DNA from: Uliginosibacterium gangwonense
Lineage (GTDB): Bacteria; Pseudomonadota; Gammaproteobacteria; Burkholderiales; Rhodocyclaceae
NCBI GenBank assembly: GCA_005239635.1
Contig: SBBQ01000078.1
Coordinates: forward strand, 1-64,000
DNA length: 64,000 nucleotides
Direction: 5' to 3'
Shown here in pieces: positions 1 to 64,000 of the stretch (positions are counted from its first letter, which is position 1; each line of letters begins with the position of its first letter). Under the pieces are notes generated by a model that had not been told where the DNA came from, did not search any database, and saw nothing but the letters and a program-made list of their open reading frames with translations. Both the position numbers and the translations under genes were made by a program.

Positions 1-357
1 CTGGCACAGCCCACTAGTACCATTGGCAAAGCAGCTAACACGCACAGCAAATGCCGTGGCTTAATCATGCTCAGCTGTTTGAAGTTGCGCTGAGTACGTG
101 GTGACTGCGAATGAGACATACGCAAACGCGTTGTACGTAAATGAATAGTACGCAAATGAGTTGGCATAGCAGCTAGATTGGCAAAATGCGTTATGTCGCA
201 AAGTATGTGTGTCGAACGGGCTTGCTTAGGTGACGTTCACGTTGTTTTACCCTAACTCTGTCACGCCGGCGCAGCAAAGGTTCCATCTCAAAACATTGCC
301 ACGCACCTTTTTACATATAGTTGTGGCCTAAAACGCCAGTCTAACGCGAGTTTAAGT
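1..357. other. Left edge, no gene recognised
   Basis: I see no convincing coding region. The stretch holds two copies of the 9-mer ATTGGCAAA (22-30 and 177-185) and a loosely repeated TACGYAAAYG pattern around 119-157. It could contain the promoter of the GNAT gene that starts at 358, but no clear -35/-10 pair stands out. Confidence 0.5.
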
Positions 358-792
358 ATGAATAATCTGACGCCTATCAAGGTTGAGCTACTCGATTGGC
401 AAAAAGCGCAGGCCCAAGCTGCAGCGATTCGGCGCGCTGTGTTTATTGAAGAGCAAAGCGTGCCCGAAGAGTTGGAGTGGGACGCAGACGACGCCACTTC
501 GTTACATGCCCTGGCATGGGCCAACGGGCAAGCGGTTGCAACGGGCCGTTTATTACCAGACGGGCATATCGGACGCATGGCCGTGTTAAAGCCGCACAGA
601 GGACACGGCGTAGGGCAGGCCGTGTTGCTGGCGCTAATGCACGCCGCGCACGAGCGAGGCCTAAATTGCTTGCGCCTACACGCACAAATTGATGCCGTAG
701 GCTTTTACCAGCGGCAGGGTTTTGAAGTGCAGGGCGATGAATACCTTGAGGCGGGAATTCCGCATGTGAATATGGAGAAAAAAGCGCGTTAA
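358..792 (+). CDS. GNAT family N-acetyltransferase
   Basis: A 144-residue single-domain GNAT protein expected to transfer an acetyl group from acetyl-CoA to an unknown small molecule or amine. The N-terminus carries the RRAVFIEEQ pattern typical of the ElaA/YjcF-like subgroup. The acetyl-CoA loop is seen as RGHGVGQAV around residues 80-90, followed by the helix that ends in a GFYQRQGF motif near residue 120. The length is normal for the family. It stands alone on the + strand beside leftward genes, so it probably has its own promoter. The substrate cannot be told from the sequence. Confidence 0.85.
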   Translation: MNNLTPIKVELLDWQKAQAQAAAIRRAVFIEEQSVPEELEWDADDATSLHALAWANGQAVATGRLLPDGHIGRMAVLKPHRGHGVGQAVLLALMHAAHERGLNCLRLHAQIDAVGFYQRQGFEVQGDEYLEAGIPHVNMEKKAR

Positions 793-859
793 ACCTGATT
801 AGCAAAAGATACGCAAGCAACAATTTTTGCCCACGCTTTTTTAGCCTGCCCCCACGCGC

Positions 860-1072
860 TTATTCAGACAACCCCGCCGCGCAGCGCGGACACAAACACG
901 CTCGGTTGATTTGGTCTTTAGGTACTTTTGCCAATGCCTCGGGGCTAATACTTGCCGTTTTGCACCAGCAAGGCGTATCGAATGAACCCATGTTTGCTGG
1001 GCCGCATTGATTATTGCCGCCACATAGCGGGCAGATAACATTGGGGAGTGGGGCGGAGGGTGTGGAAGACAT
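860..1072 (-). CDS. Cysteine-rich CWC family protein
   Basis: A small protein of about 70 residues with the signature of the CWC family: CPLCGGNNQCG, then CWC, then a C-terminal CLCPRCA. The paired cysteines suggest metal (probably zinc) binding; the function of the family is unknown. I chose the ATG at 1072 because the conserved region starts just after it, while longer starts add a tail that runs into the upstream gene's spacer. It lies 25 bases downstream of the leftward GNAT gene and may be cotranscribed with it. Confidence 0.8.
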   Translation of the reverse strand: MSSTPSAPLPNVICPLCGGNNQCGPANMGSFDTPCWCKTASISPEALAKVPKDQINRACLCPRCAAGLSE

Positions 1073-1097
1073 TCGATGGGTACAACTTGCGCAGCTT

Positions 1098-1625
1098 TTA
1101 AACAGATGTCTCAGTTTGCACAAGTTTCAAGAGTTCTAGCACCTGCAAATTTGGATCAATGGGTTGCCCAACACCTGCGGCTAAAGGATAGGGCGCAATG
1201 GAACCCGTTTGTTGGTAGCCACGGCGCTCATAGTAGGCCAAGAGTTCTGGCCTTGCAGAAAGCACTTGCATGATGAAGCCGTGCGCACCGTATCGAAACA
1301 CCGCAACGCGTTCTGCTTCGGCAAGCAACGCCGAGCCCAGTCCCTTATTTTGCCAAGTAGGCAGTGTGGCCAACATGCCAATGCAACAATAGGGGAAAGC
1401 ACGCTCAATATGAACGCAACCCACCAAGCTATCCTGATCGTAAGAAACAAGTACGCAGCCATTTTCACCTATCAACTGGCGCACTTGTTCAGCACGAATG
1501 CGCGGCCCAGAAACCAATCCTGATTCATGCGTCCATCCGCTGGCCTGTGTTTCGGGTCTATAAGCGTTATTCACTAAATCTGCGATTCGCTCTGCATCGC
1601 TATGACATGCTTCTTTAAACATCAT
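1098..1625 (-). CDS. GNAT family N-acetyltransferase
   Basis: A protein of about 175 residues with the acetyl-CoA binding segment LPTWQNKGLGSALL and a C-terminal LAYYERRGY motif, both typical of GNAT acetyltransferases. Substrate unknown. I start it at the double ATG at 1625; an upstream ATG would extend translation through the recombination site at 1653-1683, which is unlikely. It lies immediately downstream (in cassette orientation) of that short attC-like site, so it is either the last cassette, having lost its own attC, or the first resident chromosomal gene after the array. No attC was found on its far side. Confidence 0.8.
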   Translation of the reverse strand: MMFKEACHSDAERIADLVNNAYRPETQASGWTHESGLVSGPRIRAEQVRQLIGENGCVLVSYDQDSLVGCVHIERAFPYCCIGMLATLPTWQNKGLGSALLAEAERVAVFRYGAHGFIMQVLSARPELLAYYERRGYQQTGSIAPYPLAAGVGQPIDPNLQVLELLKLVQTETSV

Positions 1626-1652
1626 GTGATGGTGTTGTGGAGAGTTGTGGAC

Positions 1653-1683
1653 ATCTAACGTCCGGTTGAGTGAATGGTTAGGC
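1653..1683 (-). repeat. Short attC site (31 bp) of the DUF3800 cassette
   Basis: On the - strand the site runs from GCCTAAC (1683-1677) to GTTAGAT (1659-1653) with only about 17 bases between the cores. The outer parts look like a normal attC but the central hairpin is missing, as though it had been deleted. The DUF3800 stop codon (1685-1687) abuts it. Confidence 0.65.
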
Positions 1684-1684
1684 G

Positions 1685-2428
1685 TCACCATACGCAGCCA
1701 AGGTACATTTCGTCGAAGGTTTTTTTTGCAAGTTGCCGGTGATGTTCGCTGAGTCCAGAAGACAAGAAAGACCCAAAACCAGCAACCCTGAAGAACCAGT
1801 CGTCTCCGTCAATCGTTCGAGGATCGCGACACTCGGTGAAGAAGTTCCGCCGCGTCGCTGTACGAATCATCCAAGCCAGATCGACGTCCTCATCCGACAT
1901 CGGATGAGGCACTGACTCGACACGCACCACTTTGGAAGAACCTTCAAGTGCACATTTCAAGAGATATGAGCAGTGATATGCGGCGTAGTCCGCAAGCTGG
2001 ATTCCTAGTACGGCCTTGGAGTCACACCCTGACCTAAGTTCGATGGGATCGTTTGGGTGTGGTTCAGGCTCACCTGTAATACCTTGGTCGACGTATAGTG
2101 GCTGTGGCGCCGGCAGTCCATTGGTAATGACCATCGATCGAGCGGCAGCGACTGTGCCTGCAAGTAGAACCTGTCGCTCTGAAGTCGGAGCGATGTACAC
2201 ACCAAGTTTGCAATGATCTAGAACAATCTCTGATATCTCTCGCCGAAGCAGATGAAGTTCGGGTGAAGTGGCCATGCGGCCACCGCTCTTGTACTCGCTC
2301 TCTCCCGGGGTAAGCCTGGCCTTGCGCAATGCCGCAGCTATGTGTTCGTCGGGCGCATCCTTGCAGTAGACAAAGCCTACGCAGATGTAGCCGAGACTGT
2401 GTTGAATACTCTCATCAACGAAGAACAT
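1685..2428 (-). CDS. DUF3800 domain protein (cassette gene)
   Basis: A 247-residue protein that begins with FFVDES, the usual opening of the DUF3800 family, and has the family's later acidic motif QLADYAAYH near residue 145. DUF3800 proteins are common in mobile and defence-rich DNA, but no activity is established to my knowledge. The conserved acidic residues (D4, E5, D in LADY) would suit metal-dependent chemistry; that is inference. The ATG at 2428 lies 11 bases after the recombination core of the preceding site, and the stop lies at the cassette's own attC, so the gene fills the cassette. Confidence 0.85.
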   Translation of the reverse strand: MFFVDESIQHSLGYICVGFVYCKDAPDEHIAAALRKARLTPGESEYKSGGRMATSPELHLLRREISEIVLDHCKLGVYIAPTSERQVLLAGTVAAARSMVITNGLPAPQPLYVDQGITGEPEPHPNDPIELRSGCDSKAVLGIQLADYAAYHCSYLLKCALEGSSKVVRVESVPHPMSDEDVDLAWMIRTATRRNFFTECRDPRTIDGDDWFFRVAGFGSFLSSGLSEHHRQLAKKTFDEMYLGCVW

Positions 2429-2438
2429 AGCCTGTGAC

Positions 2439-2495
2439 GCCTAACGCCAAGTTAACCGGCAGAGCGGAGCCGGCTTGCAGTGGGGCGTAAAATTT
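2439..2495 (-). repeat. attC site, degenerate on one side
   Basis: The outer core GTTAGGC (2445-2439 on the - strand) is intact and is preceded by GTTAACTTGGC and a GCCGGC/GCCGGC-type stem. The opposite core is poor: a TTTACGCC-like stretch near 2490 replaces GCCTAACG. The 3' end of the small membrane-protein gene runs through this site. Confidence 0.65.
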
Positions 2496-2796
2496 TGCGC
2501 CGCATTTGCCACTTGAGAAGCGCGCAAAGCCCTCTGGCGGTAAGAATTGGCAGCACGAGGTAGAAAAACGACCCAGCATCGCCGCGAATAGGAGCCCCGG
2601 CTCTTTCTCCGGATACCATCCAAAAGGCGAATCGGGCAAGCCCACCGACGAAAGCAGTAGCGATTATGCCCGGGACCAACCACCCAATTCCAAGCTTCAT
2701 ACCACCTCGCTTGCGCATCACCAGCCAAACAATGGGGAAAAACAAAGTCGAAGCGGCGGACTGATTAGCTATGAATCCGAGAAACACTATGAACAC
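2452..2796 (-). CDS. Small membrane protein (cassette gene)
   Basis: An unrecognised protein of about 114 residues with three hydrophobic segments: residues 1-25, roughly 33-55 and roughly 68-88. A basic C-terminal tail follows. I chose the GTG at 2796 because AAAGGA lies about seven bases upstream and longer forms would be translated out of the attC site. The last 15 or so codons lie inside the attC hairpin. This is unusual and suggests that the original stop was lost, or that the degenerate attC core arose together with a C-terminal extension. Function unknown; small integral membrane proteins are common integron cargo. Confidence 0.6.
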   Translation of the reverse strand: MFIVFLGFIANQSAASTLFFPIVWLVMRKRGGMKLGIGWLVPGIIATAFVGGLARFAFWMVSGERAGAPIRGDAGSFFYLVLPILTARGLCALLKWQMRRKILRPTASRLRSAG

Positions 2797-2813
2797 GATT
2801 TTTTCCTTTAGGC

Positions 2814-2930
2814 GCCTAACGCCCAGGTTAACCGGCGCCGGAGCACGAAGTGCGGAGGGTACCGACATAGGCCATGAAAATGCCGAAGGCATGGCCTATG
2901 TTGGCGTCCGCGTTGAACCTACAGTTAGGC
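2814..2930 (-). repeat. Long attC site (117 bp) of the HEPN cassette
   Basis: Cores GCCTAAC (2814-2820) and GTTAGGC (2924-2930) enclose matched inner arms: AGGTTAACCGGCGCCGGA near the left and a TTGGCGTCCGCGTTGAACCT-like arm on the right. The centre holds a separate strong palindrome, ACATAGGCCAT ... ATGGCCTATGT (about 2865-2902). The size and structure are in the range of long chromosomal-integron repeats. Confidence 0.9.
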
Positions 2931-3027
2931 TGAGGCGCGAAGTGGAAGGGCGTTGTAGCTGAGATGGCCTGCATTTTCAGGTGTTGCACTTGCTACTTGA
3001 AACTAGGCTGGTGCGGGCACACATTGG

Positions 3028-4038
3028 CTACGAGTCAAAATCCATGTTTTCAGCTTGGGCTCCGGCGGGCACCCACGCGGGAGGATTCAGTGTCCAGGCA
3101 GCGGTCAGTTTGGCATGGCGAAAGAACTCTACTGGGAACTCCGCGACCATGACATTGGCTGCATGCAATGTGTGAAGTAGCTTAATGCATGCATAGATGC
3201 CAACAGCTGCTGAGTGATAGTCCGCGCCAAAGCCGCCGTGTGCAATGTTATTGCGAATTCTATTTAACCATTCAAGCGCCTTCTCCGCCTGAGGCCAAAG
3301 CTCAGTTGCAGTGCTTCCTGCCGTGATTTTTAGTAGCGGCCCCAAGTAAAGCTTGAGTCGGTTTTCTTTAATTCCCCGCAGCAGTGAATCTCTGTCCGCC
3401 TTTGCGTTCATGCCTTTGAGTTGAAGTAGGTTGTGCTGCATTTCTTGGACTAGGTCGTCCATGACCGAGAAGGCAATGATGAAGGCTTCCGAGTAGAAGC
3501 CATGTTCAAGTAACTCGTAACAGCGCAAATAACGTCTGGCGACGGGCAGTGTTTTAGTCGCGATGTGTGTTGCCGCCAGCGCGGTTGTACCGAACGGATC
3601 ATGGGGGGATGCACCATGAGACTGAAAGCGATCACCTCTCCATCGGACGTTTAGGTTGCCAGAAGATGTTCCATCAATTGATGAGAAATAAAACAACGTG
3701 TCATGGATGCCGATGCTTCTGACGCCGCAGCTATCTATGTGCCCTACGCGGACCAACTTGTATGCTTGAAACAATTCATTGATTGCATCAAGTGCCTTAT
3801 GGATGGTGAGGTGCCGATGGTAGCTCTGCGCTTTAAGATGCTTAGCATCCTCGCCTTTAACGTCTTCCCAGCTTATTGAGAAAACCGTGGATAGCCCAAT
3901 TGGCAGACGCTCAGGGCCCATTCCGAGGTTTACAACCGATGGATAGGAAACCTCAACAGTGAATGGTCCTACCTCGTAAACACCATCCGCAATGGGTGCC
4001 TTGAGGCCAATTCCAACGGTGAATTGAATTACGCTCAT
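3028..4038 (-). CDS. HEPN-motif protein (cassette gene)
   Basis: A 336-residue soluble protein that I cannot assign to a named family. The C-terminal half (about residues 190-310) is mostly helical and contains RNNIAHGG near residue 280. This fits the R-x4-H motif of HEPN domains, many of which are RNases in toxin–antitoxin or defence systems. The N-terminal 180 residues look beta-rich and could be a sensor or binding domain. The ATG follows the recombination core by 17 bases, so this is the whole cassette gene. No separate antitoxin is seen in the cassette. An RNase role is inferred from the motif only; many HEPN proteins are inactive. Confidence 0.65.
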   Translation of the reverse strand: MSVIQFTVGIGLKAPIADGVYEVGPFTVEVSYPSVVNLGMGPERLPIGLSTVFSISWEDVKGEDAKHLKAQSYHRHLTIHKALDAINELFQAYKLVRVGHIDSCGVRSIGIHDTLFYFSSIDGTSSGNLNVRWRGDRFQSHGASPHDPFGTTALAATHIATKTLPVARRYLRCYELLEHGFYSEAFIIAFSVMDDLVQEMQHNLLQLKGMNAKADRDSLLRGIKENRLKLYLGPLLKITAGSTATELWPQAEKALEWLNRIRNNIAHGGFGADYHSAAVGIYACIKLLHTLHAANVMVAEFPVEFFRHAKLTAAWTLNPPAWVPAGAQAENMDFDS

Positions 4039-4054
4039 ACGGTACTCAATGAGA

Positions 4055-4132
4055 GCCTAACGGTTGAGCTCACCTGCGGGCGCCAGCCGGCGCAGCCGGC
4101 TGGCGAACGTCAGGTGGAGCGAAGGGTTAGGC
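4055..4132 (-). repeat. attC site (78 bp) of the SUKH cassette
   Basis: Cores GCCTAAC (4055-4061) and GTTAGGC (4126-4132) flank inner arms CTCACCTGCGGGCGCC / GGCGAACGTCAGGTGGAG and a central GCCAGCCGG / CCGGCTGGC hairpin. This is a textbook attC fold. Confidence 0.92.
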
Positions 4133-4160
4133 GTCGCCACGCTCCTCCGCCAACGCAGCC

Positions 4161-4595
4161 TCATAGCTTGATCTTCCCGCAGGCAGACCAGTCGATGTAC
4201 TGCTGGAGCGACGGCGCAACCCAAACCCTACTGTCGTCTTCGTGATTCCATGCGTAGATATCTGGCCTTCGAACTCGCCCATTGTTGACGGCGAAGGCGA
4301 ACTGATCTCCGTTTCCTGCATCGGCGAAGAAGAGCAGGCTATCAAAGGACATATACAACTCGCCAAAGTCTGCGTTCGCGCGAAATGACGCGTTGTCTTC
4401 GACGATGCGTTCCAGCGGCCAGACTAGCCCCAGGCCGAACGGCCCATGAACCCCATTGGACTCGCAAAGCAGTTCGCGAAGCTCCGGTGGCAACTGGATT
4501 GACAGCCGATCGCAAGCTTCTTCAACTTGTTGCGCCAAGCAACCAGGGAAGAACTGATGCTCAGGCCAATGCTGCCGGACAATCTCTCTCCACAC
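4161..4595 (-). CDS. SMI1/KNR4 (SUKH) family protein (cassette gene)
   Basis: A protein of about 144 residues with the SUKH layout: an opening helix ending in LPPELRELLCESNGV, then a middle strand set with LLFFADAGNGDQFAF, and a C-terminal segment RRPDIYAWNHEDDS with a final helix around QYIDW. SUKH proteins are widely known as immunity proteins against contact-dependent or polymorphic toxins. No toxin is present here, so this would be an orphan immunity gene. I prefer the GTG at 4595, which has GAGGG about eight bases upstream, over the TTG at 4610. The stop lies just before the cassette's own attC. Confidence 0.85.
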   Translation of the reverse strand: MWREIVRQHWPEHQFFPGCLAQQVEEACDRLSIQLPPELRELLCESNGVHGPFGLGLVWPLERIVEDNASFRANADFGELYMSFDSLLFFADAGNGDQFAFAVNNGRVRRPDIYAWNHEDDSRVWVAPSLQQYIDWSACGKIKL

Positions 4596-4617
4596 GATCA
4601 GTTCCCTCAATTCAGAC

Positions 4618-4677
4618 GCCTAACGTCTGACATAAGGGGCGCGCTTTAGCGCGTCCCGCTTGATGGATTGGTTAGGA
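4618..4677 (-). repeat. attC site (60 bp) of the lipoprotein cassette
   Basis: Cores GCCTAAC (4618-4624) and GTTAGGA (4671-4677) flank GTCTGACATAAG and CTTGATGGATTG arms and a central GGCGCGC / GCGCGTCC stem. It closely matches the short attC sites of mobile integrons. Confidence 0.93.
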
Positions 4678-5277
4678 GTTTGCGCACTGAGTACCATATG
4701 GTGTGAGCGCCCCGAAGGGTTTTGCATCAGGATTGGCAGAGCGAATGGCGCTGGCTTCCTTGTGTTGGATTGAAGCCTCGGCTGTCTTTCCTGTTTTTTC
4801 CAAGGCGGTAGCATAACGTTCATAGGCATCGGCGACCCCCAGCGGGTAACGGCTTTGTAGCCCCTCTTTTTTCATTTCTGAAATTAGTTGAGCGAAGTAA
4901 ATTGCGGCGGCTGTGTACTTGCCTTGCGTTTCGTTAAGAAGACCGAGTTCATATAGTGCCAAGTATGGTGACTGGCCAAGTTGCTCTTTCAGTTCTTTTG
5001 AACGTAACAAGTATTTTTCGGCATCTTCATATTTGCAAAGAACGCCGAGAGATCGCCCATATTCATAATTTACGACCGATTTTCCTTGAGAGTCAGCATC
5101 TCCAAGGTCCGCATTGACAACTGCCTGGGCAAATTGGCGCATGGAATTTTGCCAATCACCTCTGCTTTGAGCAACGTAGCCTGCTTGTGCATGATTTTCT
5201 GCGTTTTGAATATTTAATGCGCTAGCGCAGCCGGAAACGATAAATGCGGTGAGGATTGCAAGGACGAGAGATTTCAT
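4672..5277 (-). CDS. TPR-type lipoprotein (cassette gene)
   Basis: A 201-residue protein with a lipoprotein signal: a basic start, a hydrophobic stretch and the lipobox VSGC (Cys17). It is expected to be lipid-anchored in the outer or inner membrane. Residues from about 25 to 185 form helical pairs with tetratricopeptide-like spacing (A-x-Y motifs such as KYEDAEKYL and GKYTAAAIYF). Exact partner unknown. Its stop codon lies inside the attC core at 4671-4677. Its ribosome binding site, AGGAG, is formed by the recombination core GTTAGGAG at the other end of the cassette. It is the first cassette in transcription order. Confidence 0.8.
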   Translation of the reverse strand: MKSLVLAILTAFIVSGCASALNIQNAENHAQAGYVAQSRGDWQNSMRQFAQAVVNADLGDADSQGKSVVNYEYGRSLGVLCKYEDAEKYLLRSKELKEQLGQSPYLALYELGLLNETQGKYTAAAIYFAQLISEMKKEGLQSRYPLGVADAYERYATALEKTGKTAEASIQHKEASAIRSANPDAKPFGALTPYGTQCANS

Positions 5278-5282
5278 AACAC

Positions 5283-5289
5283 TCCTAAC
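5283..5289 (-). other. Recombination core site doubling as ribosome binding site
   Basis: The - strand reads GTTAGGAG just upstream of the ATG at 5277. GTTAGGA is the same core as at 4671-4677, and AGGAG is a good Shine-Dalgarno sequence. The partner half of the site to the right (attI or another attC) is not recognisable. Confidence 0.6.
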
Positions 5290-5674
5290 TCAAAGTAGAC
5301 GTCAATTTTGCAGGGTTTCGTGCCTGCGTGAGATCTATATTCCTGTGGGGCATGCCTGAAATCGTGCTTGCCAACAGCGATTCCCGTCTTGTTCTGTATG
5401 TATGCACAGTCATAAATATCCCGTTAAACCCTGCAAACCTGTGAGTAAGGCGCCACATTGTGGGTAACTTTATGCCAACAGCGAGGATAAGCAACACGAA
5501 TGCTTATGTCGAGTGAATATGACTTTTGTCTGATGCTTGAATCGTGTTGCAGCCCAATACGAGTTTGTTCAAACAATACGAACAAACTCGATTGGAAAAT
5601 GCGCTTAAAAGCGTGCGGAGGGTTTTGCCAATCGGCGCATTGGCAAAAGAGAGGCGGGGTGGGGCAGGTAGGTT
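5290..5674. other. Intergenic region with three inverted repeats
   Basis: No convincing gene. A 12-bp inverted repeat (TTTGCAGGGTTT at 5307-5318 and its complement at 5426-5437) encloses 107 bp. A hairpin with 11-bp arms CGAGTTTGTTC (5560-5570) and its complement (5580-5590) lies further right, followed by the paired 9-mers at 5623-5648. This is where an attI or integrase remnant would be expected, but none is recognisable. Confidence 0.55.
5623..5648. terminator. Hairpin made of two inverted ATTGGCAAA motifs
   Basis: Arms TTTTGCCAAT (5623-5632) and ATTGGCAAAA (5639-5648) pair perfectly around a six-base loop. It lies 27 bases downstream of the stop of the leftward ygfZ–DUF4936 pair. Inverted pairs of uptake signals used as terminators are known in Neisseria and Haemophilus; the same use here is inference, because no uridine run follows. 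Confidence 0.5.
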
Positions 5675-5962
5675 TTATTCAGCGCCGCGAAAGCGTTCCA
5701 TGTGTCGGGCTTGGCCTTCTTGCAGGTAGTCGTGCAGGCCGTGGCGCTGGGCATGGGCGCCCAGTTCAACTTCAAATTTACGTGGGTCGCTTACGTTTTC
5801 GTAAATTTCCATCCAGGTGGCGGGGTCGTCTAAACGGCGTCTAAAGCGGCCAGTTACGCCGGTGGCGGCGTGCAACGAGGCTTGCATGGAAACGAGTGAG
5901 GCGACAAATTCGGCGAGTCGAACGGTGTTAACGCGGTAGTAAATGAAGTAGTCGATGCGCAC
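5675..5962 (-). CDS. DUF4936 family protein
   Basis: A protein of about 95 residues that begins RIDYFIYYRV and continues with the GRFRRRLDDPATWMEIYE segment. I recognise this as DUF4936, a small betaproteobacterial family of unknown function usually found next to ygfZ, as here. The GTG at 5962 fits the conserved start of the family; the upstream in-frame extension is not plausible protein. It lies 79 bases after the ygfZ stop on the same strand and is probably cotranscribed. A ferredoxin-like fold is likely from the alternating strands and helices; this is inference. Confidence 0.75.
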   Translation of the reverse strand: MRIDYFIYYRVNTVRLAEFVASLVSMQASLHAATGVTGRFRRRLDDPATWMEIYENVSDPRKFEVELGAHAQRHGLHDYLQEGQARHMERFRGAE

Positions 5963-6041
5963 GATGTTTTGTTTTCTGCTGTTGTGGCGAGTGGGTGCGT
6001 TGTTGCTTGTGCTGTGCGAATGTCGATTTGAGAACGATCGA

Positions 6042-7103
6042 TTAGGCGCTTTCTGCTTGGGTAATGGCGTAGGGCATGTTGGCAAATTGCAGCGCCGGGC
6101 CGTCGGGCTGGCCAACGGTGACGGTGCCGGCATCATGGCTGCTAATTTGCACAACGACGAGTAGGTCACTGCCGCCTTGCGGTGCAGGTGTGGCATCTAC
6201 CACCGCACCGCAGGCTTGGTCTTCCGTGGCGGGGCTGTATAGCGGTGTGCCAGCAGCGGGTGCGTTGTCTTGCGCAAGGTGTGCAATAAACATGCGGCGT
6301 TTGAGTTTGCCGAGGTATTGCGTGCGCGCCACAATTTCTTGGCCGGGGTAGCAGCCTTTGGTAAAGCTCACCGCATCAATCAAGTCGTAATTGGCCATTT
6401 GCGGCACAAACTCTTCTTGCGTACCGGGTAGTACGTTGGGTACGCCCGCTTGCACATCAAGCCAACGCCAAGCATCGCTGCCAACGGGCACGGCCTGCGC
6501 ACCGGTTAGCTTTTGCCAATAGTCAGCCACATTAGCTTGCGGTACACACAGCATGTAGCGGCCATTTTCAAGGCGCAGCACTTGTGCGGCTTCGGCCGTT
6601 GCGCACTTCATGTTTTGTTCTGGCACGGGTAGTCCAGCGGCCTGCAGCGCAGCCGTTAGGACTTGTGCGTCTGCCACATTGGCAAGGCCGATGCAGGCGA
6701 GTTCGCTGCTGGCATCGGTGAGCTTAACTTTGGAACGCAACACATACATGCTGAGTTTGCGTTGCAACGCTTCTTGCAGCGCAAGCGGAATTTGCAGCAG
6801 GTAGTCTGCGCCTTGCTTCCAAACCATAAAGTGCGCAAACAAGCGCCCTTTGGCTGTACAAAAACCGGCACGACGCACGGTGCCTTCTGGCCATTTTTTC
6901 ATTTCGTGCGTCAGCAGGTTGTGCAAAAAAACCGCGGCGTCTTCACCTGCTACACGAATCAAACCCAGATGCGTAAGTGGCACGAGAGTGGTTTGTGCTG
7001 CGGCCAGCGCAATGGCTTGGCGAGCATCTTGATTGGCAAATGTAGTGGTGCCCGCTTCAATTTGGGCACCTTGAGATGTAAGCAGTTCAGCGAGCGTTTG
7101 CAT
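6042..7103 (-). CDS. ygfZ: Folate-binding Fe-S assembly protein YgfZ
   Basis: A 353-residue protein of the YgfZ/GcvT-like family, which helps maintain or repair iron-sulfur clusters in a tetrahydrofolate-dependent way in the cytoplasm. The diagnostic motif KGCYPGQE, with the conserved cysteine, lies at about residues 248-255, followed by RTQYLGKLKRR. The start at 7103 gives the family's N-terminus; longer starts add a basic stretch not typical of YgfZ. It is divergent from mltG, the usual arrangement in Burkholderiales, and is followed by the DUF4936 gene. Confidence 0.93.
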   Translation of the reverse strand: MQTLAELLTSQGAQIEAGTTTFANQDARQAIALAAAQTTLVPLTHLGLIRVAGEDAAVFLHNLLTHEMKKWPEGTVRRAGFCTAKGRLFAHFMVWKQGADYLLQIPLALQEALQRKLSMYVLRSKVKLTDASSELACIGLANVADAQVLTAALQAAGLPVPEQNMKCATAEAAQVLRLENGRYMLCVPQANVADYWQKLTGAQAVPVGSDAWRWLDVQAGVPNVLPGTQEEFVPQMANYDLIDAVSFTKGCYPGQEIVARTQYLGKLKRRMFIAHLAQDNAPAAGTPLYSPATEDQACGAVVDATPAPQGGSDLLVVVQISSHDAGTVTVGQPDGPALQFANMPYAITQAESA

Positions 7104-7343
7104 GGGGCGTATTTTTGTCTGAAGACGAATATGGGCTGCGAGCGTGGTGAAGCGTGTGGCGAAGAGTTTGGCAATCAACCGGCAGATTAACAGGCGCTTT
7201 CTACTGCTATGCAGCATGCGATGTACAGGCAAGTCTGCGGTTGAAGCCTTCGCTTGAGGTTATTATACGGGGCGCAGCTGCTTGCGGCAGCGGCAAGATT
7301 GTTTTGCCCAACAACAATGCTGTGGCCTTGATACTGAATTTCC
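7104..7343. promoter_or_regulatory. Divergent promoter region of ygfZ and mltG
   Basis: A 240-bp spacer between two genes that read outward, so it should carry a promoter for each. I see no clear operator and no strong consensus -35/-10 pair. Confidence 0.45.
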
Positions 7344-8330
7344 ATGCGCCTAAAAACCCTTTTTCTGTTGTTGCTTGTGGTTGTTCTCGGAACAGGTGCC
7401 GGCGCCGCATGGTGGTGGCAGCAGCCCATAGATCTGGCTGCAACACCCGCTGAGTTCCGCATTGCCAATGGTTCGTCCGCAAAGTCTGCCGCGCTGCAAA
7501 TGCGTGAGGCTGGTGTAAATGTGTCGCCCACTTTGTTTGCATGGGCGGCGCGAGCGTTAGGCCGTGCCGGGCAAATTAAGGCGGGGAGTTATGAGGTTGG
7601 GCAGGGCATTACACCGGCCTCTTTGCTCGATAAGCTCACTCGCGGCGATGTAAGCCAAAGCAGCTTAACCATTGTTGAAGGTTGGACCTTCCGCCAAATT
7701 CGTGCGGCATTGGCAAGCAACACCGAGCTAGAACACGACACACAAGGCCTGAGCGACGAAGAGGTATTGGCACAGCTGGGCAGCGAAAATAAAGCCGCCG
7801 AAGGCTTGTTTATGCCTGACACCTACCTCTTCGATAAGCACAGTAAAGAATCAGACGTGCTGCGCCGTGCCTACATGGCTATGCAAAAACAGCTCGATTT
7901 AGCCTGGGCTGGGCGTGATGAAAAGCTGCCCATACGCACGCCCTACGAAGCGCTGATTTTGGCCTCGTTAGTTGAAAAAGAAAGCGGAGTCGCCAGCGAT
8001 CGCGCCATGATTGCCTCTGTTTTTGCCAATCGCCTACGCAAAGGCATGTTGCTGCAAACCGACCCTAGCGTGATTTATGGGTTGGGCGAACGCTTTGATG
8101 GCAACCTGCGTAAGCGCGATTTGCTGGCCGATACGCCCTACAACACCTACACTCGGGTTGGCTTGCCGCCCACACCCATTGCAGCCCCCGGGCGCGATGC
8201 CCTAGCGGCGGCACTCAACCCGCCCAGCTCCAATTATTTGTATTTCGTGGCGCGCGGCGATGGGAGTAGCGAGTTCTCAAGTGACTTAGCCGCGCATAAT
8301 CGAGCTGTTGCCCGGTTTCAAAAACGCTAG
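7344..8330 (+). CDS. mltG: Endolytic murein transglycosylase MltG
   Basis: A 328-residue inner-membrane lytic transglycosylase that cuts nascent glycan strands and is thought to end their synthesis. An N-terminal membrane anchor (about residues 5-24) precedes a LysM-like region and the YceG catalytic domain. The conserved VEKESG (catalytic Glu at about residue 215) and LQTDPSVIYG motifs are present, as is the C-terminal NPPSSNYLYFVA. It heads a block with tmk, holB, pilZ and tatD, the standard betaproteobacterial order. Confidence 0.95.
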   Translation: MRLKTLFLLLLVVVLGTGAGAAWWWQQPIDLAATPAEFRIANGSSAKSAALQMREAGVNVSPTLFAWAARALGRAGQIKAGSYEVGQGITPASLLDKLTRGDVSQSSLTIVEGWTFRQIRAALASNTELEHDTQGLSDEEVLAQLGSENKAAEGLFMPDTYLFDKHSKESDVLRRAYMAMQKQLDLAWAGRDEKLPIRTPYEALILASLVEKESGVASDRAMIASVFANRLRKGMLLQTDPSVIYGLGERFDGNLRKRDLLADTPYNTYTRVGLPPTPIAAPGRDALAAALNPPSSNYLYFVARGDGSSEFSSDLAAHNRAVARFQKR

Positions 8331-8418
8331 ACGCAGAAATTGAACGCTCAGCACTTAACGCCAATCAGTTAGCGCCAAACTCTCAGCACACATACCACAC
8401 GTATTAGCAGCACAGCAC

Positions 8419-9117
8419 ATGAGCACAACATCCCAATCACCAGCCGAACAACGCGCTGATGCATGCAGCACCTCGGCCGGTGGCAGCGCCAAGCGAGGTC
8501 GATTTATTACCTTTGAAGGCATCGACGGCGCAGGCAAAAGCACGCAAATTAAGCACGTGATTGCTTGCTTGCGCGCCAACGGTAGAACGGTGGTAGAAAG
8601 CCGCGAGCCCGGCGGCACACCGCTGGGTGAGGCCTTGCGGGGCTTGTTGCTATCGCAAGCGATGCATCCTGACACCGAGGCCATGTTGATGTTTGCCGCA
8701 CGACGCGAGCACATTGCACAGGTGATTGCGCCTGCACTTGAAGCTGGTAAGTGGGTGGTGTGCGACCGCTTTACCGATGCAAGTTACGCCTACCAAGGCG
8801 CGGGGCGCAGCATGCCTGCTACACGATTGGCAACATTAGAAACGTGGGTGCAGGGCGATTTGCAGCCGGATTTAACCATTGTGTTTGATTTGCCTGCAGC
8901 CGTTGCTGCGCAACGCATTAGTGCCAACCGTGCAGATAAGGATCGTTTCGAGCTTGAGCAAGAAAGTTTTTTTGAGCGCGTTCGCCAAGGCTACTTAGAA
9001 CGGGTTAAACAAAACCCGGCTCGTTACTTGGTGGTTGATGCTCAGCAAGCGCCAGAATCTATTTCTAAGCAACTTGAAGAATACGTTTTAAGTACTGGAT
9101 TTATAAGTGGTACCTGA
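8419..9117 (+). CDS. tmk: Thymidylate kinase
   Basis: A 232-residue protein that phosphorylates dTMP to dTDP. The P-loop FEGIDGAGKST starts near residue 32, the DRF(T) motif and the YQGAGR segment follow near residue 115, and the lid region with basic residues lies near residue 175. The first 28 residues are a low-complexity extension before the conserved RFITFEG start; a shorter native start is possible but no better ATG is close. Its end overlaps the start of holB by 11 bases, which suggests translational coupling. Confidence 0.95.
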   Translation: MSTTSQSPAEQRADACSTSAGGSAKRGRFITFEGIDGAGKSTQIKHVIACLRANGRTVVESREPGGTPLGEALRGLLLSQAMHPDTEAMLMFAARREHIAQVIAPALEAGKWVVCDRFTDASYAYQGAGRSMPATRLATLETWVQGDLQPDLTIVFDLPAAVAAQRISANRADKDRFELEQESFFERVRQGYLERVKQNPARYLVVDAQQAPESISKQLEEYVLSTGFISGT

Positions 9118-10180
9118 TTGGATTGCGCCCATCTGGGTCAAACTTATGTCGCAGCCAGAACGCCTGCCGCACGCCCTGTTGGTAACGGGGCCCATGGGCA
9201 TTGGCAAACGTGTATTCGCGCAAGAACTCGCACGTAGGTTGTTGTGCGAACGCGCCACCGGCACCGCCTACGCGTGTGATCAGTGTGCGTCATGTACATG
9301 GTTTGCATCCGGCAATCATCCGGATTTTCGCTTCATTGCCCCTGAATCGGAGTTGCAGGCAGAGGCAGATGCAAGCGACAGCAAAAACGAGGGCGGAGAT
9401 AAGGCATCAAGCCAAATTCGCATCGACCAAGTTCGCCCATTGGCAGACTTTATTAGCACGAGTTCGCATCGTCATGGCTGGCGCGTCGTGGTGTTGCAGC
9501 CGGCAGAGGGGATGAATCTCCATGCCGCAAATTCAATCTTGAAATTACTTGAAGAACCAACAAATAATACATTGTTTATTATGGTTTCAGATGAGCCTAA
9601 CAAGCTCCTGCCAACCATCTTATCTCGCTGCAGAAAACTCGCTTTAAACAAGCCATCCTACGAGTCTGCCCGTGCATGGCTGCAACACCAAGCAGGTAAA
9701 TCCGCAGACGCGTGCTTGCTCGATGCCAGCCTCGCTTTGTGTAGCGGCGCACCTTATTTGGCTGCTGAGTTGGCACAGGGGCAAGCCGCAGCTGTTTATG
9801 CTGAGTTTGTAAAACATCTCGCACAGGGTAGTGCCGCGCAAGATCCCATTAGCGTGGCGGAGAAGTGGTCTACCTGGTGCACAGGCCGTAAAAATGAACG
9901 CGCTACGCTTGAGCGTGTCGTACTCGTCGATTGGCTACAAAAATGGTTATCTGACGTACTAAGTCATCAATTTGGTGGTGCTGTGCGTTTCTTCCCTACG
10001 CAAACCGCTGCCATTGGCAAATTAGCAGGGCAGGCACGCACCGAGTCTTTACTGGCGTTGATGGATGACCTTGTGAGATTTCGTGCGGTAGCGCATCATC
10101 CGCTCAACTTACGACTGTTTTTTGACGATTTGTTATTACGATACCAACGCGCTGTGGCGGCACCTGCCCCAGCTCGATAG
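9107..10180 (+). CDS. holB: DNA polymerase III subunit delta prime
   Basis: A 357-residue clamp-loader subunit. It has the GPMGIGKRVFAQELA nucleotide-binding-like segment, a zinc module (CDQCASC with an earlier cysteine), then LKLLEEP and SRCRKL, the sensor and arginine-finger region conserved in delta prime. The GTG start at 9107 overlaps tmk. It is followed by pilZ, as in most Burkholderiales. Confidence 0.93.
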   Translation: MVPDWIAPIWVKLMSQPERLPHALLVTGPMGIGKRVFAQELARRLLCERATGTAYACDQCASCTWFASGNHPDFRFIAPESELQAEADASDSKNEGGDKASSQIRIDQVRPLADFISTSSHRHGWRVVVLQPAEGMNLHAANSILKLLEEPTNNTLFIMVSDEPNKLLPTILSRCRKLALNKPSYESARAWLQHQAGKSADACLLDASLALCSGAPYLAAELAQGQAAAVYAEFVKHLAQGSAAQDPISVAEKWSTWCTGRKNERATLERVVLVDWLQKWLSDVLSHQFGGAVRFFPTQTAAIGKLAGQARTESLLALMDDLVRFRAVAHHPLNLRLFFDDLLLRYQRAVAAPAPAR

Positions 10181-10230
10181 CACAAGAGGTATCGGCTCCG
10201 GCAACTCGGCAAACCCGAATTCACGGTGTT

Positions 10231-10290
10231 TAGCGTCACGATCTTAGAGAGAACGATCAAAGCGTCAACGATCACAGAGGCAACGATCAA
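10231..10290 (+). repeat. Four imperfect 15-bp tandem repeats
   Basis: Successive 15-base units TAGCGTCACGATCTT, AGAGAGAACGATCAA, AGCGTCAACGATCAC and AGAGGCAACGATCAA end two bases before the pilZ start. The ACGATC core is kept in every unit. It could be a small minisatellite or a set of protein- or RNA-binding sites in the pilZ leader. It leaves pilZ without a recognisable Shine-Dalgarno sequence. Confidence 0.75.
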
Positions 10291-10292
10291 AC

Positions 10293-10664
10293 ATGTCAGA
10301 ACAGCTCAAAAATTCAATGACCGGTCTGCGCCCCAGCATGCTGTCGTTGAGCATCACCTCCAAGTCTGCGTTGTACGCCGCTTATATGCCGTTTCTCAAA
10401 CGTGGCGGCATTTTTCTGCCCACCAACAAGCCTTACCAACTTGGTGATGAAGTGTTTTTGTTGTTGCAGCTGCTAGATGACCCGACCAAACAAGCTATTG
10501 CAGGCAAAGTGGTTTGGATCACCCCTGGGGGTGGCACCACAGGCAAGCAACAGGGCATCGGCATTGAGTTTGGTGAAGATGAAACCTCGCAGGCGCTGCG
10601 CAGCAAGATTGACACGATTGTCGGCCCTTATTTGGCGTCGCCACGCCCCACACACACGCTTTAA
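10293..10664 (+). CDS. pilZ: PilZ domain protein (type IV pilus)
   Basis: A 123-residue protein of the original PilZ class needed for type IV pilus function in related bacteria. It lacks the RxxxR and D/NxSxxG cyclic-di-GMP motifs at the N-terminus, as PilZ proper does, and starts directly with LSLSITSKSALYAAY. The GGIFLPTNKPYQLGDEVFLLL segment and the GIGIEF motif identify it. It sits between holB and tatD, the usual place. A type IV pilus gene near uptake-like motifs is consistent with competence but does not prove it. Confidence 0.92.
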   Translation: MSEQLKNSMTGLRPSMLSLSITSKSALYAAYMPFLKRGGIFLPTNKPYQLGDEVFLLLQLLDDPTKQAIAGKVVWITPGGGTTGKQQGIGIEFGEDETSQALRSKIDTIVGPYLASPRPTHTL

Positions 10665-10681
10665 ACTAGAGAAATCCCCGC

Positions 10682-11464
10682 ATGTTGGTTGATTCACATT
10701 GCCACCTCGATTACCCGGGGCTGGCCGATCGTTTGCCTGAAGTCCTAAACAACATGAAGTCTGCCGGCGTAGGCTGCGCTTTGTGCGTAGGGGTTACGCT
10801 GGAAGACTTTCCAGCGGTACGCAATATCGCTGAACAGCACGACCACCTTTTTGCCAGTGTTGGCGTACACCCGGACAACACGGATTGCGCCGAACCCGAT
10901 GTGGACACCCTTTGCCAATTGGCAACGCACCCCAAAGTGGTCGCCATCGGCGAAACCGGGCTTGATTACTACCGCTTGCAAGGTGACCTGGAGTGGCAAA
11001 GAAACCGCTTTCGCACTCACATTGCAGCAGCGCGTCAATGTGGCAAGCCGCTCATTATTCATACTCGCGCATCGTCTGAAGACACGATTCGCATCATGCG
11101 TGAAGAAAACGCAGGCGAAGCCGGTGGCGTGATGCATTGTTTCACGGAGTCGGCTGAAGTAGCGAAACATGCCTTGGATTTAGGCTTTTATATTTCCTTC
11201 TCCGGCATCATCACGTTTAAAAATGCTGCGGACCTGCGCGAGGTCGTCAAAATGGTGCCGCATGATCGGCTCCTCATCGAAACCGATTCACCGTATTTAG
11301 CGCCCGTTCCTTATCGCGGCAAGACCAACGAACCCGCTTATGTGGCGCATGTTGCCAACCTCGTTTCAGAATTAATAAATAAAGATATTCAATATGTTAA
11401 AGAAATAACATCAAGTAATTTCTTCAATCTATTTAAAGGAGCAGCAGCATGCAAAAACGCCTAA
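10682..11464 (+). CDS. tatD: TatD family metal-dependent hydrolase
   Basis: A 260-residue TIM-barrel hydrolase of the TatD family with DNase-type activity. Metal-binding motifs are all present: DSHCHLD near the N-terminus, ETGLDYYR, HTR, HCFTES and the C-terminal ETDSPYLAP. It starts 17 bases after pilZ and overlaps the ankyrin gene by 16 bases, so the block is probably one transcript. Confidence 0.95.
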   Translation: MLVDSHCHLDYPGLADRLPEVLNNMKSAGVGCALCVGVTLEDFPAVRNIAEQHDHLFASVGVHPDNTDCAEPDVDTLCQLATHPKVVAIGETGLDYYRLQGDLEWQRNRFRTHIAAARQCGKPLIIHTRASSEDTIRIMREENAGEAGGVMHCFTESAEVAKHALDLGFYISFSGIITFKNAADLREVVKMVPHDRLLIETDSPYLAPVPYRGKTNEPAYVAHVANLVSELINKDIQYVKEITSSNFFNLFKGAAACKNA

Positions 11465-12801
11465 TTGCATTGCTGCTCAGTGCAACTTTCAGTTTGAGTG
11501 CGCACGCCACGCTGGACGATATTTTTAAGGCAGCAGAGATCGGCGATGACATCGCCATGAACAGTTTGTTACACAAGGGCATGGACCCAAACAGCGCGAT
11601 GCATGACGGCACCAATGTACTCATGATCGCCGCGCGTGAGGGCAAAGATAAAATCGTCAGCATGTTGCTACATGCACGCGCTCGCGTGCGAACCCGCAAT
11701 TACGCCGGTGACACCGCCTTAATGCTGGCATCGTTTCGCGGTCACATGCCGGTTGTAAAAATGCTGGTAGAGGCGGGTGCTGAACTCAACACATCCGGCT
11801 GGACACCGCTAACCTATGCCATTTTTTCAGGCCAAACAGAAGTTGCTACCTACTTGTTGCAGAACGGGGCAGAAGCGAACCATGCCGGGGTAAATGGCAT
11901 GACGCCATTGATGATTGCCGCCCGAAATGGTCACAAAGAATTAGTGAAATTGTTGCTCGATCACAAGGCAGATCCGGACGAGCAGGATGAAAGCGGAAAA
12001 TCGGCTGTGCAGTGGGCGGAGAAGAGCAACAACTCTGAAATTGTGGACATGATTAACGCGGCACCACGTGTGGCGCGTCCTTTGCCAATTGCCCCGCAAG
12101 AAAATCTGAACGAACAACATCTCATCAATAACGAAGCTGCCGCTGCTACATCTACGAGTCCTGCTGTAGCAGCCCCGGCACCCAAGCCTAGCGCCCCAGC
12201 TATGCCTGCGCCAGTTGCGGCCCCCAACACAAATACGGCCACGTCCGCTCCGACTGCTGAGCCTGCAAATTTAGGCGCTACTGCGCCGGGTGCAGCGCAA
12301 AATAACACGACAACCAACAACGCTGCAGGAACGAGTAATCCAATACCCAATGCAGCAGCTCCTAGTGCACCTCAAGCCAATCCCACGGCCAAGCCTGCAG
12401 AACTACCCATAAAAGCGGTTTTGCCCGTCGCTAACACAAGCAAGGCGGCACCCCAAACTCCAGCCCCAGTTCCAGTTGGCGCACAGAGTGCAAATACCTC
12501 AACTACGCCGGCTTCTATACCGACACCTATGCCCATACCGGCGCCAAAGGCAGCAAATACGACAGCCACTCCAGTCGGAGCTACGGCTGCACCGTCATCA
12601 TCGCTTGCTCCTGTAATTACCCCAGCTGCGCCAGCTAAGTCTGCTACCACCCCAATGGTTCCCGCCACTACGCCAGTAACAAGCAACCCAGCCGTCAGTT
12701 CTGCGCCAAAAGAACCGACTAAAGCGGCAGTAAAACCGAATCCTGCTGAGGTTCAAAACGCGCCTACTGATGGCGCAACGACTAAACCCAGTCCAAAATA
12801 A
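11449..12801 (+). CDS. Secreted ankyrin-repeat protein with long Ala/Pro-rich tail
   Basis: A 450-residue protein with an N-terminal signal peptide (cleavage probably after SAHA, about residue 22). Four to five ankyrin repeats cover residues 25-200, with repeat phrases such as GDTALMLASFRGH, GWTPLTYAIFSGQ and GMTPLMIAARNGH. Residues 210-450 are low in complexity, rich in Ala, Pro, Thr and Asn, and probably disordered. Ankyrin proteins of this kind after tatD are common in Burkholderiales; the role is unknown but the protein should act in the periplasm or outside. A strong terminator follows. Confidence 0.88.
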   Translation: MQKRLIALLLSATFSLSAHATLDDIFKAAEIGDDIAMNSLLHKGMDPNSAMHDGTNVLMIAAREGKDKIVSMLLHARARVRTRNYAGDTALMLASFRGHMPVVKMLVEAGAELNTSGWTPLTYAIFSGQTEVATYLLQNGAEANHAGVNGMTPLMIAARNGHKELVKLLLDHKADPDEQDESGKSAVQWAEKSNNSEIVDMINAAPRVARPLPIAPQENLNEQHLINNEAAAATSTSPAVAAPAPKPSAPAMPAPVAAPNTNTATSAPTAEPANLGATAPGAAQNNTTTNNAAGTSNPIPNAAAPSAPQANPTAKPAELPIKAVLPVANTSKAAPQTPAPVPVGAQSANTSTTPASIPTPMPIPAPKAANTTATPVGATAAPSSSLAPVITPAAPAKSATTPMVPATTPVTSNPAVSSAPKEPTKAAVKPNPAEVQNAPTDGATTKPSPK

Positions 12802-12822
12802 CTGATCGAGCATTGGCAAATT

Positions 12823-12850
12823 AAAAAGGCTGCCCTAGGCAGCCTTTTTA
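12823..12850. terminator. Rho-independent terminator
   Basis: GGCTGCC (12828-12834) pairs with GGCAGCC (12838-12844) around a three-base loop, with five adenines before and a thymine run after. It can work in both directions between the ankyrin gene and the convergent cydB. Confidence 0.92.
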
Positions 12851-12858
12851 TTTGTTTG

Positions 12859-12880
12859 AGGCTGTCATTGCTGACAGCCT
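12859..12880. terminator. Second hairpin downstream of cydB
   Basis: AGGCTGTCA (12859-12867) pairs perfectly with TGACAGCCT (12872-12880). It lies 20 bases past the cydB stop on the leftward transcript and probably helps to end it. Confidence 0.6.
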
Positions 12881-12900
12881 AGGAACACGCTACATCTTGC

Positions 12901-13914
12901 TTAGATATAGGTCAGCTCACGTGACTTACCCCAGAACACACGGTAAGAGAACACGGTGTAAGCCATGATCGACGGCATAACCACAATGGCGCCAGCCAGT
13001 ACGATCTTGAGCGCTTCAGTTGCTGAGGCCGCATCCCAAATGGTCAGCTTGTCCACCACAAGATAGGGGAACATGCTGTAACCCAGACCATAGAAGGCCA
13101 GTACGAAAATGCCCACGGTGCCTGCAAACGGCGCCCAACACAGGCGGTCATTCGGCAGCGGCATGACTTTCAGCAAGCGCTCCAGTGAAATGAAGATAGC
13201 CGTCGTAATTAACGGAATCGGTGCCAGCAGCACGATGTTCGGGAACGAGAACCACTTGTCGAACACGCGGGTACTTACCATCGGCGTTGCAGCTGAAATA
13301 ATCAACACACCCAAGGCGGCCATGAGCAGCGCCCCGCGCATCCAAAACACTGCATGACGTTGCAGGCGATCTTCGGTTTTCATAATGAGCCAGCTTGCGC
13401 CCAACATGGTGTAGCCAGCGGCTAAGCCTAGTGCCACGAACAGCGAGAACACGATAGAGGCCAAGCTGGTGTCAAAACCTACAATGAACAGGCCTAACAT
13501 CACCCCTTGAGACAGGGATGAGAGTAGGGAGCCGGCGAAGAACAGCGCATTCCAAATGGGCTTGTGGTCGTCGTGTGCCTTAACGCGGAAGTCGAAAGAC
13601 ACACCACGCAAGGTTAAGCCGATCAACATAAACGCCACCGGCAAGTACAGGGCACCCAGAATCATGCCGTGTGCCGCAGGAAACGCCACCAGCAGAATAC
13701 CAACGCCCAAAACGAGCCAGGTTTCATTGGCATCCCAGAAGGGGCCGATGGAGTCAATCATCTTGTCTTTTTGCTCGTCGGTAGCCAACGGCAGCAAAAT
13801 ACCAACACCCAAGTCATAGCCATCTAGGATCACGTAGGCCAGCATGGCAATTGCCATGAGGCCCACAAATACTACCGGCAGCAAGGTTTCAAAGGTCAGT
13901 TCGGTCGGAATCAT
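12901..13914 (-). CDS. cydB: Cytochrome bd-type quinol oxidase subunit II
   Basis: A 337-residue integral membrane protein with about eight to nine helices. The N-terminus has the conserved AYVILDGYDLGVGILLPL segment and, after it, GPFWDANETWLVLGVG, both diagnostic of CydB. With subunit I it forms a terminal oxidase that reduces oxygen with electrons from quinol. Its start overlaps the end of cydA by four bases. Confidence 0.95.
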   Translation of the reverse strand: MIPTELTFETLLPVVFVGLMAIAMLAYVILDGYDLGVGILLPLATDEQKDKMIDSIGPFWDANETWLVLGVGILLVAFPAAHGMILGALYLPVAFMLIGLTLRGVSFDFRVKAHDDHKPIWNALFFAGSLLSSLSQGVMLGLFIVGFDTSLASIVFSLFVALGLAAGYTMLGASWLIMKTEDRLQRHAVFWMRGALLMAALGVLIISAATPMVSTRVFDKWFSFPNIVLLAPIPLITTAIFISLERLLKVMPLPNDRLCWAPFAGTVGIFVLAFYGLGYSMFPYLVVDKLTIWDAASATEALKIVLAGAIVVMPSIMAYTVFSYRVFWGKSRELTYI

Positions 13915-15260
13915 TGTGCTACTCCTGCTACAGCCGGGGTCTTCGGTGCGGGTGCACCGTCATTCTTGCGCGCCATGTGGAACAAAACAGTGATGTAGGC
14001 AGCAGCCAAAAGCACATACATCGTCAAATACATGAGCAGGGTAGTGACAATCATTGCGCTATGCGTGTCGGTAGCTGCTTCTGCGGTCGTTAATACGCCG
14101 TACACCAAGTAGGGTTGACGACCGACTTCGGTCACAATCCAACCCGCAACCGTTGCCAACCAACCAGAGAAAGTCATCGCAACCAAAAACTTGGCCACCC
14201 AGTTCGGAACTTCACCACGTCGTACCTTTACCACCGCAATCCATGACGCAAGCAGCATCAAGACACCAATGCCGACCATAATTCGAAATCCATAGAATAC
14301 AGGCCGGACAGGTGGCGTCTTACCATCAAATGAACTCAAGCCCTTGAGTTCACCATCCCATTCATGTGTCAGGATGAGTGAAGCACCGTGAGGAATCTCA
14401 ATTGCAAAGTCATTCTTCTGTGTTTTTTCGTTGGGTACGGCAAACAGAACCAATGGTGCGCCTTTCTCGGTGTGCCACACAGCTTCAATCGCTGCAATCT
14501 TAGCTGGCTGGTGCTCAAGCGCGACTAAACCATGGAAATCGCCTACCACAATTTGTGTTGGTGCCAACACAGCAGCTACCACGACGGCCGTGCGCATAGC
14601 TGCCATTACTGCGGCAGTTTTAATGCCAGACAACCAGCGGTAAGCAGAAATACCTGCGATCAGGAATGAAACAGTCAAGCCACTGGCGATCAACATGTGG
14701 GCCAAGCGCAAGGGCAGGGAAGGGCTAAACAGAATCGCCATCCAATCGGTTGCGAAGGCTTGTCCATTGCGCATTTCAAAGCCAACGGGGACTTGCATCC
14801 ATGAGTTCAGCACCAAAATCCAGAACGCAGACAAGGTTGTACCGATTGCCACCATATACACGGACAAGGTGTGTATGCGGTCTGATACGCGGTTTTTGCC
14901 AAACAACATGATGCCGAGGAAGGTTGCTTCTAAGAAGAAGGCTGTCATCACTTCGTATGCCAGCAATGGGCCTGCAATGTTGCCCACTTTCATCATGAAG
15001 CCAGGCCAGTTCGTGCCGAACTGGAAGGACATGGTGATACCGCTCACCACGCCCATAGCAAAAGTTAGTGCGAATACCTTAACCCAGAAATAATAGGCAT
15101 CGTGCCATTTCTGGTCACCTGTGCTGTTAAAGCGCAGTTTGAAAAACAATAGAAACCAGCACAACGCAATGGAAATACTGGGAAACAAGATATGAAAAGT
15201 TATGTTTGCCGCGAATTGCATACGCGACAAAGTAACTGGATCTGCAATTGAATCAAACAC
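13911..15260 (-). CDS. cydA: Cytochrome bd-type quinol oxidase subunit I
   Basis: A 449-residue integral membrane protein carrying the haem ligands. It is shorter than the E. coli protein and has a short Q-loop with GRQPYLVYG in place of GRQPW, as in the CioA (cyanide-insensitive oxidase) subgroup. The N-terminal FAANITFHILFPSISIALC region with its histidine ligand is intact. The gene lies 15 bases after the regulator and overlaps cydB, so the three form one operon. Confidence 0.95.
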   Translation of the reverse strand: MFDSIADPVTLSRMQFAANITFHILFPSISIALCWFLLFFKLRFNSTGDQKWHDAYYFWVKVFALTFAMGVVSGITMSFQFGTNWPGFMMKVGNIAGPLLAYEVMTAFFLEATFLGIMLFGKNRVSDRIHTLSVYMVAIGTTLSAFWILVLNSWMQVPVGFEMRNGQAFATDWMAILFSPSLPLRLAHMLIASGLTVSFLIAGISAYRWLSGIKTAAVMAAMRTAVVVAAVLAPTQIVVGDFHGLVALEHQPAKIAAIEAVWHTEKGAPLVLFAVPNEKTQKNDFAIEIPHGASLILTHEWDGELKGLSSFDGKTPPVRPVFYGFRIMVGIGVLMLLASWIAVVKVRRGEVPNWVAKFLVAMTFSGWLATVAGWIVTEVGRQPYLVYGVLTTAEAATDTHSAMIVTTLLMYLTMYVLLAAAYITVLFHMARKNDGAPAPKTPAVAGVAQ

Positions 15261-15274
15261 GTTGTGCTCCTGGT

Positions 15275-15835
15275 TTACTTACTCTTGCTACCGGCTATAA
15301 CGGCAATCTTGTCCTTAACTTCAAGCAATTTTTTTACTCGAGAGCCAAGTTTCATGAGCTGCATGAGGGTTTTCGGTTCCATTTTCTGTACATCACTAAA
15401 CCAACTCGTAAACAACTCAATAAATTCATACATTTCCTTCATGCGTTGTTGTGCAAATTTGTCGCCCGGCTCACTTGGTCGCTCCATCAATGCATCACGC
15501 AGCATGGTGAGGGTCGGGTCCACCTCGCGTTTGCGTCGCTCTTCAGCCAGTGTTGAAAAAATAGTCCACACATCGTCTGGCGCTGAAAAGTACTCACGGC
15601 GATCACCGGGTTGATGTTGCAATTTCACCAACCGCCACGCCTGCAACTCCTTCAAGCCCATACTGACATTTGAACGAGAAATCGAAAGTGCCTCGGCTAT
15701 TTCCTCTGCATTCAATGGCTTATTTGAAACAAACAACAACGCATAAATCTGTCCAACGGTTCGGTTGATCCCCCATCGACTTCCCATTTCGCCAAAATGG
15801 GCTACAAACCTCGATGCGAGCGGCGTAATCGTCAT
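15275..15835 (-). CDS. GbsR/MarR-type transcriptional regulator of cydAB
   Basis: A 186-residue winged-helix protein. The helix-turn-helix region covers about residues 40-75 (NAEEIAEALSISRSNVSMGL), followed by a wing with PGDRREYFSAPDD. The overall pattern MGSRWGINRTVGQIYALLF is typical of GbsR-like regulators found ahead of bd-type oxidase genes. A perfect palindrome 46 bases upstream of its start is the likely autoregulatory operator, which would place the whole operon under its control. The signal it senses is unknown. Confidence 0.88.
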   Translation of the reverse strand: MTITPLASRFVAHFGEMGSRWGINRTVGQIYALLFVSNKPLNAEEIAEALSISRSNVSMGLKELQAWRLVKLQHQPGDRREYFSAPDDVWTIFSTLAEERRKREVDPTLTMLRDALMERPSEPGDKFAQQRMKEMYEFIELFTSWFSDVQKMEPKTLMQLMKLGSRVKKLLEVKDKIAVIAGSKSK

Positions 15836-15880
15836 TTTTCGGATCCCGTTGCGTCAGAACATGAGGGCGAGGAGACTACC

Positions 15881-15904
15881 ATATTTCAGTAATTACTGAA
15901 ATAT
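15881..15904. promoter_or_regulatory. Perfect 24-bp palindrome, probable regulator operator
   Basis: Left half ATATTTCAGTAA (15881-15892) is followed directly by its exact complement (15893-15904). On the - strand a TTGATA -35 hexamer overlaps its upstream edge and an ATATGG -10-like hexamer its downstream edge with 17 bases between. Bound protein would therefore cover the promoter of the regulator–cydAB operon. Confidence 0.8.
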
Positions 15905-16060
15905 CAAAACTATACTTGCTGCTTCCAAAGCTGATATGCCGGCACAACCGACTGCCATTTCAGCCCTAAATCCCTCTCTATTTATCTAACATCGGCTTAA
16001 ATATTAGGTGGCTTTAAGCTATTTGGCAGTATTGTGCCTGCAGAAGCTGTGGCTGGGCAA

Positions 16061-16450
16061 TCACGAAGCGCCGTTGTGCTTAAGCACACCAACTTTTAAG
16101 TCCGCAAACCAGTTAATAAAACGTTCTACGTCTTTCCCTTGGTACACAGAACCATGTTGAGGGCAGAGCATGTCAATTTGCATTTGGCTAGCTCGTTCAC
16201 ACCAATCATTTTTGGCCTCATTGGACCCCATCCAACGACGATGAAAACCCTCTGCTGCCTTAATATGGGTGTCAAAATCATTAACCACTACAATCGCATT
16301 AATGGACATAGTGTTCAGGCCGTATGAGAGCGCGAGAACATCTTTTATCGATTCGTTCAGCTGCACCAATGAACGAAACCTTTCGCTCATTGACCCTTGT
16401 TCTGATTCACCGGCTGACATGACTGACATGCGATGAGCTCCTGTTATCAC
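16061..16450 (-). pseudogene. Remnant of an oxygen-binding di-iron protein (MBL fold)
   Basis: The last 75 or so residues match the C-terminal end of the ODP family: DFDTHIKAAEGFHRRWMGSN and later CPQHGSVYQGKDVERFINWF. The N-terminal two thirds of that family, with the HxHxD metal ligands, is missing. Only about 50 unrelated residues precede the match, and there is no room for the rest because the RluA-type gene ends at 16626. The reading frame is open for 129 codons, so a short protein could still be made, but it could not bind the di-iron site. I call it a truncated gene. Confidence 0.7.
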
Positions 16451-16500
16451 AGGGCTTATCGACAGGGCGCAGCTTAAATACAGATAACCTAAAGGGGTAT

Positions 16501-16514
16501 TTGACCTAGATCAG
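16501..16514. promoter_or_regulatory. FNR/Anr-like box
   Basis: TTGACCTAGATCAG differs from the TTGAT-N4-ATCAA consensus at two places. It lies 51 bases upstream of the remnant's first codon. On the - strand a TTATCT-like -10 element (about 16483-16488) sits near the distance expected for a class II activated promoter. It fits oxygen control of the original di-iron protein gene. Confidence 0.55.
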
Positions 16515-16625
16515 GCTACAACTCAATCAAATATACGTATAATGTATATTATGTAAACTAAAAATAACGGCTAAGTATGCGTTATTAAATTTTGGGGCGA
16601 AACACTTAATACAGAACTGCCCTCA

Positions 16626-17312
16626 CTAGAAGTTAGCTGGGCAGTCTATTGAAATGACTTTGCCAATCTCTGGCAGCGGAAATGAAATTTTGCTCGCGTG
16701 GAGCATGAGTCGCAGCGCTAAGGAACGCGAACGTTCCGTGCCATATAGATCATCACCCAAGATTGGATGCCCAAGGTATTCCATGTGCACTCTGAGCTGA
16801 TGTGATCGACCAGTAACGGGTTCAAGCAAAACTCGACTAATGTTTTGCTGAGTGTCTCGATCCGTTAATTGGTATCGCGTACAACTTGGGCGACCGGTCT
16901 CATGGTCAATCTTTTGTTTGGGTCGGTTGGGCCAATCCACAATCAGCGGTTGATTTACTTCACCTTGTTCATTGATTAGCAATCCATCCACCACTGCGAT
17001 ATAGCGCTTTTCAACTTTTCCTGCTTGAAACAGCATACTGAGTTCGCGCTGAAATTTTGGGCCACGCCCAAACATCACAATGCCAGAGGTTGCCAGATCC
17101 AGCCGATGCACCGTCATGGCATCTGGAAATTCTGTTTGAACACGAGTGAGTAAGCAGTCTGCGCGATCTGCACCGCGCCCAGGAACAGAGAGCAAACCGG
17201 CGGGCTTATTTACGATTACCACCTGCTTGCTCACATACAGCACATCCAAACCAATGAAGGGCGGCGGCGTGTAGATGAATTCGTACTGACCTTCAGTGTC
17301 AGATGAATACAT
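16626..17312 (-). CDS. RluA-family pseudouridine synthase
   Basis: A 228-residue protein that isomerises uridine to pseudouridine in RNA. The catalytic HRLDLATSG motif lies near residue 70, with RSHQLRVHM and HPILGDDLYG later. It has no S4 domain, like the short RluA/TruC-type enzymes, so the exact RNA target (tRNA or 23S rRNA) cannot be set. Its first base overlaps the last base of the DUF1178 gene, suggesting one transcript. Confidence 0.9.
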   Translation of the reverse strand: MYSSDTEGQYEFIYTPPPFIGLDVLYVSKQVVIVNKPAGLLSVPGRGADRADCLLTRVQTEFPDAMTVHRLDLATSGIVMFGRGPKFQRELSMLFQAGKVEKRYIAVVDGLLINEQGEVNQPLIVDWPNRPKQKIDHETGRPSCTRYQLTDRDTQQNISRVLLEPVTGRSHQLRVHMEYLGHPILGDDLYGTERSRSLALRLMLHASKISFPLPEIGKVISIDCPANF

Positions 17313-17743
17313 TAGGAATCCAGTTTAGTGGCCCAGTTAGGAATCGGTAAAACATCAATCCCCTCTTCGAGCAGCTCGCGCGTTTCTTCAACAGAAGCTT
17401 GGCCGCGGATGGGAACGACCTCGCGTGCTTCTCGGTGCATTTCACGTGCGACCTTGGCAAACTGGTCGCCCACGTCTTGCGCGGCCATTACATCATTTTT
17501 GAATTGGGCCATTACTTGGCTGGCAGCTACCGGCGCACTGCCCTGCCCTGTTTTTTTGCGCGCACGCTGCTGTGTTTTCTCTGAAACGACAGAGGGTGCG
17601 CTCGGCATTTTTCGAACGACCTGACTCGCGCAGATGGGGCACGTTAGTTGGCCCGTGTCGATTTGAGATTGAAGCTGCTCATCATTTTTGAACCAGCCTT
17701 CGAAGCCGTGTTCATATTCGCAGCAGAGATTAATGACAATCAT
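17312..17743 (-). CDS. DUF1178 family protein
   Basis: A 143-residue protein with an N-terminal zinc-ribbon-like module: CCEYEHGFEGWF, then LTCPICAS, then a disordered middle and the conserved GQASVEETRELLEEGI close to the C-terminus. The function of the family is unknown. Placement between the RluA-type gene and a tRNA-Leu site is usual for betaproteobacteria. It is the last chromosomal gene before the ICE. Confidence 0.88.
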   Translation of the reverse strand: MIVINLCCEYEHGFEGWFKNDEQLQSQIDTGQLTCPICASQVVRKMPSAPSVVSEKTQQRARKKTGQGSAPVAASQVMAQFKNDVMAAQDVGDQFAKVAREMHREAREVVPIRGQASVEETRELLEEGIDVLPIPNWATKLDS

Positions 17744-17807
17744 CGTGAATGATTCCGCTCTATTGATTTACGACATGGAGCGGTGATGTATTCACCAAGA
17801 AAGAAGA

Positions 17808-17874
17808 TGGTGCCCGGAACCGGAATCGAACCGGTACGGCAGTTTCCCGCCGAGGGATTTTAAGCCACAACATG
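17808..17874 (-). tRNA. 3' part of tRNA-Leu(UAA) at the ICE left junction
   Basis: Read on the - strand, the 67 bases begin at the anticodon loop (CTTAAAATCCC), pass the long variable arm (CTCGGCGGGAAACTGCCG) and the GGTTCGATTCC T-loop, and end in CACCA. The 5' half (acceptor strand, D-arm) is missing: beyond 17874 the sequence has no match. This is what is left when a tyrosine integrase recombines inside the 3' half of a tRNA gene; the intact copy should be at the other end of the element. Confidence 0.88.
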
Positions 17875-18040
17875 GGTTCTGCACCAGGCAAACTCTCGAC
17901 TTGGATACAGCTTGCTGTAGCAGGTTTTCCGTAGAGCCAATACCTTGGATCATATGCCGGTGCGCGATGCAAACCGCCCCGGTTCTTTTTCGCTTGGCTC
18001 CTAGCCGGCTCCTGGAATCGGGGGACTCTAGGAGCGACAA

Positions 18041-19243
18041 ATGGCAAAGATCAAGCTGACCAAAAGCGTTGTTGACGCGGCTCAGGCACAGACCTGCGAC
18101 CTTGAACTCCGGGACACGATTGTTCCGGGCTTCTTGTGCAAGGTTACACCAAGTGGCCGCAAGGTATTCATGCTTCAGTACCGCACGAACTCCGGCGTGC
18201 GCCGCAAGCCGGCGCTGGGCCAGTTCGGCGAATTGACCGTCGAACAGGCGCGGTCGCTGGCGCAGGACTGGCTAGCCGAAATCCGGCGCGGCGGCGACCC
18301 TGGCCACGACAAGGCCGAGGCCCGGAAAGCGCCGACGGTCAAGGAACTGTGCAGCCGGTTCATGGAAGACCACTCCAAGCTGCACAACAAACCGAGTACG
18401 CAGGCCGGCTACCAGTACCAGATCGACAACTTTGTTATCCCGGCCTTTGGAACCAAAAAGGTCCACGAGGTTACCCGCCACGACATCACTGCGCTGATGA
18501 AGCGTATGGAGAAGTCACCCACGCAGGCCAACCGCGTGCTGTCGCTCGTTCGCAAGATGTTCAACCTGGCCGAACTGTGGGGCTACCGGCCTGACGGTTC
18601 CAATCCTTGCCGCCATGTACCCAAGTACCCGGAGAAAGGCTCGACCCGCCTCATCACCGACGAGCAGATGGCCAGCCTGTTCACCTATCTGGACAAGGCC
18701 GAGGCCGAGGGGCTGGAACATCCGATCTATTTGCTGGCCGTCCGGCTGCAATTCGAGTTCGCGGCCCGCATGTCGGAGATCCTGCTGTTGCAGTGGGACT
18801 GGCTCGACTTGCCCAATGGCCGGGTTGTCTGGCCGGACAGCAAGACGGGCGATATGTCCAAGCCGATGAGCGAGGAAGCCCGCCGGCTGCTGACGAACGC
18901 GCCTCGCTACGGTAATTCGCCCTATGTCTGCCCATCCATCCAGGATCACGACAAGGCACTTAGTCCCCATGCCTACTACTCGGCATGGCGCCGCATCCTC
19001 GATCGTGCCGGCGTGCCGAAGGTCGGCACTCACGGCATCCGCCACCGCTCGGCGACCGACATTGCCAATTCCGGCATCCCCGTCAAGGTCGGCATGGCGC
19101 TGACCGCGCATAAGACCGTGGCGATGTTCATGCGCTACGTCCACACCGAGGACGACCCGGTGCGTAAGGCAGCCGAGTTGGTAGCCAACCGGCGCAAGTC
19201 GGTCGTCGGCACGCGGCAAGAACCCAAAGAGGTGACCGCATGA
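18041..19243 (+). CDS. int: Tyrosine integrase of the ICE
   Basis: A 400-residue phage-type tyrosine recombinase that inserts and excises the element. Domains in order: an N-terminal arm-binding domain of the DUF4102 type (about residues 5-85, with LRDTIVPGFLCKV), a core-binding domain (about 95-180) and the catalytic domain (about 200-385). Catalytic residues seen: Arg in EFAARMSEILLL, His and Arg in GTHGIRHRS, and Tyr in MRYVHTEDD. The usual GH of the second box reads TAH. It reads away from the tRNA fragment 167 bases to its left, the classic position beside attL. Confidence 0.95.
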   Translation: MAKIKLTKSVVDAAQAQTCDLELRDTIVPGFLCKVTPSGRKVFMLQYRTNSGVRRKPALGQFGELTVEQARSLAQDWLAEIRRGGDPGHDKAEARKAPTVKELCSRFMEDHSKLHNKPSTQAGYQYQIDNFVIPAFGTKKVHEVTRHDITALMKRMEKSPTQANRVLSLVRKMFNLAELWGYRPDGSNPCRHVPKYPEKGSTRLITDEQMASLFTYLDKAEAEGLEHPIYLLAVRLQFEFAARMSEILLLQWDWLDLPNGRVVWPDSKTGDMSKPMSEEARRLLTNAPRYGNSPYVCPSIQDHDKALSPHAYYSAWRRILDRAGVPKVGTHGIRHRSATDIANSGIPVKVGMALTAHKTVAMFMRYVHTEDDPVRKAAELVANRRKSVVGTRQEPKEVTA

Positions 19244-19348
19244 TCGGTGACCAGTGCCCCGGCATGTCGACCCTGATTGCCGTGTCGCCGTCACGCCAAT
19301 CGGCTCGGCTGCCCTCCCCGCCCGCGCATCGCGCAGGGGACTGGAAAA

Positions 19349-19369
19349 GTATGCCCGTTACGGGTATAC
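19349..19369. promoter_or_regulatory. Palindromic operator of the toxin–antitoxin operon
   Basis: Half-sites GTATGCCCG (19349-19357) and CGGGTATAC (19361-19369) flank TTA, with one mismatch between the arms. The right arm overlaps a TATACT -10 hexamer (19365-19370) and GGAGG follows before the toxin start at 19383. This is the expected binding site of the HTH antitoxin. Confidence 0.78.
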
Positions 19370-19382
19370 TTTGGAGGTCAAG

Positions 19383-19766
19383 ATGACACGCATCCTCAAG
19401 CGAAAGGATTTTGCGCGGTGGCAGGCGGGCGAAAAGCTGTCCGATGCTGCCTTGTGCAAAGCGGTTCAGGAGATGGAAAGCGGTCTGATTGACGCGGACT
19501 TGGGTGGCTTCCTCTACAAGAAGCGAGTTGCCCGCCCAGGCGGCGGCAAGAGCGGCGGCTACCGCACGCTGCTGTCGGCCCGGATAGGCAGCCGCTACGT
19601 GTTCCTGCACGGGTTCCCCAAGAGCGACAAGGCGAACATCACGCAGGACGAGAAGAAGGCGCTGCAATTCGCCGGCAAGGTGTTCCTGGAACTGTCCGCC
19701 GAGGCCTTGTCGAAGGCTTTGCAGTCGGGCGTGTTATTGGAGGTGCATTGTGAGCAAGATCATTGA
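19383..19766 (+). CDS. RelE/HigB-type toxin
   Basis: A 127-residue basic protein of the RelE/HigB-related family (DUF1044-like), expected to be an mRNA-cutting toxin. Typical stretches are FARWQAGEKLSDAALCKAV, GKSGGYRTLLS, and YVFLHGFPKSDKANI. The ATG at 19383 has GGAGG nearby. The gene ends 17 bases inside the antitoxin gene; toxin-first order is the HigBA arrangement. It probably helps to keep the ICE in the host population. Confidence 0.88.
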   Translation: MTRILKRKDFARWQAGEKLSDAALCKAVQEMESGLIDADLGGFLYKKRVARPGGGKSGGYRTLLSARIGSRYVFLHGFPKSDKANITQDEKKALQFAGKVFLELSAEALSKALQSGVLLEVHCEQDH

Positions 19767-20052
19767 ATCCCTGCGTGGCGACCTGGCTGCGCTCCACGAA
19801 GCGGGAGCGATCAGCAAGGTGACGATGCGCGAGTTCGACGCGATCTGCCCGCCGCCAGTGCGGGAGTTCAGCGCTGCCGACATCAAACACCTACGCGAAG
19901 CCTTGAAGTTCAGCCAGCCGGTGTTCGCTCTACATTTGCACACCACCGCTTCGACCGTGCGCAAGTGGGAGCAAGGCGACACCCATCCCACGGGGCCGGC
20001 GCTCAAGCTACTCAACGTCATCGCCGACAAGGGCCTGCAGGCCATCATCTGA
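19750..20052 (+). CDS. HTH antitoxin (HigA/XRE type)
   Basis: A 100-residue protein with a C-terminal helix-turn-helix of the XRE class at about residues 45-90 (FSQPVFALHLHTTASTVRKW followed by EQG). It should neutralise the upstream toxin and repress the pair through the palindrome at 19349-19369. It starts with GTG inside the toxin gene, so translation is coupled. Confidence 0.88.
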   Translation: MSKIIESLRGDLAALHEAGAISKVTMREFDAICPPPVREFSAADIKHLREALKFSQPVFALHLHTTASTVRKWEQGDTHPTGPALKLLNVIADKGLQAII

Positions 20053-20075
20053 TGGCCTGATGAGGGAGACAGGCA

Positions 20076-20894
20076 TTGGCGACGCGAATTGACCCTTTCA
20101 GCTCGCAGCATCTTGAAGCTGCGTGCCGCGTGCTCGCCGATACCGAGCGCGGCCTGAGTGGCACGCAGATCGAACGCCTGCTGCAAGAAATCGAGATTGC
20201 CGACACGTCACCCGGCATGACCAAGTGGAAGCGGTTGTTCAATGCGCTGGCCGGCGCACAGAACCAGCACCAGATCGGCAACCATCTCATCATGTTCATC
20301 AACCGTGCGATGAACCCGGTGAATTACGCTCGTGACCCAGCGACGTTCGCCTGGCGGCGTGACGAACTCAATGTCGTCCTTGCCTTCTCCGGTTTCTACG
20401 TGCGCGACGACGGCAAGGTCGCGCACGCCGACAAGGCCACGACGCTTGATGCCGCGCGCGCACGAGCTGGACGACTCAAGGCCGCGCTGGAAAGCCGCGT
20501 CGTCCACGCGGAAGTGCTGAACTATTGCCGCGCCGAGCTGCTGGATGAAAACTATTTCCATGCCGTGTTCGAGGCGACGAAAGGCGTTGCGGAGCGGATT
20601 CGCCTCCTGTCGGGTCTGAATGGCGATGGCGCTGACCTGGTAAACAAAGCGTTCGCGGGCCAGCAGCCCGTTCTCGCCTTGGGGCCACTCACCACCGAAT
20701 CCGAAAAGAGCGAGCAGAAAGGCTTTGCTAACCTGCTGATCGGCCTGTTCGGCGCCGTGCGCAATCCGCTGGCCCATGCACCCAAGACAAATTGGCCAAT
20801 GTCCGAACAGGACGCACTGGACATCCTGACGCTGGTATCGCTGATTCACCGCAAGCTGGATGGCACCATGAAATTAGCGGCCGTATCGCCATAA
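20076..20894 (+). CDS. TIGR02391 family protein (HEPN-like)
   Basis: A 272-residue protein whose C-terminal 130 residues match the TIGR02391 (hypoth_Ymh) pattern: HAVFEATKGVAERIR, SGLNGDGADLVNKAF, KGFANLLIGLFGAVRNPLAH. The RNPLAH sequence fits the R-x4-H motif of HEPN ribonuclease-like domains. The N-terminal part (GLSGTQIERLLQEI ... WKRLFNAL) resembles a recognition helix bundle often fused to it. It starts with TTG, with GGGAGAC upstream. The family is frequent in defence islands; RNase activity is inferred. Confidence 0.78.
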   Translation: MATRIDPFSSQHLEAACRVLADTERGLSGTQIERLLQEIEIADTSPGMTKWKRLFNALAGAQNQHQIGNHLIMFINRAMNPVNYARDPATFAWRRDELNVVLAFSGFYVRDDGKVAHADKATTLDAARARAGRLKAALESRVVHAEVLNYCRAELLDENYFHAVFEATKGVAERIRLLSGLNGDGADLVNKAFAGQQPVLALGPLTTESEKSEQKGFANLLIGLFGAVRNPLAHAPKTNWPMSEQDALDILTLVSLIHRKLDGTMKLAAVSP

Positions 20895-20907
20895 GGGAAC
20901 GACAGGA

Positions 20908-22191
20908 ATGGACGAGGCGATCGTTGTCTTCTCTCGAAAAGGGATTTTCCAGACCACGATTGCCGCACGCGACGTTCGCAGCCGGGAACATGCGCGCAAG
21001 CTGTGGCCCTTGGTGTCTCCCGGCGCATCACGGCAGATGGTGACATGGGTTAGCCCTTCCTTCGAGAGTGGGAAGTTGCGTCGGCGCTCCCATTTCCGGG
21101 TGCTTCCTGCCCAGCACACCTTCAACCCCAAAGCGCACTTCGACGATGAAGAGGCCAGCCGGTGGCGCGCCGTGCAGGAAAGCCCTGAACACCGGCGAGC
21201 GAAAGAACTTGTCGCGGCCGAACTCTCACGACGCCTGAATGCCGGGCTTGCAATGCCGTGGGCGTTCAAGGATGCGGATGCGTCGGACTATCCGCTGGAA
21301 GGCAACTTGTTGCTCGGCGCCGACCGGGTGGCAACCGAGCATCCCGTGGAGACGCCATTCGGCAGCAAGTTCCGGCTCGACGTTGCTGTGCTCGGCCCGC
21401 CGGTCCAGGCTGAGCCGATGGTGCTGGGCGGCGTTGAAATCGAACTCGGCCACGCATTCGACGGGCGCAAGGCGCTGATCGGGAAGTCGCTCGGATTTCC
21501 GCTGATCTCCATCGACATCACCGAGATGGCGCTGGACGAACTCACGCCCGAGTGGGCGCAGCAGGTATTGACCGCGACCACGCGGAGCCACGAGCAAGGA
21601 CGCCGGCAGACCTACATCTATCTCCACGACCTGCTGTACCCCCTCTACGCGCAATTGCCGGCGTTTCTGGACGACGAGCAGCGCCATCAGTTCCTTGTGT
21701 TTGCCGACGATGAGACCCTGAACAAGTTGGTGCGCTGGATGAACCTGCTCGCCGAAAAGCTGGAGTACCCGAAGGGTACGGTCGCCGTTGCCTTGGTCAA
21801 TGGCAAGAACGAACAGTCGCGCAAGATGCTGGAACGCGCGGGACAAGTCGTTGGCCCCGACTGGAGCGAGTTCAACGGCCAGCGATGCCTACGGCTGACC
21901 CTACCGCGTCCCAAAGGCCCTGCGGATCTTCAGGCCCATCGCTTCCACATGACGATGGCGCGCATCCTGCTGTCGCATACGGATGCGCTCGTTGGCTACA
22001 AGTATTGCAACGGCGTGGACAACAACCACCCCGAAGAAGACGTGTGGGTCGCGCATCGCTGGATCGCTGACCTAAAGACTCATACGCAGCATCGCGTATT
22101 GCCGAAGCGGCTGGCCGAACCGATCAACAGGCTGATCGCGGTGGTTTCGGACCTGCATCGCAATCACGCGGCTGCCAACCAAGAGGCGTGA
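20908..22191 (+). CDS. Uncharacterised protein with possible PD-(D/E)XK nuclease core
   Basis: A 427-residue soluble protein that I cannot place in a named family. Residues 145-200 read KFRLDVAVL, then GGVEIELGHAFDGRKAL, then FPLISIDIT. This D...ExE...K pattern with alternating strands resembles the PD-(D/E)XK fold seen in CoiA-type competence proteins and restriction-like nucleases. The rest is mostly helical with no known motif. It starts 14 bases after the TIGR02391 gene on the same strand, so the two probably work together. The nuclease assignment is tentative. Confidence 0.5.
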   Translation: MDEAIVVFSRKGIFQTTIAARDVRSREHARKLWPLVSPGASRQMVTWVSPSFESGKLRRRSHFRVLPAQHTFNPKAHFDDEEASRWRAVQESPEHRRAKELVAAELSRRLNAGLAMPWAFKDADASDYPLEGNLLLGADRVATEHPVETPFGSKFRLDVAVLGPPVQAEPMVLGGVEIELGHAFDGRKALIGKSLGFPLISIDITEMALDELTPEWAQQVLTATTRSHEQGRRQTYIYLHDLLYPLYAQLPAFLDDEQRHQFLVFADDETLNKLVRWMNLLAEKLEYPKGTVAVALVNGKNEQSRKMLERAGQVVGPDWSEFNGQRCLRLTLPRPKGPADLQAHRFHMTMARILLSHTDALVGYKYCNGVDNNHPEEDVWVAHRWIADLKTHTQHRVLPKRLAEPINRLIAVVSDLHRNHAAANQEA

Positions 22192-22268
22192 CCATCCCCT
22201 GTCGGAAGTCAGCCGATAGGCAAGCATTCCTGCGGAGTTACGCGCCTATTTGCAAAGAGCATTGAATC
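22192..22268. other. Short spacer between convergent genes
   Basis: A 77-bp stretch between the convergent nuclease-like gene and the membrane-protein gene. No clear terminator hairpin seen. Confidence 0.5.
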
Positions 22269-23057
22269 TCAGTCCGTAGTCGGTTTTGAGGCTCTTTTCC
22301 GCGGGGCCGAAGCAGGCAAAGACGGCAAGCACTCAAACAAGCGTTCTGCATAGACGAACCCCATCCGTCTGACCGCGCCCTGATCGAAATACAGCAGCCA
22401 AGCGGCAAGTAATGCCAGCGAAATGAGCAGTGTCAAGCCTGCGGCAAGCCCCGGATCGGCAAGGTGCACCGGGTCAAAATGGGGAGGAACTACCTGCAGA
22501 ATCTTTGCAATCAGCAATCCGTAGACGATGCCCAGGAGGCACGACACGATACCTGCAGGCTTCATCGCCAGCATATTGCGGTGAAATCCATAGGCGATGT
22601 TCTCTTTCAGCAAGAGTTGCTTGTTGGAACGCGTGAGTTCGCGCAGCCGCTTTGTGGCGCCAACGTAGATGTCGTCTGCCTTGTCAGGACTTGCTGATTC
22701 TTCTTCTGCCGTTGGCATGGCGATGCCCAGCTTGGCCGTGATCGCCGTGTGGTAGCGCTGCTTGCTGACACCATCGAGAAACTTGTCGCGATGGCGTAAC
22801 GCGATGGTTGTCGGCATACCGCCCCACTTTGCAACCAGGATCTCTTCAAGCTTCTTCCCGCGCCCGCGAGCTACGCTCGCAAGCGCATAAATGGCACCGC
22901 AGCCACCAAGCAAGCCGATCACGCCTGTAAGTACCGGGTGCTTTGCGCCGTAGACGCACAGCAAGGGAACGAGCAGCGGCAAAGCGACAAGAAGTCCTGG
23001 AATTACGCGCGCCTTGCGCTCGTAGGGGTCTTTGACCAGTTCAAAAATATTCGTCAT
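22269..23057 (-). CDS. Four-helix membrane protein beside the E2–E1–JAB operon
   Basis: A 262-residue protein with two pairs of membrane helices: about residues 20-38 and 42-62, then 167-190 and 205-227. A cytoplasmic loop of about 100 residues lies between them (KKLEEILVAKWGGMPTTIALRHRDKFLDGV). I do not recognise a named family. It starts six bases after the WYL regulator and is cotranscribed with it, divergent from the MBL–E2–E1–JAB–MBL operon. Small multi-helix membrane proteins are common effectors in defence systems, where they depolarise or break the inner membrane; that role here is inference. Confidence 0.6.
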   Translation of the reverse strand: MTNIFELVKDPYERKARVIPGLLVALPLLVPLLCVYGAKHPVLTGVIGLLGGCGAIYALASVARGRGKKLEEILVAKWGGMPTTIALRHRDKFLDGVSKQRYHTAITAKLGIAMPTAEEESASPDKADDIYVGATKRLRELTRSNKQLLLKENIAYGFHRNMLAMKPAGIVSCLLGIVYGLLIAKILQVVPPHFDPVHLADPGLAAGLTLLISLALLAAWLLYFDQGAVRRMGFVYAERLFECLPSLPASAPRKRASKPTTD

Positions 23058-23063
23058 AGGTGC

Positions 23064-23966
23064 TTAGCTTTGGGCCGATAAGGCATCAATATAGGGTTGA
23101 ATTTCATCGCGGTTCTTCAAAGTGATCTGCTGCGCAAGAGGGTCAGGCGCTTCCTTGGTATGCAAACCCAAACGCCTCAGCGTGTAGTACAAAAACGCTT
23201 GGCGGCATGGAAGTTTGACCTGTCCGTGTTCCATTCCATAGTCCAACTCCAGGACTCGTTTCTTGGCAGCGGGCAAATCGGGGTGCGGTGCAAGCACCAG
23301 CGTCAAAACGGTTTGCCAGTGCGAATCCTGGCTGGCGTCCACTTGGCTCGCTTCGAAGCCGTCGATGCGCAGGATTCGGGCGAGGACGAAATCACTGAAG
23401 CGCTGGCGCTTGTGGCAAAACGCACGCATGTGCCAGCGAAAACCGTCATTGCCAAGGGCGTGGGGAGACAGCAGACGAACCGATTCGTCCATGGACGTCA
23501 TGGACTGGTAGCTCACCCAAATGGCTTCCTGCTGCCGAATTGCTCGCACCACTGCTTCGACGGTCTGCTCATTGATCGTGCGCCAGGGGGACGGCGCCCA
23601 ATCTGTCTCCGGTGCTGAGCCGATAAAGCTGGCCGTCGGTTCCACAATTCCCATCTTTGTGGCCAGTAGCTCCGCTAGATAGCGTTGCGCCGAACTACGT
23701 TGGTAAAGCGGGTGAAAACTCGATGCTGCCGTGTAAGTCTTGGAACTGCGGTCATAAGTTAGGTTGCTCGGGGCCAGCTCCGTGTACTTGGCAATGTCCA
23801 GTGACGCCTGGGGAACAGATATGCCGAAGTGCTCAGTGAGATCCATTCGATTGATGCGCCGCTCCCAGCGCAAACGGAAATCGATGAATTGAAGTCTGCT
23901 CTCCAACCCCCAACTTAGTCCTTTGGGCTCAGCAGGATCGGCGGCAGTGATAGGTGGCTCTTGCAT
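23064..23966 (-). CDS. WYL-domain regulator, CapW/BrxR-like
   Basis: A 300-residue transcription regulator. An N-terminal winged helix (about residues 20-75, with RRINRMDLTEHFGISVPQA and SLDIAKYTEL) is followed by a linker with a FHPLYQRSSAQRYLAEL segment. A WYL domain comes next (about 125-200, IWVSYQSMTSMDESVRLLSP and FRWHMRAFC), then a C-terminal WCX-like extension. The layout matches the CapW/BrxR regulators that repress CBASS, BREX and other phage-defence operons until infection. It is divergent from the MBL operon with 89 bases between, the expected place for its operator. Confidence 0.82.
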   Translation of the reverse strand: MQEPPITAADPAEPKGLSWGLESRLQFIDFRLRWERRINRMDLTEHFGISVPQASLDIAKYTELAPSNLTYDRSSKTYTAASSFHPLYQRSSAQRYLAELLATKMGIVEPTASFIGSAPETDWAPSPWRTINEQTVEAVVRAIRQQEAIWVSYQSMTSMDESVRLLSPHALGNDGFRWHMRAFCHKRQRFSDFVLARILRIDGFEASQVDASQDSHWQTVLTLVLAPHPDLPAAKKRVLELDYGMEHGQVKLPCRQAFLYYTLRRLGLHTKEAPDPLAQQITLKNRDEIQPYIDALSAQS

Positions 23967-24055
23967 CAGTTACGCCTAAAAAGTAGACGGATATAAAAAA
24001 TAGTCGTACATTAACTATACGCGATCATCCTTCGGTCGTCTACCCGGAGCCCCCA
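23967..24055. promoter_or_regulatory. Divergent promoter region of the MBL/E2–E1–JAB locus
   Basis: An AT-rich 89-bp spacer in an otherwise GC-rich element. It holds TATAAAAAATAG and ATTAACTATAC stretches that could serve as -10 elements for either direction. Related WYL regulators bind imperfect palindromes in such spacers; I see only weak half-site matches (TAGTCGTAC / CTATACGCG, 24003-24025). Confidence 0.4.
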
Positions 24056-25249
24056 ATGCCCACAACCATCACGTTTTTTCCCGTCGACAACGGGGACATG
24101 ACCCTCATCAAGTTCGGCGACCTCGACGCAACCACCCTGCTGATCGACGTAAACATCCGGCAAGACGCCGACGACCCTGGGAAGGACGTGCGCGACGTTG
24201 CCAAGGATCTGCGTGATCGGCTGAAGAAGGATGAGAACGGCAGGCCGTATGTCGATGCGTTCCTGCTGAGTCACCCAGACCAAGACCATTGCCGAGGCCT
24301 GACCCGACACTTCCACCTGGGGCCGTTGGACAAGTATCCGGATGACAAGAAGGACGACAAGGACAAGAAGATCGTGATCCGCGAGATGTGGTCGTCCCCG
24401 ATCGTGTTTCGACGCGCCAGCAAGACGCACACCTTGAGCGATGACGCCAAGGCATTCAACACGGAGGCGCGTCGGCGCGTACAACTGAACCGCGACAAGA
24501 ATTTCGTAGTCGGGAACGGCGACCGCATTCAGATCATGGGCGAAGACATCGACGGAAAAACTGATGATCTCACCTCGATTGTGCGGAAGGTGGACACGCG
24601 CTTCTCGACAATCAACGGCAAGAGTTCCGCATTCTTCTCCGCGTTTCTTTTGGCACCCCTGGATGCCCAGGACGACGAAGAAGAGGAAGAGTGCTTGGTC
24701 AAGAACCAGTCCAGCGTGATCCTGAACATCACATTGGCTGCTGACGCACAGACGCCGGATGGCGCGAAATTCCTTACTGGTGGCGATGCCGAGGTATTCA
24801 TCTGGAACCGCCAGTGGCAGCGCCACAAGGCCGAAGCCGATGTGCTTGAATACGACATCATGCAGGCACCGCATCACTGTTCCTGGCATTCGCTGTCCTA
24901 TGACAGTTGGTCCGACTACGGCGAAAAGGCCAAGCTCGATGCCGACGCCCGCAAGGCGCTTTCGCAGACCCGCGACGGCGCCGTCATCGTCGCCAGTTGC
25001 AAGCCGATCGCAGACGACGACAGCGATCCGCCCTGCATACGCGCAAAGCGTGAGTACGTAGCAATCGTGGACGAAGCAAAAGGCGAGTTCTACTGCACGG
25101 GCGAATATCCGAGCGAAAAATCCGTGGAGCCCCTCGTTTTCACCGTCACCGCTCAGGGTGTGCAGCCTCCCTCGAAGAAGGAAGCAGGATCGAAGGCCGC
25201 GGCCGTGATCACCTCCGCGCGCACTCCCATGCCGCACGGGGCATCATGA
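24056..25249 (+). CDS. Metallo-beta-lactamase-fold protein 1 of the ubiquitin-like locus
   Basis: A 397-residue MBL-fold protein of the ComEC/RNase-like branch. Motifs: an opening FFPVDNGDMTLIKFG, the metal motif HPDQDH at residues 73-78, LTGGDAE near residue 242 and APHHCSW near residue 275. Insertions between motifs are long and charged (PDDKKDDKDKKI; DAQDDEEEEE). The last 35 residues are a low-complexity tail rich in Lys, Ala, Ser and Pro ending in PHGAS. The stop codon overlaps the start of the E2–E1–JAB gene by four bases. It could be a nuclease or cyclic-nucleotide hydrolase, and its tail could be the target of the conjugation enzymes; both are inference. Confidence 0.8.
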   Translation: MPTTITFFPVDNGDMTLIKFGDLDATTLLIDVNIRQDADDPGKDVRDVAKDLRDRLKKDENGRPYVDAFLLSHPDQDHCRGLTRHFHLGPLDKYPDDKKDDKDKKIVIREMWSSPIVFRRASKTHTLSDDAKAFNTEARRRVQLNRDKNFVVGNGDRIQIMGEDIDGKTDDLTSIVRKVDTRFSTINGKSSAFFSAFLLAPLDAQDDEEEEECLVKNQSSVILNITLAADAQTPDGAKFLTGGDAEVFIWNRQWQRHKAEADVLEYDIMQAPHHCSWHSLSYDSWSDYGEKAKLDADARKALSQTRDGAVIVASCKPIADDDSDPPCIRAKREYVAIVDEAKGEFYCTGEYPSEKSVEPLVFTVTAQGVQPPSKKEAGSKAAAVITSARTPMPHGAS

Positions 25250-27501
25250 CGGGCGCCATTGCAGACGCACTGCATCAACTTCAGCGGCATAGGGGCCTTG
25301 TCCGCGTTGGCGAGCCAAGGAAAAGTGGTGAATCGACGCAGATTGAAGTCGATGTTGCTGTTGAACTGCCGAGCAGGTCTCGGCGCAATGGCGTATCCGA
25401 GACCGGCGTGCGCTCGGTCGAGACATGCGTTCTGGTATTCGGCAGGGACTGGCCCCTGTCCGCACCCAAGCCATTCTTGCGTGCGGACTTCCCGCTCAAC
25501 TTGCCGCACATTAACCCCCATCGCGAAGGCGAATTGGTCTCGCCTTGCCTGTTCGAGGGGTCGTTGGATGAGCTGTTGCATCGGTTTGGTCTGGACGCCA
25601 TTGTCGATCAGCTAATCGTTTGGCTGCACAAGGCCGCAGCCGGGACATTGCTGGACCTTGAACAGGGATGGGAGCCGACGCGTCGAGACAGTTGTCCTTC
25701 GACCCTTGTATTCAGTGCCGAGAAGGTCGCGGCCGCCGCTCCCGCTGACGGCACGATTTTGATGGTTCCCGCAGGCTACGTGACGATTGATGGCGAGCTA
25801 TACGCCATCATAAATGCCGAACTGACTGCTCAAGTCGATCCTGTGTTCTATCAGGAGGTTCACAACGACAAGTTGGGGAAATGGGGAAATGGCCATACCG
25901 CGGCCTTCATTGCGCGGGCTCCAATGACCGACGGCCACCCGCATGTGGTCGGCCACTATCAACCCGAGACGGTTGTCGATCTCGCGACGTTGCTTGATCG
26001 AGCAGCGGAACTCGGCGTCGATCGTGACGCTTTGGCTCAAGGCTTGGACGGCTACTACGGGCGTTCGATTCTGGATATGCAGCAAGACTCGCGTGGCTGG
26101 ATGCATGGCTTGTATGCGATTGTGATTCTGACTGTTCAAAGACCAGCGTCGCTTGTGGGCTCACCTGGGAGAAGTATCGAGGTATTGCCCTACGTGGTGC
26201 GCTATGAACTCAACGCTCAATCGCTCCTGGAGCGAAACGCCACTGTTCACCCAGCTTTTCACGCACATGCGTTGTCTCCCGAACTGCTGGCAAGAACGTC
26301 CGGCATTCCATCAGCGGTCACATCGCAGCCGCTGGTCATGCTCGGCTGCGGAAGCGTGGGATCGAAAATCGCGATGCAACTGGGGCGAGCGGGTTTCGGC
26401 TCAATGACCTTCGTCGATAACGAGTCCATGTCGCCTCACAACGCGGCCCGGCATGCACTCATTGAGCGGGCATCGGTGCTGGTCCCACCTCGGAAGTCGG
26501 CGCTGATGAAGACGGCCTTTGAGTCGCTGTCGCATCTTCAATCGCGAGCGTTCGACACCGACGCAGTGACTCTCTTGGTCGATGCTGCGCAGTTTGCCGC
26601 AACCGTTCCGCAGGATGCGGCCCTCATCGTGGATGCGACGGCCTCACTTCAGGTGTTGGCCGCAGAAACACAATCAACGGCGCTGCACCAATCCCTTGCG
26701 CGGTTGGCACGGATCGTGATGTATGGCCAGGGGCGCTGTGTCGCGGTTTTGCTCGAAGGGCCTGGTCGCGCCGGTCGGGTTGACGACCTCACGGCATTCT
26801 TGTTCGAGTGCTGTCGGTTTGTGCCGGAACTGCGGGCGTCGATTGCCGGCGATACGTCTGAGCCGACGCGTATTTTTGCGGGCGACAACTGCCGTTCACT
26901 GACGATGCCAATGTCCGATGCCGTTGTTTCGCGTTCTGCTTCATTGGCTGGCCTGCAACTGGAACGCTGGCTTGTTGGCGGACTTCCGAAAGAGGCGACG
27001 CTTTGCGCCGGGGTCTCGGATGCCGAAGGCCTCGGCATGGCATGGACCAGCGCCAGCCTCGGCCCGACCACTGTGCTCGACGTAGCAGACGATGGTGGCT
27101 GGAACATTCGGATTCTGCACCCTGTCGTGCAAGCGATCCATGCTGATGCGCTGCACTGGGGCGCTTTGGAAACAGGCGGAGCCTTGGTCGGTCGCATCTC
27201 GTTTGAGAATCGAACCATCACCATTGCGGGCATCGTGGATGCGCCGCCTGACAGCATTCGGGAGGCCGCCCGCTTTATCCTCGGGACGAATGGACTTGTT
27301 CAAAATTTGCGCACGGCGAATGGAACCTCTTTGGGGTATTTGGCCTTCATCGGAACTTGGCACAGCCACCCGAAAGGCGGCGCACATTCGGGCATAGACC
27401 GAAATACATTGCGCAGTATTGCCGAGGATGCTGGCGGCCTTCCCGCTGTGTCGTTGGTATGGACTCCGACGGGACTCAGGTGTGCGGTGGATCGTTGGTA
27501 G
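25246..27501 (+). CDS. E2–E1–JAB triple-domain ubiquitin-like conjugation protein
   Basis: A 751-residue fusion of three modules. Residues 1-140 look like a prokaryotic E2 (UBC fold) with FGRDWPLSAPKPFLR, INPHREGELVSPCL and candidate active cysteine C101. After a linker of about 200 residues, an E1/ThiF-type adenylation domain runs from about 355 to 600, with the nucleotide loop LGCGSVGSK (366-374) and FVDNESMSPHNAARH; CC in FECCRF or C in GRCVAVL may be the E1 cysteine. Residues 625-751 are a JAB/JAMM metallopeptidase with E642 (ALETGGALVG) and HSHP-x5-S-x2-D (H706, H708, S715, D718). The protein thus has activating, conjugating and deconjugating parts in one chain. No ubiquitin-like partner is encoded nearby. 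Confidence 0.88.
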   Translation: MTGAIADALHQLQRHRGLVRVGEPRKSGESTQIEVDVAVELPSRSRRNGVSETGVRSVETCVLVFGRDWPLSAPKPFLRADFPLNLPHINPHREGELVSPCLFEGSLDELLHRFGLDAIVDQLIVWLHKAAAGTLLDLEQGWEPTRRDSCPSTLVFSAEKVAAAAPADGTILMVPAGYVTIDGELYAIINAELTAQVDPVFYQEVHNDKLGKWGNGHTAAFIARAPMTDGHPHVVGHYQPETVVDLATLLDRAAELGVDRDALAQGLDGYYGRSILDMQQDSRGWMHGLYAIVILTVQRPASLVGSPGRSIEVLPYVVRYELNAQSLLERNATVHPAFHAHALSPELLARTSGIPSAVTSQPLVMLGCGSVGSKIAMQLGRAGFGSMTFVDNESMSPHNAARHALIERASVLVPPRKSALMKTAFESLSHLQSRAFDTDAVTLLVDAAQFAATVPQDAALIVDATASLQVLAAETQSTALHQSLARLARIVMYGQGRCVAVLLEGPGRAGRVDDLTAFLFECCRFVPELRASIAGDTSEPTRIFAGDNCRSLTMPMSDAVVSRSASLAGLQLERWLVGGLPKEATLCAGVSDAEGLGMAWTSASLGPTTVLDVADDGGWNIRILHPVVQAIHADALHWGALETGGALVGRISFENRTITIAGIVDAPPDSIREAARFILGTNGLVQNLRTANGTSLGYLAFIGTWHSHPKGGAHSGIDRNTLRSIAEDAGGLPAVSLVWTPTGLRCAVDRW

Positions 27502-27546
27502 AGGTAAAGCCGCCAGTACTTTATTGGCATAGAACGAGAGGAATGT

Positions 27547-28617
27547 ATGGCCGACTACTTCGAGATCGATTTTCTTGGCGTCGAAACAGCGAAAAGCGGG
27601 GATGCGATCACGCTGCGCTATTCGGTGAATGGCACGGAGGGCGTGCACGTCGTTGACGGTGGGTATCTGGATACGGGAGACCAGATCGTCGAGCATCTGA
27701 AGACGTACTATGGAACAACAGTCATCGACCATGTGATCCTCACACACCCCGATCGCGATCACGCTAATGGGCTGCGAAAAGTCCTGGAGCAATGCACGGT
27801 CAAAAATCTTTGGATCAACAGGCCGTGGATCTATGCAGCTCAGTTGATTGATCGATTCGAGACCTATGAATCAGTTGAAGCACTGAGACGGAAATTGCGC
27901 TCCATCTACGATGCCACGGCAATTCTTGAGGATCTTGCGGTTGAGAAGGGAATTCCAATCCATGCCCCTCTTCAGGGGCAGAACATCGGTCCCTTCATGG
28001 TGATGGCACCCACACTAGATCGCTACTTCGACCTGATCGTGGACTCCGCGAAGACACCGGAAGCTGTTGAAGAAAGTGTTTTGGATAGCGCACTGAGCAG
28101 CATATTCCGGGCGGTGAAGGCCGCGACCGCCTACATCAAGTCCCTGTGGGGCGAGGAACATTTTCCGCCGGAGCCTACCAGTCGTGAAAATGAAATGAGT
28201 GTGGTCCAGTCGGCTGTTCTGAACGGTCATCGTGTCATGCTTACTGGCGATGCCGGGCGTGAAGCGCTGCAAGAGGTTATTGACTACGCGCCTTTTGCCG
28301 GACTCGCGTTGCCAGGCATTCGGTATTTCCAGGTGCCTCATCATGGTGGGCGGCACAATGTTTCGACTGAAATCCTGGATCAACTGGTCGGGCCACGATT
28401 GGACAGCATGCCGGACAAGCATACTTGGAACGCCATATGCAGCTCCGCCAAGGAGGATGAGGATCATCCTCGGAAGTCGGTGATTCGTGCTGTATTACAC
28501 CGGGGTGGGCACTGGGCGGCAACCGAAAGCAAGAATCTCCGCATCGGGGCGGGCATTACCCGCGATGGCTGGGTATCAATTCCTCAAGCAGAGTACCCCG
28601 AAGAGCAAGAGAGTTGA
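27547..28617 (+). CDS. Metallo-beta-lactamase-fold protein 2 of the ubiquitin-like locus
   Basis: A 356-residue MBL-fold protein, distinct from protein 1. It opens with YFEIDFLGVETAKSGDAI, has VVDGGY, the metal motif HPDRDH (residues 67-72), LTGDAG near residue 235 and VPHHGGRHN near residue 260. The set of motifs is complete, so it should bind two metals. It ends without a glycine tail (EEQES). It starts 45 bases after the E2–E1–JAB gene and closes the operon. Substrate unknown; related proteins cut nucleic acids or small nucleotides. Confidence 0.8.
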   Translation: MADYFEIDFLGVETAKSGDAITLRYSVNGTEGVHVVDGGYLDTGDQIVEHLKTYYGTTVIDHVILTHPDRDHANGLRKVLEQCTVKNLWINRPWIYAAQLIDRFETYESVEALRRKLRSIYDATAILEDLAVEKGIPIHAPLQGQNIGPFMVMAPTLDRYFDLIVDSAKTPEAVEESVLDSALSSIFRAVKAATAYIKSLWGEEHFPPEPTSRENEMSVVQSAVLNGHRVMLTGDAGREALQEVIDYAPFAGLALPGIRYFQVPHHGGRHNVSTEILDQLVGPRLDSMPDKHTWNAICSSAKEDEDHPRKSVIRAVLHRGGHWAATESKNLRIGAGITRDGWVSIPQAEYPEEQES

Positions 28618-28671
28618 GGGGGCGGTTTGAGCGTGACGTGCTGTTCATTGGCTTTCTGCCGCCAACGTTAT

Positions 28672-28787
28672 GAGCGTCCCGGCGTTCCGCCGTCGGACTC
28701 GCGGGCTGCGCCCCGCGCCTCATGCCGAGTCGCGGCCATCCGGCTTTGATTCCTGACGCCCCCCGGCCCTGCGGGCCTGCGCTTGCC
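28672..28787 (+). repeat. GC-rich direct repeat, left copy
   Basis: About 115 bases beginning GAGCGTCCCGGCG and ending TGCGCTTGCC. They recur in diverged form at 29906-30037 on the other side of the 28811-29827 gene. Shared landmarks include GCCGCCGTCGG-like, GCCGAGTC and CGGCTTTGAT stretches. Confidence 0.75.
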
Positions 28788-28810
28788 TAACTACCAGGTA
28801 CTTGCAATCT

Positions 28811-29827
28811 ATGCATGCGATTTCGCTCTCTGAGTTTCCAATTTCTGTGCTCGAACTCCATACATGGTCGTGGTGGCGAAGGTTTTGGAAACGACCGCCA
28901 GCGCTTGTACGGAAACGTTGTGAAGCTTGGTGTGAGCTATTGGGGTTCAGGGAGGCGGCAGGAAAAGGTGTGTGCTTCAACACTCCAAAATCAAAGATTT
29001 TTGATGACTCGCGCCGTCGATGGGACATCCTGGACAATCTTGACCGCAGCAACTTTGCTTTGCGGAGTCGCTTTCCGGTCTCAGCCTGGGGCGCTAAGGA
29101 GGCTTTCCAAAGTCCTCATGGATCGCTAGTGCAAGTGGCGATGGTGCCTGACTTTGAATGCGACGCAAGCGATATAGAGGGAATCTCCGCTAGTAAGTCG
29201 GCAGATATGCCACACGAAAGTGTGGACGTTTTTGGTGCCTACTATATTGATGAGCAGAATCGATTTGCTAGAAAAGGAAAGCCCCCGCTCAGACTGGATG
29301 ATGCAAGCTTAAAAGAGCTTTGTTCTCATGGCGAGATCAGGCTACTGCACGGACGTGGCTCAGACACGTTTAGCGTGCGAGCTTGGGATGGCCGTTTGTT
29401 CATTGATAACAGTGGTGGTTCTCACCATCTCGCAGGTGCCGTGCATGTTGCCAAGCGCATTGGCGCGCGAATTCCCCTGGCCTCGAAACTCTATCTCTAC
29501 CGGCTCAACCATTTGACTGTGCAATGGCTGCTCGATGGGTTTCATCTGCTATTGCTCCCCAAGGATTTGGCCGGGCAGATACTATGGTCTGTGAAGAGTT
29601 TGGTAGGTTCTGGTTCGAACATGGAGTTCCCACCTGTACTGGCCAAAGGCACGCTTTTGGCATTCCCTCGGGGTTCGCAAATCGCCGAGTGCGTGATGGC
29701 AGAACTATTGAGTCAGGGGCACCACGATTTGGGCAATGATTTGAGGGAGGCGCTGACTGCGCAACAGCGGTTCTTGGCTGAATCGACGACTCCATGGACA
29801 AAACTATTTTCATCTCCAACCTGCTGA
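28811..29827 (+). CDS. Uncharacterised protein, possibly DUF6685
   Basis: A protein of about 338 residues with no catalytic motif I can name. The segment VRAWDGRLFIDNSGGSHHLAG (two parts: VRAWDGRLF and IDNSGGSHHLAG, about residues 195-215) faintly recalls the G-H-H/R-LAA motif of ParB/Srx-like domains and a DUF6685 family that I recall only vaguely. Base composition is clearly lower in GC than the ICE backbone. The gene is bracketed by a direct repeat (28672-28787 and 29906-30037), so it looks like a separately acquired cargo gene. I chose the ATG at 28811; a TTG nine bases upstream is possible. Confidence 0.55.
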   Translation: MHAISLSEFPISVLELHTWSWWRRFWKRPPALVRKRCEAWCELLGFREAAGKGVCFNTPKSKIFDDSRRRWDILDNLDRSNFALRSRFPVSAWGAKEAFQSPHGSLVQVAMVPDFECDASDIEGISASKSADMPHESVDVFGAYYIDEQNRFARKGKPPLRLDDASLKELCSHGEIRLLHGRGSDTFSVRAWDGRLFIDNSGGSHHLAGAVHVAKRIGARIPLASKLYLYRLNHLTVQWLLDGFHLLLLPKDLAGQILWSVKSLVGSGSNMEFPPVLAKGTLLAFPRGSQIAECVMAELLSQGHHDLGNDLREALTAQQRFLAESTTPWTKLFSSPTC

Positions 29828-29905
29828 CGATGCGCTAAATGCGTGTGGTCACGTCGTTACCTATGGATTGAGAGTTTGAAGTTTCAGAGGAACGTAGCGA
29901 CAGAA

Positions 29906-30037
29906 GAGCGTCCCGGCGTGCCGCCGTCGGGCTCGCGGGCGTTGCCCCATGCCTCGTGCCGAGTCATGGCCATGCGGCTTTGATCCCTGACGCCTCCGGC
30001 CTCTCTCTACGTTCTCGGCCTGCGCGCTGCGCTTGCC
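29906..30037 (+). repeat. GC-rich direct repeat, right copy
   Basis: Partner of 28672-28787. It ends in the 17-mer TGCGCGCTGCGCTTGCC (30021-30037), which also occurs at 31497 and, with one change, at 31833 and 35821. Confidence 0.75.
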
Positions 30038-30060
30038 CATCCGTCGTCTCTGCGGGCGGG

Positions 30061-30232
30061 GGGTGGGCGGTTTTGCTGTTCCCTTCACCGTATCACGGCG
30101 TTCTCGCCGTCAAGGGCTGCGCGCGCTTTGCGCGCTTGCGTCCTGGCGGCCGTCGCTGCCCCCTGACTGCTTGCGCTGCGCCGTGCTGGAGCCGGTTCCG
30201 GGCAATTCCGCCCGAGCAACCGGAGCACGATC
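30061..30232 (+). repeat. Leader repeat upstream of radC
   Basis: A 172-bp stretch that is nearly the same as 30841-31015 upstream of the next gene. Shared blocks are CTTCACCGTATCACGGCG, TTCTCGCCGTCAAGGGCTGC, CCCCTGACTGCTTGCGCTGC and TTCCGGGCAATTCCGCCCGA, ending in GCAACCGGAG, the ribosome binding site. The middle parts differ. Confidence 0.85.
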
Positions 30233-30739
30233 ATGTCGCAACTTTCTCTATCTCTCGATTCCTCGCTGCTGGTGCGTGACGACCAGGGGCGTTATCTGCT
30301 GGCGACTGCTGACCAGATTCTGGAAGCAGCCCGGTACGTCATCGACCAGAAGACCCCGCGTGGGACGTTGTTCACGTCGCCGGCGCTGGTCAAGGACTAC
30401 CTGCGCACCAAGCTGGCTAGCTTCGAGCATGAGGTCTTCGCTGCCTTGTTCCTCGACAGCCAGAACCGTCTGATCGAATACGTCGAGTTGTTCCGCGGCA
30501 CCATCGACCAGACATCGGTCTATCCGCGCGAAGTCGTGAAAACGGCACTGCATCTCAATGCGGCGGCCGTGATCTTTTCGCACAATCATCCGAGCGGAAA
30601 TTCCGAGCCGAGCCAGGCGGACAAGCTGCTGACTCAGCGCCTCAAGGAAGCCTTGGCGCTGGTGGACGTGCGCACACTGGATCACATCGTTGTCGGCGGC
30701 GAGGCCACAACGTCATTCGCCGAGCGTGGCCTGCTCTGA
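30233..30739 (+). CDS. radC: RadC family protein (JAB domain)
   Basis: A 168-residue short RadC-like protein of the kind carried by ICEs and plasmids. It has the JAMM motif HNHPSGNSEPSQAD near residue 120 and the upstream FHGTI-like FRGTIDQTSVYPREV. The N-terminal helix-hairpin-helix of chromosomal RadC is absent. The biochemical role is unsettled; mobile-element copies may protect or process transferred DNA. A ribosome binding site within the leader repeat and a terminator right after the gene make it a one-gene unit. Confidence 0.92.
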   Translation: MSQLSLSLDSSLLVRDDQGRYLLATADQILEAARYVIDQKTPRGTLFTSPALVKDYLRTKLASFEHEVFAALFLDSQNRLIEYVELFRGTIDQTSVYPREVVKTALHLNAAAVIFSHNHPSGNSEPSQADKLLTQRLKEALALVDVRTLDHIVVGGEATTSFAERGLL

Positions 30740-30740
30740 A

Positions 30741-30762
30741 CCCAGGGGCTTCGGCCCTTTTT
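30741..30762 (+). terminator. Rho-independent terminator after radC
   Basis: GGGC-TTCG-GCCC (30746-30757) followed by five thymines. Confidence 0.75.
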
Positions 30763-30840
30763 GCTGCGTCCGGCGGCGCAGCTCCGGCCCTCTCGGGCCT
30801 GCGCGTGCTGCGCACTTGCCGAAGGCAGGTGTGCGTCGGT

Positions 30841-31015
30841 GGTGGTGTGAGGCGGTCTTGCTGTTTCCTTCACCGTATCACGGCGTTCTCGCCGTCAAGG
30901 GCTGCGCGTGCCAGCACGCTTGCGGCCCTCTGGCCGTCCTTGACCCCTGACTGCTTGCGCTGCGCCGTGCTGGCGACGGTTCCGGGCAATTCCGCCCGAG
31001 CAACCGGAGATCGTC
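30841..31015 (+). repeat. Leader repeat upstream of the 31016 gene
   Basis: Second copy of the radC leader (30061-30232). Both end in the same AACCGGAG ribosome binding site just before an ATG, so the two genes may share a translational or transcriptional control. Confidence 0.85.
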
Positions 31016-31405
31016 ATGAACGACAAATCACACGTTTCCCTCGAACAGCATGTTTGCCTGGTCTGTGGCAAGGCGTTCGACACCGGCGCCATCCTGCTGG
31101 ACAAGCGCCTTCGCGCGAGCATGGAGCGCCACACGGCGACGGGCTGGGGCCTGTGCGCCGAGCACCAGAAGCTGGCCGACGATGGTTTCGTCGCGCTGGT
31201 CGAATGCGACCCACAGCGCAGCGGCTCGCCGGGCGGCCGCCTGAAGCCCGAGCAGGCTTATCGCACGGGCCGGCTGGCGCATCTGAAGCGCCACGTGTTC
31301 GCCCAGATGTTCAACGTGCCGATCGAGGCCAACCAGCCTTGCGTCTTCGTCGAACCGGGCGTCATCGAGCAACTTGAGGCGATGGTGTCGGCGACGGCGA
31401 GCTAA
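31016..31405 (+). CDS. ICE backbone protein with zinc-ribbon-like start
   Basis: A 129-residue protein often found beside radC in such elements; I know no function. It begins with CLVCGKAFDTGAILLDKRL, a CxxC that could bind a metal with the later WGLCAEH. The C-terminal half (HVFAQMFNVPIEANQPCVFV) is well-formed and globular. It is expressed from a copy of the radC leader and ended by its own terminator. Confidence 0.75.
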   Translation: MNDKSHVSLEQHVCLVCGKAFDTGAILLDKRLRASMERHTATGWGLCAEHQKLADDGFVALVECDPQRSGSPGGRLKPEQAYRTGRLAHLKRHVFAQMFNVPIEANQPCVFVEPGVIEQLEAMVSATAS

Positions 31406-31422
31406 TCGCGCGCCAACAACCC

Positions 31423-31458
31423 GGCGCGTCGTCCTTTCGGGCGACGCGCCTTTCCTTT
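31423..31458 (+). terminator. Rho-independent terminator
   Basis: GGCGCGTCG (31423-31431) pairs with CGACGCGCC (31442-31450), followed by TTTCCTTTT. Confidence 0.78.
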
Positions 31459-32188
31459 TGCCGCGCCCGATGTCGATGGCTTCGCGCCTGCGGTGCTGCG
31501 CGCTGCGCTTGCCTCCAGGGGACAGCCCTGCGGGCTATCCCCGCCGCGCGATGCTTGGCGCCCCTCGATACCGCCGAACCGGCTGCGCCGGCTCGGCCAG
31601 AAACCAGCAACTCCATCACAGAGCGGGCTTCCCGATGCCTGGGGCATCAGGCTTGTCCAGGGCGTGGTGCTCATCGAATCTTGAAGTCCGGGCGTCCCCG
31701 GCCAGGAAACACAGCCGGTCGCGCTGTCGTGCTGCGCATCGAGCCGCCTGCGGCGTCTCGCCCCATTCGGGCTTCCATCGTTCCCTCGCCCCGCTCGGCT
31801 GACGCCTCCGGCCCGGCTTCCAGATCCGGGCCTGCGCGCTTCGCTTGCCGTGCGGTCAGCACATCAAGGCGGCCGTTGCCTGTCCAGCCGTCTTCCTTCG
31901 CTCATCACCGTGTCCGCGACTGTAGCCCGCGGCCATGTGCCGTCAAGGCGCGCAGGGCCGTGTCCTCGGCTGCGCCTGCGGGCCGCACCAACCCTGCGCT
32001 TACCTCCTTGACGGCCCCCGTCCGCGCGCTCCTGACCGTCGCGGGCGATGAACTCAGGAAAGACGGTGGCAACGAGGCCAACCGGGTTCCTCGTGCCGAC
32101 CGCACCGAACAGCCGAAAGGCGGGGCTCCGAATCTTGGAATCCGGTGTGCGGTGTGAACAGCAAACCTTTTTTGTCAGGAGAAAGACC
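31459..32188. other. Long gene-free spacer before the DUF932 gene
   Basis: About 730 bases with open frames on every strand but no recognisable protein. It holds two of the 17-mer repeats (31497-31513, 31833-31849) and a block (31497-31601) that recurs at 35821-35927. The end supplies GGAGAAAGACC, the ribosome binding site of the DUF932 gene. Confidence 0.6.
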
Positions 32189-33016
32189 ATGCAACTCGCA
32201 TCCCGTTTCGCTTCCCGTTCCCCGTCGCTGCGCAGCGATTCCCCGCTGTCCGATGACCAAATCCGCCGCGTGGCTCCTTCCATCTTCGCGGACGCCCCGC
32301 ATGAGAGCCGTTCCGAGCGGTACAGCTACATCCCCACCGCCGCCGTGCTGACAGAACTGCGCAAGGAAGGTTTCCAGCCTTTCATGGTGACGCAGACCCG
32401 CGTGCGCGATGAAGGCAAGCGCGAGCACACGAAACACATGCTGCGCTTGCGCCACGCCAGCCAGATCAACGGCGCGGAAGCCAATGAAATCGTGCTGCTG
32501 AACTCGCACGACGGCACCAGCAGTTATCAGATGCTGGCCGGGATGTTCCGCTTCGTTTGCAGCAATGGCCTTGTCTGCGGCGACACCGTGGCCGATGTGC
32601 GCGTACCCCACAAAGGCGATGTGGCCGGGCTCGTCATCGAAGGCGCTTACCAAGTGTTGGGCGGCTTCGAGCAAGTGAAGGAATCGCGCGACCTGATGCG
32701 CGGCATCACGCTGGACGATAGCGAATCCGAAGTATTCGCCCGCGCCGCGCTGTCCCTCAAGTACGACGACCCGGACAAGCCCGCACCCATCACGGAATCG
32801 CAAATCCTGATGCCACGCCGGTTCGACGACCGCCGCCCCGACCTCTGGAGCGTGTTCAACCGCACGCAGGAGAACTTGACCAAGGGCGGATTGCATGGCC
32901 GCACCGCGAATGGCCGCAGGCAGAGCACGCGCCCGGTGCAGGGCATTGACCAAAACATCCGTCTGAACCGCGCCTTGTGGCTGCTGGCCGATGGCATGCG
33001 CGCCCTCAAAGCCTGA
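32189..33016 (+). CDS. DUF932 domain protein
   Basis: A 275-residue protein of the DUF932 (phage/plasmid-like TIGR03299-related) family. Typical features are RYSYIPTAAVLTELRKEGF near residue 50, KHMLRLRHA, and FRFVCSNGLVCGD near residue 125. The family is common on plasmids and ICEs and has no settled function. The ATG at 32189 has a strong ribosome binding site. ParB follows 65 bases downstream. Confidence 0.9.
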   Translation: MQLASRFASRSPSLRSDSPLSDDQIRRVAPSIFADAPHESRSERYSYIPTAAVLTELRKEGFQPFMVTQTRVRDEGKREHTKHMLRLRHASQINGAEANEIVLLNSHDGTSSYQMLAGMFRFVCSNGLVCGDTVADVRVPHKGDVAGLVIEGAYQVLGGFEQVKESRDLMRGITLDDSESEVFARAALSLKYDDPDKPAPITESQILMPRRFDDRRPDLWSVFNRTQENLTKGGLHGRTANGRRQSTRPVQGIDQNIRLNRALWLLADGMRALKA

Positions 33017-33081
33017 ATTGTCTCCCTGCCGGAGGGGCGGTTTCCCCTCCATTCCTTGTTCCATTCGATTGGAGATACACC

Positions 33082-35136
33082 ATGAACGCCGTTACCCAAA
33101 CCGAAGCCCGCGCCATCACTTCCGCCGCCGTGCTGGAAGCCGCCGACCCGACCAAGAACCTGATTCTGGTTCCGCTGTCGCGGCTGGTGTTGCGCCCCAC
33201 GGGCCGCAACGTGCGCAAGACCACGCGCATGTCCATTCCCGAGCTGGCCGCATCGATCCAGCGCGTGGGCCTGCTGCAAAACCTCATCGTGATTGCCGCC
33301 GCCGATGGCGAGCATTACGAAGTCGTGGCCGGTGGGCGCAGGCTGGCCGCGTTGAAGCTGCTGGCGAAGAAGCACCGCATTCCGAAGGAATGGGAGGTGC
33401 CTTGCCTGCTGGTGGCCGATGGCACGGCCCGCACCGCCAGCCTCACCGAGAACGTGCAGCGCGAAGCCATGCACCCGGCAGACCAGTTCGAGGCGTTCGC
33501 CGCGCTGGTGGCCGAGGGGCGCCCCATCGAAGACATTGCGGCGGATTTCAGCGTGACGCCGCTGGTGGTGCAGCGTCGCTTGAAGCTGGCGAACGTCTCG
33601 CCGCGCCTGATGGCTGACTATCGCGCCGATGCTGTCACGCTCGATCAGTTGATGGCCCTTTCCATCACCGACGACCACGCCGCGCAGGAAACCGCGTTCT
33701 ATGATGCGCCGACGTGGCAGCGCCAACCGTCCGCGCTGCGCGAACGTCTCACCGAGCGCGAAATCGACGCCTACCGGCATCCGCTGGTGTGCTTTGTCGG
33801 GCTGGACGCCTACGAGCAGGCGGGCGGCGGTATTCGCCGCGACCTGTTCGCGGAAGGCGATGCAGGCGTGTATCTGACCGATGCCGCACTGCTGGAACGG
33901 CTGGCGCAAGACAAGCTGGCGGGCATCGCCGTCGAGGTACGCGGCGAAGGTTGGGCATGGGTGGATGCCACGCTCGGCGTGACCCATGCCGACCTGCACG
34001 CCTTCCAGCGTGCCCCGAGGGAGCGGCGCGAGCCGACCAAGCGCGAGGCGCAGCGCATCGAGAAGCTGCAAGCCAAGATGCAGGAGGTAGGCGAAGCCCT
34101 CGATGCCGCATTGGAGGCCGAGGCCGAGGACAAGGCCGACGCGCTGCAAGAGGAAGGCGAAGCCTTGGGCGAGCAGTTGCAGGTGCTGGAAGATGGCTTG
34201 CAGGACTACGGCGCGACCGTGAAGGCCGCCGCCGGTGCCATCGTCACCATCGACCGCAACGGCGAAGCCGTGATTCATCGCGGCCTGCTGCGCGAGGCCG
34301 AGGCCAAGGCGCTGCGCACGCTGGAACGGTTGCGGCAGGGTTTCGGCGGCGAAGACGCCGAACACGACGACGAAGGCAAGGATGCCGACGACGCGCCCAA
34401 GGCCGCGATCTCCGACCGGCTGGCGCAGCGCCTGAGCGCTCACCGCACCGCCGCGCTGCAAATCGAAGTCGCCCGGCATCCGCAAGTGGCGCTGGCCGCG
34501 CTGGTGCATGGCATGGTGCAGACCGTTCTTCAGGAACGCCACTACGGGAACGATCTACCGCTGGGCGTGCGCCTCACGGTGCAAGATCGGCTGGAAGGCA
34601 TGGCCCCGGATTGGCCGGAATCTGCCGCCGCCGTGGCCCTGCGCGAACTGCAACAGGCATGGGGCAGCAAGCTGCCCGAGGACAGCGCCGAACTGTTCGC
34701 CGCGCTGCTGGCGATGGAGCAAGGCGAACTGGTCAGGCTGCTGGCCGTGTGCGTGGCTTCGACGGCGGACGTGGTGACCCCTCGTGCTGCGCCGAGTCAG
34801 CCCGGCGAAGAACTGGCGCACGCCGTGAGCCTCGACATGGCCGCGTGGTGGCAGCCGACCGCAGAAGGCTACTTCAAGCACGTCCCGAAGGCCGCAATTC
34901 TCCAAGCCGTGGGCGAGTACGCGCCGGAGCACGTCACGCGGCTGGCGAAGCTCAAGAAGGCTGACATTGCCAGCGAAGCCGAGCGGCTGGCCGATGGCAC
35001 GGGCTGGATGCCTGCCATCTTCAAGGCCAAAGGCCCGGCAGTGCAGGAGGCCGCGAAGGAGGATGGTCCGGCGCAGGACGCCCCGAAGGATGCCGAGGCT
35101 GTGTCGGATGAATCCGCCGAGGCGCTGGCCGCTTGA
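33082..35136 (+). CDS. parB: ParB/RepB/Spo0J family protein of the ICE
   Basis: A 684-residue ParB-like protein. The ParB/sulfiredoxin-type domain covers about residues 30-140, with LVLRPTGRNVRKT, VVAGGRRLAALKLLA and the NTPase-motif-like ENVQREAMHPADQF. A helix-turn-helix (IEDIAADFSVTPLVVQRRLK) follows. The long C-terminal part is charged and partly coiled coil (residues 330-420), as in other ICE-borne ParB proteins. It may help to maintain the excised form together with ParA at 40533, though they are not adjacent. Confidence 0.9.
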   Translation: MNAVTQTEARAITSAAVLEAADPTKNLILVPLSRLVLRPTGRNVRKTTRMSIPELAASIQRVGLLQNLIVIAAADGEHYEVVAGGRRLAALKLLAKKHRIPKEWEVPCLLVADGTARTASLTENVQREAMHPADQFEAFAALVAEGRPIEDIAADFSVTPLVVQRRLKLANVSPRLMADYRADAVTLDQLMALSITDDHAAQETAFYDAPTWQRQPSALRERLTEREIDAYRHPLVCFVGLDAYEQAGGGIRRDLFAEGDAGVYLTDAALLERLAQDKLAGIAVEVRGEGWAWVDATLGVTHADLHAFQRAPRERREPTKREAQRIEKLQAKMQEVGEALDAALEAEAEDKADALQEEGEALGEQLQVLEDGLQDYGATVKAAAGAIVTIDRNGEAVIHRGLLREAEAKALRTLERLRQGFGGEDAEHDDEGKDADDAPKAAISDRLAQRLSAHRTAALQIEVARHPQVALAALVHGMVQTVLQERHYGNDLPLGVRLTVQDRLEGMAPDWPESAAAVALRELQQAWGSKLPEDSAELFAALLAMEQGELVRLLAVCVASTADVVTPRAAPSQPGEELAHAVSLDMAAWWQPTAEGYFKHVPKAAILQAVGEYAPEHVTRLAKLKKADIASEAERLADGTGWMPAIFKAKGPAVQEAAKEDGPAQDAPKDAEAVSDESAEALAA

Positions 35137-35151
35137 TCTGCGCCGAAGGCG

Positions 35152-35177
35152 AGCGCCCCGGCTTCGACCGGGGCGCT
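35152..35177 (+). terminator. Hairpin after parB
   Basis: AGCGCCCCGG pairs with CCGGGGCGCT around CTTCGA. A weak TTCGCTTC tail follows, so termination may be partial. Confidence 0.6.
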
Positions 35178-35199
35178 TCGCTTCAAAGGAGATATGCAC

Positions 35200-35409
35200 A
35201 TGCCCCGCAGCACCACCAGTCGCCCGCGCATGGCGGCGATCTATGCACCCGGCACGGTACGCGCCCGCCGCTGGCACGGCGATGGCGACGTGCGCGGCTA
35301 CCGCCCACCCTCGGGCTGGACGGCCCGCGCCGACCTCACCGACATTCACCCCATCACTGGCCGCACCTTGCCCAGTGCCGTGTGGTGGCTCATCGAGACA
35401 AAGGAATGA
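35200..35409 (+). CDS. Small ICE protein of unknown function
   Basis: A 69-residue basic protein (PRSTTSRPRMAAIYAPGTV ... SGWTARADLTDIHPITGRTL ... WWLIETKE). AAAGGAG lies at the right distance from the ATG at 35200. The next small frame starts inside its stop codon (ATGA). It is commonly seen downstream of ICE parB; function unknown. Confidence 0.65.
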   Translation: MPRSTTSRPRMAAIYAPGTVRARRWHGDGDVRGYRPPSGWTARADLTDIHPITGRTLPSAVWWLIETKE

Positions 35410-35624
35410 CCGCGATCAGCACCGCGCCCAGGCCGTTCTGCCCTTGGCGCGGTGGACGCAAAAATCCGGGCGCTGCAGTGGCCGCGCCCGGTCTCGAAGG
35501 CCAACAGCAAAATCAGAACGTCGCCGTCAGTGCGACGGCTCAGGTGGCGACGTTGAGGCAGCCGAGCATCCAGCCCGGCAAATGCAAGCGCGCGCAGTGC
35601 GCGGAATCATCCAACAGTTCGTGA
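35406..35624 (+). CDS. Possible small ORF overlapping the previous gene
   Basis: A 72-residue frame that begins at an ATGA overlap. It contains FCPWRGGRKNPG and a Gln/Ala-rich rest with CKRAQCAES. No homology recognised. The start overlap is the only support, and it may not be a real gene. Confidence 0.3.
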   Translation: MTAISTAPRPFCPWRGGRKNPGAAVAAPGLEGQQQNQNVAVSATAQVATLRQPSIQPGKCKRAQCAESSNSS

Positions 35625-36501
35625 CCCATCGCCTGCATGGCTCGATGCTTGGGCTGTGCTGGTTCCAGCAAGCGCGTTTTCTCTATTCATCCTTGGAAGT
35701 CTGGAACGGCCTGGGCGTGTCGGCGCGGTGCGCCGCCGGGCTTTCGGCCGCGCACCGTGCCGCCTTTGCCGTCACGGCCATTCGGCTTCAATCCCTCACG
35801 CACCTTCGCGCCTGTGGCACTGCGCGCTTCGCTTGCCTCCAGGGGATCGGCGCAAGGCCCATCCCCGCCGCGCGCAGCTTGGCGCCCCTGTGAGAGTGCC
35901 GAACCGGCTTGCGCCGGATCGGCCAGATCAGCGCCCCGCCGGCAATGGGGAGGGCGTAGCAGATACGCCTTGGCTTGCTGCGGCAGGTTGCGCGAATACG
36001 TGCCGTCCTCGACGCTGCCGGTTCGTCTTCGCAACGTCACACGAGACGGTTCACGGACACGCAGCCCAGCCTCGCCATGGAGCTTCCACACCACCCCTCA
36101 AGCATTCCGCCACAGGATGCGGCAGGGGCGTTTGCGCTCACCGTTGGGGTGATGAACCTTGCCCGCATCACGGGGCAAGCCGATGAAGCCGCCCCAGCGG
36201 ATATGCCGAGACCGCCCCGTCTCCTTGCGGTGCGATCGGCCCATGCGTCCTTGGCTTGTCGTGAATCCTGGCGGGGGCTCGGCTGCGCCTCGGGCTTCAT
36301 GGCCGCAACCGTCCGGCGCAAACAATTTCCCCTGCGCTGCCACTATGTTCGGCGCATTCCTCGCGGGACAAATTCTTTGCGCCTTCCGGTCCTTCACTGC
36401 GTTTCGGCCGCAAGCGATGCAGCCCGCCCGTCCCCCGCCTGACGGATCACAACAAGGACGCGATGGGCGCGACCTTGGTTAACCCGCAAGGAGAAAACAT
36501 C
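35625..36501. other. Long gene-free spacer before the DUF736 gene
   Basis: About 880 bases without a recognisable protein. It contains a block (35821-35927) homologous to 31497-31601, with the 17-mer TGCGCGCTTCGCTTGCC at 35821. It ends in CGCAAGGAG, the DUF736 ribosome binding site. Confidence 0.6.
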
Positions 36502-36816
36502 ATGGCCACCATCGGCACCTTCACCGCAGACAAAGACGGTTTCACCGGCACGATCCGCACCCTGACGCTCAACGTCAAGGTCAAGCTCATCCCCAACGAA
36601 AAGGAAAGCGAGAACGCCCCCGACTTCCGCGTCCAGGCGGCAGGCGGCTACGACATCGGCGCGGCGTGGAAGAAAGTCAGCAAGGCCGAACGGCCCTACG
36701 TATCCGTGACCCTCGACGACCCCACATTCCCGGCGACGATCTATGCCCGCCTGATCGAGGAAGAGGACGGCACGCACAACCTGATCTGGTCGCGCAGCAA
36801 ACCCCAGGCAGCCTGA
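36502..36816 (+). CDS. DUF736 family protein
   Basis: A 104-residue protein of the DUF736 family, found almost only on plasmids and ICEs. Features: GTFTADKDGFTGTIRTLTLN at the start, then a RVQAAGGYDIGAAWKK segment and YVSVTLDDPTFPATIYARL. Function unknown; genes of this family are often highly expressed. A GC-rich hairpin follows. Confidence 0.92.
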   Translation: MATIGTFTADKDGFTGTIRTLTLNVKVKLIPNEKESENAPDFRVQAAGGYDIGAAWKKVSKAERPYVSVTLDDPTFPATIYARLIEEEDGTHNLIWSRSKPQAA

Positions 36817-36829
36817 CGGCCGCCCAAAC

Positions 36830-36851
36830 GCCCCGCCCGTTGCGGCGGGGC
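36830..36851 (+). terminator. GC-rich hairpin after the DUF736 gene
   Basis: GCCCCGCC pairs with GGCGGGGC around CGTTGC. There is no thymine run, so it may be a stabilising hairpin rather than a full terminator. Confidence 0.5.
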
Positions 36852-36881
36852 CTTGTGCTGCTCATTGCAGCACGACAACCG

Positions 36882-37172
36882 CTACGACCTGGCCGCCGCG
36901 AGCTGGCTCTCGGTTTCGGTCATCAACACGGCGGTACTACATCCGAGCGCGTTGGCGATCTTGAAGATGATCGCCAGCGTGGGCATATGCTCGCCTCGCT
37001 CGACCTTGCCCACGTGGGAACGCTCGATGCCGGCTAGATTCGCCAGTGACTCCTGTGCAATGCCGCGTTCCGCCCGCAGCGCGCGCACCGCCGCGCCGAA
37101 GGCCTGCGCCAACTCGGCATCGAAAGTGGTAACGCCGGCTGGTCGGCCAGGTTGAACGGGACGCTTCTGCAT
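36882..37172 (-). CDS. XRE family transcription regulator
   Basis: A 96-residue protein with a single Cro/CI-type helix-turn-helix: FGAAVRALRAERGIAQESLA, NLAGIERSHVGKVERGEHMP. It probably regulates ICE genes; the divergent spacer to its right holds a cluster of short hairpins that could be its targets. I start it at the ATG at 37172; an upstream ATG at 37199 is possible. Confidence 0.85.
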   Translation of the reverse strand: MQKRPVQPGRPAGVTTFDAELAQAFGAAVRALRAERGIAQESLANLAGIERSHVGKVERGEHMPTLAIIFKIANALGCSTAVLMTETESQLAAARS

Positions 37173-37471
37173 AGACAGCAGCGTCCCGTTTCGAGACAAT
37201 TAAAACCACGTTATCTTTAACTCATCGACTGCGGTTTTGCCTGCTTCCGTGCTTTTACGGAAAACCGCACCTGCGGATTTCGACAGAACCGGGAAGCCGT
37301 ATCCGTGCCTTCACTGACTTACGCAATTCCGCTTCTCCGTTTCCGTGCATGTGCGGATTCGATGGCTTGCGCTTCCGTGTTTGCGCACGAATGCGCACAT
37401 CCGGTTCGGTGGTTCCACGCTTTCGCGGAAATGCGGGTTCGTGCATTCTCGGCTTCGTGGGGTTCCTGACC
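37173..37471. repeat. Cluster of short TTCCGTG-type hairpins
   Basis: In the divergent spacer between the XRE and DUF2958 genes, similar small inverted repeats recur: TTCCGT/ACGGAA (37245-37262), TCCG/CGGA around GTGCATGTG (37342-37357), TTCCGTG (37373-37379) and TTCC/GGAA (37413-37430). They share TTCCGTGC followed by CGGA. They may be operators for the XRE regulator or mini-iterons. Confidence 0.55.
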
Positions 37472-37822
37472 ATGACCCAGCCACTCGCCACCGCCGACCA
37501 GCATGCGCAGCTGCTCGCCAACGGTGCAGCACGCGCCGCTGGCAGGATCTTCGACCCATTGCCCGTGGTGCGACTGTTCACGCCGGATGCGCACGCCACC
37601 TGGTTGCTGGCTGCACTCGACCCGGCCGATGGCGATACGGCCTGGGGCCTGATTGACCTCGGTATCGGTATGCCGGAGTTGGGAACGGTCAAGCTGTCCG
37701 ATCTGGCGGCCATCGTCGGGCCGCGTCAGCAACCCATCCAACGCGACTTGTATTTCCGAGCATCGCGGCCGTTGTCGGAGTACGTCCGGCTGGCGCAGAT
37801 CGACGGCTCGATTCCCGACTGA
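37472..37822 (+). CDS. DUF2958 family protein
   Basis: A 116-residue protein of the DUF2958 family, a regular ICE and plasmid backbone protein of unknown function. The diagnostic run is FTPDAHATWLLAALDPADG, WGLIDLGIGMPELGTVKLSD and QQPIQRDLYFRA. The ATG at 37472 matches the usual family start; the in-frame upstream part runs through the hairpin cluster and is unlikely to be translated. Confidence 0.9.
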   Translation: MTQPLATADQHAQLLANGAARAAGRIFDPLPVVRLFTPDAHATWLLAALDPADGDTAWGLIDLGIGMPELGTVKLSDLAAIVGPRQQPIQRDLYFRASRPLSEYVRLAQIDGSIPD

Positions 37823-38195
37823 TCGAGTCGCTGGCCGCGCTTCGTCGGCCATCCAGACACAGGCCGTTGCGGCGCATTGTGTCTTTCTCGGTCTGGTTTA
37901 TGACGTTGGCAATCTGAATTGCCACTCTTGCGCCAAGGCGGTGCGTCCCTGACCGAAAGGGACATGATGCACCTCGCGACTTACGGCAGGATATCCGGTG
38001 CTGCGCCCCCATTCAGGACTGCGCAACCGTCGCATTCGGACGATCCACGTAAGCCTTCGGAGCCAATCAGTCTTGACACCGCTCGTTACAGCTTGAGTTT
38101 ATCCCTTTGGTGGTAGCGCGTTGGGGGTTTTGATGACGTAGCTCCAACGTGCTGACGACCGTGGCGACGATCCCTGCCCAACAGGAGGTTGCGTC
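37823..38195. other. Spacer upstream of the DUF2285 gene
   Basis: About 370 bases without a recognised gene. TTGACA at 38073-38078 followed 17 bases later by AGTTTA is a possible promoter for the rightward block. CAGGAGG just before 38196 is a good ribosome binding site. Confidence 0.4.
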
Positions 38196-38951
38196 ATGGC
38201 CGATCAAAGCGCCGAACCTTGGTATCCCACTGCCGCATATCTCTACGTGCTGCATCTGGATGACTTGGCACTGGCCTGGGAGTATTTGCGCCGCCATCCC
38301 GATTACCGCCGCGACTGGCTGCGCCGTCGCCGCAAACCGGACGCCGCCCACGGTTGGGGGCTGCGCATGCTGGAAGACCCGGCCTTGGATGCGCGCGACG
38401 TGCATCCCGCCTGGCTTCCCGGCCATCCCTGCGCAGCGCAGCTTCACCCGGACATTGACCCGCCACCGAATGCCGTCGCGTTCGAGTTGTGGCGCATTCC
38501 CGGTCACAAGCACCTGGTCTACGATGGCCGACGCCTGATGCTCGCCACACGCTGGCCCGGCTGCTGCCTGCGCCTGACGCTGGCGCCGAGCTTGGAGGAT
38601 GGCATGGCCTACGTCTACGCCATCCGCGCGTGCGACATGCCTTGCGCGCGCCATTGCGTGCTCCGGGCCGAGCTGGACAAGCTGGCCGTGGCCCCCGAAG
38701 GCACGCCCGCAGCAGCGGCTCGGCCACGGCCTGCGCCGACTGCTCTGCAGGAGTTGCACTCCTTGCAGGCGCTCGATGCCACCTTGGCGGGGGCGTCCTT
38801 GCGCGAAGTCGCCGAGGGGCTATTCGGTACCGATGCAGTGGTCACTGGTTGGTACGCCGATGGCGGCTTGCGTTCCCGCGTGCGGCGCCTGGTACGACGC
38901 GGCTTGACGCTGATGCGCGGCGGCTATCGCCGCCTGGCTCGACTCCAATGA
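38196..38951 (+). CDS. DUF2285 domain protein
   Basis: A 251-residue protein. The N-terminus (LYVLHLDDLALAWEYLRRHP, DYRRDWLRRR) is the short domain usual in these ICE proteins, and the C-terminal 70 residues match DUF2285 (SLREVAEGLFGTDAVVTGWY, RSRVRRLVRRGLTLM), which has a helix-turn-helix look. It is probably a transcription regulator of transfer or replication genes. The family is nearly always next to the AlpA-like gene and RepA. Confidence 0.85.
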   Translation: MADQSAEPWYPTAAYLYVLHLDDLALAWEYLRRHPDYRRDWLRRRRKPDAAHGWGLRMLEDPALDARDVHPAWLPGHPCAAQLHPDIDPPPNAVAFELWRIPGHKHLVYDGRRLMLATRWPGCCLRLTLAPSLEDGMAYVYAIRACDMPCARHCVLRAELDKLAVAPEGTPAAAARPRPAPTALQELHSLQALDATLAGASLREVAEGLFGTDAVVTGWYADGGLRSRVRRLVRRGLTLMRGGYRRLARLQ

Positions 38952-39062
38952 TTTGAGCAGGGTCGTTTTGCCTTCCCTGCAAAACGACCCTCAACGGGAC
39001 GCATCCCTTTCTTGAGACTGCCTCCATCTGGCCGCGCTGGTGCGGCCAGGCTGTCCTGAACG

Positions 39063-39374
39063 ATGGAGGCTTACCCGATGCGACCCGCTCCCTTGCGGCC
39101 TGCTGCCGCACACGCCACGCAGCAGCAACCCGCTGCTGCTGCACAACCCCAACGCTACCTGACCAACGACGAGGCCGCCGAATACCTGCGCTTGTCGCCG
39201 CGCACGCTGGAGAAACAGCGCGTGATCGGCGGTGGCCCGCGTTTCCGCAAGTTCGGCCGTCGCGTCATGTACGCGGTGGCCGACCTCGACGTTTGGGCCG
39301 ACCAGCGCAGCTTCGAAGCCACGTCCGATCCTGAATACGCCGAACACCACTCGGCCGATAGCCGTGCGCGCTGA
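39063..39374 (+). CDS. AlpA/MerR-like helix-turn-helix protein
   Basis: A 103-residue protein with a helix-turn-helix of the AlpA/excisionase type: YLTNDEAAEYLRLSPRTLEK, followed by GGPRFRKFGRRVMY and YAVADLDVWAD. Such proteins act as excisionases or activators. The first 30 residues are Ala/Gln/Pro-rich. An ATG 15 bases downstream could be the true start. RepA follows. Confidence 0.85.
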   Translation: MEAYPMRPAPLRPAAAHATQQQPAAAAQPQRYLTNDEAAEYLRLSPRTLEKQRVIGGGPRFRKFGRRVMYAVADLDVWADQRSFEATSDPEYAEHHSADSRAR

Positions 39375-39388
39375 TCGGCGCTTCGCCG

Positions 39389-40267
39389 GTGGCCATCGCC
39401 ATGTCCAGCCCGCCGCTGCCGTTCCGATCATCGGGGCAGCGATTGATGCAGGAGCGGGAACAGCTCGATCTGTTCCGCGCGCTGCCGGGCGACATGGCGC
39501 CGCGCGACAGTCAGGATTTGATGGCCTTTCCGTTCTTCTCGCTGGCGAAGTCGAAGCGCGTCCAGCCGATCGACTTCCGCGCCGGCGGCGTGACGATCCG
39601 CGTGGAGGGCACGCAGGAGCATGGCATCGCCACGATCTGGGATGCCGACATCCTGATCTGGGCGGCCAGCCAGATCGTGGAAGCGCGCGACGCGGGCATT
39701 CGCCCGTCGCGGCTCATGCGCGCCACTCCCTACGAGATCCTGCGCTTCATCGGGCGCGGTACGTCGCTGCGCGACTACCAGCGCCTCAAAGCGGCCTTGG
39801 ATCGGCTGCAATCGACCACGGTGGCCACCTCCATCCGCGAGACGACCGGGCGGCGCCTGCATCGCTTCTCGTGGATCAACGAATGGAAGGAACTGGCCGA
39901 CATCCGTGGCACGCCGCTGGGCATCGAGCTGATCCTGCCGGACTGGTTTTTTGTCGGCGTGATGGATGCTGCGTTGGTGCTGACCATCGACCCGGCGTAT
40001 TTCAAGCTGACAGGTGGCATCGAACGCTGGCTGTACCGCCTGGTGCGCAAGCACGGCGGCAAGCAGCCAGGCGGCTGGCAGTTCGACTTCAAACACCTGC
40101 ACCGCAAATCGGGCAGCACGGCGAAGCCCTACGACTTCGCCTGCGACCTGCGCGCGCTGGTGGCGCGGCAGTCGATGCCGGGCTACGTCCTGGGTATCGA
40201 GCGGATACCGGACGACGGAACCGAACTGCTGACTTTCCGGCCAGTGCTGCGGACGGCACGGGGATAA
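39389..40267 (+). CDS. repA: Replication initiator protein A
   Basis: A 292-residue RepA of the replication-initiator family found on broad-host-range plasmids and Tn4371-like ICEs. The family core is seen in MAFPFFSLAKSKRVQPIDF, GIATIWDADILIWAASQI, RATPYEILRFIGRG and GGIERWLYRLVRKHGGKQ. It should bind the iterons that follow and allow the excised circle to replicate. The GTG at 39389 is used here; the ATG at 39401 is an equal choice. Confidence 0.9.
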   Translation: MAIAMSSPPLPFRSSGQRLMQEREQLDLFRALPGDMAPRDSQDLMAFPFFSLAKSKRVQPIDFRAGGVTIRVEGTQEHGIATIWDADILIWAASQIVEARDAGIRPSRLMRATPYEILRFIGRGTSLRDYQRLKAALDRLQSTTVATSIRETTGRRLHRFSWINEWKELADIRGTPLGIELILPDWFFVGVMDAALVLTIDPAYFKLTGGIERWLYRLVRKHGGKQPGGWQFDFKHLHRKSGSTAKPYDFACDLRALVARQSMPGYVLGIERIPDDGTELLTFRPVLRTARG

Positions 40268-40290
40268 CTCGGGGAGAAGCTGTGAATGGC

Positions 40291-40354
40291 CTCGTGCTAT
40301 CAGGCGTGGCGGGTATCGTGCTATCGGGCGTGTCCCTATCGTGCTATCAGGCGT
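40291..40354 (+). repeat. Three iterons downstream of repA
   Basis: The 17-mer TCGTGCTATCAGGCGTG occurs at 40291-40307 and 40338-40354, with a one-base variant (A to G) at 40315-40331. Spacing of 24 and 23 bases places them on nearly the same helix face. An AT-rich stretch (about 40400-40440) follows. This is the standard look of a RepA-bound origin. Confidence 0.88.
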
Positions 40355-40532
40355 GCAAAACCGCCGAAAACCCAATGGCGGCGCGGGTTCTCGGTCTCTC
40401 TAACTTCCCTAACTTAAATTCTTTAACTAATAAAAACAGCGCGCCATTTCGGTGGATATACCCCAAACGGCACGGCGGGAAGCGTTTCGCACGGCGAATA
40501 AAACCTGGCTTTCCAGTACGGAGGACCAGGCC

Positions 40533-41171
40533 ATGATCATCGCCTTGCTCAATCAGAAAGGCGGTGTGGGCAAGACCACGCTCGCCACACACATCGCTGG
40601 TGAGCTGGCCATGCGTGGCCTGCAAGTCGTTCTGCTGGACGCCGATCCGCAAGGCTCGGCGCTGGACTGGACGCAGCGGCGCGCCCAACAGGGCTTGCCG
40701 CGCTTGTTCAGCGCTGTAGGCCTCGCACGCGAGACACTGCACCAGGAAGCCCCAGAGCTGGCACGCAGGACCGATCACGTCGTCATTGACGGCCCACCGC
40801 GCATCGCCGCGCTGGCGCGCTCGGCGCTGCTGGCGGCCGAGCTTGTGCTGATCCCAGTGCAGCCCAGTCCCTACGATTTGTGGGCGTCCGCCGAGATGGT
40901 GGCGCTGATCCGCGAGGCGCAGGTATTTCGACCAGCACTACGCGCAGCCTTCGCCATCAATCGGCGCGTCAGCACGACCATCATTGGCCGCGAAGCACGC
41001 CAGGCATTGGCCAACCAGCCGCTGCCCGCGCTGCGTTCGGAAGTGCACCAGCGCATCGTCTTCGCCGACAGCGTGGCCGCTGGTCGGCTCGCCAGCGAGA
41101 CGGCACCTGACAGCGCCGCCGCACTTGAGATCACCGCGCTGGTCGATGAACTGCTGCGGTGGCCGACATGA
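40533..41171 (+). CDS. parA: ParA family ATPase
   Basis: A 212-residue ParA/MinD-type ATPase. The deviant Walker A motif NQKGGVGKTT starts at residue 7, followed by LLDADPQGSALDW and VVIDGPPR. It has no N-terminal helix-turn-helix, so it is a short (type Ib-like) ParA. With the RHH-like protein overlapping its end it probably segregates the excised element. Confidence 0.95.
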   Translation: MIIALLNQKGGVGKTTLATHIAGELAMRGLQVVLLDADPQGSALDWTQRRAQQGLPRLFSAVGLARETLHQEAPELARRTDHVVIDGPPRIAALARSALLAAELVLIPVQPSPYDLWASAEMVALIREAQVFRPALRAAFAINRRVSTTIIGREARQALANQPLPALRSEVHQRIVFADSVAAGRLASETAPDSAAALEITALVDELLRWPT

Positions 41172-41431
41172 CTGGAACAAGCAGCAAGCGCGTCGGCATC
41201 GGTGTACGGCCACCAGCGAACCCACACGCCGAGGCGTGGGTTCGCCAGGGCGAAGCCAATGACCTCCAGAAGGGCGACCTCTACACCGCACGCCTGACCC
41301 TCGACATCACACCCGCGATGCGCGCGCGCATCAAGGTGTCGGCCTTCACGCAGAGCGTGACAGTGGCCGAACTGCTGCGCGCGCTGCTGGAACGCGAGTT
41401 CCCGGAGGCATCCACGGAGAGAACACCGTGA
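41168..41431 (+). CDS. Small ParA-partner-like protein
   Basis: An 87-residue protein starting at an ATGA overlap with parA. The C-terminal half (YTARLTLDITPAMRARIKVS, AFTQSVTVAELLRALLE) looks like a ribbon-helix-helix DNA-binding unit. By position it could be the centromere-binding partner of ParA, similar to ParG-type proteins. I am sure of the gene, less so of the role. Confidence 0.75.
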   Translation: MTGTSSKRVGIGVRPPANPHAEAWVRQGEANDLQKGDLYTARLTLDITPAMRARIKVSAFTQSVTVAELLRALLEREFPEASTERTP

Positions 41432-41961
41432 ACGCTCACGCCTTGCCAGCCACGGCTGCACCACCAGCTTCACTCGCTGAACTTGTCGGCCGAGCCGGCA
41501 CCACACCACTGACCCGCGTTTCGCTGGCCTACATCGAGCAGCGCATCGACATCTATCTGCGCTTCGGCGAACCGACGCGCACCATCCGGCTTGACCACTG
41601 GCGTCGCGTCGCGATGTTCCAGCCCGGCGCATTGTTCTGCCGCATTCGCTGGCACGCCAACGACTACGGCACCGTGCGCTGGCAGCTCATGGTGATGCAG
41701 GCTTGCACGCCGCTGGACGCGGCGCAGCGCATCCCCGGCGTGCTGCCCGGTGCGCGCTTGCTGCTGCACGCCGAGGGGGAACCCGCCGTGCGCGCCGTGT
41801 TGGTGCAACTCGACGCCATCGAGGCGCAAGGCATCGCGCCCGCCGACGTGTCGCCCGCGTACTGGCACACGCTCGGCAATCGGCTCGCCTCACACTTACC
41901 GTTGCCAGCCTACACAACCGAACGGCACGCCGCCTGGCTGGCCGGGAGAGCGCTGTCATGA
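41428..41961 (+). CDS. DUF2840 family protein
   Basis: A 177-residue protein of the DUF2840 family, part of the replication–transfer block of Tn4371-type ICEs. It shows LTRVSLAYIEQRIDIYLRFG, RLDHWRRVAMFQPGALFCRI and RWQLMVMQACTPLDAAQ. It starts with GTG overlapping the previous stop and overlaps traF by four bases, so the block is one tightly coupled transcript. Function unknown. Confidence 0.9.
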   Translation: MNAHALPATAAPPASLAELVGRAGTTPLTRVSLAYIEQRIDIYLRFGEPTRTIRLDHWRRVAMFQPGALFCRIRWHANDYGTVRWQLMVMQACTPLDAAQRIPGVLPGARLLLHAEGEPAVRAVLVQLDAIEAQGIAPADVSPAYWHTLGNRLASHLPLPAYTTERHAAWLAGRALS

Positions 41962-42557
41962 CGACGCTTTCCACATCCGGCACCACGCCGCATTCTCGCT
42001 CGCTTGGGCGCGTTCGCATCATCGTGGCGACACTGGCCGCCATCGGCCTCGCTGCGCTGGCCTGGGTGTCTTTCCTTCCTGACCACATGCGGCCGCTGCC
42101 GCGCCTGACCTACAACCCATCCGACAGCGTAGCGGTCGGCTGGTATCGCGTCGATCCGCTGGACCACCTGGCCGGTTCACTGCCAAGTCCGTTACCCGTG
42201 AATAGCATCGTGCTGGTCCCGCTGCCGACCGAGGCTGCCGCGCTGGCTGCGCAGCGCGGCTACTTGCCGACGCGCATTCCATTGCTCAAGCGCGTGGGCG
42301 CGATTGCTCCGCAGGAAGTGTGCATCACTGGTGGCATCGTCCGCATCGACGGCGTGCCTTCGGCCGCCGTGCTGCGCGCCGACCGTCTGGGCCGTCTGCT
42401 GCCATCGTGGCAGCGGTGCCGCCGTCTCGAACCCGGCGAGCTGTTCCTGTTGAGCGTGACCAACCCGGCGTCGTTCGACAGCCGTTATTTCGGGCCGGTT
42501 GCTGCATCCACGGTGATCGGTGTCGCGCGTCCGATCTGGTTGGAGACACGTCCATGA
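41958..42557 (+). CDS. traF: TraF, S26-type conjugal signal peptidase
   Basis: A 199-residue membrane-anchored peptidase of the S26 family, which matures and cyclises the TrbC pilin in RP4-like systems. One membrane helix lies at about residues 20-42. The catalytic Ser is in TYNPSDSVAVGWYRV and the catalytic Lys in IPLLKRVGA; a C-terminal NPASFDSRYFGPV box completes the site. Its target is probably the TrbC protein encoded at 58746. Confidence 0.92.
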   Translation: MTTLSTSGTTPHSRSLGRVRIIVATLAAIGLAALAWVSFLPDHMRPLPRLTYNPSDSVAVGWYRVDPLDHLAGSLPSPLPVNSIVLVPLPTEAAALAAQRGYLPTRIPLLKRVGAIAPQEVCITGGIVRIDGVPSAAVLRADRLGRLLPSWQRCRRLEPGELFLLSVTNPASFDSRYFGPVAASTVIGVARPIWLETRP

Positions 42558-43021
42558 TGGCCGGCGATTCGCTGCACATTGCCGTGCACCTCATCGTGCC
42601 ATACGGCATGTTGTTTCACTGGTCGTCGAAGTGTTGCTGCGCGTGCAATGCGGGTGCCGATCCTGCGTATCGTGCACCGCACTTCGCGCAGACTCCGGCG
42701 CCGTCCTCCTACGTGCAGGCGTCTTGCCTCGAACACGCCCGGTCGGTGGCCGTGGCGGCGTTCCCCGGCGGGCTGGCTGCGGGCAGCGCTGCACCGCCGG
42801 GCCGCCGACGCCCAGAGCGAAAGCGAGGGGCAAAGGCGGAAGGCAAGATAAAAGGTCGCGGCACCCGGCCGCTTGAAAACCCTGTCTGCACATGGGGGTG
42901 GCGCGGCACGCGCCAAGAGACAGCGGCGTGCCGCGAAAGTGCGCAATGCCACATCGGCATTGGCGAAAGCGCGTGCTTCGCCCGCCGGACTATGATGGTC
43001 TTGGATGGAGCTGCCCGATGA
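42554..43021 (+). CDS. Overlapping ORF between traF and the relaxase
   Basis: A 155-residue frame joined by ATGA overlaps to traF at one end and the relaxase at the other, a strong sign of a coupled gene. The protein is odd: Cys-rich early (KCCCACNAGA), then Ala/Pro-rich and basic (RRRPERKRGAKAEGKIK), and I recognise no domain. It may be a short coupling or regulatory ORF, or the region may act as DNA (for example oriT). Confidence 0.45.
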   Translation: MMAGDSLHIAVHLIVPYGMLFHWSSKCCCACNAGADPAYRAPHFAQTPAPSSYVQASCLEHARSVAVAAFPGGLAAGSAAPPGRRRPERKRGAKAEGKIKGRGTRPLENPVCTWGWRGTRQETAACRESAQCHIGIGESACFARRTMMVLDGAAR

Positions 43022-44976
43022 GCAGCCGCGACGATGACCGCTTTCGCGTCCGCCCTGGTGCGCCGAAGCAGCGCGGCGATGCATTCATCAACAAGGTGCT
43101 GCGGCAGACGAACAAGGCCGGCGTGAAGCTCGGCAAGACAGCCGGCAAGGTGGGGCAGCGGCCCGGTTTCCGGCTGGGGCGCGGCCACGTCGCGGCCCGC
43201 TTCGCCGGGGCCTCGCTCACGCCCAACGCCCGGCGTGTGACGATCAAGGCGCGGCTGGTCAATCTGGCCAAGGCCGGGCCACGCTCAACCGCTGCGCACC
43301 TGCGCTACATTGAGCGCGAAGGCGTCGATCGCCAGGGCGGGCCGGGCCACGCCTACGGCCCGACGACCGACGCGGCCGACACCGCTGCCTTCGAGGAACG
43401 CGGCCGCGAGGATCGGCACCAGTTCCGGTTCATCGTCTCGCCCGAGGATGCCGAACAGCTCGACGACCTGCGTACCTACACCCGGCACCTGATGGCGCGC
43501 ATGGAGGCCGATCTGGGCACCCGCCTGGAGTGGGTCGCTGTCGATCACTGGAACACCGACAACCCGCACTCGCACGTCGTCCTGCGCGGCAAGGACGACA
43601 CCGGCAAAGACCTCATTATTTCGCGCGACTACATTGCCGAGGGGATGCGCCACCGGGCATCAGGGTTGGCGACCGAATGGCTGGGGCTACGCACCGAGCT
43701 GGAGATCCAGCGCGCCATGCAGCGCGAAGTCGATCAGGAGCGATGGACGGGGTTGGATCGCAGCTTGCAGCGCGAGGCCGACGACGGTCTGGTGCTGCCG
43801 GAAACGCTGGCCGAGCCCCGGTTGCAACGCCAGCGGCAAATGCTGATCGGCCGCCTGCAGCGCTTACAGCACATGGGACTGGCGACCGAGCAGCAGCCCG
43901 GCGTCTGGGCCATTCATGCCGAGGCCGAGCCGACCCTTCGGGCGATGGGCGAGCGCGGCGACATCGTCCGCACGATGCAGCGCGCCATGAGCGGCAAGAC
44001 CCGTGAGTTGGCCGTGTTCGAGCCGGGCAATGACGGTCGTACCCTCATTGGCCGCGTGGCAGCCAAGGGATTGGCCGACGAGCTGTACGACAAAGGCTAT
44101 CTAATCGTCGATGGCACGGACGGCAAGGCGCACTACGTCTCGCTACCGCCGCGCTCGGAACTGGAACAGTACCCGACCGGCGCCGTGGTGGAAGTGAAAG
44201 GCGCGACCGACGTGCGCGCCGCCGACAGCAACATCGCCGCGCTGGCTGTCGACGGCGTGTACCGCACTGACCATCACCTTGCCGTTGCCCAATGTCGGGC
44301 CACGCCCGACCGTGACCCGCGCGAGGTGGTGGCCTCGCATGTGCGCCGACTCGAAGCCCTGCGCCGCGCGGGCATCGTGGAGCGCGAAGCCGAAGGTGTT
44401 TGGCGCGTGCCCGGTAACTTGGCCGATCGGGGTCGGCAGTACGACGCGCGGCGCCTGGGTGGAGGTGTGGCCGTGGAGCTGAAATCGCACCTGCCCATCG
44501 AGCGGCAAGCCCGCATCATCGGCGCTACATGGCTCGACCAGCAGTTGATCGGCGGCGGCAAGGGGCTGGGCGATTTGGGCTTTGGTGGCGAGGTCAAGGA
44601 CGCGCTACGTCAGCGCACCGACTTCCTAGTCGAGCAAGGACTGGCCGAGCGGCGCGGACAGCGGGTGATCCTGGCGCGCAATCTGTTGGGTACGCTGCGC
44701 GGACGTGAGTTGGCTCAGACCGCAAAAGACATTGCCGCCGAAACCGGCCTGGAGCATCGGCCGGTGGCCAATGGGCAGCGCGTGGCCGGCATCTACCGGC
44801 GCAGCGTCATGCTTGCCAGCGGACGCTACGCCATACTCAACGACGGCAAGGGATTCAGCCTGGTGCCGTGGAAGCCGGTGATCGAACATCGGTTGGGGCA
44901 GCAACTCGCAGCAACGGTTCGCGGTGGTGGTGTGTCCTGGGAGTTTGGGCGGCAACGGGGACCATCGCTGATCTGA
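43018..44976 (+). CDS. Conjugative relaxase (VirD2-like, DUF3363)
   Basis: A 652-residue relaxase that nicks oriT and pilots the strand. The N-terminal domain (about residues 60-240) has HLRYIERE and the metal-binding motif DHWNTDNPHSHVVLRG, as in the MOBP/VirD2-like group. The C-terminal 400 residues match DUF3363, typical of Tn4371-type ICE relaxases. The first 45 residues are basic and disordered. It overlaps the upstream ORF and is convergent with the AraC gene. Confidence 0.92.
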   Translation: MSSRDDDRFRVRPGAPKQRGDAFINKVLRQTNKAGVKLGKTAGKVGQRPGFRLGRGHVAARFAGASLTPNARRVTIKARLVNLAKAGPRSTAAHLRYIEREGVDRQGGPGHAYGPTTDAADTAAFEERGREDRHQFRFIVSPEDAEQLDDLRTYTRHLMARMEADLGTRLEWVAVDHWNTDNPHSHVVLRGKDDTGKDLIISRDYIAEGMRHRASGLATEWLGLRTELEIQRAMQREVDQERWTGLDRSLQREADDGLVLPETLAEPRLQRQRQMLIGRLQRLQHMGLATEQQPGVWAIHAEAEPTLRAMGERGDIVRTMQRAMSGKTRELAVFEPGNDGRTLIGRVAAKGLADELYDKGYLIVDGTDGKAHYVSLPPRSELEQYPTGAVVEVKGATDVRAADSNIAALAVDGVYRTDHHLAVAQCRATPDRDPREVVASHVRRLEALRRAGIVEREAEGVWRVPGNLADRGRQYDARRLGGGVAVELKSHLPIERQARIIGATWLDQQLIGGGKGLGDLGFGGEVKDALRQRTDFLVEQGLAERRGQRVILARNLLGTLRGRELAQTAKDIAAETGLEHRPVANGQRVAGIYRRSVMLASGRYAILNDGKGFSLVPWKPVIEHRLGQQLAATVRGGGVSWEFGRQRGPSLI

Positions 44977-44989
44977 ACTGACCCCAGTA

Positions 44990-45853
44990 TTAAGAATTTG
45001 TCTTCGCCAGCCAATCACGGGGGGACATTCCTACCTTGGCGGTGAACGCGCGTGATAACGCCGAAGGATTTGCATACCCAACCTCTTCCGCCAGCATCTT
45101 GATTGGTCGACCTTCACGTAGCCGGCTTTGGGCCAGCGCAATACGCCAGCCAGTCAGGTAGTCGGCCGGGGTCTGCCCCACCGTTTTCCGAAAGGTATTG
45201 GCGAACGCCGTGCGCGACATGCCGGCACGTTCAGCCATGCGCTCCAACGTCCAGTCCTCGCCCGGGCTGTCGTGCATGGCCACAAGAGCGCGCGCCAAGC
45301 GCGGGTCAGACAGTCCGATGATGAGGCCGGGACGAACGCCCGCTTCCTGCGGATGATCTAGCAGCCAACGCAATAGCTGGAGCACGACCACCTCAAACAA
45401 CCGATCGGCCAGCAGTCGCTGACCGCAGCGCACGCGATCGGTTTCGGAAAACAGCAACTCAAGCGCTAAGTCCAGCCCCGGCACGCGTACCAGCGGAAGG
45501 ACGATCAAAGGGGGGAGCGCTCGTGCCAGGGGGTTTTCCGAGCCACCGTCGAAATGGAGTTGCGCGCAGGTGAAATCGGAGCCTTCCACCGGCGGGTTAT
45601 GGAAACGATGGGTGAACGGGCGCGGATACATCAGCAGCGTTGGTTCTTCAAAGTGCATTGATTTGGGAACATCGCGCGCGCCCGGATGGCTCACATCCAG
45701 TCGGCCACGGCGCAACACGTGCAAGTAACCGTGTCCTTCGCAGGCATCGAAGTGATTGAGCCCGCACAGCACACCGGAGTGATGCAACTGGGCCTGCACT
45801 CGAAAGCGTTCGAGGATGCCAGAGAGGCGGTCGATAGGAGGAGATATCTGCAT
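44990..45853 (-). CDS. AraC family transcription regulator
   Basis: A 287-residue regulator with an N-terminal cupin ligand domain of the cupin_6 type (HHSGVLCGLNHFDACEGHGY, HVLRRGRLDV) and a C-terminal double helix-turn-helix (EDWTLERMAERAGMSRTAF; GRPIKMLAEEVGYANPSALS). Related regulators control genes for oxidative or electrophile stress. It is divergent from the redox cluster with 99 bases between, so it probably activates it. Confidence 0.92.
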   Translation of the reverse strand: MQISPPIDRLSGILERFRVQAQLHHSGVLCGLNHFDACEGHGYLHVLRRGRLDVSHPGARDVPKSMHFEEPTLLMYPRPFTHRFHNPPVEGSDFTCAQLHFDGGSENPLARALPPLIVLPLVRVPGLDLALELLFSETDRVRCGQRLLADRLFEVVVLQLLRWLLDHPQEAGVRPGLIIGLSDPRLARALVAMHDSPGEDWTLERMAERAGMSRTAFANTFRKTVGQTPADYLTGWRIALAQSRLREGRPIKMLAEEVGYANPSALSRAFTAKVGMSPRDWLAKTNS

Positions 45854-45952
45854 ATGAACGAATAGGTATGCAATGTGAACAAATTACACCCAATCATACA
45901 CAAAGCGCAGACATACTGCCCACACCTAACCGCGCCACAGAAAGGGCAAATC

Positions 45953-46705
45953 ATGCAATCGCTGAAGTCTTCCTTCCTCCTCATCTCGCTATTAGCTGGC
46001 CTGAACGGCGTCGTGTCCGCACACGACGCTGGCCACCATGGCGGCATTGCCTCCAAGGCCAACAAGGCCGTCAAGGCTCCCTTCGACATCGTGCATACCC
46101 GAATCAGTACGGAGGGCAACACGGTGGTATTTCATATGGCCGTCTCGGGTAAGGTTGGTGCGTCCCGCCCCACGAAGTCCGGCAAGCTGGCCGGCAGTTC
46201 GGTGTTCTCCTATGTCTGGCCCACCAACCTTGATCCATCCGTTGTTGGCTTCGAGCCGAAGGCCGGCATTTTGGCTTTCGCGGTGACTTCCCATCCTGAC
46301 TTCGACGACACGCCGCTGTTCGATGAGAACGGTGATGGCAAGCTGGACAACGACGGCGACCTTTGGCACTCGCATTGGGTGGTTTTGCAGCCCGACGCCG
46401 CCTGCGGCACGGATGCGTTGAAAGTGGTGGACATTCCAGAGGGCACCAAACCCCGCCTGCCCAAAACCTGGCCGGGCCTGCCCATCCTGATCGACAGTCC
46501 TGGATGGAGTCCGACATTCAAGAACAAGACTGTTGAGGTGCGTGTCCCCTTTGACGACATCGGCACCGTCGAGGCGGGCAGCTTCGACGGTGTGACGGCA
46601 GCCTTGCGTGTCAATGCGAGCGTGCATAACCCGCTGCTGTGCGTCACCAATGCCTTCAAGGTGGCATCGGGCGACCTATCGTTGCCCGGCAAGGTTAACA
46701 AGTAA
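45953..46705 (+). CDS. Secreted protein with Ca-binding-like loop
   Basis: A 250-residue protein with a signal peptide (cleavage after VVSA, about residue 23) followed by a His-rich mature start (HDAGHHGG). An EF-hand or dockerin-like loop DENGDGKLDNDGDLW lies near residue 127. The rest is beta-rich. I do not know the family. It is the first gene of the AraC-linked redox cluster, which suggests a periplasmic role, perhaps in metal or redox handling. Confidence 0.7.
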   Translation: MQSLKSSFLLISLLAGLNGVVSAHDAGHHGGIASKANKAVKAPFDIVHTRISTEGNTVVFHMAVSGKVGASRPTKSGKLAGSSVFSYVWPTNLDPSVVGFEPKAGILAFAVTSHPDFDDTPLFDENGDGKLDNDGDLWHSHWVVLQPDAACGTDALKVVDIPEGTKPRLPKTWPGLPILIDSPGWSPTFKNKTVEVRVPFDDIGTVEAGSFDGVTAALRVNASVHNPLLCVTNAFKVASGDLSLPGKVNK

Positions 46706-46763
46706 GACCTGCTCGCCGTTTCAGTTTTCCTCTACTTCAATCCGAACCCTCTTGGAGATCGAC

Positions 46764-47297
46764 ATGCCTCGCGTCAACATCGAACCTCAACTCGCCCCAG
46801 CCGCCAGCCAGCCCCTGCTGGCCCAGATTCACCAAGCCTTTGGCGCCACGCCCAACATGTTCAAGGCTGTGGCCAACTCGCCCGCCGCCTTGCAGAGCAT
46901 GTGGGCGGCCTTCGGGGCATTGGGCAAGGGCACGCTCGGCGCCAAACTGGGCGAGCAGATTGCCGTGGCCATCGCCAACCGCAACCGCTGCGAATACTGC
47001 CTGGCCGCCCACACCGTGCTCGGCCAGAACGCGGGGGCGTCATCCGCCGAAATGTCCGCCGCCCAGGTCGGCCAAGCCAGCGACGCCAAGACGGCTGCGG
47101 CCCTGGCCTTCGCTTTGAAGGTGGTCGAGCAGCGCGCGCAGATCGCCGACGCCGATGTCACCAGCCTGCGGCAGGCCGGCTTCGGCGACGAGCAGATCGT
47201 TGAAATCATGGCTCACGTCGCCCTGAACCTGTTCACCAACTACATCAACGTGGCCTTGGACGTGCCGGTCGATTTTCCGAAGGTCGCCTTGAAGTGA
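46764..47297 (+). CDS. Carboxymuconolactone decarboxylase/AhpD-like protein
   Basis: A 177-residue all-helical protein of the CMD/AhpD superfamily. The redox motif NRNRCEYCLAAHTVLG carries the CxxC and distal His of peroxidase-type members, so it is likelier to be a thiol peroxidase partner than a decarboxylase. It lies in the AraC-linked cluster with glutaredoxin-like and peroxiredoxin-like genes. Confidence 0.9.
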   Translation: MPRVNIEPQLAPAASQPLLAQIHQAFGATPNMFKAVANSPAALQSMWAAFGALGKGTLGAKLGEQIAVAIANRNRCEYCLAAHTVLGQNAGASSAEMSAAQVGQASDAKTAAALAFALKVVEQRAQIADADVTSLRQAGFGDEQIVEIMAHVALNLFTNYINVALDVPVDFPKVALK

Positions 47298-47380
47298 TCT
47301 TGAGCCTGCCTGACGCCGCACGGGTCAGGCAGGCTTTCCATCCGAAAGGTAAACCGCTGAAGCCAACTTGGGAGGTTCTC

Positions 47381-47614
47381 ATGGCACAAATCATTCTCTT
47401 TCACGACGGGTGCAACATCTGTCAGGGCATCAGCGCAACGGTGACGGCCGCGTTCGACTCACCAGTACATGTGTTCGAGTCGGTGAACTTGGCGATTCAG
47501 AAGGATCGCGGCGCCCAGGCCCAGGCATTGGGTATCACCAGGCTACCTTCGCTGGTGGTCGATGGCCGTGTCATGCGATTGGACGACCACTCGCCAATTG
47601 ACCATTACGTCTGA
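47381..47614 (+). CDS. Glutaredoxin-like thiol protein
   Basis: A 77-residue protein with a thioredoxin-type core: ILFHDGCNICQGISATV carries CxxC, and ITRLPSLVVDGRV has the cis-Pro. The size fits a glutaredoxin. TTGGGAGG precedes the ATG. It probably passes electrons to the AhpD- or peroxiredoxin-like neighbours. Confidence 0.82.
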   Translation: MAQIILFHDGCNICQGISATVTAAFDSPVHVFESVNLAIQKDRGAQAQALGITRLPSLVVDGRVMRLDDHSPIDHYV

Positions 47615-47619
47615 ACCTC

Positions 47620-48144
47620 ATGCTTCACGAAATCGAAGCCAGCGAATGGTTGAACACCCCCGAATCCATGAGGCTATCGGCCTTGCGGGGTCGGGTGGTG
47701 GTGGTCACTGCCTTCCAGATGTTGTGCCGTGGTTGTGCCACGGTCAGCCTGCCGCAGGCTAGCAACCTGCACCAAGCCTTTTCGCGTAAGGATCTGGTGG
47801 TTATCGGGCTTCACAGCGTGTTCGAGCACCACCATGTGATGACGCCCGATGCCTTGCGTGCCTTTGTGCATGAGTACCGGCTGATATTCCCGATTGCCAT
47901 TGATCGCCCGAGCAAACATTCGTCTGTGCCCGCCACCATGCAGGCATGGGCGTTGAACGGAACCCCAACCTTGATGTTGTTTGATCGTCGCGGCGAACTT
48001 GTGCTACAGCATTTTGGTCATCTTGACGATTTGCGCCTGGGGGCAATGTTGGGAGAGTTGATCTCACGCAAACCAGGTGAATCCACGGGCACCATGCGCA
48101 TTGATCCGGTGGCAGGCAATGCGCCTGTTTGCAACGCCGACTGA
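47620..48144 (+). CDS. Peroxiredoxin/TlpA-like redoxin
   Basis: A 174-residue thioredoxin-fold protein. VVVVTAFQMLCRGCATVSLP carries a CxxC near residue 35, and LNGTPTLMLFDRRGELVL has the cis-Pro loop. The pattern fits AhpC/TSA or TlpA-like proteins. It starts five bases after the glutaredoxin-like gene. No signal peptide is seen, so it is probably cytoplasmic. Confidence 0.85.
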   Translation: MLHEIEASEWLNTPESMRLSALRGRVVVVTAFQMLCRGCATVSLPQASNLHQAFSRKDLVVIGLHSVFEHHHVMTPDALRAFVHEYRLIFPIAIDRPSKHSSVPATMQAWALNGTPTLMLFDRRGELVLQHFGHLDDLRLGAMLGELISRKPGESTGTMRIDPVAGNAPVCNAD

Positions 48145-48169
48145 TATTTCCATCCGAAGGAACCGCTCC

Positions 48170-48439
48170 GTGAAGATCGCCGTTTTTGATACCTATGTGC
48201 TGCGACCTGATGGTCGCAAGATGCACTTTGACATCCTTGTACGCGACCAGAGCCCTGACAAAGAGCTTGGCACGGTACTGGCCCACGGTTGCCGCTACCT
48301 GTCGGCCAAGGGGGTTCCAGCCGAATCCCTGAGCGCACAGGAATGTCGCTTCTGCCACACCGAATTTCCCTCTACACCTGTCCAGCAGGAAATCAATCGG
48401 GTCGGCTTTGCCATCATCGAGTTGCAGAACTGCGATTGA
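48170..48439 (+). CDS. DUF2024 family protein
   Basis: An 89-residue protein of the DUF2024 family (FDTYVLRPDGRKMHFDILV; ECRFCHTEFPSTPVQQEI). Two cysteines in CRFC could bind metal or react. Function unknown; it closes the AraC-linked redox cluster. It starts with GTG preceded by GAAGGAACC. Confidence 0.85.
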   Translation: MKIAVFDTYVLRPDGRKMHFDILVRDQSPDKELGTVLAHGCRYLSAKGVPAESLSAQECRFCHTEFPSTPVQQEINRVGFAIIELQNCD

Positions 48440-48482
48440 TCCATCAGTGTTGCGCCGCATCCAGTCTCCGCGCCCCCAGGGC

Positions 48483-49208
48483 TCACCGCCGCGTTACGGC
48501 GTATACCGACATCAGCTTGTCGAGAAATACGAATAGTTGCTGATTCATGTAGCCATAGTCGTTCTTTCGGAGTGCATTGGGCTGTTGAACGAAACGGTGG
48601 CCAGTGAGCGTTGCAAGCTCCTTTTCCGATGCGGCAATCAGAAGTTCAACAACCTCATGGGTCAGTTCCATGTGGCACTGAAATCCATAGGCCAGTTCAC
48701 CGTATTCGATGATCTGGCGCGGACAGCCCTCGCTGTACGCGATGACCTTCGCACCATTGGTCAGACCCGGCATGTCGCTGTGCCAATGCCCCACATCCAG
48801 GGTGCCGCCGAAGTGGGCGAACTTCTCGCTTGACCTGCCTTCGGCTGTCAGCGTGATGGGGAACTTGCCGATTTCCTTTTCCGGGCTGTGCTCATGGCGC
48901 GCGCCCAGCGCCGTGCCCAGTAACTGCGCGCCCAGGCAGACACCGACGACGGCCTTGCCTGCGCTCACGCATTGGACGATCAACGCGCACTCGGCGACGG
49001 CGTCGAAGTGCGGACATTCCTCCTTGGTGGTGGCTGGCGATTGCGGGCCACCCATGACGACCAGCAGGTCAATGTTCTCGGTCGATTGCGGCAGCGGCTC
49101 ATGGGCATAGACACGCGAGTACGTGGCCTCATGGCCTTGCTCGCGCACCCATGTTTCATAAGCGCCCGGAGCCTCGAACAATTCGTGTACGACGAAATGG
49201 ACTTTCAT
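48483..49208 (-). CDS. Class I glutamine amidotransferase-like protein
   Basis: A 241-residue GATase domain protein. The nucleophile elbow VGVCLGAQLLG lies near residue 93 and the catalytic His/Glu in FQCHMELTHE near residue 178. LLVVMGGPQSP is the usual early motif. It has no synthetase domain, so it may be a stand-alone hydrolase (GuaA-like or gamma-glutamyl type). It reads leftward, 24 bases after the MocR gene, and may share its transcript. Confidence 0.9.
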   Translation of the reverse strand: MKVHFVVHELFEAPGAYETWVREQGHEATYSRVYAHEPLPQSTENIDLLVVMGGPQSPATTKEECPHFDAVAECALIVQCVSAGKAVVGVCLGAQLLGTALGARHEHSPEKEIGKFPITLTAEGRSSEKFAHFGGTLDVGHWHSDMPGLTNGAKVIAYSEGCPRQIIEYGELAYGFQCHMELTHEVVELLIAASEKELATLTGHRFVQQPNALRKNDYGYMNQQLFVFLDKLMSVYAVTRR

Positions 49209-49232
49209 AGCTTTCTCTTTATGTTGTAATGG

Positions 49233-50537
49233 TTACCTTTGACCGAGCACATAGCCGAGTACGCTGGCAAACGCTTGAGCGCTTGCCTCGTTGATGGTTG
49301 AAACCGTAATGCGCAGCCCGTGCGCCTGTGCCTGCACGGCAAAGGCTTCGCCTCCGCGCACCAGCCAGCCATGCCGTGCCAACGCCAGCACGATTGGCTG
49401 GCTGCTTTCCGGCAACGGCAGCCATAGGCTCAGACCATCCGCAGGTGAAGTAACGGCGATGCCTTGCGCAGCGAGGGCAGTTGCAAGAAGTTCCCGGCGC
49501 TGCGCGTAGCCCTCGCGGGCCTGGGCAATCTGCTTGGCAACCTCCGACGAAGACAGGCAAGCGCCGACTGCATCCTGCAGCAGATGGCTGACCCAGTTCG
49601 TACCCGGTGCCAGACGCAGGCGCAGCCGCTGGGCGGTCTGTTCATCGCTGGCGACGAAGGCCAAGCGAAGGTCGGGGCCGAGCATCTTGGACACCGAACG
49701 GATCAGCGCCCAGCGCCTGGCCTCGGGTCGGATGACATCGTGGTATTCGGAGACGGCCAGCAGCGAGAAATGGTCATCGACGATGAGCAGCACGTGTGGG
49801 TAGCGCGCCAGAACCGCGCGCAGCTTGCGCGCACGTATCGCGCTCAAGCTGCATCCGGTCGGATTGTGCGCGCGTGGCGTCACGATGACGGCCTGCGCGC
49901 CTTGCGCCAATGCATGCTCCAGCGCCTCAGCTTGCATCCCCTGGGTATCGACTGCCACCCCTACAGCATGCAGTCCGGCGGTACGCAACGTATTGACGCT
50001 ACCGATAAAGCACGGGTCTTCCACGGCCACCTTGTCGCCGGCCACTAGATAGGCCGCCAGTAGTCGCTCAATCGCATCTACTGCGCCGTGCGTCAGATTG
50101 ACCTTGAATTGCTCCGGGCAGTCGCCGGTTAGCCATCGCCGTGCCAAGGCATCCAGCTCCGGGTCCACCGTGGGCTCGCCGTACAAGCGTGGGCGGTACG
50201 GTTTGCGTGCCAAAGCTGCGCCGACGTCGGGCAGCCAAGAGGGATTTGGATTACCCCCCCCTAGATCGGCCAGCGGCGAGCCGGGCAGCGAGCCTTCCTG
50301 TTCGCCGGGGCCGGACTGCTTGCGGATGACTGTGCCCAATCGCCCTCGCGTGATCGCTATCCCGGCCGTCACCAAGCGCTTGTAGGCCATCGACACCGTA
50401 TTGCGATTGACGTCCAGCGTGGCTGCCAGATCGCGCACTGTGGGCAGTTCTTGGCCCGGCGCCAATGCGCCCGTTTGCGTCAGCGTGCGAACACTGTCGA
50501 AGATTTCCGCCGCAGTTTTCCCGACAACTCCCATCAT
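49233..50537 (-). CDS. MocR-type regulator (GntR HTH plus aminotransferase fold)
   Basis: A 434-residue fusion. Residues 1-75 are a GntR-type winged helix (ELPTVRDLAATLDVNRNTVS) and the rest is a fold-type I PLP-dependent domain with VTPRAHNPTGCSLS, LLIVDDHFSLL and a lysine near SVSKMLGPDLRLAF that would bind PLP. Members such as PdxR sense vitamin B6. Here the divergent genes encode YggS-like and pyridoxal-kinase-like proteins, which supports a PLP-sensing role. A tandem operator is present at 50541-50576. Confidence 0.92.
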   Translation of the reverse strand: MMGVVGKTAAEIFDSVRTLTQTGALAPGQELPTVRDLAATLDVNRNTVSMAYKRLVTAGIAITRGRLGTVIRKQSGPGEQEGSLPGSPLADLGGGNPNPSWLPDVGAALARKPYRPRLYGEPTVDPELDALARRWLTGDCPEQFKVNLTHGAVDAIERLLAAYLVAGDKVAVEDPCFIGSVNTLRTAGLHAVGVAVDTQGMQAEALEHALAQGAQAVIVTPRAHNPTGCSLSAIRARKLRAVLARYPHVLLIVDDHFSLLAVSEYHDVIRPEARRWALIRSVSKMLGPDLRLAFVASDEQTAQRLRLRLAPGTNWVSHLLQDAVGACLSSSEVAKQIAQAREGYAQRRELLATALAAQGIAVTSPADGLSLWLPLPESSQPIVLALARHGWLVRGGEAFAVQAQAHGLRITVSTINEASAQAFASVLGYVLGQR

Positions 50538-50540
50538 GAC

Positions 50541-50576
50541 CTAGGACGTGATAAAGTTTGACATAGGACAATGATA
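50541..50576. promoter_or_regulatory. Tandem direct-repeat operator for the MocR regulator
   Basis: TAGGACGTGATA (50542-50553) and TAGGACAATGATA (50564-50576) are direct repeats 22 bases apart, about two helix turns. MocR/PdxR proteins bind such pairs. TTGACA (50558-50563) lies between them and could be the -35 of the rightward operon. Confidence 0.7.
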
Positions 50577-50640
50577 GCATCAATTGACGACGCCTGTGCC
50601 CCCTGGGGTGCGATGGATATCCCGACATAAAGGCTCAAAT

Positions 50641-51456
50641 GTGAACACCGACATCTCCCTGCAAATCTCCACCTTGCACGACCAGCATGGCCACTGGCCT
50701 CAGGCCGATTCGGTGGAAGACTTCCGCCGCAACTTGGCGGCAGTGCATGCACGCATTGCGGCGGCATGCCAACGGGTCGGTCGCGACCCGACCGGCGTGC
50801 GCCTACTTCCGGTCAGCAAGACCAAGCCCGAGGCAATCCTGCGCTTGGCCTACGCTGCGGATTGCCGCTTCCTTGGCGAGAACAAGTCGCAGGAGGCTTA
50901 CCGCAAATGGGAAGCAATGACGGACCTGACTGACCTGCGCTGGTCGGTGATAGGTCATTTGCAAACCAACAAGGCCAAGCTGGTGGCACGCTTCGCTGCC
51001 GAGTTTCAGGCGCTGGATAGCCTGCGCGTCGCTGAGGCGCTGGAGCGGCGCCTGCAAGCTGAAGGCCGTGGGTTGGATGTTCTCGTGCAGGTCAACACAT
51101 CAGGGGAAGCCAGCAAGTACGGCCTGCCGCCGGATGAGGTGGCTGCGTTCCTGCGGGAGCTGCCGGCATTTTCGGCGCTACGAGTGCGCGGTTTCATGAC
51201 ACTGGCTCTACTGTCGGTCGAGGCAGCGCGCGTGCGCAGTTGCTTCGTGCAGCTACGCGAGTTGCGCGACCGGTTGCGCCAGGAAGCCCCGGATGGCATC
51301 GGCCTAAATGAACTATCGATGGGCATGTCCGGCGACTACGAAATCGCCGTCGAAGAAGGCGCAACCATCGTGCGCGTCGGACAGGCCATCTTCGGTGCGC
51401 GGGCTACGCCGGACGCCTACTACTGGCCGTCGGCTGGAGATGGGGAGATGGATTGA
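50641..51456 (+). CDS. YggS family PLP-binding protein
   Basis: A 271-residue protein of the PLP-homeostasis family (YggS/PLPBP). PLP-lysine in [12 protein letters not shown], then [20 protein letters not shown] and [20 protein letters not shown] with the phosphate-binding end. These proteins buffer and deliver PLP. Chromosomal copies are about 230 residues; this one has a longer N-terminus. The GTG start at 50641 follows AAAGG. First gene of the operon divergent from the MocR regulator. Confidence 0.9.
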
Positions 51457-52346
51457 TGTGCCTGATCGCCCCTGCAGTTGCCGTTGCTGCGAATCCAGAG
51501 CCATCGCTACGGCCGCTGCCCATCGACGTGGTTTCCGTCCAGTCGCAGGTCGTTTATGGAGGCGTCGGCAACAACGTGGCTGTGCCTACGCTTCAAGCGC
51601 ATAGGCTGACAGTCGCTGCAGTTCCGACGGTGGTTTTCAGCAATACGCCCCACTATCCGACAACCCACGGCGGCGCCTTGCCGGCCGCCTGGTTCGCGGG
51701 CTATCTGCACGACCTGTCTGCGCGCGGTGCGCTGTGCCGGCTCCGGGCTATCCTCACCGGCTATCTCGGCGGCCCGGAACAGGCTCAGGCGCTGGGCTAC
51801 TGGATCGACCAAACCGTCCAAGCGCGGCCTGGCTTGCATGTCGTGATCGATCCCGTACTGGGCGACCATGACCACGGGGAATACGTTAGTCCGGGTATGA
51901 CCGACGCCTACCACCGTTATCTGTTGCCGCTAGCACACGGGCTAACGCCCAACCACTTCGAGTTGGAACAGCTAACCGGCATGACGGTGACTGATCCTGA
52001 AAGCGTCATCGCCGCCGCACGAACCCTATTGGTCGATCGAACGCAATGGGTGATCGTCACCAGTGCCGCCCCGGCGGCTTGGCCCGCCAATCAAATGTCG
52101 GTAGTGGTCGTGACTCGCTACCGGCAGAAGATATTGAATCATCCTCGCATCGATGCTTTGCCAAAAGGCACCGGTGACTTATTCAGCGCGGTCGTCACAG
52201 GGCACCTACTGGCAGGCACCTCGGTGTTCAAGGCGGCCGCTTTGGCCTGCGATCAGGTCATGTCGGCGCTGCGGCGCACCCGGCAAGCGCAATGCGCCGA
52301 GCTGCTGCCCACAACAACCGTTCTGCCTCTGGAGAGCTGCACATGA
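51456..52346 (+). CDS. Pyridoxal kinase (PdxY/PdxK-like)
   Basis: A 296-residue ribokinase-fold protein. Features: [16 protein letters not shown] at the start of the fold, [13 protein letters not shown] in the middle, [13 protein letters not shown], and the anion hole [13 protein letters not shown] with catalytic Asp. It should phosphorylate pyridoxal or related vitamers. It overlaps the YggS-like gene by one base. A chromosomal copy probably also exists, so this may be a specialised or resistance-linked copy. Confidence 0.9.
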
Positions 52347-52579
52347 ATACCTACCGCCTCATCATCCACAACCGCGATCAGCTTCTCGGGCACTTTGAAT
52401 CCAGTACGCCATCAGCGCGGAAAGCAGTCACGGAAATCGCTGACTGCCTGAAGCGCAGCGGCTACCAACTGGAATTGCTGGTCGCCTACGACGAAAAGCG
52501 TTTGGTCGAAAGCACGTCACAAGGTGTGCGGCTCTTGAGCAGCGAGCCGCTGTTCAAGCCAGCGTCCTTCAATATCTGA
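52343..52579 (+). CDS. Small protein between pyridoxal kinase and aminotransferase
   Basis: A 78-residue acidic-basic protein ([40 protein letters not shown]). It starts at an ATGA overlap with the kinase gene. No family recognised; the fold looks alpha/beta. It is retained inside the operon and is probably real. Confidence 0.65.
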
Positions 52580-52607
52580 GAACCCACTTCTATAGAAAGT
52601 TTGCCCT

Positions 52608-53786
52608 ATGCCTACGCCTGCGCACCACCCCCACCTGATGCACGTCTACACCCGACAGCCAGTTTCATTCGTTCGTGGTCAAGGCGCGCGCTTGTGGGAC
52701 GCACAGGGCGTGGAATACCTTGACGCCATCGCTGGGGTTGCCGTGACCAACCTCGGGCACGCCCATCCTGAAGTCGCAGCAGCCATCGCCGAACAGGCGA
52801 CTCTACTGCTGCATACGTCCAACATGTTTGGCATCGACTGGCAGGCCCGCCTGGGCGAACGGCTATCCACCCTGACTGGCATGGAGAGAGCATTTTTCTG
52901 CAACTCGGGCGCGGAAGCCAATGAAACCGCACTCAAGCTGGCTTGGCTGCACGCCAACCGCAAGCAGGCAGTGCCGCCACAGGTGCTGGTGATGGAGAAC
53001 AGCTTTCACGGCCGCACCCTCGCCACGCTAGCGGCCACGGGCAACCCAGCCGTGCACCGCGGCTTCGAGCCGCTGATGCCCGGCTTTGTGCGGGTGCCCT
53101 TCAACGACCTCAATGCCATTCGACAAGCGGCCGAACACGTGCCCGGCATCGCAGCGGTACTACTCGAACTCGTACAGGGTGAAGGCGGTGTGCATGTGGC
53201 ATCGCCAGAGTATCTGCGCACGCTACGGCTTTTGTGTGATGAACGCGACTGGCTGCTGATGGCTGACGAAATACAGACTGGCATGGGGCGAACCGGTACC
53301 TGGTTCTGCTACCAGCAAGCCGGCATGGTTCCTGATGTCGTTACCCTGGCGAAGGGTTTGGGCAACGGCTTTCCGATAGGCGCCTGCCTCGCGCGTGGCC
53401 GAGCGGCAGAGTTGTTCTCGCCGGGTAACCACGGTTCCACCTTTGGCGGCAATCCGTTGGCCTGCCGGGTCGGCTGTACGGTCATCGATGCAATAGCGCG
53501 TGGGGGTTTGCCTGAACGGGCCTCTGTGTTGGGCCGGCGTCTGCTGCTGGGGCTACGCAGGGCGTTGGTCGACATCCCCGGCATCGTTGCCATCCGAGGA
53601 CAAGGATTGATGATCGGCATCGAATTAGACAGGCCCTGCGGCGAGCTGGTGCGCAAGGCTCTTGAGCAGGAACGGCTGCTCATCACTGTCACCCGCGAGA
53701 GGACGATTCGGCTGCTGCCTCCGTTGGTCTGCGATGAATCCCAAATCGACGAGATCGCTGTCCGCGTCCGGCGTCTTCTGCATTGA
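52608..53786 (+). CDS. Class-III aminotransferase, ArgD-like
   Basis: A 392-residue PLP enzyme of the acetylornithine/ornithine transaminase group. It has [37 protein letters not shown], the ELVQGEGGV and [14 protein letters not shown] motifs and PLP-lysine K249 in LAKGLGNGF. The substrate may be acetylornithine or another omega-amino compound. Linked to B6 genes under a MocR regulator, it is likely the enzyme that this cargo block serves. Confidence 0.92.
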
Positions 53787-53810
53787 GCCGACAGGACAAG
53801 GGGTGCTTTT

Positions 53811-54755
53811 ATGGAGTTGAGGCACTTACGCTGCTTCTTGGCTGTGGCGGAAGAACTGCACTTCGCCCGTGCAGCAGAGCGCCTGCACATCGAGCAATCG
53901 CCGTTGTCTCGTGCAATCAAAGAACTGGAAGAAGACCTAGGGGCGCAGCTTTTCGTGCGGACCACACGCAGTACCCGCCTCACTCGCGCGGGCCGAATGT
54001 TCCTCGAACATGTGCCCCGCGTTTTCGCCTCCTTGCAGCAGGCCCGAGACAGCGTAAAGGCTGCCACCAACGGTTTCCACGGCCAATTGCGCATCGCTTT
54101 GTCTGACGGCATCACGCCATCGTGCTTTTCCGCCCTCTTGGCACTTTGCAGGCAGGAGGAGCCTGAGATCGAGATTCGTTTGTTCGAGGTGCCGTTGTTG
54201 CAGCAGATCAAAGGGCTGCAGGATGATCTATACGACGTAGGGTTTGCTCAGGCGGATGAGGTTGGCGACGGACTCATTGCGGAACCAGTTTGGCATGATC
54301 CATTGATGGTCGCAGTTCCCGCACGTCACCCCGTGCTCTCATACAAGCATGTGCCTTTAGACGAATTGCTGCGCTACCCCTTGGCGCTCGGTGATAGGAA
54401 CGCGTATGAGGGACATGCCCGCCAAGTCGATCGCGTACTACGCCGCGTAAATCAAGAACCATTGATCGCCGAACGGGTTGCATCCTTCGACCTGATGATG
54501 ACGTTAGTTTCAGCAGGGTTTGCGCTGGGGCTGGCCGGCGCTTCGCAAATTGCTGCCAGCCGTGAACCAAGTGTAATCGCGCGACCGCTGGCAGGTGGCT
54601 CACATCTGCTCACGACTTACCTGCTACGTGTAGGTGGCGAACCGTCTGATGCCCTGGCCCGTTTCATTGAACGAGCCTTTGCCATTGAGCCACCAAATGG
54701 AAAGACATCTGCTGTGCGAGCAAAGCCCGATCCACTGGAGGAAATCGAGCCATGA
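53811..54755 (+). CDS. LysR family transcription regulator
   Basis: A 314-residue LysR-type regulator. The helix-turn-helix is in residues 1-60 (LRCFLAVAEELHFARAAERL; LHIEQSPLSRAIKELEEDLG), with the effector domain after residue 90. It reads in the same direction as the aminotransferase gene, 24 bases away, and its stop overlaps the EexN gene. It may regulate the B6/aminotransferase block or the exclusion gene. Confidence 0.92.
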   Translation: MELRHLRCFLAVAEELHFARAAERLHIEQSPLSRAIKELEEDLGAQLFVRTTRSTRLTRAGRMFLEHVPRVFASLQQARDSVKAATNGFHGQLRIALSDGITPSCFSALLALCRQEEPEIEIRLFEVPLLQQIKGLQDDLYDVGFAQADEVGDGLIAEPVWHDPLMVAVPARHPVLSYKHVPLDELLRYPLALGDRNAYEGHARQVDRVLRRVNQEPLIAERVASFDLMMTLVSAGFALGLAGASQIAASREPSVIARPLAGGSHLLTTYLLRVGGEPSDALARFIERAFAIEPPNGKTSAVRAKPDPLEEIEP

Positions 54756-55027
54756 AGAAAATCATCCCGCTTTTGCTTGCTGCAATGCTGGTAGCTTGCG
54801 GCAAATCCGAACCGACAGCGACGACCAGTACGTCCAGTCCGACCGAAACGGTCGACTCGCTCGCCGCCAATCCGGAGCGATTGAAGGAACTGCGCCTGCA
54901 GTGCAAGACCGACCGTGCGAAGCTCGGCGACGAACTCTGCAATCGCGTAGCCGAAGCAACGAACCGACGTTTTCTCGGTGATGGCAAGATGCCCTACACG
55001 CCGCCGAAGGAGCAACCCAAGTTCTGA
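54752..55027 (+). CDS. eexN: EexN family entry-exclusion lipoprotein
   Basis: A 91-residue lipoprotein: basic start, hydrophobic run and lipobox VACG (Cys16). The mature part (SLAANPERLKELRLQCKTDR and CNRVAEATNRRFLGDG) matches EexN proteins, which block uptake of a second copy of the same conjugative element. Its location just upstream of traG, coupled to the LysR gene by an ATGA overlap, is slightly unusual; in related ICEs it is often inside the trb operon. A strong terminator follows. Confidence 0.88.
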   Translation: MKKIIPLLLAAMLVACGKSEPTATTSTSSPTETVDSLAANPERLKELRLQCKTDRAKLGDELCNRVAEATNRRFLGDGKMPYTPPKEQPKF

Positions 55028-55068
55028 TCGTGGGTGACACGCCACGAAACTGCGCTTATTTTCTCGAT

Positions 55069-55101
55069 ACGCCGCAATGCGCCATTGCTTGCGGCATTTT
55101 T
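55069..55101 (+). terminator. Rho-independent terminator after eexN
   Basis: GCCGCAA (55071-55077) pairs with TTGCGGC (55089-55095), with ATTTTTATT after it. It separates the cargo transcript from the traG–trb operon. Confidence 0.8.
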
Positions 55102-55125
55102 ATTGGTTTTCCTCCTGCATGAATT

Positions 55126-55216
55126 GATGCCTTTTAAGGCATCTTTGTCCCGATAACGGTCTTTGACCGTCCTTGTTCTGCCCCTGATCCTGATGACAAC
55201 GGCACGTCTTCGTGCC
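55126..55216. promoter_or_regulatory. traG leader with two inverted repeats
   Basis: GATGCC-TTTTAA-GGCATC (55126-55143) and GGCACG-TCTT-CGTGCC (55201-55216) are perfect inverted repeats. They lie in the leader between the terminator and the CGGAGG ribosome binding site of traG. They may be operators or attenuator hairpins for the transfer operon. Confidence 0.55.
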
Positions 55217-55247
55217 ACTTGCCATGTGGGAGAAATCGGAGGCCAGA

Positions 55248-57251
55248 ATGCAAGGTCAAGGTGTGCTGTTCGGGCAGATCGCAGTTGTTTTCAGCATCGT
55301 GATCGCCGGCGTGTGGAGTGCCACACAATGGACAGCCGCCGCCCTGGGCTTTCAAGTACGCCTTGGCTCGCCCTGGTTCGATCTGTTCGGCACGCCGGTC
55401 TATCACCCCTGGCGGCTGTTCGAGTGGTGGTTCTTCTTCGATGCCTACGCACCGCACGTCTTCGATGTCGGCGGTGCGATCGCGGGTGGCAGCGGCCTGG
55501 TTGCGGTGCTGGTCGCCATCGTCATGTCGGTGTGGCGGTCGCGGCAGTCGAAGCTGGTCACGACCTACGGCTCGGCACGCTGGGCTGAAGCAGCCGATAT
55601 TCGCAAGGCAGGCCTCGACAAACCTGCCGGTGTGTTCCTAGGTCTGCATCGTGGCCAGTACCTGCGGCACGAAGGCCCGGAGCATGTCCTGACCTTCGCG
55701 CCGACGCGCTCCGGCAAGGGCGTCGGTCTCGTGGTGCCGACGCTTCTTTCCTGGCCCGCGTCCACCGTGGTCCACGACATCAAGGGCGAGAACTGGCAGA
55801 TCACCGCCGGCTGGCGCTCGCGCTTCTCGCACTGCTTGCTGTTCAACCCCACCGATGCGAAGTCGGCCGCATACAACCCGCTGCTCGAAGTGCGGCGCGG
55901 TGCGCATGAAGTACGCGATGTACAAAACATCGCCGACATCCTGGTCGATCCCGAAGGCGCGCTGGAGCGGCGCAACCATTGGGAAAAGACTTCGCACGCC
56001 TTACTGGTCGGCGCCATCCTGCACGTGCTCTACGCCGGTGAGGACAAGACGTTGCGCGGCGTCGCGAACTTTCTATCCGACCCTGCGTGCCCGTTCGAGC
56101 TGACGCTACACCGGATGATGACGACGAAGCACTTGGGCAATGCCCCGCATCCCGTCGTCGCGTCCGCCGCACGCGAGGTGTTGAACAAGTCGGACAACGA
56201 ACGTTCAGGTGTGTTGTCCACGGCCATGTCCTTCCTCGGCCTGTACCGCGATCCCACGGTGGCCGAAGTCACCTCGCGCTGCGATTGGCGCATCGCTGAC
56301 CTCATCGCATCCGAGCATCCCGTCTCGCTGTACCTGGTCGTGCCGCCTTCCGACATCAGCCGCACGAAGCCATTGGTACGCCTGATCCTCAACCAGATCG
56401 GCCGGCGACTCACCGAATCACTCGACGGCAGCGACGGCATCGCGCGCCGTCACAAGCTGCTACTGATGCTCGACGAGTTTCCAGCACTAGGCCGGCTCGA
56501 CTTCTTCGAGACGGCGCTGGCATTCATGGCCGGCTACGGCATCCGCAGCTTCCTGATCGCGCAGTCGCTCAACCAGATCGACAAGGCCTACGGCCAGAAC
56601 CATTCCATCCTCGACAACTGCCATGTGCGGGTGACGTTCGCCACCAATGACGAACGCACGGCCAAGCGCATCTCCGAAACGCTGGGCACCGCCACCGAGC
56701 TGCGTGCGCAACGCAACTACGCCGGCCATCGGCTCGCGCCGTGGCTGGGGCATCTGATGGTGTCGCGCCAGGAAACGGCGCGGCCATTGCTGACGCCTGG
56801 CGAGGTGATGCAGCTCCCGCCCGATGAGGCCGTGGTGATGGTGTCCAGCGTGGCACCGATCAAGGCGAAGAAGCTGCGCTACTACGCCGACGTGAACTTC
56901 AAGCGGCGCGTACTGCTGCCGCCCACGCTTGCAGCCAGCCGCTACGCCGATGCACCGCCTCGGCAGCCCGACGACTGGAGTGGTCTGGTGATCCCCACCG
57001 TACCAACTGCACCCGCCGCCGCAGGCTCGGCCGACGGCGAAGCCAGCACCGCCGATGACGGTGGGCCACGCCGTCAGCCAGAACTGTCCGAAGTCGCCGA
57101 GTACCACCCTGAACAGGAGCCTGCCAGCAACGACCTGGCGCTGCTCGATGACGACGACTTGCCATTGCCGCTTCCTCGCCAGCTCGATCCGGCCATGCAG
57201 CGCACGGCCCGGCTGGCATCCCTCGACCCCGGCGACGGAATCCAGCTATGA
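55248..57251 (+). CDS. traG: TraG/VirD4 coupling protein
   Basis: A 667-residue inner-membrane ATPase that links the relaxase–DNA complex to the secretion channel. Two membrane helices lie in the first 100 residues, followed by Walker A in FAPTRSGKGVGLVVP and Walker B in LLMLDEFPALGRL. The C-terminal 90 residues are acidic and disordered. I start it at the ATG at 55248, which has CGGAGG ahead. It heads the traG–trb operon. Confidence 0.95.
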   Translation: MQGQGVLFGQIAVVFSIVIAGVWSATQWTAAALGFQVRLGSPWFDLFGTPVYHPWRLFEWWFFFDAYAPHVFDVGGAIAGGSGLVAVLVAIVMSVWRSRQSKLVTTYGSARWAEAADIRKAGLDKPAGVFLGLHRGQYLRHEGPEHVLTFAPTRSGKGVGLVVPTLLSWPASTVVHDIKGENWQITAGWRSRFSHCLLFNPTDAKSAAYNPLLEVRRGAHEVRDVQNIADILVDPEGALERRNHWEKTSHALLVGAILHVLYAGEDKTLRGVANFLSDPACPFELTLHRMMTTKHLGNAPHPVVASAAREVLNKSDNERSGVLSTAMSFLGLYRDPTVAEVTSRCDWRIADLIASEHPVSLYLVVPPSDISRTKPLVRLILNQIGRRLTESLDGSDGIARRHKLLLMLDEFPALGRLDFFETALAFMAGYGIRSFLIAQSLNQIDKAYGQNHSILDNCHVRVTFATNDERTAKRISETLGTATELRAQRNYAGHRLAPWLGHLMVSRQETARPLLTPGEVMQLPPDEAVVMVSSVAPIKAKKLRYYADVNFKRRVLLPPTLAASRYADAPPRQPDDWSGLVIPTVPTAPAAAGSADGEASTADDGGPRRQPELSEVAEYHPEQEPASNDLALLDDDDLPLPLPRQLDPAMQRTARLASLDPGDGIQL

Positions 57252-57712
57252 GCCAATATCGCCTCAACCTGTTCATTCCGCCCGAGCATGCCAAGCGTCT
57301 GGACGAGCTAGCTGCCAAGAAAGGCGTGTCGAAGTCATCCATCGTCGCGGCGGCACTGGCGTCTTGGCTGTCGCCGGATGCGGGCGACCAGCGCGAGGCG
57401 GCCATCGCCAAGCGACTGGATCGGCTGACGCGCCAGCTCGAGCGTCTGGAGCGCGATCAGAACATCGAGATCGAGACGCTGGCGCTGTTCATTCGCTACT
57501 TCCTGACCGTCAGCACACCAGTTCCCGAGGCACACCAAGATGCGGCCCGCGCTCAGGGCAAGGTGCGCTTCGAGCAATTCGTCGAACAACTCGGCCGTCA
57601 CCTGCTGCGTGGGCGCAGTCTGGTGCGTGACGTGGTGGAGGAACTTCAACCCGACTCTGCGCGGCTGGACGAAGCAGCGGCGTTGGCCGAAGCCCAGGAG
57701 CGAACCTCATGA
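57248..57712 (+). CDS. Ribbon-helix-helix (CopG-like) protein
   Basis: A 154-residue protein overlapping traG by four bases. The first 45 residues form a ribbon-helix-helix (YRLNLFIPPEHAKRLDELA; AKKGVSKSSIVAAAL), followed by a coiled coil (QREAAIAKRLDRLTRQLERL). This gene is standard between traG and trbB in Tn4371-type ICEs and may control the operon. Confidence 0.9.
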   Translation: MSQYRLNLFIPPEHAKRLDELAAKKGVSKSSIVAAALASWLSPDAGDQREAAIAKRLDRLTRQLERLERDQNIEIETLALFIRYFLTVSTPVPEAHQDAARAQGKVRFEQFVEQLGRHLLRGRSLVRDVVEELQPDSARLDEAAALAEAQERTS

Positions 57713-58749
57713 GCGCGCAACCCGAATCCTTCACTGCCACGTCGCTCGACCGGCGCATCCGCATGCTGCGCACGGCCATGGGGCCGGTGATCGCCGCCGC
57801 GCTGGAAGACCCTGACGTGGTGGAAATCATGCTCAACCCCGACCGGTCACTGTGGGTGGATCGCCTGTCCTCCGGCCGCGCACCGCTGGGTGTGGAACTG
57901 TCCGAGGAGGATGGCGAGCGGATCATCCGGCTGGTCGCCGCACACGTCGGCGCGGAAGTGCATCGCGGCCAACCGCTCCTGACCGCCGAGCTGCCGGAGA
58001 CCGGCGAGCGCTTCGAGGGCATCCTGCCGCCCGCCGCACCAGGGCCTGCCTTCGCGCTGCGCAAGCGGGCCGTGAACATCATCGGCCTGGATCGCTACGT
58101 CGCCGACGGCATCTTGTCCGCCCCACAGGCCGAGTTCCTGCGCCGCGCGGTGCGAGAGCGGCAGAACATCCTGATCGCTGGCGGCACCAGTACCGGCAAG
58201 ACGACGCTGGCGAACGCCTTACTCGCCGAGATCGCCGTCACCGGCGACCGCGTGCTGGTGCTCGAAGACACCATCGAGTTGCAGTGCGCCGCGCGTGACC
58301 ATGTGCCGCTGCGCACGCGCGCAGGCGTCGTGTCCATGACCGAACTGGTGCGAGCCACGATGCGGCTGCGCCCCGATCGGGTGGTGGTCGGCGAAGTGCG
58401 TGGCGGCGAGGCCCTGGATCTTGTGAAGGTCTGGGGCACCGGTCACCCCGGTGGCATTGCCACGATTCACGCAGGTTCGGCGCTGGGCGCATTGCTGCGC
58501 CTGGAACAGTTGGTTCTCGAAGTCGCAGTGAATCCGCCGCGCGCACTGATCGCCGAGGCGGTGAACGTCGTCGTGTTCATCGTCGGCCGTGGCCGCAAAC
58601 GCCGCATCGAAACCATCTCCCGTGTCGCCGGCTTCGACGGTGCGGGCTATTCCCTCTCGGACGTGCTGGAAACGCCGTTTCCAGAGCTGTTTCCACCTTC
58701 TTCCATCGTTCCTTCCCTGTCCCTCAACCCCTCTGGAGAACTGCCATGA
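57709..58749 (+). CDS. trbB: TrbB, VirB11-type traffic ATPase
   Basis: A 346-residue hexameric ATPase of the type IV secretion system. Walker A in IAGGTSTGKTTLANALL, Asp box in VLVLEDTIELQC, Walker B and His box in DRVVVGEVRGGEALD and GHPGGIATIHAGS. Overlaps its neighbours by four bases on both sides. Confidence 0.96.
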   Translation: MSAQPESFTATSLDRRIRMLRTAMGPVIAAALEDPDVVEIMLNPDRSLWVDRLSSGRAPLGVELSEEDGERIIRLVAAHVGAEVHRGQPLLTAELPETGERFEGILPPAAPGPAFALRKRAVNIIGLDRYVADGILSAPQAEFLRRAVRERQNILIAGGTSTGKTTLANALLAEIAVTGDRVLVLEDTIELQCAARDHVPLRTRAGVVSMTELVRATMRLRPDRVVVGEVRGGEALDLVKVWGTGHPGGIATIHAGSALGALLRLEQLVLEVAVNPPRALIAEAVNVVVFIVGRGRKRRIETISRVAGFDGAGYSLSDVLETPFPELFPPSSIVPSLSLNPSGELP

Positions 58750-59123
58750 CGCACGCCCATGCTTTCCGCTTTTCCGTAAATCCGGCTTCGATCCTCGCTC
58801 GCCTGCGCCGTCTGGCCGAGCCCACCCACCACGGCCTGCTGCTGGCTGCCGCGATGCTGATGACGGCTGGCACCGCGAAAGCAGCCGGCTCCTCGATGCC
58901 CTGGGAAGGGCCGCTGCAATCCATCCTCGACTCCATCCAGGGGCCAGTGGCGCGAATCATCGCGGTCATCATCATCATTTCCACCGGCCTGGCGCTGGCC
59001 TTCGGCGACACGTCGGGCGGCTTTCGCAAGCTGATCCAGATCGTGTTCGGTCTGTCCATCGCCTTCGCCGCGTCTTCGTTCTTCCTGTCGTTCTTCAGCT
59101 TCTCCGGTGGGGCCGTCGTATGA
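58746..59123 (+). CDS. trbC: TrbC, conjugative pilin (VirB2-like)
   Basis: A 125-residue pilin precursor. A long leader (residues 1-45, ending near TAKAAG) is followed by two membrane helices (IARIIAVIIIISTGLALAFG; then LIQIVFGLSIAFAASSFFL). It should be processed by the TraF peptidase into the pilus subunit. Confidence 0.93.
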   Translation: MTHAHAFRFSVNPASILARLRRLAEPTHHGLLLAAAMLMTAGTAKAAGSSMPWEGPLQSILDSIQGPVARIIAVIIIISTGLALAFGDTSGGFRKLIQIVFGLSIAFAASSFFLSFFSFSGGAVV

Positions 59124-59389
59124 GTTCGGCCCACGACCTGCCGGGCTTCGAAATTCCGCTGCATCGCTCGCTGACCGAACCGATCCTGCTGGGCGGCGCG
59201 CCGCGCACCGTGGCGATTGCCAACGGCACGCTGGCCGCCGCCGTGGGCCTGGGCCTGCAACTGTGGATTCCGGGCCTGGTGCTCTGGATCGTTGGCCACT
59301 CGTTGGCGATGTGGGGGGCACGCGTCGATCCGCAGTTCATGCAGGTGTTCGCCACGCACCTGAAACACAAACCGCTGCTGGACGTGTGA
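59120..59389 (+). CDS. trbD: TrbD, VirB3-like membrane protein
   Basis: An 89-residue protein with EIPLHRSLTEPILLGGAPR at the start and two membrane segments in the middle (TLAAAVGLGLQLWIPGLVLW). This is the VirB3-like partner of TrbE. It overlaps trbC by four bases. Confidence 0.93.
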   Translation: MSSAHDLPGFEIPLHRSLTEPILLGGAPRTVAIANGTLAAAVGLGLQLWIPGLVLWIVGHSLAMWGARVDPQFMQVFATHLKHKPLLDV

Positions 59390-59399
59390 GGACCATGCC

Positions 59400-61850
59400 A
59401 TGCTGAACCTCGCCGAATACCGCCAGCGCCCAGCCTTGCTCGCCGACTGGCTACCGTGGGCCGGTCTGGTCGCACCGGGTGTCGTGCTCAACAAGGATGG
59501 CAGTTTCCAGCGCACGGCGCGCTTTCGCGGGCCGGACCTGGACAGTGCAACGCAGGGCGAACTGATTGCCACCACGGCACGGCTGAACAACGCATTGCGC
59601 CGGCTCGGCACAGGCTGGGCGCTGTTCGTCGAAGCCGAACGCCGACCTGCGGCCGACTATCCGCACTCGGATTTCCCGGAGCCCTTGTCCTGGCTGGTGG
59701 ACGAGGAGCGGCGCGCGACTTTTGAGGAATCTGGCAACCACTTCGAGAGCGGCTACCACCTCACGCTGCAATACCTGCCGCCCGAGGAGTCCCGTGCTCG
59801 GGCCGCCAAACTGCTCTACGAGAACACGCCCACGCAAGGCGTGGACTGGCGTGAACGCCTGTCGGCCTTCGTGGCGGAGACGGACCGCATCTATGACCTG
59901 CTGGACGGCGTGATGCCGGAGATCGACTGGCTCGACGACGCCCAGACGCTGACCTACCTGCACGCGGCCGTCTCGACGCACCGTTACCGCATCGGCGTGC
60001 CGGAAGTGCCGTTCCATCTCGATGCGCTACTGGCTGACGCGCCCTTGGTCGGAGGCCTGGCGCCCATGCTGGGCGACCAGCACCTGCGCGTCGTGACGGT
60101 GCGTGGCTTTCCGACCTCGACCTGGCCGGGGATTCTGGACGACCTCAATCGCTTGGGCTTTGCCTACCGCTGGAGCACGCGCTTCCTGTGCATGGACAAG
60201 GCCGAGGCAGAAAAGGAGTTGGGCCGCTTGCGCCGGCAGTGGTTCGCCAAGCGCAAGAACGTCTTGGCACTGCTGCGCGAAACCATCTTCCAACAGGAAA
60301 GCCCGCTGGTCGATACCGATGCCAGCAACAAGTCCGCGGACGCGGACGCGGCCTTGCAGGAGCTGGGCAGCGATCAGGTCGCCTTCGGCTACGTCACCGC
60401 AACCGTGACCGTACTGGATGCCGACGCCAACGCGGCCGACGAGAAGCTGCGGATGGTGGAGCGCGTCATCCAGGGCCGTGGCTTTGTGACCATTCCGGAG
60501 ACCCTGAACGCCGTGGAGGCCTGGCTGTCCTCGGTGCCGGGCAATGCCTACGCCAATGTGCGCCAGCCCATCGTCTCGACGCTTAATCTCGCACATCTGA
60601 TGCCGGTGTCGGCGGTGTGGGCCGGGCCGGAGAAGAACGACCACCTCGACGGCCCGCCGCTGATCGTCACGCGCACCGAGGGTGCGACGCCATTCCGGCT
60701 GGTGACGCACATCGGCGACGTGGGCCACACGTTGGTGGCCGGCCCGACCGGCATGGGCAAGTCGGTTCTGCTCGCCACGCTGGCGATGCAGTTCCGCCGT
60801 TATCCCGGCTCGCACATCTTTGCCTTCGACATGGGGCGCTCGATGCGCGCCACCATTCTCGGCCTGGGCGGCGAGCACTACGACCTGGGTGCTGACGGTG
60901 CGATTGCGTTTCAGCCGCTCGCACGAATCGACCGGGAGGGCTATCGCACCTGGGCGGCCGAATGGGTCGAAGGTCGCCTGCGTCACGAAGGCATTGCAGT
61001 CAGCCCGGATGAGAAGGCGGCCATCTGGTCGGCGCTCGTCAGTCTTGCGGGTGCGCCTGTGGAGCAGCGCACGCTCACCGGCTTGTCGGTGCTGCTGCAA
61101 TCCAACGTGCTGCGCCAGGCGCTCGCGCCTTACGTGCTCGGCGGCGCTCACGGCAAGCTGCTCGATGCCGACAGCGACCGGCTGGGCGTGGGCGACGTTC
61201 AGGGCTTCGAGATGGAGGAACTGATGCACAGCAAGGCCGCTGTATTGGCCGTGCTGGGTTACCTGTTCGCGCGCTTCGATGAGCGTTTCGACGGCGCGCC
61301 GACACTGCTGATCCTCGATGAGGCGTGGCTGTTCCTGGACGACCCGGTATTCGCGGCGCGCATTCGCCAGTGGCTCAAGACACTGCGCAAGAAGAACGTC
61401 AGCGTCATCTTCGCCACGCAGTCTCTGGCCGACATCAAGGACTCGACCATCGCGCCGGCAATCATCGAAAGCTGCGCCAGCCGCATCTTCCTGCCGAATC
61501 CGCAGGCCACCGAGCCGCAGATTCGCACGATCTACGAGGGCTTCGGGCTCAATAGTCGGCAAATCGAGATCGTCGCCACGGCTCAGCCCAAGCGCGACTA
61601 CTACTACCAGTCGCGTCTGGGCAACCGCCTGTTCGACCTGGACCTCGGGCCGGTCACGCTCGCCTTTGCGGGCGCTTCGACGCCCCAAGACCAACGTGCT
61701 ATCGACAACGTACTGCGCGATGCCGGAACACCAGGCTTCGCAGGTGCGTGGCTGCGCCATCGCGGCCTCGATTGGGCGGCCGATCTATTGTCGTCCGCTC
61801 CCTCGGCCGCGTCCTTCCTTGCTTCCCAATTTCAGGAGGTTTCACCATGA
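59400..61850 (+). CDS. trbE: TrbE, VirB4-type ATPase
   Basis: An 816-residue ATPase that drives pilus assembly and substrate transfer. Walker A is seen in LVAGPTGMGKSVLLATLA near residue 445 and Walker B in LLILDEAWLFLDDP near residue 640. The CagE/TrbE domain fills the N-terminal half. Length is normal. Confidence 0.96.
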   Translation: MLNLAEYRQRPALLADWLPWAGLVAPGVVLNKDGSFQRTARFRGPDLDSATQGELIATTARLNNALRRLGTGWALFVEAERRPAADYPHSDFPEPLSWLVDEERRATFEESGNHFESGYHLTLQYLPPEESRARAAKLLYENTPTQGVDWRERLSAFVAETDRIYDLLDGVMPEIDWLDDAQTLTYLHAAVSTHRYRIGVPEVPFHLDALLADAPLVGGLAPMLGDQHLRVVTVRGFPTSTWPGILDDLNRLGFAYRWSTRFLCMDKAEAEKELGRLRRQWFAKRKNVLALLRETIFQQESPLVDTDASNKSADADAALQELGSDQVAFGYVTATVTVLDADANAADEKLRMVERVIQGRGFVTIPETLNAVEAWLSSVPGNAYANVRQPIVSTLNLAHLMPVSAVWAGPEKNDHLDGPPLIVTRTEGATPFRLVTHIGDVGHTLVAGPTGMGKSVLLATLAMQFRRYPGSHIFAFDMGRSMRATILGLGGEHYDLGADGAIAFQPLARIDREGYRTWAAEWVEGRLRHEGIAVSPDEKAAIWSALVSLAGAPVEQRTLTGLSVLLQSNVLRQALAPYVLGGAHGKLLDADSDRLGVGDVQGFEMEELMHSKAAVLAVLGYLFARFDERFDGAPTLLILDEAWLFLDDPVFAARIRQWLKTLRKKNVSVIFATQSLADIKDSTIAPAIIESCASRIFLPNPQATEPQIRTIYEGFGLNSRQIEIVATAQPKRDYYYQSRLGNRLFDLDLGPVTLAFAGASTPQDQRAIDNVLRDAGTPGFAGAWLRHRGLDWAADLLSSAPSAASFLASQFQEVSP

Positions 61851-62575
61851 AAAAACGTCTTCTTGCCGTCGCTGTTGCCGCCTTGATCGGTGCCATGCCC
61901 GTCGCACACGCGCAATGGGTCGTCATCGACCCCACGAATCTGGCCCAGAACATCCTGACTGCCGCACACACGCTGGAGCAGATCAACAACCAGATCAAGC
62001 AGCTTCAGAACGAAGCGCAATCCTTGATGAACGAGGCCCGCAACCTCGCAAGCCTGCCGTTCAACGTGGTCAATCGGCTGCGGGCCAACCTGGACACGAC
62101 GCGGCAACTGATCGCCCAGGCGCGGGGGCTGGCCTTCGACATCCAGAACATGGACCAGCAGTTCGCGCAACTCTACCCGGAGCAGTACGCCGCCAGCGTG
62201 AGCGGCAACCAGATGTTCCAGGATGCGCACCAGCGCTGGCAGAACACGCTCCAAGGCTTGCGGACCGCCATGCGCATGCAGGCGCAGGTGTCGCAGAATC
62301 TGAGCCAGGATGAGGGTGTGCTGGCCGATCTGGTCGATCAGAGTCAATCGGCCACCGGCGCCTTGCAGGCGATGCAGGCCACCAATCAGCTCCTGGCCCT
62401 GCAAGCCAAGCAGTCCATCCAGACCCAGCAGCTCCAGCTCACGCAGGGTCGCGCGGCCTCGCTGGAACTGGCGCGGCAAGCCGCCGCCGTTGAGCGTGGC
62501 CGCGAGGTGACGCGCCGCTTCCTCGGTGGTGGCACGGCGTATACGCCGCAGTCCGTGAACTTCTACGGCAACTGA
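61847..62575 (+). CDS. trbJ: TrbJ, VirB5-like pilus-associated protein
   Basis: A 242-residue secreted protein with a signal peptide (cleavage after AHA, about residue 22). The mature part is a long helical coiled coil (TLEQINNQIKQLQNEAQSLM). It is the minor pilus component equivalent to VirB5. The ATG follows CAGGAGG and overlaps trbE by four bases. Confidence 0.93.
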   Translation: MKKRLLAVAVAALIGAMPVAHAQWVVIDPTNLAQNILTAAHTLEQINNQIKQLQNEAQSLMNEARNLASLPFNVVNRLRANLDTTRQLIAQARGLAFDIQNMDQQFAQLYPEQYAASVSGNQMFQDAHQRWQNTLQGLRTAMRMQAQVSQNLSQDEGVLADLVDQSQSATGALQAMQATNQLLALQAKQSIQTQQLQLTQGRAASLELARQAAAVERGREVTRRFLGGGTAYTPQSVNFYGN

Positions 62576-62586
62576 CGGATGCGGCC

Positions 62587-63963
62587 ATGAACGACGTCTC
62601 CGTCATCGACCGTTTCCTCAATGTCTTCTCCACGTACATCGATTCGGGGTTCGGCCTGCTGCACGGTGAAGTCGCTTTCCTGACCGCGACGCTGGTGGCG
62701 ATCGACATGACCCTGGCCGGCCTCTACTGGGCGCTGGGTCATGCCTCCGGCCAGGGCGAAGACGTGATGGCCAAGCTCCTGCGCAAGGTGCTTTACGTGG
62801 GCGCCTTCGCCTACATCATTGGCAACTTCAACTGGCTGTCCGGCATCGTGTTCCGGTCCTTCGCCGGCCTCGGCCTGACGGCTTCCGGTTCGACCATGAC
62901 CATGGCGACCTTCCTGCAGCCGGGGCGTCTGGCCAAGACCGGCATCGACGCCGCTGCGCCCATCCTGCAGCAGATCAGCGAGATGGCCGGCTTCCCGGAG
63001 GTGTTCATCAACATCGCGCCCATCGTGGTGATGTTCCTCGCCTGGCTGATCGTCATCATCAGCTTCTTCGTGCTGGCGGTGCAGCTCTTCGTCACGCTGA
63101 TCGAGTTCAAGCTGACCACGCTCGCCGGCTTCGTGCTGGTGCCGTTCGCGCTCTGGAACAAGACCGCGTTCCTCGCCGAAAAGGTGCTCGGCAACGTAGT
63201 GTCCTCGGGCATCAAGGTGCTGGTGCTAGCCGTGATCGTGGGCATCGGCACAGGGCTGTTCGCCGAGTTCCAGGTCACGCCCAGTGAACCCTCCGTGGAT
63301 CATGCGCTGGTGGTGATGCTGGCCTCGCTCGCCATGCTCGCACTCGGCATCTTCGGCCCCGGCATCGCCACCGGCCTGGTATCCGGTGCGCCGCAGCTTG
63401 GCGCTGGTGCGATGGCCGGTGCAGCGATGGGCGCAGCCGGCACGGCCGTCGCGGTCGGTGCTGCTGCGACCGGCGTGGGTAGCGCAGTGGTGGCTGGGGC
63501 GCGCATGGCACCCACCGCCGCCAAGATAGCTGGCAATGGTGCGCGTGCCGCTGCCTCGACCGCAGGCAGTGCGCGCTCGGCCTATCAAGCCGGTTCCGCA
63601 GCAGCGGGCGGTGGTTTCAAGGGTGCCGCTGCCGGCGTGGGCAACGTTGCCAAGACCGGTGCGCAAGCCGCCGGCCAAAAGGCCGCCGCCGGGATGCGCT
63701 CGCTCAAGGAGCGCGCGGCAACTGCTTTCCGTTCCGACGAGGCGGGGCCGCCATCTGGAGGCGCCGCCGCATCAGGCCAATCCACTGCCGGCGAAGCCAA
63801 TTCCGGCGCTGCCGACCAGCAACAGGCGCAACCCGCCTGGGCCAAGCGCCTGCACCGCCGCCAGCAGATCAGTCATGCCGCCACGACCGCCGCCCACACG
63901 CTGCGCGGAGGCGACGGCGGTGGTTCGAGCAGTGGCCCGAGTTTGCACAGTTCCGACGATTGA
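62587..63963 (+). CDS. trbL: TrbL, VirB6-like channel protein
   Basis: A 458-residue inner-membrane protein with six or so helices in the first 270 residues (for example VVMFLAWLIVIISFFVLAVQ and VLVLAVIVGIGTGLF). A long Ala/Gly-rich tail with charged patches ends in KRLHRRQQISHAA. It forms part of the transfer channel. Confidence 0.94.
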   Translation: MNDVSVIDRFLNVFSTYIDSGFGLLHGEVAFLTATLVAIDMTLAGLYWALGHASGQGEDVMAKLLRKVLYVGAFAYIIGNFNWLSGIVFRSFAGLGLTASGSTMTMATFLQPGRLAKTGIDAAAPILQQISEMAGFPEVFINIAPIVVMFLAWLIVIISFFVLAVQLFVTLIEFKLTTLAGFVLVPFALWNKTAFLAEKVLGNVVSSGIKVLVLAVIVGIGTGLFAEFQVTPSEPSVDHALVVMLASLAMLALGIFGPGIATGLVSGAPQLGAGAMAGAAMGAAGTAVAVGAAATGVGSAVVAGARMAPTAAKIAGNGARAAASTAGSARSAYQAGSAAAGGGFKGAAAGVGNVAKTGAQAAGQKAAAGMRSLKERAATAFRSDEAGPPSGGAAASGQSTAGEANSGAADQQQAQPAWAKRLHRRQQISHAATTAAHTLRGGDGGGSSSGPSLHSSDD

Positions 63964-63987
63964 AACGATTCACAAGGAGAACAAACC

Positions 63988-64000
63988 ATGCGATTCAAAC
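63988..64000 (+). CDS. trbF: Start of trbF (cut by window edge)
   Basis: Only ATGCGATTCAAAC is present (Met-Arg-Phe-Lys), after AAGGAG. TrbF of this ICE family begins the same way, and trbF is the gene expected after trbL. The rest lies outside. Confidence 0.75.

Follow-up and report, generated by a model that had tools for sequence, protein, structure and literature searches.

The metallo-beta-lactamase-fold protein MBL1 (24056..25249, + strand, 397 aa) is very likely the substrate of the adjoining E2-E1-JAB protein (hereafter the E enzyme), conjugated through Gly395 in a bond that the JAB part reverses, the chemistry itself being inferred. Its final Gly is conserved across phyla and changes with the ligase, and therefore MBL1 is probably attached to other molecules in the fashion of ubiquitin; the conjugation is an inference and has not been shown. 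Observed directly are the tail motif, the selection on the tail, its covariation with the enzyme, the intact active sites and a Cap2-like fold. A first-pass annotation of the window (the whole stretch of 64,000 nucleotides analysed here) had named MBL1 the best candidate for the modified partner, a choice supported by the conservation of the tail, its covariation with the E enzyme and the intact catalytic residues.

Both genes score far over the curated cut-offs of NCBIfam (June 2026). MBL1 reaches 445 bits against NF058524 (cut-off 220), and the adjacent E2-E1-JAB triple fusion (25246..27501, + strand, 751 aa; 6A-MBL cap2_3, with the Pfam domains Prok-E2_A, ThiF and Prok-JAB) reaches 553 bits against NF058523 (cut-off 320). 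Going by these sequence models, the pair is the anti-phage 6A-MBL pair of NCBIfam, the anti-phage activity of the window pair being inferred. The two-gene make-up, MBL plus E2-E1-JAB, is the same as in the 6A-MBL system (NF058524/NF058523), which Iyer et al. 2006 described as operon type 6a, usually two genes encoding a triple-module protein and an MBL (PMC1779556). The MBL1 stop overlaps the start of the E enzyme by 4 bases (ATGA at 25246-25249), as had been stated at first pass, and an E enzyme of the Prok-E2_A or E2_B type adjoins every complete MBL1 inspected with enough flanking DNA.

The AF2 model of MBL1 has a mean pLDDT of 90.9 and comes closest, among solved structures, to the MBL domain of ComEC (9ic4, E-value 5.6e-13); the metal-site residues H73, D75, D77, H78, D244, H273 and H274 are invariant in the homologue alignment. 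Judged by this structural match MBL1 has an MBL fold, not the beta-grasp fold of ubiquitin-like modifiers. For the E enzyme (AF2 pLDDT 91) the top PDB match is Cap2-CdnD02 (7to3, E-value 1.1e-24); its JAB part matches Cap3 (9ild) and BubCD is also found among the matches. C101 of the E2 part, C549 of the E1 part, the GxGxxG at 367-372, D391 and E642 are invariant in the alignment of the enzyme, and the JAB (JAMM) residues H706, H708, S715 and D718 are conserved.

According to pLDDT and pN/pS, a disordered C-terminal tail occupies about residues 372-397 of MBL1 (25169..25246, + strand), comprising a variable Ala/Ser/Lys linker and the ending PMPHG-AS; pLDDT is below 50 at residues 376-391 and 393-397, residue 392 excepted. 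A disordered tail past the fold had been proposed in the first-pass annotation and is retained here; its length of 35 residues, however, is reduced by the AF2 model to about 22-27. The residues VTAQG, which had been placed beyond the fold, are still part of it because the last strands lie at 360-365 and 368-370 and the fold is over only near residue 370. The region of the putative conjugation motif spans residues 389-395 (25220..25240, + strand), with the Gly395 codon at 25238-25240, and is followed by Ala-Ser (25241..25246, + strand), a possible extension removed by the JAB part and variable in homologues.

It had further been suggested that a short motif shared by the C-termini of MBL homologues would favour conjugation and that a lack of C-terminal conservation, or many homologues stopping right after the fold, would refute it. 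On comparison a short C-terminal motif was found to be strongly conserved, and no intact homologue of the refuting kind was found. The 77 loci were collected via internal peptides, none of them taken from the tail. All 51 non-redundant relatives (cores less than 80% identical, down to about 25%, from several phyla) end in [HAYF]G plus 0-6 residues or in Tyr-Ala, Gly or Ala being the final residue in 28 of the 51. When [HAYF]G anywhere in the last 8 residues, or a final YA, is counted as a hit, shuffling the last 35 residues 2000 times gives 9.8 proteins on average and 21 at most, against the 51 observed. A stricter motif, HG or RAG in the last 8 residues, is present in 33/38 proteins with less than 80% core identity (shuffle null: mean 1.05, maximum 6), and the remaining five have a YA end (3) or YG plus 1-3 residues (2). 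Typically a homologue ends in ..P-x-PHG or ..PRAG plus 0-6 residues after a linker of variable length and sequence, and G395 is nearly invariant in the alignment. The pattern was written post hoc, with the alignment already seen, and the 51 proteins share kinship; it also fits all loci found without reference to the tail, through the E enzyme, viral contigs or plasmids. Each of the five loci found via the E enzyme instead of the MBL carries the motif, the MBL of one locus found in this way (L086), only 25% identical, ends in ..PMRAG, and the pattern recurs in viral-contig or plasmid relatives from E. coli, Emticicia, Rhizobium, Rhodococcus, Bradyrhizobium and Agrobacterium.

An apparent MBL-E fusion (L034) was discarded as a frameshift, the other frame reading TPMPHGSWI-stop, and a model of tandem MBL-E through in-frame read-through (L032) was rejected, since the E rows had been misplaced in the mixed alignment and no more than seven loci are in frame. 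In another viral-contig relative (L120:587-4618), an MBL ending in VGFGD adjoins a 1343-codon frame with weak similarity to the E enzyme.

The phylogenies indicate that the type of tail tracks the tree of the E enzyme and not that of the MBL. Three changes of tail class are needed on the E tree, which is the minimum, as against five on the tree of MBL cores with tails removed; in the 48-row set each tail class forms one clade on the former and not on the latter, if L081, whose tail PRAGTHGLR holds both HG and RAG, is taken as RAG. RAG tails are found on two distant MBL clades, and the E proteins of these form one clade. The clearest case is L062, where the MBL core nests among HG-type MBLs (support 83/88) and yet the tail ends in YA; here the partner is a Prok-E2_B/ThiF protein resembling Cap2, and the JAB is a protein of its own (Pfam-confirmed). 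The tails of three further loci with a Prok-E2_B/ThiF partner (L070, L071 and L119) likewise end in Tyr-Ala. Inheritance of the whole operon could explain part of this covariation, and some branches of the MBL tree are long (L086, L074).

Covariation with the E enzyme requires binding only, and conserved short C-terminal motifs can serve as docking signals or degrons. The end of the tail might then be a non-covalent docking peptide or degron that binds the E enzyme or an effector without being activated or conjugated. We regard this as unlikely, however, given that the terminal Gly or Ala adjoins an E1-E2-JAB protein that has kept all its catalytic residues and that type II CBASS, for which conjugation has been demonstrated, follows the same rule (PMC10097602). 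There, conservation of Gly or Ala at the CD-NTase terminus is confined to operons with Cap2 and Cap3, and Cap2 forms a thioester with the terminal residue (PMC10097602).

A ubiquitin-like protein (Ubl) encoded elsewhere could also be the modifier, with MBL1 merely its target or an effector. The Bil and Bub ubiquitination-like operons share the E1, E2 and JAB parts and use a beta-grasp Ubl, and Bub structures appear among the PDB matches mentioned above; we nevertheless consider this quite improbable. As the first-pass annotation had stated, no such protein was identified among the inspected genes beside the pair, the rest of the genome being outside the scope of the analysis; the E enzyme is closest to Cap2, which acts on a non-Ubl, and the terminal Gly of the MBL and its covariation would be left unexplained. 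MBL2, the second MBL (27547..28617, + strand; PADLOC PDC-M48B, 506 bits), is a recurrent neighbour without a conjugation tail; as the conjugated protein it was ruled out, there being no conserved Gly tail, and the [HAYF]G motif is absent from the C-termini of nine divergent MBL2 homologues.

Among 35 closer homologues of MBL1, pN/pS is 0.14 for the motif, 0.16 for the core, 0.36 for the linker and 0.61 for the two residues after the Gly; linker and post-Gly residues are relaxed, and the motif is as constrained as the folded core. The Gly codon (GGG, GGA, GGC or GGT) and the gap to the start of the E gene vary between loci, and the constraint is therefore on the protein and not on a ribosome-binding site. 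In the window, the overlapping stop and the CACGGGG just upstream of the start might suggest that the conserved bases serve the translation of the E gene, by coupling or by ribosome binding, and are not a protein motif. This reading is practically untenable, being refuted by the synonymous variation of both His and Gly codons, the differing distance to the E start, the retention of the motif in non-overlapping loci where the E gene has an AGGAG of its own and begins at least several bases further on (L041, L044, L048-L050), and a protein-level constraint equal to that in the fold.

If MBL1 is conjugated by its E enzyme, the JAB part would probably trim the tail to the Gly wherever an extension exists, removing Ala-Ser in the window; the E1 part would adenylate the tail at Gly395, take MBL1 as a thioester on Cys549 and hand it to Cys101 of the E2 part, which would join it through Gly395 to an amine of an unidentified target, and the JAB part would reverse this bond. 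Conjugation would probably switch the enzyme on or relocate it, as for the CD-NTase in type II CBASS, and the neighbouring membrane protein, or a patatin in some relatives, would probably be the killing effector. The thioester, the adduct, the trimming, the target and the activity of MBL1 are all inferred. Since the Gly is not the final residue in the window, processing must be assumed, which counts against the proposal.

Divergent from the pair lie a WYL-domain regulator (23064..23966, - strand; WYL PF13280), CapW-like by position and with homologues in 44/77 loci, and a four-TM membrane protein of the family TM-I (22269..23057, - strand), a candidate third component or effector on the basis of its recurrence (homologues in 49/77 loci). 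In most loci a small membrane protein adjoins the pair, directly downstream of the E gene, directly upstream of MBL1 or, as in the window, divergent by the WYL gene; TM-I is often directly downstream of the E gene in other loci. By BLAST the collected membrane proteins fall into two main families, with 20 (TM-I) and 15 members, transmembrane calls being made by a simple hydropathy threshold and genes in unannotated loci called as the longest ORF. The TM-I protein of the window has no Pfam, NCBIfam or PADLOC family match, and in the members scanned neither family has a Pfam or PADLOC match over cut-offs. A patatin-like phospholipase is encoded directly downstream of E2-E1-JAB in L124:7879-9090 and L126:7858-9009, and a split patatin-like frame, judged by eye, has the same place in L123:7876-9064.

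A membrane protein or patatin adjoins the pair in about 38/51 loci, its effector role being inferred. With such a third gene usually beside the pair, MBL1 would hold the place of the CD-NTase in a system like type II CBASS. CapW has been described beside CBASS, and in one such system a likely effector lies on the same side as capW (PMC9122588); by analogy the layout with a divergent WYL gene repeats that of CBASS, MBL1 standing where the CD-NTase would be. Common to both are a single Gly or Ala terminus on a non-beta-grasp enzyme (met in 51/51 MBLs, with 0-6 extra residues), a Cap2-like E2-E1 and a JAB whose catalytic residues are present in the window, a CapW-type regulator and, by position alone, a patatin or membrane protein where an effector would be expected. 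The 6A-MBL loci differ, however, in that no CD-NTase was identified, either among the main genes surrounding the window pair or in the other neighbourhoods inspected, and in that the enzyme with the tail is a metallo-hydrolase; moreover, E2, E1 and JAB form one chain in most of them, and the tails often carry 1-6 residues past the Gly.

In a 2025 review Cap2 was the only known system to activate a non-beta-grasp protein, others being predicted (PMC12355090). MBL1 would be a second, specific instance, which can be tested at Gly395; if this is true, ubiquitin-type conjugation of whole enzymes would be a general control of bacterial immunity and not a peculiarity of CBASS. A more speculative extension, which we put forward as possible but doubtful, is that MBL1 replaces the CD-NTase in a CBASS-like system of three parts. 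As a metallo-hydrolase under the control of conjugation it would produce or destroy a signal, either a small molecule or a nucleic acid, that gates a membrane effector (one of the two unnamed TM families, or patatin); it would then represent a second class of non-beta-grasp protein that is itself the modifier, with a precursor tail matured by the JAB part. The third component named here is missing from the operon descriptions found. Those found for operon 6a mention neither a tail motif nor a substrate nor a third gene, the source behind the NCBIfam name not being among them, and no dedicated 6A-MBL paper was found in the literature search; part of the findings on the tail and the third gene may already be known from the publication behind that name.

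Several further observations concern the neighbourhood. Examples of TM-I beside 6A-MBL pairs are seen in L057, L060, L063 and L082, and elsewhere a second, unrelated TM family (L041, L045, L053 type) holds its place. MBL2 is also found near 6A-MBL in the divergent loci L040, L054, L058, L081, L115 and L125, and several times adjoins a TM-I protein in place of M48A. The DUF6685 protein 3' of MBL2 (28802-29827, + strand) is restricted to a subset of near-identical islands. The window positions 18041-19243 and 42892-63963 encode a tyrosine integrase, a DUF3363 relaxase, a TraG-type coupling protein, a VirB11-like ATPase, a CagE/TrbE/VirB-type ATPase and TrbL, and the system looks to be carried by an integrative conjugative element. 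Neither the phage records searched nor the genome DNA of E. coli gave a match. Near-identical copies of the system are present in Acinetobacter, Bordetella, Stutzerimonas and others, and relatives occur on many conjugative plasmids, Klebsiella accounting for 127/248 matching records.
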